From: a virus
Strand: one strand, 5' to 3'
DNA: 28,323 nt
Virus record (IMG/VR): IMGVR_UViG_3300043449_001342
Span: 1 to 28,323 of that record
Shown here: positions 1-28,323 of the stretch, in pieces
Numbering within the stretch: position 1 is the first letter of the stretch
Layout: every line of letters begins with the position of its first letter
Position numbers and translations under genes: made by a program
The notes under the pieces: model-generated
The model's input: the letters and a program-made list of their open reading frames with translations, nothing else
What the model was told of the DNA's origin: nothing
Databases searched by the model: none

Positions 1-1
1 G

Positions 2-577
2 GGCCAAAAGTATTTCGACCAGGCCAACAATCGCCCGGATTTGGGCTCTGACGCCGCGTTTGATCGCGCCTATGGGTATGCAAGCGCAAACCTCGAACCC
101 CGATTTCAGCGCACGCAGGACCAGACCATCAACCGCCTGCGCAACCAGGGCCTCGACCCGACCAGCGAAGCCTATAAGAGCCAGATGAACGACCTCGCGC
201 TTCAGCAGAACGAAGCCCGCAATAATCTGGTGACGGGCCTGCAAGGCCAGATGTTCCAGCAGGGGCTACAGGGTCGCCAGCAGCAGATGGGTGAGCTTCA
301 GCCGGGCGTGGACTTCGGCAGGGGCACGATGCAGCCGAACCTCGTCAACACGCCGGGCGTCGGCGTGCAGAACGTGGACATCGCGGGCTTGGCCGGCATG
401 AACCAGGCCGACCAGTGGCGCAATTATAACAGTCAGGTGCAGAGCCAGAACGCGATGCTGGGTGGTCTGGCCGGCATTGGCGGGTCGCTCATTGGCGCGC
501 CGTGGATGGGCAGCGCGCTCGGGTTTGGGTCGCGCCCGGCGGTTGGCAACTGGAACACAACGGTGCAGCGCGGCTAA
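2..577 (+). CDS. Virion structural protein, 5'-truncated
   Basis: The frame is open from the first bases of the window, so the true start lies upstream; about 191 residues are visible. The chain is rich in Gln, Asn, Arg and Gly, with a helical stretch carrying RLRNQGLDPTSEAY and many Gln pairs, then a Gly-rich, mildly hydrophobic C-terminus (LGGLAGIGGSLIGAP). This composition and the position before a lysozyme-like virion protein resemble internal or tail-associated virion proteins of short-tailed phages. Its stop overlaps the next ATG by one base (TAATG), so the two are probably translationally coupled. No catalytic motif is seen; the virion role is inferred from context. Confidence 0.75.
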   Translation, partial: GQKYFDQANNRPDLGSDAAFDRAYGYASANLEPRFQRTQDQTINRLRNQGLDPTSEAYKSQMNDLALQQNEARNNLVTGLQGQMFQQGLQGRQQQMGELQPGVDFGRGTMQPNLVNTPGVGVQNVDIAGLAGMNQADQWRNYNSQVQSQNAMLGGLAGIGGSLIGAPWMGSALGFGSRPAVGNWNTTVQRG

Positions 578-2352
578 TGGCTGACCCTCGGTCTATCCGC
601 ACCAATAACCCCGGCGCGATGAACTACGGGCCGTTTGCGCAAAAGTGGGGCGCAATCAGCACGGACGGGCGCTTGGCTGTGTTTCCCGACCAAGAAACCG
701 GCTTCAAGGCCATGGGCGGCTTGTTGGATCTTTACCGCGACAAGCACGGGCTCGACAGCGTGTCTGGCATCATCAATCGATGGGCACCGCGCCAGTACGA
801 CAACAACTCGACCGACACATACATCCGCACAGTTGCGTCGAAGCTCGGGGTCGACCCGAACACGCCGGTTTCGCCTGACAAGCGCAATGCGTTGATGGAA
901 GCCATGGCCACCTATGAGGCCGGCCGACCCGTGACGATGGGCGGCGCATCTCAGCCCCAACCGATAACCCCGACAGGAGCCGCAGCGATGGCCGCGCCCG
1001 TTGATTATTCCAACATGCCAAGCCCCGAGCAGGTGGCCATGAGCCGCCGCATGGGCCAGCAGCTCATGCAGCAGGGCACCAGCACGGAACCCGTGGGGCA
1101 TTGGACGCAAGCGCTGGCGAGAGTGCTTCAGGGCGGCGTCGGGCGGGCGCATATGAGTGAAGCAGACGCCATGTCCCAGCAGCGCAATCAGGCGCTAATC
1201 GGCGCGCTATCTGGAACCGAAATGGGTGCAGCGCTTGGCCCAGCCGACCGCGCCATGCTCGCCAGCAATCCTGAATTGATGCAGAGCGTCTATGGCAGGA
1301 CGCTATCGAACCGGCTTGATCCAAACGCAAAGATGGAAGCGGAACGGCTGAGGCTCGGCGTTGAAGGTATGCGCCAAACGCAACAGCATCAATCGCAGAT
1401 GGGTCCGCTGCAATTGGAGCTCGAGCGAGCAAAGATCGATCAAGCCAAACAGAAGGACGCAATCGACCAGATCATCATGCAGCAGATGCAGGGCGGGTTA
1501 CAGCCGTCTGCGCCAGCGTCGGCCGCTCCCATCCAGCCGATGAGTGCCATTCCGGGCAATGATCCAAACCTGATCCGCACGCAGGCCGCGCCGCAGTCGC
1601 CCATGCCGGCACCGACCAGCCCAGACATGGTGCAGACGCCAATAGGGCCAATGCCGCCTCAAAGAGCCAAGCAACTCGGCTTTATGATGGCGATGCGTGG
1701 CAAGGCGGAAGCCGGCAAGATGATCGCTGAGCCTGCCGACAAGTTCCAACTCGCGAAGGAAGCCCGCAACGAAATTGACAAACGCGAACTCAACACCGTT
1801 GAGCAAATGGGGCGCCTAACAGCCATTTCAGCGGGCTTTAAGTCTAAATTCCTGACGTTGCCTGAACAGGCCAAGCAATACGCAATGAGTTGGCAAGAGT
1901 GGCTGACCGGAAAACTGCCGCCGGCACAGCAGACGGCTCGCGCTGAATACGTCGAATTTCAGCAAAACACTGTCAACAACCTCAGCAACTACATCAAAGA
2001 AATCACCGGCGCGGCGATGGGAGTCGAAGAAGCGAAACGGATCATGTCGGGCATGCCCAACATGAGCGACGACCCGACAGCCTTCAAAGCCAAGCTCGAC
2101 AACATTCAGTCTCAGGTCATGCTGTCGATGGCCCGCTATCGGTATTTGCGAGAGAATGGCTTCAAAGGGCAGCCGTGGGATGTCAATCGGGCCTCGCAAG
2201 ACATGCCCCTGAACCAGATGCGAAAGACGATCCATGACCGCCGCGATCAGATCGTGTCTGAGATTAGAACGGAATTCCCCAACGCTCCAGAACCTGATGT
2301 CCGCAGCGCCGTCAAAGCACGCATCGCTCAAGAATTTGGGATCTCGATCTAA
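577..2352 (+). CDS. Large virion protein with N-terminal peptidoglycan-lytic-like domain
   Basis: 591 residues. Residues 1-115 (RTNNPGAMNYG, then VFPDQETGFKAM, LLDLYRDKHGL, IINRWAP, TYIRTVASKLGV) match the conserved pattern of phage proteins often annotated as 'structural protein P5', a lysozyme-like domain found in virions. The rest is a Gln/Met/Pro-rich linker (about 130-390) and a helical C-terminal part. A protein carrying a wall-degrading domain inside a virion usually helps DNA cross the cell wall. The ATG at 577 is chosen because it overlaps the previous stop and begins the conserved domain; the frame is also open upstream to 502. The specific enzyme activity is inferred. Confidence 0.8.
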   Translation: MADPRSIRTNNPGAMNYGPFAQKWGAISTDGRLAVFPDQETGFKAMGGLLDLYRDKHGLDSVSGIINRWAPRQYDNNSTDTYIRTVASKLGVDPNTPVSPDKRNALMEAMATYEAGRPVTMGGASQPQPITPTGAAAMAAPVDYSNMPSPEQVAMSRRMGQQLMQQGTSTEPVGHWTQALARVLQGGVGRAHMSEADAMSQQRNQALIGALSGTEMGAALGPADRAMLASNPELMQSVYGRTLSNRLDPNAKMEAERLRLGVEGMRQTQQHQSQMGPLQLELERAKIDQAKQKDAIDQIIMQQMQGGLQPSAPASAAPIQPMSAIPGNDPNLIRTQAAPQSPMPAPTSPDMVQTPIGPMPPQRAKQLGFMMAMRGKAEAGKMIAEPADKFQLAKEARNEIDKRELNTVEQMGRLTAISAGFKSKFLTLPEQAKQYAMSWQEWLTGKLPPAQQTARAEYVEFQQNTVNNLSNYIKEITGAAMGVEEAKRIMSGMPNMSDDPTAFKAKLDNIQSQVMLSMARYRYLRENGFKGQPWDVNRASQDMPLNQMRKTIHDRRDQIVSEIRTEFPNAPEPDVRSAVKARIAQEFGISI

Positions 2353-4709
2353 TGGCAGACCCTCTTGATACTCTGCTCTGGGGCGGAAGCGTCATTCCGG
2401 CACAAGTTCCGAAGTCGCGGGCCATGGCGCAAGCGCAGGCTCCGGCCGCGTCAGACCCGCTCGACCGGCTCCTATTCCCAGACGCGCCCACTGTGCAAGC
2501 ATCTCCGCCTGAAGCCGGGCCGGCGCCGTTCCCCGGCTACAAAGACCCCAAGTCTGAGGGATGGCTTGAGTGGATGGGTAAAAACATCACGGGTCGAAAA
2601 GATCCGCGATACGCAAATGCACCAGGGATCTCGCGAGTTCTTGAAAACGAAATTTACGACGACAACAGCGACACAGCCCGCAGTGCTTACGGCCAGATCA
2701 CTTTAGGTCAGTCGCTAACCCCAGATGACAAAGCCCATGCCGACATTGTGCGGAATGCACTCGGCAATCGCTTCCTTGGCATGGAAAAAGATGCTTACGG
2801 GGCGGACGTGGTTCGCTACCAAGACAAGGCAGGGCAGCCGACTGCGGCTTATATCAATGCGCCGGGCCTTGATATGGAAGACATCAATAACGCGGGCCTT
2901 CAATCGCTGCCCTATATTCTCGGTGGCCGCGTTATCGGCGGACTTACGAAGGGCATGAGCTTGCCCATGCGCATGATGGGCCAAAGCGGCGGTGCGTTTG
3001 CAACCAGTGTTGCGGGTGACGTGGCGGCTCAGGGCGCGGGATCTGAACAGGCGCCGGACATCGGGCGTGCGACGACGGTCGCGGCACTTGGCGGCCTTGC
3101 AGAAGCAGTTTCGCCAGGTCTTGGCCTCCTTTGGCGCAAGTTGGTCACGGAGCCGGGTCTATTCAACAAGGCATCGGGACAGCTTACCGCGAAAGGCGTG
3201 GAGGCGGCAAAGAAAGCTGGGTTTGATCCTGCTGACGTGGTGCAGATGAGCGGCGAAATGGCCGAACAGTTCGCCAAGAAATACGCAGCCATTAGAGATC
3301 CGATGGTTGCTGGCCAATCGACGCGCACGGGCGAGTTCGGGGTTCCTGTAAGCCGTGGGCAGTTGACCAAAGATCCGGGCCGCTTGCTGAACGAGAAGGC
3401 CATGCGCTACGGGGCGTTCGGCGACAGCGCGAAGACGACCATGCAGGCGTTCGATGAGCGCCAATCCAGCGCCATTGCGGAGGCGGCATTAGGTGGCGGA
3501 CAGAAGAGCATCGCCAACACCATTAACCCGGCACGACCTGCGCTTGCGGTACGGCCTGGGGATATGGGCGAGGGTATCCGAACTGGTGTGCGATCTGCCC
3601 GCGATGCGGCCAAGGTTGGCGAAAACGAAGCCTGGAAGGAGGTCGGCAAGCTGGAAGCCACGACCCAAGCTCTCGAAATTCTGCCGAAAGCCATTGCAAC
3701 AAGCCTTGATGATCTCGCGGGAAGCCTGACCAAAGACACGGCGCCCAAAGCAAGTGCCATGCTGGATGCGTTGAGGAACTTCAAAAAGGGCGGCGCACCG
3801 GCTGAGGCTGACGAATTTCTGGGCAGCGTCAAAACACCGAGCGTTGATACAATGCGCCGCAATCTGTTCCAGATGATGAAGGGCACGCAGCCCGGCGACT
3901 TTGACAGCGCTGCCGCTAAGCGCATTTACGATGGCTTCAATAAGTGGATCGATGATGCAGCCGATGCCGCGCTATTAAAAGGCGATGCGCTCGCCGCTTC
4001 AAAACTTCGTATCGCCCGAGACCGCACAAAAGAACTTAATCAGGCTTTCAGCGCGCGCGGCGTAAACGGTCAGGCAACGCCGGGTGGCGCCCTGGTCGAA
4101 AAGATCGTTAAATCGGACAACATGGCGCCGGAAGGCATCGTGCGCGAGTTGTTCGGAACCAACCCGGATGCAGCGCCCAAGGCGGCCACGCTGGAAGCGT
4201 TGAACCGGATCAAGACCGGCCTGGACAAGTATCTACCCAAAGCGCAAGGCGAGCCCGTGTGGAATGACATCCGGCTCGCGCACTGGACGAACCTCGTTAA
4301 GGACTCATCCGGCAATCTCTATTCGCCGACGATGCTACAGAAGCGCATCGCCCAAGCCTTGAGCGCGCAAGGGTCGGTGATGAAGGCGCTGTATAAGCCT
4401 GACGAGATCGCGGCCATTCGCCGCTTCGGCGCGGCTATGAAGGACGTGTCGTACAAAGATCCAAACCCGTCGGGGACCGGCACGTCAAACCTTTTTTACG
4501 GCGGGCAGTGGGGGCAAGCACTGCTGTCGACGCTCGGCTCGTACAACGGCCCGATTGCCAAAGTGATGCAACTTATTCTGCGTTCGACGCCAATCAAAGA
4601 GGCGACCGGCGCCGTGGCATCGCAAAGCGCCATTCGTCCTACGATGCGGCCTCGCAATCCGTCTCTCGGCGCGCTCGGCGCCAGCATCGGCGCTCAGGTC
4701 GAGCGCTAA
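2352..4709 (+). CDS. Large virion protein, probable internal/ejection protein
   Basis: 785 residues, start codon overlapping the previous stop (TAATG). It opens with a Pro/Ala-rich segment containing a repeated 'DPLD-LL' motif at residues 4-9 and 36-42. A domain around 65-175 follows, then weakly hydrophobic Gly-rich segments (about 185-255) and a long helical Ala/Lys-rich body. Size, amphipathic helices and position directly after a lysozyme-like virion protein are those of internal virion or ejection proteins of short-tailed phages. No enzymatic motif is recognised. Function is inferred from context, so a different minor structural role is possible. Confidence 0.7.
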   Translation: MADPLDTLLWGGSVIPAQVPKSRAMAQAQAPAASDPLDRLLFPDAPTVQASPPEAGPAPFPGYKDPKSEGWLEWMGKNITGRKDPRYANAPGISRVLENEIYDDNSDTARSAYGQITLGQSLTPDDKAHADIVRNALGNRFLGMEKDAYGADVVRYQDKAGQPTAAYINAPGLDMEDINNAGLQSLPYILGGRVIGGLTKGMSLPMRMMGQSGGAFATSVAGDVAAQGAGSEQAPDIGRATTVAALGGLAEAVSPGLGLLWRKLVTEPGLFNKASGQLTAKGVEAAKKAGFDPADVVQMSGEMAEQFAKKYAAIRDPMVAGQSTRTGEFGVPVSRGQLTKDPGRLLNEKAMRYGAFGDSAKTTMQAFDERQSSAIAEAALGGGQKSIANTINPARPALAVRPGDMGEGIRTGVRSARDAAKVGENEAWKEVGKLEATTQALEILPKAIATSLDDLAGSLTKDTAPKASAMLDALRNFKKGGAPAEADEFLGSVKTPSVDTMRRNLFQMMKGTQPGDFDSAAAKRIYDGFNKWIDDAADAALLKGDALAASKLRIARDRTKELNQAFSARGVNGQATPGGALVEKIVKSDNMAPEGIVRELFGTNPDAAPKAATLEALNRIKTGLDKYLPKAQGEPVWNDIRLAHWTNLVKDSSGNLYSPTMLQKRIAQALSAQGSVMKALYKPDEIAAIRRFGAAMKDVSYKDPNPSGTGTSNLFYGGQWGQALLSTLGSYNGPIAKVMQLILRSTPIKEATGAVASQSAIRPTMRPRNPSLGALGASIGAQVER

Positions 4710-4817
4710 CCCTCTTCACCCTGTCCCGCGTCTTTCTTTAGCTCCGTGGCGGCGCTGCGCGCTTTGCCATGCAATGGAACAGGAGTACGTGCCATCCCGC
4801 GGAATGGTTCAGGCACT

Positions 4818-5561
4818 ATGTCATTGCCCAACACAATTAGTGCGGGCCAGACAATCAGCGCATCACCCGTCCAAGCTAACTTCTCGGACATCTCGTCAGA
4901 AATCACCGGCTCTCTACCGCGTGACGGCCAGGCCGCCATGACGGGGCAGCTCAAGGCGTCGTCTGGCACCGTTGCCGCGCCGGGCATCAGTTTCTCATCG
5001 GATACGGACACCGGGTTTTATCGCAAGACCGGCGACACCATTGGCGTTGTGGCGGGTGGCTCGGAAGTCGGCACCATCAGCACTAGCGGGTTTGTTAACG
5101 CGGCCGGCAATCCATTGACGGCGATCCCGAGCGGAACGGTGATGATCTTCGCCCAGACCACGGCGCCTACGGGCTGGACTAAATCCACCGCGCACAACGA
5201 CAAGGCGCTTCGCGTTGTTAGCGGTACAGCATCCAGCGGGGGCTCTACGGCTTTCACCAGTGTCTTCGCCGCCCGCACGATACAACAGGCCAATCTACCC
5301 AATGAGACGTTGACCGGGACCACCAGTACCGGCGGCGCGCATACGCATACCGTTGCGGCGACATTTAGCAGCGCATTTCGATTGGACGGCGGCAATTCTG
5401 GATATTACCAACAGGGGTCCGGTAACAGCTCCTTCAGTACGAGCAGTTCGGGCTCCCACAGTCACACGTTTACAACTAGCTCAATCAACGGTGGCGTGAC
5501 GCAAACAGCGGTGGACTTTGCCGTTCAGTATGTCGACGTGATCCTCGCGGCCAAGGATTAA
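4818..5561 (+). CDS. Tail fibre / collar-domain protein
   Basis: 247 residues from the ATG at 4818, which starts with SLPNTISAGQTISA, a typical opening of phage fibre proteins. The frame is open back to a GTG at 4746, but that extension looks non-coding. Residues 108-124 (IPSGTVMIFAQTTAPTGW) are the hallmark of the phage tail-collar domain. Towards the C-terminus are two histidine repeats, GGAHTHT and GSHSHTF, as seen in trimeric fibres that bind metal along their axis. It would form part of the distal tail fibre or collar and contact the host surface. A 108-base gap without a clear promoter separates it from the upstream gene. Confidence 0.8.
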   Translation: MSLPNTISAGQTISASPVQANFSDISSEITGSLPRDGQAAMTGQLKASSGTVAAPGISFSSDTDTGFYRKTGDTIGVVAGGSEVGTISTSGFVNAAGNPLTAIPSGTVMIFAQTTAPTGWTKSTAHNDKALRVVSGTASSGGSTAFTSVFAARTIQQANLPNETLTGTTSTGGAHTHTVAATFSSAFRLDGGNSGYYQQGSGNSSFSTSSSGSHSHTFTTSSINGGVTQTAVDFAVQYVDVILAAKD

Positions 5562-5565
5562 CGCG

Positions 5566-5856
5566 GTGAAGCAAATCCCGCGCGGCCCCGATCATCTCAA
5601 GTGCCCATTTTGGCAAAAGAAGATGAGCACCGTCTGCCACACCTGCCCGCATTGGACCCAGGTTCGGGGCTCTAACCCCAACAGCGGCGAAGAGATCGAC
5701 CGCTGGGACTGCGCCATCGCGCTTTTGCCCATGCTGTTGATCGAGAACGCCCAACAATCCCGACAGAACGGCGCAGCTACCGAGAGCATGCGCAATGAAA
5801 TCGTCCGCCTCGCGCACCGCCGCCAGGCTTCACCTATGATGATCGAGGAGCGATAA
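5566..5856 (+). CDS. Small Cys-containing phage protein, function unknown
   Basis: 96 residues from a GTG at 5566, four bases after the fibre gene's stop. It has a C-x10-C-x2-C arrangement (CPFWQKKMSTVCHTC) followed by PHWTQVRGSNPNSGEEIDRWDCA, a fourth Cys that could complete a small metal site, then a helical tail. Similar short proteins lie among tail-fibre genes of many proteobacterial phages, but I know no established role. It could be a fibre assembly factor or a minor structural protein; the sequence does not decide. Confidence 0.75.
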   Translation: MKQIPRGPDHLKCPFWQKKMSTVCHTCPHWTQVRGSNPNSGEEIDRWDCAIALLPMLLIENAQQSRQNGAATESMRNEIVRLAHRRQASPMMIEER

Positions 5857-5859
5857 CTT

Positions 5860-7395
5860 ATGGCCCGATCCGGCGGCACTTACACAGCCCCATCCAACTC
5901 GTTCAATCCAGCCGTCGAAGGCGAAACCATCGACGAAGCGGCGTGGAACGACACACTCGACGATCTCGAGGCCGCGCTAACCGAGAGCACCTACACGGGC
6001 GGGCTCGGAAGCACCGACAATCGTCTGGTGCGCACGGATGGCACCGACACCAAGAAAATTCAGGGCACCGGGATCACGGTTGACGATAGCAACAACGTCA
6101 CGGGCGTTGTGGCACTGTCGGCGACGACCATCGAGCTGGGCCACGCCTCGGACACGACGCTCGCCCGCTCGGGTGCCGGCGATGTGACCATCGAAGGAAA
6201 TGCGGTCTATCGTGCCGGCGGCACTGATGTAGCCCTGGCTGACGGCGGCACGGGTGCAAGCCTTGCCGATCCAGGCGCCGACCGGGTGCTGTTCTGGGAT
6301 GACAGCGCGGGCGCTACAACGTGGCTGACAGTCGGAACTGGCCTTTCCATTACCGACACCACTCTAGCAGTATCCGGCGCGGGCACGGGTGACGTGCTGG
6401 GACCAGCGTCATCCGTTGATGGCGAGTTGGCGCTGTTTGACTCGACGACCGGCAAACTACTCAAGCGCGCGACGACAACGGGATTGCTCAAGGGCGCATC
6501 GGGTGTGTTGTCTGCGGCGTCGGCTGGGACCGATTATTACGCACCCGGCGGCACGGATGTTGCGCTTGCTGACGGCGGAACCGGTGCCAGCCTGACCGAT
6601 CCTAACGCGGACCGGATTATGTTTTGGGACGACAGCGCGGGCGGGGTGACGTGGCTGGAAGTGGGATCTGGCCTCACCCTTACAGACACCACGCTTACGG
6701 TTGCGGGTGCCGGCACGGGCGACGTGATAGGACCGAACAGCGCCACCGACAACGCCATCGTTCGCTTTGATGCGACAACCGGAAAGCTGATCCAAGACTC
6801 GGCCGTCACAATCGACGACACGACCGGAAAACTAACGGGCGCTCGCTTTGGGAATACGGGCCTCAAAGTCGAAGACACCAACGCCAGTCATCTTTTGACG
6901 ATTGCGCCTGGTTCGGACTTGTCGGCGGATCGCACGCTAACGCTGACGACGGGAGATGCCGACCGAACGCTAACCTTGTCCGCGAATTTGACGGTTAGTA
7001 ATGCTTTGACCCTCGCGGGGACTGATAGCACCACGATGACGTTCCCGCCTGCGACGGCGAGTGTCGGCTATCTCGATATTCCGCAAAACTCACAGAGCGC
7101 TGCCTATACGCTCGTTTTGGCGGATGCGGGAAAGCACCTTTTGCACCCCTCGTCCGATAACAACGCCCGCACCTTCACAATTCCCGCGAACGGCAGCGTG
7201 GCGTATCCCGTGGGCACGGCGATTACCTTCATCAACGCGGCCAACACGCTCACCATCGCGATTACAACCGACACGATGTATTTAGCAGGCGCCTCCAACA
7301 CCACCGGCTCGCGGACGCTGGCAGCTTATGGCCTAGCGACAGCCATCAAAATCGCGTCGACAACGTGGGTGATTTCGGGGACCAACCTTACATGA
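5860..7395 (+). CDS. Repetitive tail fibre protein
   Basis: 511 residues, ATG at 5860. It is Thr/Gly/Asp-rich and almost free of Lys and aromatic residues, as in beta-structured trimeric fibres. Two tandem units of about 110 residues start at GGTDVALADGGTGASL (near residues 120 and 230) and share FWDDSAG, TWL-VG-GL and TDTTL-V-GAGTGDV. The N-terminus (MARSGGTYTAPSNSFNPAVEGETI) is probably the virion attachment part. The stop overlaps the next start (ATGA). The protein probably reaches the host receptor with the neighbouring fibre and glycine-rich proteins. Confidence 0.8.
   Translation: MARSGGTYTAPSNSFNPAVEGETIDEAAWNDTLDDLEAALTESTYTGGLGSTDNRLVRTDGTDTKKIQGTGITVDDSNNVTGVVALSATTIELGHASDTTLARSGAGDVTIEGNAVYRAGGTDVALADGGTGASLADPGADRVLFWDDSAGATTWLTVGTGLSITDTTLAVSGAGTGDVLGPASSVDGELALFDSTTGKLLKRATTTGLLKGASGVLSAASAGTDYYAPGGTDVALADGGTGASLTDPNADRIMFWDDSAGGVTWLEVGSGLTLTDTTLTVAGAGTGDVIGPNSATDNAIVRFDATTGKLIQDSAVTIDDTTGKLTGARFGNTGLKVEDTNASHLLTIAPGSDLSADRTLTLTTGDADRTLTLSANLTVSNALTLAGTDSTTMTFPPATASVGYLDIPQNSQSAAYTLVLADAGKHLLHPSSDNNARTFTIPANGSVAYPVGTAITFINAANTLTIAITTDTMYLAGASNTTGSRTLAAYGLATAIKIASTTWVISGTNLT
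6217..6876 (+). repeat. Two imperfect ~330-bp tandem units inside the fibre gene
   Basis: The segment starting GGCGGCACTGATGT at 6217 recurs with about 330-bp spacing at 6547 (GGCGGCACGGATGT). Both units encode a 110-residue fibre module. The second unit decays near its end, so its right boundary is approximate. Such internal duplication lengthens fibres and can recombine. Confidence 0.6.
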
Positions 7396-8291
7396 CCGGC
7401 ATAGTTCAATCGCTAATCGGGGGAATTGTCCCGTTTTCAGCCACGGGCGGGACCGAAACAGATATTACCGACGGGGGCGTCAATTATCGCGTACACACTT
7501 TTAATTCGTCGGGGTCGTTCGTTGTCGCGACCGGCCGGGCAGAAATTGAATACTTAGTTATTGCGGGCGGCGGCGGCGGTGGTCGAAACAGGGCGGGAGG
7601 CGGGGGTGCTGGCGGCTATAGATCGTCGGTTCCGGGGGAGTCATCAGGTGGTGGCACAAGTGCGGAATCCAAATTTTTAGCCAGCCCCCAATCGTACACC
7701 GTCACCATCGGGGGAGGCGGCGCGGCAGGTGTCACTGCCACACCGAACGGGGGCGATGGAACAAATTCAAGTTTTTCAACCATTGACGCGACCGGGGGGG
7801 GCGGTGGCGGCGGCGTTGCTGGAACAAAAAATGGACGCACGGGCGGCAGTGGTGGCGGCGGCTCTGCCAATACCAGCACGGGCGGAGCGGGTACGACTGC
7901 ACAAGGCTCAGATGGCGGCATCGGAACCACTACTGATACAGGAGGCAGAGGCGGCGGCGGCGGCGGTGCAAACGCAGCAGGCGCGACGGGCACGGCGTCT
8001 GGAAATGGTGGCGCCGGCATTTCCAGCTTGATTTCGGGGTCGTCTACTGCGCGCGGCGGTGGCGGCGGTGGCGGCGGTGACGGCGGGTCTGGCAATCTTG
8101 GCTCGGGAGGGTCAGGCGGGTCTGGCGGTGGTGGCAACGGCGGATTTGGGACGGGCGCATCAGTATCAGTTGCCGGGGGAACCAATACAGGCGGCGGTGG
8201 CGGCGGCGGCGGCGGAACAGTTGGCGTGGGCAGCCGCGACGGCGCTGCGGGCGGGTCGGGTGTTGTCATCATCCGCTATAGAAGGCCGTGA
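7392..8291 (+). CDS. Glycine-rich tail protein
   Basis: 299 residues from the ATG at 7392, which overlaps the fibre stop. A short N-terminal domain (about 1-60) ends in TGRAEIEYLVIAGGGGGG. After it comes roughly 220 residues of Gly-rich sequence with runs of 4-8 glycines, closing with GGSGVVIIRYRRP. This layout is typical of phage tail proteins with a glycine-rich domain, in which polyglycine-II-like helices can form a compact receptor-binding tip. The opposite strand shows a long Pro-rich open frame, which is only the mirror of the Gly codons. Confidence 0.8.
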   Translation: MTGIVQSLIGGIVPFSATGGTETDITDGGVNYRVHTFNSSGSFVVATGRAEIEYLVIAGGGGGGRNRAGGGGAGGYRSSVPGESSGGGTSAESKFLASPQSYTVTIGGGGAAGVTATPNGGDGTNSSFSTIDATGGGGGGGVAGTKNGRTGGSGGGGSANTSTGGAGTTAQGSDGGIGTTTDTGGRGGGGGGANAAGATGTASGNGGAGISSLISGSSTARGGGGGGGGDGGSGNLGSGGSGGSGGGGNGGFGTGASVSVAGGTNTGGGGGGGGGTVGVGSRDGAAGGSGVVIIRYRRP

Positions 8292-8294
8292 ACT

Positions 8295-8753
8295 ATGGCA
8301 CATTTTGCAAAACTCGACGAAGCCAACATCGTGGTTCAGGTGATTGTCGTGGCTGATAGCGACTGCGGCGGCGGCCAGTATCCCGAGTCCGATCCTATCG
8401 GCGCCGCATTTTGTAACAACCTGCTCGGCGGCACTTGGAAGCAAACCAGCTACAATAACAACTTCAGAAAACGCTACGCGGGCATTGGCTACACCTTCGA
8501 TGCCGAAAAAAATATGTTCATCGCCCCGCAACCCTTCCCAAGCTGGACGCTCGATGCGGAGGGGGATTGGCAACCGCCTGTCCCATATCCAAACGATGGC
8601 AATGAGTATGTGTGGGATGAGCCGACGCTATCGTGGAAGCGCGTTACGTCTGTCGACGATCTTGCCGAGAGATTGGAAGCGCAAGAGCGCGAGCTGCAAC
8701 GGCTGAATGCGCTGATTACCGCGCTGGCTGAAGAGGCAGAGGGGTCGCCATGA
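8295..8753 (+). CDS. Conserved phage tail-associated protein
   Basis: 152 residues. The N-terminus MAHFAKLDEANIVVQVIVV, the middle YAGIGYTFDAEKNMFIAPQPFPSWTLD, and a W-rich stretch ending in a short coiled coil (LAERLEAQERELQRLNALI) match a family seen near tail-fibre genes in many marine and soil phages. The precise role is not established; minor tail or fibre-associated protein is likely. It overlaps the endolysin start by four bases (ATGA). Confidence 0.75.
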   Translation: MAHFAKLDEANIVVQVIVVADSDCGGGQYPESDPIGAAFCNNLLGGTWKQTSYNNNFRKRYAGIGYTFDAEKNMFIAPQPFPSWTLDAEGDWQPPVPYPNDGNEYVWDEPTLSWKRVTSVDDLAERLEAQERELQRLNALITALAEEAEGSP

Positions 8754-9541
8754 CGACACCGGTCAAGCTCTCGGACGCTGGAGTTGATCTCATCAAGGGC
8801 TTTGAAGGCTATCATCGGTCGTTACCTGATGGCCGGTGCATCGCCTACAAGTGCCCGGCAGGTGTATGGACTTTGGGCTGGGGCGCAACTGTTGGCATCA
8901 AGCCCGGCATGATCTGGACGCGGGACGAGGCCGAGGCCGCGCTGCGCCGCGAGCTGGCGACGTTTGAGGCCGGCGTGGTTCGCCTCGTGACTGTGCCGCT
9001 AAATCAGAACGAGTACGACGCGCTGGTTTCCTTTGCCTACAACTGCGGGCTCGGCGCGCTTCAGAAATCCACCATCCTGCGCAAGCTCAACGCGAACGAC
9101 AGGATCGGTGCCGCTGATGCGTTCGGGATGTGGACGAAGGGCGGCGGGCGGGTGCTGCCTGGTCTTGTGCGACGACGCAAGGCTGAAGCCGCTCTGTTCC
9201 TGCAACCCGTTGCAACTGCGCCGGCCGTCGATGACGAGCCTGCCCAGCCCGACATGCCGCAGAGCGTCGAGCCTGTCACCGTCGCGGCACCGCTTAAGAG
9301 AAGCGGCACGATATGGGGCGCTGCGGCTGCCGGTGGCGCCAGTGTTGCCGGCTATGCCGAGCAGACGACCAGAGGTGCGCTCGAGGCCGTGGCGGAACTC
9401 AACACGCTTGCCCCGGTGAAAGCCGCGATCCTCGAGGCCGGCGCCAATAGCAAAGCCGTTGCGTTGGGGCTCGGCATCTTCGCGACCGTGCTTGTGGTCT
9501 CGCGTCGTGTCAAAGCTCACGTCGAAGGGAAGGCGGGCTGA
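8750..9541 (+). CDS. Endolysin, GH24 lysozyme with C-terminal membrane helix
   Basis: 263 residues. Residues 8-150 are a T4-type lysozyme (muramidase), which cleaves the MurNAc-GlcNAc bond of peptidoglycan. The catalytic signature E-x(n)-C/D-x5-T is visible as E19 in GFEGY, C35 in YKCPAG and T41 in WTLGWG. NQNEYDALVSFAYNCG is the conserved second block. There is no N-terminal signal peptide or signal-arrest-release helix. After a linker, residues about 230-252 (AVALGLGIFATVLVVSRRV) form a hydrophobic helix followed by basic residues, suggesting C-terminal membrane anchoring. Release therefore needs a holin or similar partner. Start codon overlaps the upstream stop. Confidence 0.9.
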   Translation: MTTPVKLSDAGVDLIKGFEGYHRSLPDGRCIAYKCPAGVWTLGWGATVGIKPGMIWTRDEAEAALRRELATFEAGVVRLVTVPLNQNEYDALVSFAYNCGLGALQKSTILRKLNANDRIGAADAFGMWTKGGGRVLPGLVRRRKAEAALFLQPVATAPAVDDEPAQPDMPQSVEPVTVAAPLKRSGTIWGAAAAGGASVAGYAEQTTRGALEAVAELNTLAPVKAAILEAGANSKAVALGLGIFATVLVVSRRVKAHVEGKAG

Positions 9542-10653
9542 TGGCTGGACCCTATGATCTCTGGCGCAACAACTACGACGTTCCAGGCCCACAAGATCCG
9601 CGCCGCGTGGATGAAGTGCGCGCCTCACCCGCACCTCGATGGGAAGAGTTGCTGTCCGGGCGGACTGTGTCGGCCATCAACCAGAACCCGCTGTTCCAGG
9701 CGCTTGGACGGTTCCTGAGCAAACCATCCACCGGCATCAGCGAGACGACGCGCCTATCCCCGATTGATTATCGCCCCACACCATCAGAGCCCGGCGCGCT
9801 GGATCGCTTGCCGGGGACGGTTCAAGAAGGCATTGGCGGGCTTGCACTGTTGGCGAACTTCCTGGCACCGGGCGTGAAGCTGCCGATGCGGGCAATGAGC
9901 ACGGCAGAAGCGCGCGGCGGAACTATTCCTGCGGCGGCATCAAAGACAGAAACGCTCGCCGGCTCTGGTCATCAGGCAGATTTGCCAGCACCCAATCAGC
10001 AGCCGTCTGCCCCGATGGCAGGCGGTCTGCTGGACCATATGCGCGACGCGTCTTCGGGTCCACAAGCACTGGCGCCCCGTAACTTGACGCAGCATGATCC
10101 GTTGTCAAACGCATTGCCGACTCCCGAAAAGTTGGGCTTTGACACAAGTAATCGTTGGTATCATGTCACCGACCGCGATTTCAAGGCGTTTAAGAAGACG
10201 CCGCCGACTCGGAACACAGATCCAGACGCTGCATTTTTGGCGAAACTTGGCACCTGGGTTTCGGACAGTCCGGCGACTGTCGCCCAGCAAACAGGGATGG
10301 TCAAAGACGGCTCTCGCACTATTCCTCTTTACGCTCGCGGCGATCTTTACGATGTGGGGTCGCTTGCTGAACTATGGCAAGCCGCCCAGAGGCCAGGTTT
10401 CAAAAAGAAATTACAGGAGCAGGGCTATTCCGGCATCCGCATGATTGACACGGAGTTCGGTGGAAAGGGAAGCCCTGTGCATAGTGCGGTAATTTTTGAG
10501 CCCAAAAATTTACGCTCGCCGAATGCACAATTCGACCCGCAGAAATCTGGAAGCGCCAATATCATGGCCGGCTTGGCCGGGAGTGCAACGTTGTCGCCCG
10601 CCGTTCTAAATGCGTTAGAGCGCGCACTCTCAGAGCAGGAGCCCCAGCTATGA
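9541..10653 (+). CDS. Phage protein with ADP-ribosyltransferase-like C-terminal domain
   Basis: 370 residues, TGATG overlap with the endolysin. Residues 1-115 carry LFQALGRFLSKPS and a hydrophobic LALLANFLAPGVKLPMRA. Residues 120-200 are a low-complexity linker. Residues 205-333 show RWYHVTDRDFKAF, GTWVSDSPATVAQQ, IPLYARGDLYDVG, QGYSGIRM, and AVIFEPKNLRSPNAQFDP. This order (H-x-T strand, S-D-S helix, 'GYDGI' turn, 'vvF-P-nIRS' end) is that of ART-like domains found in phage polyvalent and tail proteins. The catalytic glutamate cannot be assigned with certainty. It may modify host proteins with ADP-ribose early in infection, or be an inactive structural derivative. Confidence 0.65.
   Translation: MAGPYDLWRNNYDVPGPQDPRRVDEVRASPAPRWEELLSGRTVSAINQNPLFQALGRFLSKPSTGISETTRLSPIDYRPTPSEPGALDRLPGTVQEGIGGLALLANFLAPGVKLPMRAMSTAEARGGTIPAAASKTETLAGSGHQADLPAPNQQPSAPMAGGLLDHMRDASSGPQALAPRNLTQHDPLSNALPTPEKLGFDTSNRWYHVTDRDFKAFKKTPPTRNTDPDAAFLAKLGTWVSDSPATVAQQTGMVKDGSRTIPLYARGDLYDVGSLAELWQAAQRPGFKKKLQEQGYSGIRMIDTEFGGKGSPVHSAVIFEPKNLRSPNAQFDPQKSGSANIMAGLAGSATLSPAVLNALERALSEQEPQL
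9923..10114 (-). CDS. Candidate antisense-nested small protein
   Basis: 63 residues, read on the minus strand inside the linker-coding part of the ADP-ribosyltransferase-like gene. The ATG at 10114 has a good ribosome site (GGGAG, six bases before ATG). The product begins MRLTTDHAASSYGAPVLVD and continues AYGPADRLPSGQTAADWV, a composition unlike a random shadow frame. From memory, short proteins starting with '(K/R)LTTDHxASSYGxPVLV' occur in several bacteria, but I cannot verify this here. The plus-strand protein is low-complexity exactly over this stretch, which leaves room for a second gene. No promoter was identified. Confidence 0.4.
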   Translation of the reverse strand: MRLTTDHAASSYGAPVLVDPKTRRAYGPADRLPSGQTAADWVLANLPDDQSRRAFLSLMPPQE

Positions 10654-10898
10654 CCATGTTCCTCACATCCATCATTGCCCGCTTTGGGCTGCACCTTGCC
10701 ATCGCGGCGGGTGTGCTGGTGACGTATGCAGCGTGGCACAAGAGAGTTGAGACGAAGGCCGTTGCGGCCGAACGCGTGCGCGTCGAAACAACGGGAAACA
10801 AGATCGATGCCGCCGCCCAAAAGAAACGCGAACGCGTTGAGAAGGCTCCAGCGTCTGAGGTTGACGCTGCTTTGCGCAAGTATTGCCGTGACTGTTAG
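10650..10898 (+). CDS. Putative i-spanin (Rz-like)
   Basis: 82 residues, ATGA overlap with the preceding gene. One N-terminal transmembrane helix (about residues 8-27, ARFGLHLAIAAGVLVTYAAW) is followed by a charged helical periplasmic part with Lys/Arg/Glu, ending in CRDC. An inner-membrane protein of this layout, just after an endolysin and with an overlapping lipoprotein frame, is the standard i-spanin arrangement. Spanins fuse inner and outer membranes in the last step of lysis. It is shorter than classical Rz (about 150 residues). The identification rests on topology and gene order. Confidence 0.7.
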   Translation: MTMFLTSIIARFGLHLAIAAGVLVTYAAWHKRVETKAVAAERVRVETTGNKIDAAAQKKRERVEKAPASEVDAALRKYCRDC

Positions 10899-11085
10899 TG
10901 TTAGCGGGTGCGGGATCTGGCAGGAGCCGAAGCCGGCCGGCACCGCCGCCCAGCTCTGCCGCAGCTGGAAAGAGGTCGGCATCCGCAAGGCTGACAAGCT
11001 CACCACCGACACCGCCCGCGAAATCGTCGCCAACAACGAGGCGCGCCCAGAATGGTGCGGCAAAATCGCGAAGGCGGCCCCATGA
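10807..11085 (+). CDS. Putative o-spanin lipoprotein (Rz1-like), overlapping the i-spanin
   Basis: 92 residues from the ATG at 10807, in the +1 frame relative to the i-spanin and starting inside it. A basic N-terminus (RRLQRLRL) leads into a hydrophobic core and a lipobox VSGC, with the lipidated Cys at residue 35. The mature part (SWKEVGIRKADKLTTDTAREIV) matches the style of o-spanin-like lipoproteins in alphaproteobacterial phages. The frame is open back to 10726, but the signal-peptide logic favours this or a slightly later start. It would sit in the outer membrane and partner the i-spanin. Confidence 0.7.
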   Translation: MPPPKRNANALRRLQRLRLTLLCASIAVTVSVSGCGIWQEPKPAGTAAQLCRSWKEVGIRKADKLTTDTAREIVANNEARPEWCGKIAKAAP

Positions 11086-11322
11086 ATGCACAGCAGCTCG
11101 AACGGCTCGCAGCCGCCATCGCAGAAGAACGAAATCGACCGCGAGCACCGGATCACGGTCATCGAGATGCACGCCGAGCAGCATCAGAAATCCATCGACC
11201 AGCACCACGAGCGTATATCGTATCTGGAACGGGCAGTGCAGGGGCTGATCTACGCGACGGCGGTCTTGGCGGGCATCAAGTCCGACACCATTCTCGACCT
11301 CATTTCGCGGGCGGGCAAATGA
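11086..11322 (+). CDS. Small coiled-coil membrane protein, lysis-associated
   Basis: 78 residues, starting immediately after the o-spanin stop. Residues 15-48 are a charged, heptad-like helix (NEIDREHRITVIEMHAEQHQ) and residues 51-70 are moderately hydrophobic (AVQGLIYATAVLAGI), giving a coiled coil plus one membrane segment, as in XhlA/hemolysin-type phage proteins. GC at third codon positions is high in this frame. The competing frame opened by the overlapping ATG at 11082 has poor third-position GC. It could assist holin action; the exact role is unknown. Confidence 0.6.
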   Translation: MHSSSNGSQPPSQKNEIDREHRITVIEMHAEQHQKSIDQHHERISYLERAVQGLIYATAVLAGIKSDTILDLISRAGK

Positions 11323-11405
11323 AAAACAGGATGGTATTTCATTCTGTGGCGGCGGTCGGGATCTTCGTGGCCGCCTTAGCTTTTCAAGTCGTTAGCCGGA
11401 TGTGA
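11319..11405 (+). CDS. 28-residue membrane peptide
   Basis: ATGA-coupled to the preceding gene. The product starts MKNRMVFHSVAAVG and continues IFVAALAFQVVSRM, i.e. a two-residue basic start and a single hydrophobic segment covering nearly the whole peptide. It is the last gene of the late operon. Such a tiny peptide could be a pinholin-like or holin-modulating factor, but it is also shorter than known holins. Coding status rests on coupling and hydrophobic composition. Confidence 0.45.
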   Translation: MKNRMVFHSVAAVGIFVAALAFQVVSRM

Positions 11406-11435
11406 TCGGGTTTCCCCGTGTGTTGATTGAGACGC

Positions 11436-11607
11436 TGACGACATAGGGCGTAGGTGGCTCCGACTGGTGGTCAGTTATTTCCCGGCAGGGACCACTCCGC
11501 GCGACGGGTTTGGACCCCGTTTCTGCTTGCGCTTCGTCAGGCGCTAGGTGCCGGGCCAGATGTGGTCTGCACATCGGAGCCATGACCACCCACGCCCTAT
11601 GTCGTCA
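11436..11607. ncRNA. Candidate structured RNA / long imperfect palindrome at a convergent junction
   Basis: A 16-base arm, T plus GACGACATAGGGCGT at 11436-11451, is perfectly complementary to 11592-11607. The helix continues with GGTGG (11453-11457) against CCACC (11586-11590) and CTCCGA (11458-11463) against TCGGAG (11574-11579). Inside are possible hairpins 11467-11472/11490-11495, 11504-11508/11516-11520 and 11559-11564/11570-11575. CCCGGC (11481-11486) also matches GCCGGG (11550-11555), which could form a nested helix or a pseudoknot with the first hairpin. It starts 30 bases after the last late-gene stop and, on the other strand, ends 9 bases after the stop of the opposing gene. No uridine tract follows on either strand, so a simple terminator is not an adequate explanation. 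Strand is undetermined. Confidence 0.45.
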
Positions 11608-11616
11608 ATCCGGCCT

Positions 11617-11889
11617 TTATCGCTTGACCGATTTCTTGTTCGTGCTGTCGATCGCGACAGCGTGACCGTCAATCACTGATGCGGCACTGAAACGCCGCCA
11701 GCAACCCGGCGCATAAGCAGCAACAATAATTTCGCTGCCTGCTGTGGCGGTTTCGTTTTCCTTCCGAAACCCCCCATACAACATCAATGCGCCATCGCGG
11801 CACTCCGCGCGATCAGCAAAAACCATGTCCGTCTCTGTTGCCATTTCGACGGCAAAGAACTTTGATCCGTAGCTGTTGGCGCGGCTCAT
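11617..11889 (-). CDS. Small phage protein, function unknown
   Basis: 90 residues, ATG at 11889. The N-terminus NSYGSKFFAVEMATETDMVF and GALMLYGGFRKE look like a compact beta-rich fold; no known catalytic motif is seen. It is the second of a two-gene minus-strand unit. Its start region shares the 12-base sequence GCCAGACAGATG with the upstream gene's start, so the two translation initiation sites are near-copies. Its stop lies next to the palindromic element of the convergent junction. Confidence 0.7.
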   Translation of the reverse strand: MSRANSYGSKFFAVEMATETDMVFADRAECRDGALMLYGGFRKENETATAGSEIIVAAYAPGCWRRFSAASVIDGHAVAIDSTNKKSVKR

Positions 11890-11899
11890 CTGTCTGGCC

Positions 11900-12103
11900 T
11901 CATTTGGTGTTGTCGTCTAATGCGTTTCTGGTGACGCGGACTGCCGCCTCAACGCTTGAAAAACATCCCTCGACGGTGCGCAACTTTTCTTCTAGGCGCT
12001 TGATCTCGTCGGCCGCCTCGTACATCAAATCCGCGGACTTCACGCCTCCCTCGTCTTTACAAAACCGAGCTAGGCCGCGAAGCCTTTCGACAAGGTGTTC
12101 CAT
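11900..12103 (-). CDS. Small helical protein, function unknown
   Basis: 67 residues from the ATG at 12103, preceded by AGGAG. The frame is open to a TTG at 12148, but that codon lies in the predicted -10 element, so the ATG is preferred. The product is a charged helical protein (VERLRGLARFCKDE, then AADEIKRLEEKLRTVEGCFS) likely to form a coiled coil. First gene of a two-gene unit expressed from the promoter at 12148-12176. Confidence 0.7.
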   Translation of the reverse strand: MEHLVERLRGLARFCKDEGGVKSADLMYEAADEIKRLEEKLRTVEGCFSSVEAAVRVTRNALDDNTK

Positions 12104-12139
12104 CTGTCTGGCGTCTCCTGAAATTCTTCCGTCGTCTCG

Positions 12140-12217
12140 TGTGGACAAAAGTAAACGCGACGCTTGTCCGTGTCAAGCTCATGTGTTACGTCCATGGACA
12201 TGCGGATTGTGGACAAA
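12140..12217. promoter_or_regulatory. Repeated TGTGGACAAA motif in a divergent regulatory region
   Basis: TGTGGACAAA occurs at 12140-12149 and 12208-12217. A partial inverse copy (TTGTCC) lies at 12164-12169, and the 10-base palindrome GTCCATGGAC is at 12190-12199. The first copy touches the -10 of the minus-strand promoter and the second lies in the first codons of the plus-strand gene. They may be operator sites controlling both divergent genes. Confidence 0.35.
12148..12176 (-). promoter_or_regulatory. Sigma-70-type promoter for the 12103/11889 unit
   Basis: On the minus strand TTGACA (12176-12171) is followed by a 17-base spacer and TACTTT (12153-12148). The -35 hexamer is a perfect consensus match. 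Transcription would begin about 40 bases before the ATG at 12103. Confidence 0.6.
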
Positions 12218-12799
12218 TCAAAGCTCGGCATCGTGCGCCCGCTCCCCCGGTGGGCAGAGGCGACGCAACGCCGCTCGCTCGCCTCTGAGGGCTTCGATCA
12301 CGTCGTCAATCTCGCGGAAGATGACGACAACGACGTGCTGTCGAGCGTGCGCGCACGCGATACCGTCGCCGTCTATCTGCTCCACGTTCTCGCCCATCGG
12401 GAGCTTCCTGGGATCAACCCGCGCACGTCTCTGTTTTGGTGGACGTTGCACCTCGTGCAGCGCCGCGCCGTCATCGTGGAGACGGCCACCGGACGGCGTG
12501 CGGATACGGCGCAAATCGGCGATATTCCCATCTTGCTCGAAATGCTTGGCGAAGCGGTCGAGACCGTCACGCGAGGCACTAAGGGCCGCGCTGTCGTTCG
12601 TCGCGCGCAAGAGAACGGCGCGAAGAGTGAGGGGCGGCCACGGTTCGACCCGACGCGTAATCGCGCTCTCGTCGAGGCCGTACACTACGCGAAGCCCGAC
12701 AAGCGGCTGACTGGTCATGCGTACATTGATCGGCTGCGGCGGTTGGGTTGGTCGCGGTCGAAAGCGTTTCACATTCTAGGCCCGCGCAGCGGGCGTTGA
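12194..12799 (+). CDS. Serine-recombinase-like protein, catalytic serine apparently absent
   Basis: 201 residues from the ATG at 12194 (a second ATG is at 12200). The layout follows small serine recombinases: an N-terminal block RWAEATQRRSLASEG aligns with the family's RVS-T-xxQ-xx-SLE-Q. A strand block DTVAVYLLHVLAH aligns with 'D-vvVykLDRLaR'. A long helix VETVTRGTKGRAVVRRAQENG is followed by GRPRFDP and a C-terminal helix-turn-helix (RLRRLGWSRSKAFHILG). The position of the nucleophilic serine holds alanine (R19-W20-A21) and the LDRL arginine is missing, so strand cleavage is unlikely. It may be a DNA-binding regulator, or a directionality or accessory factor for the nearby attachment site. 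The alignment is by eye. Confidence 0.5.
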   Translation: MDMRIVDKSKLGIVRPLPRWAEATQRRSLASEGFDHVVNLAEDDDNDVLSSVRARDTVAVYLLHVLAHRELPGINPRTSLFWWTLHLVQRRAVIVETATGRRADTAQIGDIPILLEMLGEAVETVTRGTKGRAVVRRAQENGAKSEGRPRFDPTRNRALVEAVHYAKPDKRLTGHAYIDRLRRLGWSRSKAFHILGPRSGR

Positions 12800-12816
12800 G
12801 AGAGGAGGCTGATCCG

Positions 12817-12966
12817 GTGACCGTTTACATCTACCGCTGGAACCGTTGCGGCCGGAAGGGCCAGCGCTGCCGTGTGCTGGCGCGCGGGGCCATGAATAGC
12901 TGCCTGCTGGAGTTCGAGGACGGCTGGAAGATGGTGACCAGCCGCAACGCGCTGAAGCGCGCTTAG
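12817..12966 (+). CDS. 49-residue conserved phage protein
   Basis: GTG start at 12817 with a strong ribosome site (AGAGGAGG). The product is basic and compact: MTVYIYRWNRCGRKGQ, CRVLARGAMNSC, LEFEDGWKMVTSRNALKR. Similar ~50-residue proteins recur in phages and prophages of Hyphomicrobiales, to my knowledge without assigned function. The gene converges with the minus-strand gene ending at 12977. Confidence 0.75.
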   Translation: MTVYIYRWNRCGRKGQRCRVLARGAMNSCLLEFEDGWKMVTSRNALKRA

Positions 12967-12976
12967 AAGGGGAGGG

Positions 12977-13480
12977 TCAGACGTGGCGCGCGAACGCTTC
13001 ACGTAACGCCCTAATCGCCTCGAACTTGGTGCGGCCTTCCGCTCGCGTCGTGCGGCCCGCAATCTCGGCCGATGCCTCATACATGGATCGCGGGCACCAG
13101 TACGACGCATGGTCCTCGCCGCCCAATGTGGCCTGCGCGATCATTTTGTATTGGTCCGGGGCTCTTTCCAAGATCTCGACAATCACATCAAACCGCTCCT
13201 GCTCGCTCCGTGCGCGCTCGGTCGCAATGGCCTTCTCAATGCGATCCATCTGGATCTTGACGACGCGCGGGACTTGATCCGGCGTCAGAAAGCCGTGCTC
13301 GTCGTGCTTGTAGCCGGTCAACTGCACTCGCCCGCGCCAGGCGTAATAAACCGGATAGCCCAACACTTTTTTTCTGGGCTTTGCGTCAATCGGGATGCCA
13401 AGAGCTTCCGCACGAGCGGCCTCGTCCGGGAAATGTTTATGAAAAGACCGCGCAACGAGGGGTTTGTCTGTTGTAGTCAT
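12977..13480 (-). CDS. Phage protein of unknown function
   Basis: 167 residues, ATG at 13480 with GGAGAG five bases upstream. A region LGYPVYYAWRGRVQLTGYKHDEHGFL is followed by a long charged helix (MDRIEKAIATERARSEQERF) and a C-terminal part with YWCPRSMYEASAEIAGRTTR. I recognise no family. Its upstream region carries the left arm repeats of the attachment site, so integrase binding there could affect its transcription. Confidence 0.7.
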   Translation of the reverse strand: MTTTDKPLVARSFHKHFPDEAARAEALGIPIDAKPRKKVLGYPVYYAWRGRVQLTGYKHDEHGFLTPDQVPRVVKIQMDRIEKAIATERARSEQERFDVIVEILERAPDQYKMIAQATLGGEDHASYWCPRSMYEASAEIAGRTTRAEGRTKFEAIRALREAFARHV

Positions 13481-13492
13481 CTATCTCTCCAG

Positions 13493-13515
13493 TGCTGGGA
13501 CTCACTGCTGGGACT
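13493..13515 (+). repeat. Left pair of attachment-site arm repeats
   Basis: TGCTGGGACT at 13493-13502 and again at 13506-13515, with starts 13 bases apart. The same pair and spacing recur right of the tRNA-derived core. The 17-base ACTCACTGCTGGGACTC is identical at 13500-13516 and 13700-13716. Likely arm-type integrase binding sites. Confidence 0.65.
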
Positions 13516-13581
13516 CTCCACCGTTTGTTCCCGCCCTGTCCATTCCTGTTCATGCCGCGAGAACACGCAAATAATTCAACA

Positions 13582-13677
13582 AAATCAACGTACTTAGGCC
13601 GTTTTGGCGCCTGACTCTTAATCAGCGGGTCGAAGGTTCGAGTCCTTCATCACCCACCATATAAATCAAATACTTAG
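13582..13677 (+). repeat. Inner near-identical repeats bracketing the tRNA core
   Basis: AAATCAACGTACTTAG (13582-13597) and AAATCAAATACTTAG (13663-13677) differ by one indel and one base and lie immediately outside the tRNA fragment on each side. They may bind integrase, excisionase or a bending protein. Confidence 0.5.
13611..13659 (+). other. attP: attP core: 3' part of tRNA-Lys(CTT)
   Basis: The sequence runs from the anticodon stem to the CCA end of a tRNA: stem CTGA, loop CTCTTAA (13615-13621, anticodon CTT = Lys) and closing stem TCAGC. The T-arm is GAAGG-TTCGAGT-CCTTC (13632-13648), followed by acceptor strand ATCACCC, discriminator A and CCA (13657-13659). The 5' half of the tRNA is absent upstream. 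This is the usual signature of a phage attachment core that restores the host tRNA 3' end on integration. Phage genes lie on both sides, so it is attP rather than attL or attR. Confidence 0.85.
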
Positions 13678-13705
13678 CTGGTTTCCGGTCCCCATCAAAA
13701 CTCAC

Positions 13706-13728
13706 TGCTGGGACTCGATGCTGGGACT
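13706..13728 (+). repeat. Right pair of attachment-site arm repeats
   Basis: TGCTGGGACT at 13706-13715 and 13719-13728, starts 13 bases apart as in the left pair. They lie between the tRNA core and the 3' end of the integrase gene. Confidence 0.65.
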
Positions 13729-13759
13729 TTTTTTGTTCTCCTCGCACGGACCCGCTGAT

Positions 13760-14773
13760 TTATTTCCGCCGCCGCCGCAGAGCCACGACCGTGCCGGAGG
13801 GGCTGGTCGTCATCGATGGCAACCGAGCCAGTGCCTCGTCCACCTCGCTGCTGGTCACATGGCGATATTTTTCGGTCACGGTGATCGAGGAGTGGCCGAG
13901 CGCGTCCTTGATGACCTTGAGGTCTGCCCCGGCCTTCCCCAATCTGGTCGCGAACGTGTGGCGCAAGTCATGCCACCGGATCGTGGCCACGCCCGCCCGA
14001 ACCCTGGCCGCCTCGAACTCCTTCCGGTAATTCGTGACGTCGAACACGTAGGCGCCCTCGCGCGGCTGGTTGGCCAGCACCTCGGCTGCATCCGCCCCGA
14101 GCTTGACCTCGCGCTCGTATCCACCTTTTACGGTCACTACGACGGATGAGGGTTTGACCTTGTCCCAGGTCAGCCCAAACGCTTCCGTTTTACGCAGCCC
14201 CGTCGCCAGCAGGAACAGCACCACGGCCCGGATGTGGGGCGGAAGCTCGGCAAGGAGCCGCATGGCCTGGTCGTCTTCAAGGTACTGAACCCGGTCGCGC
14301 TCTTTCGTCTTGAGCTGGCGCCAGTTGATGACCTTAACGTCCATCTCCCAGGATTTGCCGGCGCGGTTGTGAACGCCTTGCAGCGCGGTCACGGTGCGGT
14401 TGATGGAGATCTCGCCAATGGCGCGCTGGCGCATGGCGGCAATCATGTCGACGATGTGCTTGGTCGATAATTCTGCAAGAGGCAGATCCTTGGAAATGTA
14501 TTGGGTGACGTAGAGCAGCCAGCGCTGGACGTTGCGCGCGTCTCTCAGGCGCCGGCCGTGCTCTAACCAGTACCGGCCGGCTGCTTGGTCCAGCGTAAAT
14601 TCCGGCGTCCGCTTCGGATGGGCGGTCTCGCGGAGAAGTTGATCTCGGAGCGTGCGCTCGAATTTCTTGGCATCTGCGCTGGAGCTTGTGCCAGTGCTGC
14701 GGACAACCCGCACGCCTTTGACGACGATCTCGGTTTGCCAGAACGGGGAGCCGGGGCGCTTGAAGAGAGACAT
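13760..14773 (-). CDS. int: Tyrosine-recombinase integrase
   Basis: 337 residues. Residues 1-50 form the small N-terminal arm-binding-type domain (MSLFKRPGSPFWQTEI), about 60-150 the core-binding helical domain, and 160-337 the catalytic domain. The active-site residues are visible: R194 (ATGLRKTEAFGL), K216 (VKGGYERE), H268 and R271 (WHDLRHTFATRL), H294 (LGHSSITVT) and nucleophile Y303 (EKYRHV). It catalyses recombination between attP, about 100 bases past its stop, and a host tRNA-Lys gene. It is the last gene of a long minus-strand operon and its start lies inside the excisionase-like frame. Confidence 0.95.
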   Translation of the reverse strand: MSLFKRPGSPFWQTEIVVKGVRVVRSTGTSSSADAKKFERTLRDQLLRETAHPKRTPEFTLDQAAGRYWLEHGRRLRDARNVQRWLLYVTQYISKDLPLAELSTKHIVDMIAAMRQRAIGEISINRTVTALQGVHNRAGKSWEMDVKVINWRQLKTKERDRVQYLEDDQAMRLLAELPPHIRAVVLFLLATGLRKTEAFGLTWDKVKPSSVVVTVKGGYEREVKLGADAAEVLANQPREGAYVFDVTNYRKEFEAARVRAGVATIRWHDLRHTFATRLGKAGADLKVIKDALGHSSITVTEKYRHVTSSEVDEALARLPSMTTSPSGTVVALRRRRK

Positions 14774-14925
14774 TTCGAAGCCTCGATGTGTTGCTCAACG
14801 TCTCGCGGGTCATAGAGCCGGCGCCGGTCCATTCGAACAATTGGGATCTTGAGGTTACGCACATGACGGATGGAGCAACGAAGATGCGCGGCGACTTCCG
14901 AAATCGTCCATAGCCGGTGGGTCAT
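14563..14925 (-). CDS. Excisionase-like helix-turn-helix protein
   Basis: 120 residues from the ATG at 14925 (ATGA overlap with the upstream gene). Residues 5-50 (LWTISEVAAHLRCSIRHVRN, then IPIVRMDRRRLYDPRDVEQHI) are a MerR/excisionase-type winged helix. The remainder is low-complexity Ser/Pro/Arg sequence. The reading frame continues 211 bases into the integrase gene before its stop. Only the first ~55 residues look conserved; the tail may be a genuine overlap or a consequence of a lost stop codon. Directly upstream of int, it is the natural candidate for excision directionality. Confidence 0.7.
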   Translation of the reverse strand: MTHRLWTISEVAAHLRCSIRHVRNLKIPIVRMDRRRLYDPRDVEQHIEASKCLSSSAPAPRSGKPRSSSKACGLSAALAQAPAQMPRNSSARSEINFSARPPIRSGRRNLRWTKQPAGTG

Positions 14926-15116
14926 GTTGCACCTCTTGCCTTAGCGAGTGCTGTATCCACGCGAAATTGAAAGCGCTTCAAATCATCTAGGCGAATGACA
15001 GTTTCTGGTGGGGGATGCGCAATTAAGACCACCAGGATCAGGCGCACATCGGACAACGCTTCGTATAGCTCACGCGCGGCGGATTTGAGGGGATCGTCGT
15101 CCGTCACTTCCTCCAT
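14922..15116 (-). CDS. 64-residue protein, function unknown
   Basis: ATG at 15116, overlapping the HNH gene, and ending in an ATGA overlap with the excisionase-like gene. Helical and acidic at the N-terminus (MEEVTDDDPLKSAARELYEA) with a hydrophobic stretch VRLILVVLIAHPP in the middle. No family recognised; translational coupling on both sides supports it as a real gene. Confidence 0.65.
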   Translation of the reverse strand: MEEVTDDDPLKSAARELYEALSDVRLILVVLIAHPPPETVIRLDDLKRFQFRVDTALAKARGAT

Positions 15117-15418
15117 GATCGAGACCTCCGAAACTCGCTCGGGACGTTGTGCTTTGTGTACGCCCGGCGACTATGGCCGGCGGCAGCATGGTCTTCGGCC
15201 GTCTTCTCTGGCTCGCACCATGTGCAAGTGACCGTGAGATTAGCAGTCTCGTTGGTGCCGCCGTTTTCGAGGGCAACACGGTGCTCCAAGATCCACCGAT
15301 CTTGTGGGCCGAGTGTCCTGGTGCAGCGGTGGCACTGGCCATCCCGGAGCGCGAAGATCTCGGCCCGCTCCTGCGCGCTAAACCGCTTACGCGGTTCATG
15401 GGTGAAGGGATTGGTCAC
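15104..15418 (-). CDS. HNH endonuclease
   Basis: 104 residues from a GTG at 15418 that overlaps the upstream stop (GTGA). A first zinc-binding pair CHRC (CQCHRCTRTLG region) is followed by LEHRVALENGGTNETANL, the HNH core with its catalytic His, then CTWCEPEKTAED as the second Cys pair and final helix. HNH proteins of this size cut DNA nonspecifically or at phage-specific sites, often near recombination or packaging genes. The frame is open further upstream, but that part mirrors the neighbouring gene. Confidence 0.85.
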   Translation of the reverse strand: MTNPFTHEPRKRFSAQERAEIFALRDGQCHRCTRTLGPQDRWILEHRVALENGGTNETANLTVTCTWCEPEKTAEDHAAAGHSRRAYTKHNVPSEFRRSRSWRK

Positions 15419-15873
15419 GCAGCACGCTCCTTTTCTCGCAGCAGTTCCTCGGGATCCAGGCCGGTCTCGGCGCGGATCACGTCCTCGACAGCGGATCTCA
15501 CCGCGTTGAACTCTTTCTGCCCAATCTTGTCCCACGCGATAGACCGGGGTTTGATGACCGCAACCGAGTCCCGGTAAGGCACCACAAACGCCACATTACC
15601 GGCTGCGTTGATGGCGGCCTCGATGGACAGCCGGAACAGCACGCGCATGGTGTCGGTGGCATCATCCGGCAGCATAACGGGCGTGGCTTCGCGATAGCCG
15701 GCTTTGCACGTCAGCCAGGCGCGCAACTGTTCCCGACTGTCGGGCTGGAACTCGCAATGCTCCGGCCATTGCTCGAAGGCGGCAGAGACCAAAGCGAAGA
15801 AGCGACGATGGTCTGGGCTTGATCGGTGCTTGGTCAGCACGACGCCGCAATTTGGGCACTCATGCTGGGCCAT
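15415..15873 (-). CDS. DUF1367-like phage protein with zinc-ribbon start
   Basis: 152 residues from the ATG at 15873 (GAGGG just upstream; an in-frame ATG at 15906 lacks a ribosome site). Residues 5-9 (ECPNCG) suggest half a zinc ribbon. RSSPDHRRFFALVSAAFEQW and the C-terminal SIAWDKIGQKEFNAVRSAVE follow the pattern of DUF1367 proteins ('H+KFFALL...', 'SI-F-KM-QdeFe'). These are encoded near recombination genes of many phages, and their role is not settled. Translationally coupled to the HNH nuclease downstream. Confidence 0.65.
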   Translation of the reverse strand: MAQHECPNCGVVLTKHRSSPDHRRFFALVSAAFEQWPEHCEFQPDSREQLRAWLTCKAGYREATPVMLPDDATDTMRVLFRLSIEAAINAAGNVAFVVPYRDSVAVIKPRSIAWDKIGQKEFNAVRSAVEDVIRAETGLDPEELLREKERAA

Positions 15874-16063
15874 GTCGCCCTCGCAATACGATGCCTTTGA
15901 TGACATCCCGGCTGACGTGCATCCCGTGCTTTAGATGCAGCTTCACCTTAATGTCGTCGATGCCATAGCCGCGCATCGCGTAGTCTTTGATCCAGTCGTC
16001 ACGGGTGGCGCGATCCAGCGCGAAAGCCTCTGACCGCTCGCCTTTGATGATCCTACGCTGCAT
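15860..16063 (-). CDS. Small basic protein, possibly DNA-binding
   Basis: 67 residues from the ATG at 16063, one base after the upstream stop. The second half (DDWIKDYAMRGYGIDDIKVK, then HVSRDVIKGIVLRGR) has the spacing of a helix-turn-helix similar to small phage regulators that recognise a target with 'G-G-DDI'. No family is firmly recognised. The open frame upstream of the chosen ATG mirrors the neighbouring gene. Confidence 0.65.
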   Translation of the reverse strand: MQRRIIKGERSEAFALDRATRDDWIKDYAMRGYGIDDIKVKLHLKHGMHVSRDVIKGIVLRGRHGPA

Positions 16064-16064
16064 C

Positions 16065-16283
16065 TCAAATCCCCATGCTGGCTTTGCACATGCGGTGCGC
16101 GCTGCGGACCTGCTCTCGGGCTGACGGGCTAAGCCCATCGGCCTCAAGGCAGCGGCTTAGCGCCCGCATAGCAGTGGCAATCACGAGCTGGTCGTTGATG
16201 CGTTCGCGGGCCTGGAGCTTTTCCAGCGCCTGCAATAGCTCGGTGTTGGTCTGTCCTGCTTTCTCAATCAAGTCGGCAATCAT
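16065..16283 (-). CDS. 72-residue helical protein, function unknown
   Basis: ATG at 16283 with AAGGA eight bases upstream. The product is almost entirely helical (MIADLIEKAGQTNTELLQAL, EKLQARERINDQLVIATAMR) and probably dimeric. It sits in the recombination operon between two small genes. No family recognised. Confidence 0.65.
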   Translation of the reverse strand: MIADLIEKAGQTNTELLQALEKLQARERINDQLVIATAMRALSRCLEADGLSPSAREQVRSAHRMCKASMGI

Positions 16284-16322
16284 GCTGTGGTCCTTGTTGG
16301 ATTACGCAGCACAAGGTTGCGT

Positions 16323-16487
16323 TCACTCTGCTTCCAATTCCAATTTCTCGATCAGATCTGCAATGGCCTCGGCCTCGGTTGCGCCGTGGCCTTGCGGGTG
16401 GCCATCTTCGTAATCGTCGGTTACGGCCGACCAGTCGAAGTTGCGGAACGGGATCGGCGGACAAACGTGCGAGGTGCGGATCTTCAT
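16323..16487 (-). CDS. 54-residue conserved phage protein
   Basis: ATG at 16487 overlaps the ERF stop (ATGA). The sequence MKIRTSHVCPPIPFRNFDWS, AVTDDYEDGHPQGHGATEAE, AIADLIEKLE is a pattern I recognise from small proteins next to recombination genes in rhizobial phages ('DWSA..DdYdg.p.GwGaTe.eAi.dL'). Function unknown. The upstream open frame to 16574 is a mirror of ERF. Confidence 0.75.
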   Translation of the reverse strand: MKIRTSHVCPPIPFRNFDWSAVTDDYEDGHPQGHGATEAEAIADLIEKLELEAE

Positions 16488-17170
16488 GCGTCGGCCCTCG
16501 CGCTCAGCTCGTCCATTCTGACGCTGTAATCGTCTTCCAACATCTGATGCCATTTCGACGGCATCGATCCCCAATCGTCGGCATAGCTCTCGCGGATGTG
16601 AGACAGCATCTCCGTGCTAATGGCCGAAGCCATCGCGCCCCTAATTTCATTGAACAACTTGACGCTGCCGTCGCGCTTGCCTTCGGCGCTGGACTTGCGT
16701 TTGCCGCCGTTGTTGAGGGCGATCTGCGCATCTTCGCTGTCCGCCTGAGGCATCGAGTCTAAATCTTGGTCGCCAGTTGGGAGCGAGAAGAGACTCCGAT
16801 AAAACGACTTTTCAGCGTAGGACTGCGCGGCCTGAAACGTCTGCGGGCCGGTGACTTGAATGTAGAGCGTGCGCCGCATATTGGGATGGCTCCACGTGTC
16901 TTTCGTGGTGGCCAGAACGAAACTGAATTCCATGTGCGCCCACTGCGAGACCTTGCCGTCCTTCTCGACGCGGCGGATTTCGCAGCGTTCTTCAAGAGAC
17001 ATGACGATGAGCCCGACCTCGCCCATCTTCCGCGTAACCGCCGCATAAATGTCGTCGGTGCTTGCGAAAAGGTATCCTCCGTGGGCGTTCTTTTGCGATT
17101 TCTTGACGGCATCGACGGTCATCTTGATCTGGCAAATTGCCTGAACAATCGAGGCCGGGATCTGCGTCAC
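16484..17170 (-). CDS. erf: ERF-family single-strand annealing protein
   Basis: 228 residues from the GTG at 17170. The N-terminal ERF core is visible: IPASIVQAICQIKMTVDAVK, KSQKNAHGGYLFASTDDIYA, AVTRKMGEVGLIVMS, then a Gln-rich QTFQAAQSYAEKSFYRSLFSL with the conserved aromatic/Ser helix. The protein anneals complementary single strands in phage recombination and genome circularisation. The frame is open to an ATG at 17290, but codons there have poor third-position GC and lie over a better coding frame. GTG at 17170 overlaps the membrane peptide's stop (GTGA). The C-terminal half is variable. Confidence 0.85.
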   Translation of the reverse strand: MTQIPASIVQAICQIKMTVDAVKKSQKNAHGGYLFASTDDIYAAVTRKMGEVGLIVMSLEERCEIRRVEKDGKVSQWAHMEFSFVLATTKDTWSHPNMRRTLYIQVTGPQTFQAAQSYAEKSFYRSLFSLPTGDQDLDSMPQADSEDAQIALNNGGKRKSSAEGKRDGSVKLFNEIRGAMASAISTEMLSHIRESYADDWGSMPSKWHQMLEDDYSVRMDELSARADA

Positions 17171-17274
17171 AAGCCGATCAGCGCTTTGCCGACCATCGCC
17201 ATTAAGATGCCTAACAGCGCTGCCGCCGTCATTAGCAGCGTCAGAGCCGCCATGATCGTGATCGCGTTCCACAT
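17167..17274 (-). CDS. 35-residue membrane peptide
   Basis: ATG at 17274, GTGA-coupled to the ERF gene. The chain starts MWNAITIMAALTLLMTAAAL and continues LGILMAMVGKALIGL, nearly all hydrophobic, giving one transmembrane helix. About 29 of 35 codons end in G or C, far better than the overlapping ERF-extension frame, so this frame is the coding one. Function unknown; tiny membrane proteins in early phage operons are sometimes exclusion or lysogeny factors, but nothing here shows that. Confidence 0.6.
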   Translation of the reverse strand: MWNAITIMAALTLLMTAAALLGILMAMVGKALIGL

Positions 17275-17330
17275 TGTGAGTGAGTTCCATGTCGCGTGTT
17301 CCTCTACGCTGTAAGCTGTGTGTGAGAAGT

Positions 17331-17370
17331 GGCGGGAGCGGCGCCCGTCCGCGTGCTGCTCGCTCCCGCC
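17331..17370. terminator. Strong hairpin between two genes of the minus operon
   Basis: GGCGGGAGCG (17331-17340) pairs perfectly with CGCTCCCGCC (17361-17370) around a 20-base loop. It lies just after the stop of the gene at 17378 (minus strand) and before the next genes. No uridine tract follows, so it may be an attenuator, an RNA-processing site or a factor-dependent terminator. Confidence 0.45.
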
Positions 17371-17377
17371 GTGGAAA

Positions 17378-17683
17378 TCAGGGCAGTTGGTACATCCAGG
17401 CGGTGGACCGATGCGCTGCGGGATAGCCGTACTGCTCGTCGAGGACTTCATTCATGCGGTGCTGGTGCCCGGCGCACTCATTGAAGTGCTTGACCAGCGC
17501 GTCGTAGAGCGGCTGGGATTTGATGGGGCAGACCTCTTGGTACTTGTTGTTGCCAAGATCCTGCACGATGCGCGTGATCTGCTTGTATTTGTTGAACTCG
17601 AAGAAGCCGTCCATCAGTAGCGTGATCGGATGGCCGCAAAGCTCAATGGTCGGCTCGTCGAAGCTCAGGTCGAACTCAGACAT
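17378..17683 (-). CDS. 101-residue protein, function unknown
   Basis: ATG at 17683 with GGAGG six bases upstream. Acidic N-terminus (MSEFDLSFDEPTIELCGHPI), then FEFNKYKQITRIVQDLGNNK, YQEVCPIKSQPLYDALVKHF and a His-rich CAGHQHRMNEV. No family is recognised. It overlaps the upstream gene by eight bases. Confidence 0.7.
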   Translation of the reverse strand: MSEFDLSFDEPTIELCGHPITLLMDGFFEFNKYKQITRIVQDLGNNKYQEVCPIKSQPLYDALVKHFNECAGHQHRMNEVLDEQYGYPAAHRSTAWMYQLP

Positions 17684-17903
17684 GATCGACCTCCACCGCG
17701 GTGGTTTCGATCTCGATGATCGAATTGGCTTCAAGCGACCGCTCGATGAGCTGGTCGAGATAGAAGTCTGCCTGGGCCTCGTAATGCGCGGCGGCTTGGC
17801 GGGCGCGGTCGGCGTTGCGCGCGTTGCTCTTCCAAAGGTGAAAGATGCCGTGGAGCGGGGAGTGCGGCGGGTAGGGATTCCCGAGGTGTTGGTTGGAAAG
17901 CAT
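17676..17903 (-). CDS. 75-residue protein, first gene of the recombination operon
   Basis: ATG at 17903 with AAGGG upstream; the frame is open to 17978 but that extension has no ribosome site. A Pro/His-rich start (LGNPYPPHSPLHGIFHLWKS) precedes a helical, acidic C-terminus (YLDQLIERSLEANSIIEIE). The 'N-P..PHS.L.G.FHLW.+N' pattern recalls short proteins in the same place in other alphaproteobacterial phages, without known role. About 100 bases downstream of the operon promoter. Confidence 0.65.
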   Translation of the reverse strand: MLSNQHLGNPYPPHSPLHGIFHLWKSNARNADRARQAAAHYEAQADFYLDQLIERSLEANSIIEIETTAVEVDHV

Positions 17904-18001
17904 TTGGATCAGCCCTTGTGCTTGCGTTGAAAGCACCACCGGGCAGCGGGAGAAACTTTGGGAATGAACTGGCTGCAAATCACCGCCCAGTGATGCATCA
18001 A

Positions 18002-18030
18002 GGAATACATAACGTGTTGTGATACGTCAA
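18002..18030 (-). promoter_or_regulatory. Promoter of the minus-strand recombination/integration operon
   Basis: On the minus strand TTGACG (18030-18025), a 17-base spacer and TATTCC (18007-18002). The surrounding 80 bases are the most AT-rich of the window, as expected for a phage early promoter region. Confidence 0.6.
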
Positions 18031-18033
18031 GCT

Positions 18034-18058
18034 ATAAAATCACGATTTGTTATTTTAT
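18034..18058. promoter_or_regulatory. Inverted repeat upstream of the operon promoter (operator candidate)
   Basis: ATAAAAT (18034-18040) and ATTTTAT (18052-18058) are a perfect 7-base inverted repeat with an 11-base spacer, starting four bases beyond the -35 hexamer. It is suitable for a dimeric repressor or activator. Confidence 0.4.
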
Positions 18059-18134
18059 GGGTGTGCGATTGCACGCGCGCCACGGCCATCCCGCGCAGTT
18101 TCGGGAATCAGTAATTGTACGCATATGTTCCTGC

Positions 18135-18148
18135 GGGGGGGGGGGGGG
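18135..18148 (+). repeat. Homopolymer of 14 G
   Basis: An uninterrupted run of 14 G lies directly after the stop codon of the repressor (C run in its mRNA). Length errors in assembly, or true slippage variation, are both likely here. Confidence 0.9.
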
Positions 18149-18433
18149 CTATGCTCGGTGATCGGCACGCAGAGCGTCAACCAGACGCTTGGGCAGCCCG
18201 CTGGGGTCGCCGCGGTATAGCCAGTCAAGCGTCAGATGGTAGCGTTCGCAGAGCACCAGCGCGGCAGCAAGCGTGAGGCAACGCGCGCCCGTCTCATATT
18301 GATTGTAACGCGGCTGGCTCAAGTCGGCGCCTCTCCCGAATTCTTCCTGTTCCATCCCCAACGCACGCCGCGTTCGCGCCAGGCGGCGCGCCACGTTGGC
18401 TGCAAGGTCAGGACCATCATCGGGATCGATCAT
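18149..18433 (-). CDS. XRE-family repressor (CI-like)
   Basis: 94 residues. Residues 12-70 are a lambda-repressor-type helix-turn-helix: VARRLARTRRALGMEQEEFG, RGADLSQPRYNQYETGAR, LTLAAALVLCERYHLTLDWL, YRG. There is no C-terminal cleavage or peptidase domain, so induction would not be through classical RecA-mediated self-cleavage. It is transcribed divergently from the Cro-like gene and is the likely lysogeny repressor. The ATG has no ribosome site and lies only nine bases past a predicted -10, suggesting a leaderless transcript. Confidence 0.8.
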   Translation of the reverse strand: MIDPDDGPDLAANVARRLARTRRALGMEQEEFGRGADLSQPRYNQYETGARCLTLAAALVLCERYHLTLDWLYRGDPSGLPKRLVDALRADHRA

Positions 18434-18441
18434 GGCCGCAA

Positions 18442-18499
18442 ATTAATCACATGGGGTTATCCACGTCCAATAACACAATGCGTCTTGCCTTCTAATAAC
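18442..18499. promoter_or_regulatory. Repressor/Cro divergent control region
   Basis: Minus strand: TTGGAC (18470-18465), 17-base spacer, ATTAAT (18447-18442), a weak promoter for the repressor. An inverted repeat GTTAT (18456-18460) and ATAAC (18470-18474) with a 9-base spacer overlaps it, and a further ATAAC is at 18495-18499. The same pentamer occurs at 18009-18013 and inverted at 18049-18053, near the recombination-operon promoter. These may be repressor half-sites, though pentamers recur by chance. Confidence 0.4.
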
Positions 18500-18509
18500 G
18501 GAATGTGAT

Positions 18510-18776
18510 ATGCGTAGCTTTATGATGATCGAGACCATCGACGATTTGATCGAGGCTTACGGCGGCGCAAGCGCGCTCGGCGAGAAGCTCGGCATCACCC
18601 AAGAGGCGGTTTCCATGTGGCGGGCACGGGGCGAAATCCCCGGCGGCTGGCACATGGAATTGTTTGTCGATGCGCGTGTTCGCGGCTGGGATTTGGCCCC
18701 GTGCGTGTTCGGGTTCCACGACTCAGCGAGCGCCAAGAAATTCCGCGCGGCCATTAGTCCGCGCTGCGTCGCCTAA
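18510..18776 (+). CDS. Cro-like helix-turn-helix regulator
   Basis: 88 residues, ATG at 18510 (alternatives 18522 and 18525). Residues 12-45 (IEAYGGASALGEKLGITQEA, then VSMWRARGEIPGGW) form a Cro/YdaS-type helix-turn-helix in which 'G..ALA..LGI....V..W...G.IP' is the familiar signature. It is divergent from the XRE repressor and first in the rightward early operon, the classical position of Cro. Confidence 0.8.
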   Translation: MRSFMMIETIDDLIEAYGGASALGEKLGITQEAVSMWRARGEIPGGWHMELFVDARVRGWDLAPCVFGFHDSASAKKFRAAISPRCVA

Positions 18777-18814
18777 GCGTTCCCATCCAGTACCGCGTCT
18801 CCTTCACGTAACCG

Positions 18815-18833
18815 CCCGCGATTGTCTCGCGGG
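18815..18833 (+). terminator. Hairpin after the Cro-like gene
   Basis: CCCGCGA (18815-18821) and TCGCGGG (18827-18833) pair perfectly around TTGTC. Only a weak T-containing stretch (GGGTTTGTGTT) follows, so termination would be partial or factor-dependent; antitermination could act here. Confidence 0.45.
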
Positions 18834-18844
18834 GGCGCGGGTTT

Positions 18845-18931
18845 GTGTTGCCGATTATCCTCCTCCTAGCCCTCGGCAACTGCGTCTCACTTCGCGCCCC
18901 TCCGACACGACCGCCAACCGGAGAGGGCTGA
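18845..18931 (+). CDS. Candidate 28-residue hydrophobic peptide before gcrA
   Basis: GTG at 18845; product MLPIILLLALGNCVSLRAPP then TRPPTGEG. The N-terminal half is hydrophobic and resembles a short signal or membrane segment, but the bases before the Cys (LGN-C) are a poor lipobox. It stops four bases before the gcrA-like start, whose ribosome site it overlaps. Weak evidence; listed because of size, position and hydrophobicity. Confidence 0.3.
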   Translation: MLPIILLLALGNCVSLRAPPTRPPTGEG

Positions 18932-18935
18932 GACC

Positions 18936-19523
18936 ATGACCAGTGATTTCTGGACCGACGATAGAGTTGCGTTGCTGAAGCAGTTGTGGACCGTCCAAGG
19001 GCTAAGCGGCTCAATATGCGGAAGCCGGCTTGGCATTTCGCGCTCGGCCGTCATCGGCAAGGTTCACCGGCTGAACCTGCCGACCCGCGCCGTCGCTGTT
19101 CGCAAGCCCGCGAATTACGCCAAGGCGCAACGCAAGCGATCCAAGCACCCGCTCGCCAACAACATCAGCCGCTTTGAGCGCTTGCTTGGCCTGCCGAAGC
19201 AGAAGAGCGGCGCCTTTGCGCCATTCCCCAAAGAGCGTTTTGAGATCCCGCCGCCGCGCGTCGACGACATTGCCCGCGTCTCGCTGCTGGATCTCGAAGC
19301 GCATCATTGCAAGTGGGTCTGCGCAGAGCAGAAAAGCCTGGCGTCGCTCGTCTACTGCGGCGAGCAGCGCGCCCAGGGGCTGGTGTATTGCGCCGGCCAC
19401 GCTCACCGCGCCTACCGACCCGAGCAGCCGTCTAAAGGCCGTTTCCGCCTCAGTGCTTTGGATTTCGACGCGCGCACAAACCCGCGCTTCGTCGACAACC
19501 GCGAGCCCGCAGAGCCCGCGTGA
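18936..19523 (+). CDS. gcrA: GcrA-family transcriptional regulator
   Basis: 195 residues, ATG at 18936 with GGAGAGG upstream. The N-terminal helix-turn-helix FWTDDRVALLKQLWTVQGLS, GSICGSRLGISRSAVIGKVH, RLNLPTR is the GcrA signature, and the C-terminal LLDLEAHHCKWV, YCGEQRAQG, YCAGHAHRAYRP carries the conserved Cys/His residues. Host GcrA binds sigma-70-RNA polymerase and activates promoters methylated at GANTC by CcrM, driving the alphaproteobacterial cell cycle. A phage copy in the early operon could redirect that circuit to phage promoters. The central linker is longer than in host GcrA. Confidence 0.9.
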   Translation: MTSDFWTDDRVALLKQLWTVQGLSGSICGSRLGISRSAVIGKVHRLNLPTRAVAVRKPANYAKAQRKRSKHPLANNISRFERLLGLPKQKSGAFAPFPKERFEIPPPRVDDIARVSLLDLEAHHCKWVCAEQKSLASLVYCGEQRAQGLVYCAGHAHRAYRPEQPSKGRFRLSALDFDARTNPRFVDNREPAEPA

Positions 19524-19527
19524 AAAC

Positions 19528-19585
19528 AATGACGCCCGCGTCGAAGTGGGGCTGAGGCACCAGGACGCGGGCGTTGCCAGTCATT
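19528..19585. terminator. Long imperfect stem-loop after gcrA
   Basis: ACGCCCGCGTC (19532-19542) pairs perfectly with GACGCGGGCGT (19564-19574) around a 21-base loop. An outer AATGAC (19528-19533) can alternatively pair with GTCATT (19580-19585). There is no T-tract. Possible factor-dependent terminator, attenuator or processing site between the gcrA and replication genes. Confidence 0.45.
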
Positions 19586-19664
19586 TCGCAAGCGAACTCA
19601 CGCAACAAACTCACGGTGAAGATATGCAACAGATTTGCGGAAATTTCAAGGCGGAGGCAATCCG

Positions 19665-20495
19665 ATGAACTGGGTCCGCCTCTGGCACGACATGCCCAAC
19701 GATCCGAAGTGGCGCGTAGTTTCCAAACGCTCGGGCCGCCCGCTGGTCGAGGTCATCGCCGTCTTCGTCCACATGCTCACGAACGCAGGCGCGAACGCAA
19801 CCGAACGCGGCGTGCTCGATAATTGGTGGCACGACGACATCGCCGCCGCTCTCGACATGGAGCCCGAGCACGTCGAGGCCATCTACGAGGCGATGCAAGG
19901 AAAAACGTTGGACGGCGCGGCGCTTACGGGCTGGGAAAAGCGCCAGCCAAAGCGGGAAGATGGCGCTGCGGAGAGGGCGAAAGCCTGGCGCGAACGCAAC
20001 CGAACGCAACCGAACGCACGAAAACGCCCAGATACAGAAGCAGATACAGATACAGATAAGATTACCCATCCTTCCGAGTTTGTGGCTACGCGCGAAGCGG
20101 ACGGAAGGACGGACGATCCATTTTTTGTGAAATGCAAGATTGCGCTCAACGGCACGACCGAGCGCGCAATCGAGATAGTTCGGCAAGCCGATGGCGTGTA
20201 CGGCACCAAGGCCGGCGCGGCGCAATGGTTGGCCGAGCTGATCGACGACACGTCGGCTGATGCGGTTATCCAGGCCGTGCGCTTCGCTGAGGCCAAGCGC
20301 GACAGGCGCGAGATTGTTGCCAATCCGAAAGCCTTGATCGCCAAGACGGCGCAGACCGCCAAGGCCAACGTCACGCAGCCCGCCGACGCCAAGCCCGTCA
20401 GCGTGCGCGACACGCGGCCCGCCTGGGTCATCGAAAAAGAAACCCGCCGCAAATCCTTCATGGATGCGATCAAGAACCTGGAGCCGTCGATATGA
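19665..20495 (+). CDS. Replication initiator / replisome organiser (lambda O-like)
   Basis: 276 residues from the ATG at 19665 (GGAGG nine bases before). Residues 1-100 (MNWVRLWHDMPNDPKWRVVS, VEVIAVFVHMLTNAG, RGVLDNWWHDDIAAALDMEP, LDGAALTGWEKRQPKRED) form a winged-helix domain found at the start of many phage replication proteins. A charged low-complexity hinge (about 105-135) is followed by a C-terminal domain that would contact the helicase loader. The hinge DNA contains iteron-like repeats, recalling lambda O, whose gene contains the origin. It is coupled (ATGA) to the next gene. Confidence 0.65.
   Translation: MNWVRLWHDMPNDPKWRVVSKRSGRPLVEVIAVFVHMLTNAGANATERGVLDNWWHDDIAAALDMEPEHVEAIYEAMQGKTLDGAALTGWEKRQPKREDGAAERAKAWRERNRTQPNARKRPDTEADTDTDKITHPSEFVATREADGRTDDPFFVKCKIALNGTTERAIEIVRQADGVYGTKAGAAQWLAELIDDTSADAVIQAVRFAEAKRDRREIVANPKALIAKTAQTAKANVTQPADAKPVSVRDTRPAWVIEKETRRKSFMDAIKNLEPSI
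19780..20060 (+). repeat. Iteron-like repeats inside the initiator gene (origin candidate)
   Basis: CGAACGC occurs at 19780, 19792 and 19802, then as a 10-base-period array at 19991, 20001 and 20011 (CGAACGCAAC twice, then CGAACGCACG). Directly after the array lies AGATACAG-type repetition (GATACA at 20031, 20043, 20049) and an AT-richer stretch to about 20070. Repeats plus easily melted DNA inside an initiator gene is the lambda-type origin plan. Confidence 0.45.
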
Positions 20496-21076
20496 GCACG
20501 CTGGTTGAACGGCTAGCCGTGTCGTTCGGGGAACCGACGCACAGCCCCGAGCCGGAAAAGTACATTGCCGAAGTTGCCCGGCTCACCAAGGCTTACACGG
20601 CATCGGAACACGCCCGCGCCGCCGATCTGCTGATCCGGTCTTATCGCCCGTCGGCGATGCGGCCGTGGCCATCGATTTCGGAAATCTGCATGGCCTGTGC
20701 GGATGCACGGGACGAGAACCTTCCTCGCCAGCCGGCCCCGGATCGCCATCCCGAATGGTCGCCGCGTGCGGTTGCCAAAGCCTATGACCTGATCCGCTCG
20801 CCACTGGGGATGAAAGCGGCAGACGAGGGCTGGATCTTGAGCCTCTGGGACCACTGCCGGAAGACCGGCAAGCTGCCGTCGCCCAACGAGGCCATGCGCT
20901 GCCAGGCCAACGCCCGGAGCTTCGACGATGCGTATTCGTTGGCCAGCAAGGGCGGCGGTGTAGCGCGCTCGCTGATGCAACTCGGGGACACGATGTTGCG
21001 TCGCCGGGATCGGCTGGCCCGCCATGCCCACGGCGAGGACGTGCCGCGCGAAGAATTCACGGAGGCCACGGCATGA
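20492..21076 (+). CDS. Putative replication partner (helicase-loader-like)
   Basis: 194 residues, ATGA overlap with the initiator. The first half (LTKAYTASEHARAADLLIRS, YRPSAMRPWPSISEICMACA) is a helical domain of the 'W-P-S-xxE' type seen in proteins following phage initiators. The second half (WSPRAVAKAYDLIRSPLGMK, WILSLWDHCRKTGKLPSPNE) is helical too. No ATPase motif. The position, second in an O-P-like pair, suggests a role in loading the host DnaB helicase; this is inference. Confidence 0.5.
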   Translation: MSTLVERLAVSFGEPTHSPEPEKYIAEVARLTKAYTASEHARAADLLIRSYRPSAMRPWPSISEICMACADARDENLPRQPAPDRHPEWSPRAVAKAYDLIRSPLGMKAADEGWILSLWDHCRKTGKLPSPNEAMRCQANARSFDDAYSLASKGGGVARSLMQLGDTMLRRRDRLARHAHGEDVPREEFTEATA

Positions 21077-21444
21077 CCGAGGAACGCGCCACGACCGCAG
21101 AAGTGTCCATCGTCATCGCTGCGCATACGAAATTCGTAACGGATGAAGATCGTCTAAACCGCGTGACCAAGTGCCTGCAAAGGGCGATGCAAGCCGCAGA
21201 TCAAATAGGATTGCTTTACACGCTTTGCCAAAAACTAAAGAAGCTGAAAGACCACAAGGGGACGCTTATCGTTGATTGGGATGAGAGCGTTCTGTCGACG
21301 GCCAAAAGACGTGTTTGTAGGCATTGCTCGGTTGAATACCCAATTGTTTGTCTTCTCGTGGAAAGGGCTTGGTCCGATGAAGGAGAGAACCTAGGCCAGC
21401 ACCACATTGGCACCCAAATCGTTCGCGAGTGGGGGCACGAATGA
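21073..21444 (+). CDS. 123-residue protein, function unknown
   Basis: ATGA overlaps at both ends. It is lower in GC than its neighbours and uses more A/T-ending codons, suggesting recent acquisition. The N-terminal half is helical (RLNRVTKCLQRAMQAADQIG); a CRHC pair around residue 80 followed by Cys and paired His (GQHHIG) may bind metal. No family recognised. Confidence 0.6.
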   Translation: MTEERATTAEVSIVIAAHTKFVTDEDRLNRVTKCLQRAMQAADQIGLLYTLCQKLKKLKDHKGTLIVDWDESVLSTAKRRVCRHCSVEYPIVCLLVERAWSDEGENLGQHHIGTQIVREWGHE

Positions 21445-21692
21445 CCAATAGCGACCTACGCCAACGTGCTCAATCTATCGCCCGAATGATGGACGACGCC
21501 GAAGAAACCCGCCGCGAAATCACCGACGCCATCAACGACGCGGCTGCGGCTGGCTACACCAAGGCTTCGCTGCGGGCTGCGATCAAGATCCACCGCCTAG
21601 ATCCTGAGAAACGCGCCAAGCACGACCAGGCGCAGCTCGATCTCGTCCTGTACCTCGATGAGATCGAAGGTCGCCGGGAGGCCGCCGAATGA
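21441..21692 (+). CDS. GapR/DUF2312-like DNA-binding protein
   Basis: 83 residues from the ATG at 21441 (ATGA overlap). The pattern LRQRAQSIARMMDDAEETRR, EITDAINDAAAAGYTKASLR, AAIKIHRLDPEKRAKHD, LDLVLYLDEI follows GapR ('IeRlEeEkk.i..Di.dvy.EAK..GfD.kalR.iirlRk.d..er.e.e.ilDlYl.al'). GapR is an alphaproteobacterial nucleoid protein that clamps overtwisted DNA ahead of forks and polymerases. The phage protein is more diverged (AGYTKASLR for GFDVKALR). It may support phage replication or compete with host GapR. Confidence 0.65.
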   Translation: MTNSDLRQRAQSIARMMDDAEETRREITDAINDAAAAGYTKASLRAAIKIHRLDPEKRAKHDQAQLDLVLYLDEIEGRREAAE

Positions 21693-21919
21693 GCACCACG
21701 ACCGAGCTATTCTGGGAGCACGTCGAAGACATCAAGTTGCGCGCGTTCGCGGGCGACGAGGATGCGTCTCGCACGTTGGCGTGCTTGGGTCTGCTGGCGA
21801 CTGGATGGATGCCCGGAGATCCTGACCCGGATGGCGACGATGGCGGCCCAGACGGTGGCGAAACCATCATCCCGTCCGGCAACGTCATCGACTTTCAAGC
21901 ATGGCGGCTGGCGTCATGA
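21689..21919 (+). CDS. 76-residue acidic protein, function unknown
   Basis: ATGA overlap with the GapR-like gene. A helical N-terminus (TTELFWEHVEDIKLRAFAGD) and a Gly/Asp-rich acidic stretch (PGDPDPDGDDGGPDGG) end in GNVIDFQAWRLAS. The strongly acidic middle could mimic DNA or bind metal. No family recognised. Confidence 0.65.
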   Translation: MSTTTELFWEHVEDIKLRAFAGDEDASRTLACLGLLATGWMPGDPDPDGDDGGPDGGETIIPSGNVIDFQAWRLAS

Positions 21920-22413
21920 GGATCACCCTCGCGCTCGCGCTGATCCTGCTGCCGGGTGCCGCCGTTGCGGATGAGCCCCGGTATGCCAGCGACACGTACT
22001 GGCACACGGTGCAGCGCGATCCCGTCCACCGCGTGGAGCATCGCCCGCACCGCCATCATCGCCGGCATGTCCACAAGCCTGCGCCCGCACCGCCGCCACC
22101 AGCACCCATCGTGCCGAGCTATCACAGCGCACTGTGCTTGGGCGAAGTCCGCGCGCATGGAACGCCACATTTGACCGAAGCCGCTGCCATGGATGCCGCC
22201 AAACGCCATTGGCAGGCGGTGGTCCGTTACGACTTCGGCGAGAAATTCATGAGCATCGAGACGGCCTCAAGCATCAAATATCGCTGCGCCAGAGCCGAAA
22301 CCAATGAAACTGCGGCGGGCCGCATCGCTGAAGCAGTGAGCGGCGAGGCATGGCGGATGCGGTGCGAAGTGGTCGCGCATCCCTGCCGCTCACAACTCAA
22401 AGAGGCCCCATGA
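21916..22413 (+). CDS. Exported His/Pro-rich protein
   Basis: 165 residues from the ATG at 21916 (ATGA overlap). A clear Sec signal peptide (MRITLALALILLPGAAVA, cleavage after AVA, about residue 18) leads into a His/Arg stretch (HRPHRHHRRHVHKP) and a Pro-rich linker (APAPPPPAP). A C-terminal domain of ~100 residues carries four Cys (SALCLGEVRAHG, KYRCARAE, MRCEVVAHPC). The Cys could form disulfides in the periplasm and the His stretch could bind metal. A secreted protein inside a replication operon is unusual; superinfection exclusion or host envelope change are possible but unproven. Confidence 0.65.
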   Translation: MRITLALALILLPGAAVADEPRYASDTYWHTVQRDPVHRVEHRPHRHHRRHVHKPAPAPPPPAPIVPSYHSALCLGEVRAHGTPHLTEAAAMDAAKRHWQAVVRYDFGEKFMSIETASSIKYRCARAETNETAAGRIAEAVSGEAWRMRCEVVAHPCRSQLKEAP

Positions 22414-22538
22414 CCGATTTCAGAGCCATCGCCCTGTTCGCCGTCCTGCTCGCCCTTGGCTTTTCGGCACTCATCAACGCCCTCGTGCTCGCCCTGGGCT
22501 TTTCGGCCCTCATCAACGCCCTCGCAACAACACTCTGA
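22410..22538 (+). CDS. 42-residue membrane protein built from a tandem duplication
   Basis: ATGA overlap with the exported protein. After MTDFRAIALFAVL come two copies of the 13-residue unit LALGFSALINAL(V/A), encoded by a near-perfect 39-bp tandem repeat (about 22449-22526). The chain is almost fully hydrophobic, enough for one long or two short membrane helices. Function unknown. Confidence 0.55.
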   Translation: MTDFRAIALFAVLLALGFSALINALVLALGFSALINALATTL

Positions 22539-22548
22539 GAGATAACCA

Positions 22549-22770
22549 ATGAGCAACTACACGCCAAAGCCTAACAGCGGATCACTTTTTCGGGTGCCTG
22601 ACGAGAAGCGCACCAAAGAGACGTGGCCCCAGTACGACGGCGAATTCGTCATTGATTGCCCGCACTGCGGCCAGCAGCAAAAAGGCTGGACATCCGCCTG
22701 GGTCAAGGAGAGCAAGATGGGCAAGTTTTTCTCGCTCGCCTTCAAGCACAAAACAACCGGGGGCGGGTGA
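22549..22770 (+). CDS. 73-residue conserved phage protein with a Cys pair
   Basis: ATG at 22549 after TGAGAGATAACC. MSNYTPKPNSGSLFRVPDEK is a recognisable start of a family in phages and plasmids of Proteobacteria, with the C-terminal GWTSAWVKESKMGKFFSLAF matching its 'W.sgWvKeS..GkkFlSLs.k' pattern. The central CPHCG is a possible half zinc ribbon not present in all relatives. A role in DNA metabolism is suspected but not established. Confidence 0.7.
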   Translation: MSNYTPKPNSGSLFRVPDEKRTKETWPQYDGEFVIDCPHCGQQQKGWTSAWVKESKMGKFFSLAFKHKTTGGG

Positions 22771-22910
22771 TGCCAAGCAAAACCATCGGCAAGGTGAAGC
22801 TCAAGACCGACGCAACCGGCAAGGTGAAGCTGGAGCGCGTCCATTCGTATGACGCTTCAAAGAAAATCCGCATCGCCAAAAGCAAGAAAGTGAGGGTCAA
22901 GCGCCCATGA
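22770..22910 (+). CDS. 46-residue very basic protein
   Basis: TGATG overlap at the start, ATGA overlap at the end. The sequence MPSKTIGKVKLKTDATGKVK, LERVHSYDASKKIRIAKSKK, VRVKRP is about one third Lys/Arg and contains an internal GKVKL repeat (GGCAAGGTGAAGCT twice in DNA). Probably binds nucleic acid; no family recognised. Confidence 0.6.
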   Translation: MPSKTIGKVKLKTDATGKVKLERVHSYDASKKIRIAKSKKVRVKRP

Positions 22911-23038
22911 ACTCTCATTGCCGCATCGGCCGCATCATCCCGACGGACAAGGGGCTGGCCTGCCCCGAGTTCATGGCTTGGCTTCTGCGGCTTCCGCGCC
23001 TGGACTGGATCTCGACCCGCTTCAACGAGGTAAAATAA
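22907..23038 (+). CDS. 43-residue protein before the NusG-like gene
   Basis: ATG at 22907 overlaps the previous stop and its TAA overlaps the next ATG (TAATG). Product: MNSHCRIGRIIPTDKGLACP, EFMAWLLRLPRLDWISTRFN, EVK. It is too short for family assignment. Coupling on both sides and GC-ending codons support translation. Confidence 0.55.
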   Translation: MNSHCRIGRIIPTDKGLACPEFMAWLLRLPRLDWISTRFNEVK

Positions 23039-23550
23039 TGGACAGCAGCATCTGGCGCGTGTTGATGGTTGCCCCGCAGAGAGAGTTGCGCGTCGCTAGC
23101 GAGATTAAGAAAGGACTTGGCCTCAAAACCATCGTTCCCACGCAAATCCACACCAAGCGCTCGCGCGGGAAGCAGGGCCAGCCTGTCATGGTCGAACAAG
23201 AGCGGGCGTTGATGCCTCGCTATGTCTTCGTGCAGGGCGCCGCCGGCGAGGACATCTGCTGGCGCGACGTGTTGGAACTGGATCACGTCCACGCCCCGGT
23301 GCAATTTGGCAACGAACCTCCTGTCCGAATGACTGACGCAGACATGGCGATTGTCCAGCGCATGGCCCGCGACCTGAAAAAAGCCGGTTGGCAGCCAGGC
23401 GACCGGGGAACCATCACGTCGGGGCCGTTTCGATCCATCGAGGCGCTGATCGCCGCCGTAAAAACAGAGTCGCTCCGCGTCGTGGTGCCGTTTTTTGGCT
23501 CCGAGCGCGAGGTCGAGATCCGTGCGGACCAGATCGAAAAGGTGGCCTAG
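23038..23550 (+). CDS. NusG/RfaH-like transcription elongation factor
   Basis: 170 residues from the ATG at 23038. Residues 5-110 resemble the NusG N-terminal domain that grips the RNA polymerase clamp: WRVLMVAPQRELRVASEIKK, VPTQIHTKR, ALMPRYVFVQG. Residues 118-170 are a KOW domain (WQPGDRGTITSGPFRS, then SLRVVVPFFGSEREVEIRAD, QIEKVA). Paralogues of NusG such as RfaH act as operon-specific antiterminators. This one ends the early operon and faces a structured leader and the terminase genes, so late-gene antitermination is a reasonable inference. It could also alter host transcription generally. Confidence 0.8.
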   Translation: MDSSIWRVLMVAPQRELRVASEIKKGLGLKTIVPTQIHTKRSRGKQGQPVMVEQERALMPRYVFVQGAAGEDICWRDVLELDHVHAPVQFGNEPPVRMTDADMAIVQRMARDLKKAGWQPGDRGTITSGPFRSIEALIAAVKTESLRVVVPFFGSEREVEIRADQIEKVA

Positions 23551-23750
23551 ACAATTGCTTGCGAACAGGTTATGTCGCGAATCAGTTCTGTGAGACGAGC
23601 GACCCCCCGGCATTAGATTAGCAGGCCGGCCTAAGTTAGTAACGGGACGCCCTCGGCAGCAATGGCTGCCCCCAATCCAGAAATACGCCCGAAGCTCCCC
23701 CGCTCGCGATCATCGCCAGCGGGCGACGCGCTTGCAGCGTAGGTCCGAAA
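23551..23750 (+). promoter_or_regulatory. Structured leader before the late region
   Basis: This 200-base non-coding stretch holds the palindrome AGGCCGGCCT (23623-23632) and hairpin GGCAGC-AATG-GCTGCC (23655-23670). A second hairpin has CCCGCT (23699-23704) pairing with AGCGGG (23718-23723) and an inner GCG/CGC extension. No T-tract follows the hairpins. I see no convincing sigma-70 hexamers. It may be a GcrA-dependent promoter with leader RNA, or a loading site for the NusG-like factor. Confidence 0.4.
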
Positions 23751-23912
23751 ATGCACGAGACAGAGATTGACGACGCCGAGCTGGCCCTCCTCGATTTCTG
23801 CGTCGAGCTAAAAGCATTTGGCATCACGCTCGCGCAAGCCCTTGAATTTGCAAACGAACGCATCCCTGAGCTTTGGCCGGATGCGTTCGAAACCGACGAC
23901 ACCCTGCACTGA
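23751..23912 (+). CDS. 53-residue acidic protein
   Basis: ATG at 23751; followed by the ribosome site GAGAGGCG of the next gene. Product: MHETEIDDAELALLDFCVEL, KAFGITLAQALEFANERIPE, LWPDAFETDDTLH. Helical and strongly acidic, with no family recognised. Gene status is supported by position, codon usage and the spacing to the next start. Confidence 0.6.
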   Translation: MHETEIDDAELALLDFCVELKAFGITLAQALEFANERIPELWPDAFETDDTLH

Positions 23913-23923
23913 GAGGCGACCCG

Positions 23924-24940
23924 ATGCACACCGACGCAATCGCTGATCTCCAGCGCAAGGCCCGCGCGCTTGGCTGGCTGTTCACCGCCCTGGCCGCGCT
24001 GATGTCGGGTTACGCCGGCTGGCACCTCGGTGGGGATAGCACCTATGCCGCCGTCCTGCTGGCCGCCCTGTTTGCCGGCCTCACCTACGCCGTGGCTCAC
24101 ATGCTGAGCTTCATCGAGTTGGCTGTGCGCAACAACGAGCGCGCCATCGCCAGCGTTCTGGGGGCCGTGTTCTGCCTTGCCGCCTTCGGGGAATACGCCT
24201 CACACGTCGCCTTCCAGAGCAGCCACCGCGCCACCAACATCGAGCGCGCCTCAATCCAGAATGTTCGGTACGACGTGGCCCAGGACGCAATGGCCGATAG
24301 CAAAGCCTCGCTTGCGATGTGGGAAAAGCGCCTGGCCGATCTTGAAACCGCTAACGCTTGGTCCGCCGCAGTCACCGCCGAAGCCCTTCGCGCGCAGCTC
24401 GAAACTGCCAAGCTCGAGGTCGAACGGGAAGCCGCTCGAGGTGGCTGCAAATCCGTCTGCCTCGCTAAAACCAAGGCACGCGACGACCTCGCTGCCCGCA
24501 TCTCGATTGCTGAGGAACGCTCTGACCTTACCCGCAAGATTGAAGCCACCAGAACCGTGCTCGCCAAGCATCGCGACAAGGCCGTGGCCTCCGACCGTGG
24601 CGAAAGCATCGCCCTCAATCAGAGCCAACTGTTTGCGACCGCCGCCACCATGAGCCTCGCCCCGCCGCCGTCTGCCGTGCAGTGGGCAACCCTCGGCATC
24701 GGCGCTTATATCGGCCTGCTGTCCACCCTGCTGGGCGCGCTCTTTAATTGGCTCGGCTCCCGTAGTTGGGGCCTCAGCCTTGGGCGGCCGTCCGTTGAGC
24801 CTCCTGGCCCAGTCACCTCCCTGGCTGAGCCGCGCTCCGGCGCCGCCCAAACCAAACCCACAACCCTCGTTATCCGCGATGAGGTCATTCGTAAGTGGGC
24901 GCAGCGCGATGACGTGCGGGGCATGCTCAAGGCCGCTTAA
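23924..24940 (+). CDS. Four-helix membrane protein with a long periplasmic coiled coil
   Basis: 338 residues, ATG at 23924 with GAGAGG upstream. Hydrophobic helices lie at about 16-34, 41-60, 74-93 and 252-277. Between helices 3 and 4 is a 150-residue charged coiled coil (MADSKASLAMWEKRLADLET, AEALRAQLETAKLEVEREAA) with two Cys (C175, C179). The cytoplasmic tail ends in a predicted helix (VIRDEVIRKWAQRDDVRGML). This topology recalls membrane proteins of unknown role in alphaproteobacterial phages. A sensor, exclusion or envelope function is possible. No enzymatic motif. Confidence 0.7.
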   Translation: MHTDAIADLQRKARALGWLFTALAALMSGYAGWHLGGDSTYAAVLLAALFAGLTYAVAHMLSFIELAVRNNERAIASVLGAVFCLAAFGEYASHVAFQSSHRATNIERASIQNVRYDVAQDAMADSKASLAMWEKRLADLETANAWSAAVTAEALRAQLETAKLEVEREAARGGCKSVCLAKTKARDDLAARISIAEERSDLTRKIEATRTVLAKHRDKAVASDRGESIALNQSQLFATAATMSLAPPPSAVQWATLGIGAYIGLLSTLLGALFNWLGSRSWGLSLGRPSVEPPGPVTSLAEPRSGAAQTKPTTLVIRDEVIRKWAQRDDVRGMLKAA

Positions 24941-24952
24941 GGGTTCGTTCTC

Positions 24953-26329
24953 GTGAAAAAAACAGACAATGGACCACGGATTGAAATGTGGTCCGTCGAC
25001 AAGTTGGTGCCATACGACAAGAACCCGCGCACCATTCCCGATAGTGCCGTCGCTAAAGTTTGCGGCAGCCTAAAGGAATTTGGCTTTCAGAAGCCCATCG
25101 TGGTTGATGAAACTGGAATGATCGTTGCCGGCCATGTTTTGTGGAAGGCTGCAAAGCAAGCTGGGTTCACCCGTGTCCCCGTTGCCATTAGCAGCCTGAC
25201 CGCGGTGCAAGCCAAGGCATACCGTCTAGCAGACAACCGCACCGCATCAGAAACGGACTGGATCGACGATCTGCTGAAGAATGAACTCGCCGAACTGAAG
25301 GAACTAGATTTCGACCTTGATCTGACCGGCTTCGACAGCGCCGAGCTTGCTCGGATGTTTGACCAGACGGAAGGTCTCACCGATCCAGACGACACGCCGG
25401 AACCGCCGGTCAACCCGGTGACGGAACTAGGCGACGTTTGGGTTCTAGGTCGGCATCGGATTGTGTGCGGGGACGCCACGAACCCAGAGGATTGGAACAA
25501 GCTCGCGATTGGCGATGGATTTGTTTTGTTTACGTCGCCGCCATACAACGCGGGCGATGCATCGGGACTTCGCGATAGGTACGAACCCGGCATACCGAAG
25601 ACGAAAAAATTTTATGATAACTATACCGACGACCTGAGTGGCGACCAATACACGCGGCTTCTGTCGGATACAGTGGCCGCCGCGTTCGGACACGTTGACG
25701 CCGTGGCAATCAATGTCCAGCCGCTTGCTGGGTCAAAACGGCCATTGCTCAAATGGCTGGACCAGTGGTCCACGCACCTGGTCGACATGATCACATGGGA
25801 CAAGGGCCGGGCGGCGCCCCATATTCAACCGGGGATCATGGCCAGCCGCTATGAGTGGATCGTTATTCTGTCTCGCGCAGAGAATGCAAGCCGCGTGGTG
25901 CCTCACTCGTCATGGCAAGGGAAACACGCCAACGTATATCAAGCACCGCCGCAAACCAAAAACGAGTTTGCAAAGGTTCATGGAGCGACGTTCCCCGTCC
26001 ATTTGCCAGAGTTTATGATCGGCGACCTTATGAATAGGGCGCGCGGTGTCGTCGATTGCTTTCTCGGAACCGGAACGACCATTATCGCGGCGGAGCGTTT
26101 AGGGCGTGACGGTCGCGGCATCGAATTATCACCCGCCTATGTCGATGTTGCCGTGAAGCGCTGGCAGGACTTCACCGGGCAGAAGGCGACGCTGGACAGC
26201 GACGGCCGCACCTTCGAGGAAATCGACGCCGCCCGATACGCCAAAGTGGGTGCACCAGACAATTCCGCAAAGTCCTACGACGCGGCAATTGCCAAGCTAA
26301 GAGAGCAGCACGAGTCCAATGCAGCCTGA
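24953..26329 (+). CDS. ParB-like nuclease domain fused to DNA methyltransferase
   Basis: 458 residues from a GTG at 24953. Residues 12-80 are a ParB/Srx-type domain (VDKLVPYDKNPRTIPD, SLKEFGFQKPIVVDETGMIV, AGHVLWKAAKQAG). Residues 155-410 are a beta-class amino-methyltransferase: the catalytic motif TSPPYNAG (SPPY at 195-198) comes before the AdoMet-binding motif FLGTGTTIIAAERLGR (370-385). SPPY is more usual in N4-cytosine than in N6-adenine enzymes. Such fusions precede terminase genes in many phages and may protect or mark DNA for packaging. The recognition site is not deducible. Overlaps the small terminase by 11 bases. Confidence 0.9.
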   Translation: MKKTDNGPRIEMWSVDKLVPYDKNPRTIPDSAVAKVCGSLKEFGFQKPIVVDETGMIVAGHVLWKAAKQAGFTRVPVAISSLTAVQAKAYRLADNRTASETDWIDDLLKNELAELKELDFDLDLTGFDSAELARMFDQTEGLTDPDDTPEPPVNPVTELGDVWVLGRHRIVCGDATNPEDWNKLAIGDGFVLFTSPPYNAGDASGLRDRYEPGIPKTKKFYDNYTDDLSGDQYTRLLSDTVAAAFGHVDAVAINVQPLAGSKRPLLKWLDQWSTHLVDMITWDKGRAAPHIQPGIMASRYEWIVILSRAENASRVVPHSSWQGKHANVYQAPPQTKNEFAKVHGATFPVHLPEFMIGDLMNRARGVVDCFLGTGTTIIAAERLGRDGRGIELSPAYVDVAVKRWQDFTGQKATLDSDGRTFEEIDAARYAKVGAPDNSAKSYDAAIAKLREQHESNAA

Positions 26330-26777
26330 AATCGAAGATCATCAGCAGCATAATAAAGAAAAGCGACCGTCCCGGAACCCAAATGGGCGCCCGCCTAAGC
26401 TAAAGCCGGATGATGAGACACTAAAGCAAATCAACGGCTTGGCGCGCATACAATGCACCCAACGAGAGGCCGCCGCTGTCCTGGGCGTGCACCGGCAAAC
26501 CTTCAGCGACTTTCTCAACACCTATAAAAAGGCAATGGAAGCCTGGGAAGATGGGCAAGATCAGGGCCGGGCATCGATCCGCCGGATGCAATACAAAGCC
26601 GCCGAAAGCGGCAACGTGACGATGCAGATCTGGCTCGGCAAACAGATGCTCGATCAGAGAGATCGAACCGCAATTCAGCATAGCGGGGACCAAGACAACC
26701 CCGTTTCATTTCTAGTAGCCAGTGGAGTCCCAACTGCGGACGACGACGATCAATGGCCGGCGTCATCAAGTCATTGA
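26319..26777 (+). CDS. terS: Terminase small subunit-like DNA-binding protein
   Basis: 152 residues. A basic N-terminus with NPNGRPPKLKPDDETLKQIN is followed by a helix-turn-helix (ARIQCTQREAAAVLGVHRQT, FSDFLNTYKKAMEAWEDGQD). A helix that reads 'SIRRMQYKAAESGNVTMQIW, LGKQMLDQRDR' is a common ending in small terminases. It would recognise the packaging site and recruit the large subunit. Overlaps the large-terminase frame by 56 bases. Confidence 0.75.
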   Translation: MQPEIEDHQQHNKEKRPSRNPNGRPPKLKPDDETLKQINGLARIQCTQREAAAVLGVHRQTFSDFLNTYKKAMEAWEDGQDQGRASIRRMQYKAAESGNVTMQIWLGKQMLDQRDRTAIQHSGDQDNPVSFLVASGVPTADDDDQWPASSSH

Positions 26778-28080
26778 ACTGGGCTACCGGCCCCGCGAGC
26801 AGTTCATTCCGTTCCATCGGCGCCGTGAGCGTTGGGCGTGCCTCGTGGCTCACCGAAGGGCGGGGAAGACCGTCGCCTGCGTCATGGATTTGGTCAACGC
26901 TGCTCTGAGGTGCAAAAAGCAGGAAGGCCGTTTCGGATACGTGGCGCCCTATTACGTGCAGGCTAAGGATGCCGCCTGGACCTACGCCAAGCGGTTCACG
27001 CTGCAAATCCCAGGCGTCACGGTCAACGAGAGCGAACTACGCATCGACTTTGGCCACAACGGCGCCCGGCTGAGACTGTACGGCGCCGACAATTACGATC
27101 GGATGCGCGGCAGCTATTTCGACGGCGTGATCCTGGACGAGTATGGCGACATGCACCCGGCGGCCTGGCCGGAAGTCATTCGCCCCATGTTGGCGGATGC
27201 CGGTCGCAAGGGATGGGCCGTCTTCATCGGCACACCCAAGGGCCGCAACGACTTCTTCAAGATCTGGGACACCGCCAAAGGCGACCCCGCATGGTTCGAG
27301 ATGGTGCTGAAAGGCTCCGACAGCGGCCTGCTGGACGACGAAGAGCTGGCCGGCATGCGCGCCGAGATGACGCCGGAACAATACGAGCAAGAGGTTGAGT
27401 GCAACTTCAATGCAGCCGTGGTGGGGGCCTATTTTGGACGTGAGATTGCAGACGCTGAAACCAGCGGCCGAATTGGCAAGGTGGACCACGACCCAGCCCT
27501 GGCCGTGCATACCGCTTGGGACTTGGGCATCGGCGATAGTACCGCCATCTGGTTTTGGCAGATTGCACCCAACGGCATCCGCGTCATTGATTACTACGAA
27601 GCCAATAGCCAGCCGCTGAGCCACTACGCTTCGGTGCTCGCATCCAAGGGCTACACCTACGCCGATGACTGGGTGCCGCATGACGCCCGCGCTCGTGAAC
27701 TTGGCACCGGACGCACGCGCGTCGAGACGCTGATGGAATTGAAGCGCAAGCCCCGCCTGGTGCCGGCGCACACCATCATGGACGGCATCAACGCGGCCCG
27801 CGTGTCGTTCGGCAAGTTTTGGATCGACGAGGTGCGGTGCAGGCAAGGCATCGAAGCGCTGCGCCAGTACCGGTCGGCGTATGACGAGAAACTAAAGGTC
27901 TTCAAGGACGCCCCGCTGCACGACTGGACATCACACGCGGCCGATGCGTGGCGCTACATGGCGCTTGCGTGGCGCGAGTTGCAGCCGAGCGAGCGTCCCA
28001 AAGACCCGATCAAGCTCTTACTCAAGCGCAAGACCATGGCCGACATCGTGGCCGACTTCGAGGTCTCCGAGGACGAATGA
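26722..28080 (+). CDS. terL: Terminase large subunit
   Basis: 452 residues from a GTG at 26722; the frame has no later ATG before the conserved region. The ATPase has Walker A AHRRAGKT (43-50) and Walker B GVILDEYGD (D139-E140), followed by IGTPKGRNDFF, the coupling motif region. The C-terminal nuclease starts at AWDLGIGDSTAIW (D266) and ends with HDWTSHAADAWRYMAL, whose Asp completes the metal site. It pumps DNA into the procapsid and cuts it. The family type resembles short-tailed and siphophage terminases with the 'HRRAGKT' loop. Confidence 0.9.
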   Translation: MESQLRTTTINGRRHQVIELGYRPREQFIPFHRRRERWACLVAHRRAGKTVACVMDLVNAALRCKKQEGRFGYVAPYYVQAKDAAWTYAKRFTLQIPGVTVNESELRIDFGHNGARLRLYGADNYDRMRGSYFDGVILDEYGDMHPAAWPEVIRPMLADAGRKGWAVFIGTPKGRNDFFKIWDTAKGDPAWFEMVLKGSDSGLLDDEELAGMRAEMTPEQYEQEVECNFNAAVVGAYFGREIADAETSGRIGKVDHDPALAVHTAWDLGIGDSTAIWFWQIAPNGIRVIDYYEANSQPLSHYASVLASKGYTYADDWVPHDARARELGTGRTRVETLMELKRKPRLVPAHTIMDGINAARVSFGKFWIDEVRCRQGIEALRQYRSAYDEKLKVFKDAPLHDWTSHAADAWRYMALAWRELQPSERPKDPIKLLLKRKTMADIVADFEVSEDE

Positions 28081-28323
28081 GCAATAACCAAGGTCTGCGC
28101 CAAGCCTCTGCCCGTGGCGTCTCATCCACCACGCTCAACCACGACGGCGATTGGCTGGCGTTGATGGCGGCGCAGAGCGTCACCAGCGGCACGTTCAACG
28201 AGCGCAAGCTGGCGTGGATCAACGCGCGTCTGAGCACCAGCTACACCAATTTGCCCGCCGCCATGCAGGCGTATGCCGTGGCCAAGAGCGCGACCAAGTG
28301 GACGGACATGGGGACGTTTACAC
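28077..28323 (+). CDS. Start of the gene following terL, 3'-truncated
   Basis: ATG at 28077 overlaps the terL stop (ATGA). 82 residues are visible, starting MSNNQGLRQASARGVSSTTL with later FNERKLAWINARLSTSYTNL and QAYAVAKSATKWTDM. The position is that of portal or a small head-assembly gene, but the visible part does not look like a portal N-terminus. The frame is open to the window end. Confidence 0.65.
   Translation, partial: MSNNQGLRQASARGVSSTTLNHDGDWLALMAAQSVTSGTFNERKLAWINARLSTSYTNLPAAMQAYAVAKSATKWTDMGTFT

Follow-up and report, generated by a model that had tools for sequence, protein, structure and literature searches.

The element and its surroundings

The window, i.e. the whole 28,323-nt stretch of viral DNA that was analysed (positions 1 to 28,323 of IMG/VR record IMGVR_UViG_3300043449_001342), carries a structured element between two convergent gene sets, as the initial annotation had pointed out. 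Spanin genes and a small ORF lie to its left on the plus strand, small ORFs and the integrase gene to its right on the minus strand (Table 1). The spanins form a nested i-spanin/o-spanin pair (10650-11082, plus) with overlapping reading frames and weak PHROG Rz-like matches. The 90-aa gene adjoining the element (11617-11889, minus) shares 87 % identity with its homologue in L126, a related phage contig of 64.6 kb, where the latter lies ~7 kb from the endolysin gene, on the same strand and without the RNA element.

No T-tract follows the element, as had been claimed, and a terminator scan was negative there; neither a tRNA nor a tmRNA was detected at this site. Searching the window against Rfam at gathering score gave no match, in agreement with the earlier statement that no known RNA family could be recognised, and permissive thresholds yielded nothing but a chance lncRNA match. 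Eight loci that carry relatives were likewise without an Rfam 15 match at gathering threshold where the element lies.

On either strand, the element folds much better than its dinucleotide shuffles (z-scores of -4.3 for plus and -4.8 for minus, equalled by 0 of 200 shuffles), so that folding alone could not decide between them; comparative data identified the minus strand as the RNA strand. This strand, and the hammerhead ribozyme that it carries, had been missed by the initial annotation. The 16-bp perfect terminal helix that it described is present (11436-11451, TGACGACATAGGGCGT, pairing with 11592-11607, ACGCCCTATGTCGTCA), and its six-base match between 11481-11486 and 11550-11555 (CCCGGC/GCCGGG on the plus strand) corresponds exactly to PK2, which co-varies across the family. 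The three hairpins, on the other hand, were partly an artefact of nested folding, the actual fold being a double pseudoknot plus a hammerhead.

Table 1. Features of the RNA element and the nearby integrase gene, in window coordinates
Feature	Position	Strand	Support or remark
Whole RNA element	11436-11607 (172 nt)	minus (RNA strand)	homologues in unrelated phages, plasmids and prophages; covariation
P1, 5' arm of terminal helix	11592-11607	minus	pairs with 11436-11451; 16 bp, perfect
Conserved 5' motif NCGUGGG (GCGUGGG in the window)	11589-11595	minus	family alignments
P2, 5' arm	11584-11588	minus	pairs with 11563-11567; 5/5 pairs co-vary, 99 % of cells paired
PK1, 5' strand, in P2 loop	11574-11581	minus	pairs with 11456-11463; double-sided changes in 8/8 pairs, 84 % of cells paired
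P2, 3' arm	11563-11567	minus	5/5 pairs co-vary, 99 % of cells paired
PK3, two additional pairs, GG	11556-11557	minus	11557-11488 and 11556-11489; GC, UA and AU types, 91 % of cells paired; via mutual information
PK2, 5' strand, CCCGGC	11550-11555	minus	pairs with 11481-11486; 100 % of cells paired, 2 pairs double-sided
Hammerhead ribozyme, type I	11499-11544	minus	core intact in the window copy; in relatives, Rfam hammerhead models score below the gathering threshold
Hammerhead stem I	11541-11544 with 11499-11502	minus	co-varies
Hammerhead CUGACGA (C3 U4 G5 A6 N G8 A9 core)	11540-11534	minus	core criterion met
Hammerhead stem II	11533-11524	minus	A.A at 10.1-11.1, then G-C pairs
Hammerhead GAA (G12 A13 A14)	11523-11521	minus	criterion met
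Hammerhead stem III	11516-11520 with 11504-11508	minus	pairs; A11520-U11504 = A15.1-U16.1
H17 (C11503)	11503	minus	not-G criterion met
Predicted self-cleavage site, 3' of C11503	11502-11503	minus	core position only, no experimental data
P4, 5' arm	11491-11495	minus	pairs with 11467-11471; 99.7 % of cells paired, 3 pairs double-sided
PK2, 3' strand, GCCGGG	11481-11486	minus	100 % of cells paired, 2 pairs double-sided
Conserved A-rich loop (AAAUAACUG in the window, GAAUAACUG in most members)	11472-11480	minus	AAUAACUG part required by the search pattern
P4, 3' arm	11467-11471	minus	99.7 % of cells paired, 3 pairs double-sided
PK1, 3' strand	11456-11463	minus	double-sided changes in 8/8 pairs, 84 % of cells paired
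P1, 3' arm of terminal helix	11436-11451	minus	16 bp, perfect
Integrase gene	13760-14773	minus	

Identification of the family and fold of the RNA

A DNA search with window positions 11300-11900 matched no phage record. An exact scan of viral contigs for a 14-base arm returned 111 stretches, in none of which the second arm matched, and these were discarded as chance. Using the element alone as query at permissive E-values, short intergenic matches were obtained in an Enterobacter autographivirus, in Arthrobacter phages and in eleven Acinetobacter plasmids. Lining these up by eye revealed the same blocks on the window minus strand, a hammerhead core, and the two halves swapped in the Enterobacter phage and the plasmids.

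The family was then described by the degenerate pattern GGAGTN7GCN2GGNAATAACTG, which occurs in at least 119 stretches of IMG/VR viral contigs. When ribozyme-free forms were scanned for separately, 20 were found, 16 of them present in the earlier sample as well; this overlap puts the total for the first pattern at roughly 150 matches in the viral contig collection. Invariance at the positions required by the pattern, including the AAUAACUG part of the A-rich loop, is partly due to construction. This does not apply to the helices, the hammerhead, the NCGUGGG motif or the CAUCU block, none of which the pattern contained.

The alignments show a core of ~95-105 nt in which two pseudoknots, P2/PK1 and P4/PK2, interlock and the single-stranded motifs are nearly invariant. 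Counted on 71 distinct sequences, this pseudoknotted structure had standard pairs in 94.4 % of 2038 pair cells and double-sided changes in 22 of 30 pairs, i.e. 472 double-change cells versus 137±10 after shuffling. When partners were slid by 1-3 columns as a control, pairing fell to 35-50 %. Mutual information, unprompted, recovered P2, P4, PK2 and hammerhead stem I, as well as the two pairs of PK3. The shuffles take no account of kinship among the sequences; given the slid controls and the spread over hosts, chance is untenable as the source of the covariation. Absence of covariation had been named beforehand as a result that would refute the element; the score obtained was 0.579, compared with 0.153 for shuffled and 0.06-0.14 for slid partners. 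Such strong covariation, together with homologues across phages, supports the original description of an undescribed structured element and probable phage RNA. We consider its structure near certain, its function being inferred.

Beyond the core, a P1 of at least 8 bp is found in 31 of the 82 members with standard order of the halves, where ~4 would be expected with shuffled partners. Ordinary folding scans miss the family because its core is pseudoknotted: members without the ribozyme give nested-folding z-scores near 0.

Two further features of the alignments were recorded. The base N before CGUGGG equals the base N' before CGYGGAGU in more than 90 % of members (bases 11595 and 11502 of the window, minus strand) among them 24 of the 25 without a ribozyme; in the latter group, the residue immediately 5' of N' is as a rule the complement of both. 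The N and N' strands appear to alternate in binding one common partner, or to form a triple; regular antiparallel pairing of the two NCGUGG-like motifs was rejected as unsupported, N being equal to N' rather than its complement. An additional hairpin (GGTGGGG..CCCCACC) separates PK2 from the hammerhead in some members (L155, L140).

The hammerhead domain is well preserved among relatives: G12 and A15.1-U16.1 are retained in 64 of 65 distinct domains and the CUGAnGA core in ~62, H17 being C in 51, A in 13 and U in one. Rfam hammerhead models score relatives at 26.5 and 28.7 bits, under the gathering score. The A.A at 10.1-11.1 of the window copy is common to about a third of members and could slow cleavage. 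The bacterial hammerhead survey of 2011 rejected 10.1-11.1 mispairs (PMC3088659), which may partly explain why the hammerheads of this family were overlooked. Phage PaP3, listed there as hosting a hammerhead, does not contain the element. About 30 % of members have no ribozyme and keep the whole core, so cleavage is not essential everywhere. Ribozyme-free members lie in larger contigs (median of 67 kb versus 40 kb, p=0.008), which is only a hint as contigs can be fragments.

Distribution, permutation and movement of the element

Copies were found in phages of Enterobacter, Arthrobacter, Mycobacterium, Microcystis and Pectobacterium, in Acinetobacter plasmids and in E. coli prophages. The element is nearly absent from cellular genomes outside prophages: in 257 Gb of such sequence (84,980 species genomes), the family pattern had eight matches. 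Three of them are real according to inspection and covariance model (L252, Burkholderia anthina; L253, a Rhizobiales bin; L255, a Gemmatimonadales bin), the Rhizobiales copy being the closest to the window, and the other five (L251, L254, L256-L258) were rejected as chance on the same grounds. A covariance model of the B half (R1) retrieved only known copies from 538 whole genomes (249 of the Burkholderia family and 289 of Alphaproteobacteria). There is usually one copy per genome. A viral contig of 4160 b (G006/L234) contains two tandem copies ~170 nt apart. Close relatives of the window phage (L115; L116/L126) have no element at the homologous site and no model match in their whole records; it is entirely missing from two near relatives.

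No description of the core, nor of four strings of its sequence, was found in ~5.4 million open-licence PMC papers, a scope that leaves out preprints (bioRxiv) and subscription journals. The RNA belongs to no Rfam 15 family and was previously uncatalogued, though an earlier description in preprints or subscription journals cannot be excluded.

The B half comes first in 15 of the ~100 members that were parsed, and these belong to three or more groups of phages or plasmids. These circularly permuted forms keep all helices: a hairpin closes the B-A junction, the A-B junction opens into an outer helix and PK1 still forms. Judging from this anatomy, the ribozyme would define the 5' end of the RNA in the permuted order and would nick the RNA between its two halves in the standard one; both forms would leave an identical free 5' end, N'CGYGGAGU. 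The eleven Acinetobacter plasmids, which are mobilizable, carry a permuted copy adjoining a tRNA-Asn gene and an IS3 transposase gene (e.g. NZ_CP028569, 2779-2822, L130); hammerhead position 12 of the latter copy is A instead of G, and its ribozyme may be inactive.

In its permuted enteric form, the element shows 95-98 % identity between a virulent Enterobacter phage and copies in 15 of 5426 complete E. coli genomes. It is placed between the capsid and tail tube genes in the phage, in the late leader of a lambdoid prophage (between Q and the holin gene S), or between portal and terminase genes. The left flanks of the enteric cassette diverge sharply at AACAGGTAAGAGCA, and in lambda identical flanks and arms enclose a 72-nt hairpin in place of the ~205-nt unit. 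As judged from these sequence comparisons, the element moves between unrelated phages as a cassette. The lambda hairpin (44,790-44,861, L293) follows tR', as it does in P22-like phages, and its arms are exactly those of the E. coli prophage cassette (counterpart slot at 5890-6330 of L292); the slot seems to swap RNA cargo.

A tRNA gene lies within 300 nt at 25 of 97 loci, on the same strand in all 25, versus 3 of 2220 random placements in control contigs. The element is often tightly packed with tRNA genes. In Microcystis phage Mwe-JY26, 16 annotated tRNAs surround it, and further tRNA-linked copies occur in Mycobacterium phages Gaia and phiGD24-3, Pectobacterium phage Pappous and an Acinetobacter plasmid; the window copy has no adjacent tRNA. 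No recurring neighbour protein was found among the element loci. A P1 of at least 8 bp is present in none of 9 tRNA-abutting members and in 31 of 73 others (p=0.012, post hoc), which is consistent with two excision routes; this split rests on nine members and on a cut-off chosen post hoc.

Proposed function, alternatives and known systems

We think it likely that the element encodes a phage-dedicated, trans-acting double-pseudoknot RNA of a hitherto unknown class that travels like phage tRNAs, has permuted gene forms and uses an exchangeable hammerhead to make or nick its own ends. That it represents a new class of structured RNA borne by phages and plasmids, i.e. a mobile, self-processing gene for a trans-acting small RNA (an "RNA moron"), is a reading towards which we lean with somewhat less than firm confidence. 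Both start from an observed conserved fold, strand, hammerhead core, permutation, mobility and tRNA linkage. Transcription, excision, processing, self-cleavage and action in trans are inferred or predicted, no expression data being available, and the trans role rests solely on inference from location and conservation.

A stand-alone small RNA is favoured on three grounds: conservation of the core does not depend on the presence of the ribozyme, no gene accompanies it as a partner, and it lies packed in between tRNAs; among the functions suggested initially, that of a small RNA fits best. An RNA moron would be excised from longer transcripts. Beside tRNAs, it would be freed by tRNA maturation, and away from them the terminal helix P1, an RNase III-type duplex, would direct its release. 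Where present, the hammerhead would self-cut between the halves, which PK1, PK2 and P1 would keep together. The freed double-pseudoknot particle would act in trans during the lytic cycle, most plausibly by aiding phage translation or by weakening a host factor or a defence directed at stable RNA, its partner being unknown.

The chief rival, which we regard as possible although rather unlikely, is a cis-acting element of mRNA processing or stability, whose ribozyme cuts its own polycistronic transcript and whose pseudoknots protect the ends or tune neighbouring genes. The location of the element in the Enterobacter phage, flanked by capsid and tail genes, and in the Q-holin S late leader of the lambdoid prophage would suit such a role, as would the frequent closeness of bacterial hammerheads to phage genes (PMC3088659). 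However, the neighbouring gene is never recurrent, the tight packing between tRNAs is not accounted for, ~30 % of members have a complete core and no ribozyme, and the near-invariant unpaired bases exceed what a roadblock needs. The suggestion of a processed 3' end of the late transcript is incorrect for the window copy, because its RNA strand runs against the late genes.

A mobile palindrome, i.e. a MITE-like DNA element or insertion-sequence remnant with the arms as terminal inverted repeats, had also been proposed, and half of this idea survives: the element does appear to move between unrelated phages, outer arms included, and the window arms form a perfect inverted repeat. As an insertion element it is very improbable, because double-sided changes preserve RNA helices and even pseudoknots (covariation alone already weighs strongly against it), arm sequences are unrelated between members, genomes usually hold a single copy, no transposase family is attached and no target duplication was seen by eye at the window ends. 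We give still less credit to an elaborate bidirectional terminator, which the site between convergent gene sets might suggest, as the T-tract is absent, relatives lie inside co-directional operons and tRNA arrays, and termination needs neither conserved pseudoknots nor a hammerhead. The least tenable reading, a packaging RNA comparable to phi29 pRNA, agrees with a phage-borne RNA of similar length but is already contradicted by occurrences in plasmids, tRNA arrays and unrelated phages, both small and very large, with unrelated gene neighbourhoods, and by its absence from near relatives that share the endolysin region with the window phage.

Large conserved RNAs of no known class are, to our knowledge, rare, and this one extends across phages of Proteobacteria, Actinobacteria and Cyanobacteria as well as Acinetobacter plasmids. 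If the trans-acting RNA proposed here is correct, it offers phage hammerheads of unknown role a biological context, namely maturation of a conserved RNA, often beside tRNAs. The family also adds a natural case of circular permutation for a pseudoknotted RNA, and the E. coli prophages that carry it provide a directly testable system.

Among known systems, the tRNA-linked members resemble T4 rnaC and rnaD, small stable phage RNAs annotated within a tRNA gene cluster, for which we know of no function. The R1 family model had no match in T4 69,000-74,000, where these genes lie. The present family reopens, in a form that can be tested, the old question of what the non-tRNA stable RNAs of phage tRNA clusters do. 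The lambda post-tR' hairpin of the Q-S late leader has the outer arms and genomic slot of the E. coli copies, but its interior is a simple 72-nt hairpin without the conserved core. HRIMA motifs (PMC10085705), reported almost only from metatranscriptomes, were considered and are a different thing. Theta (HDV-like) ribozymes also are self-cleaving domains abutting phage tRNAs, whose 3' ends they have been proposed to trim (PMC10879173); the ribozyme of the present family differs in fold and sits inside a separate conserved RNA, ribozyme-free members of which abut tRNAs too. With type I hammerheads (RF00163, RF02275 and relatives; PMC3088659) the family shares CUGAnGA, GAAA, A15.1-U16.1, a cleavable H17 and three stems, with the open end at stem I. 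About a third of its members have the 10.1-11.1 mispair that the rule of the 2011 survey would discard (PMC3088659), and its ribozyme, unlike a type I hammerhead as such, is an optional insert in a larger double-pseudoknot RNA that also exists without it.
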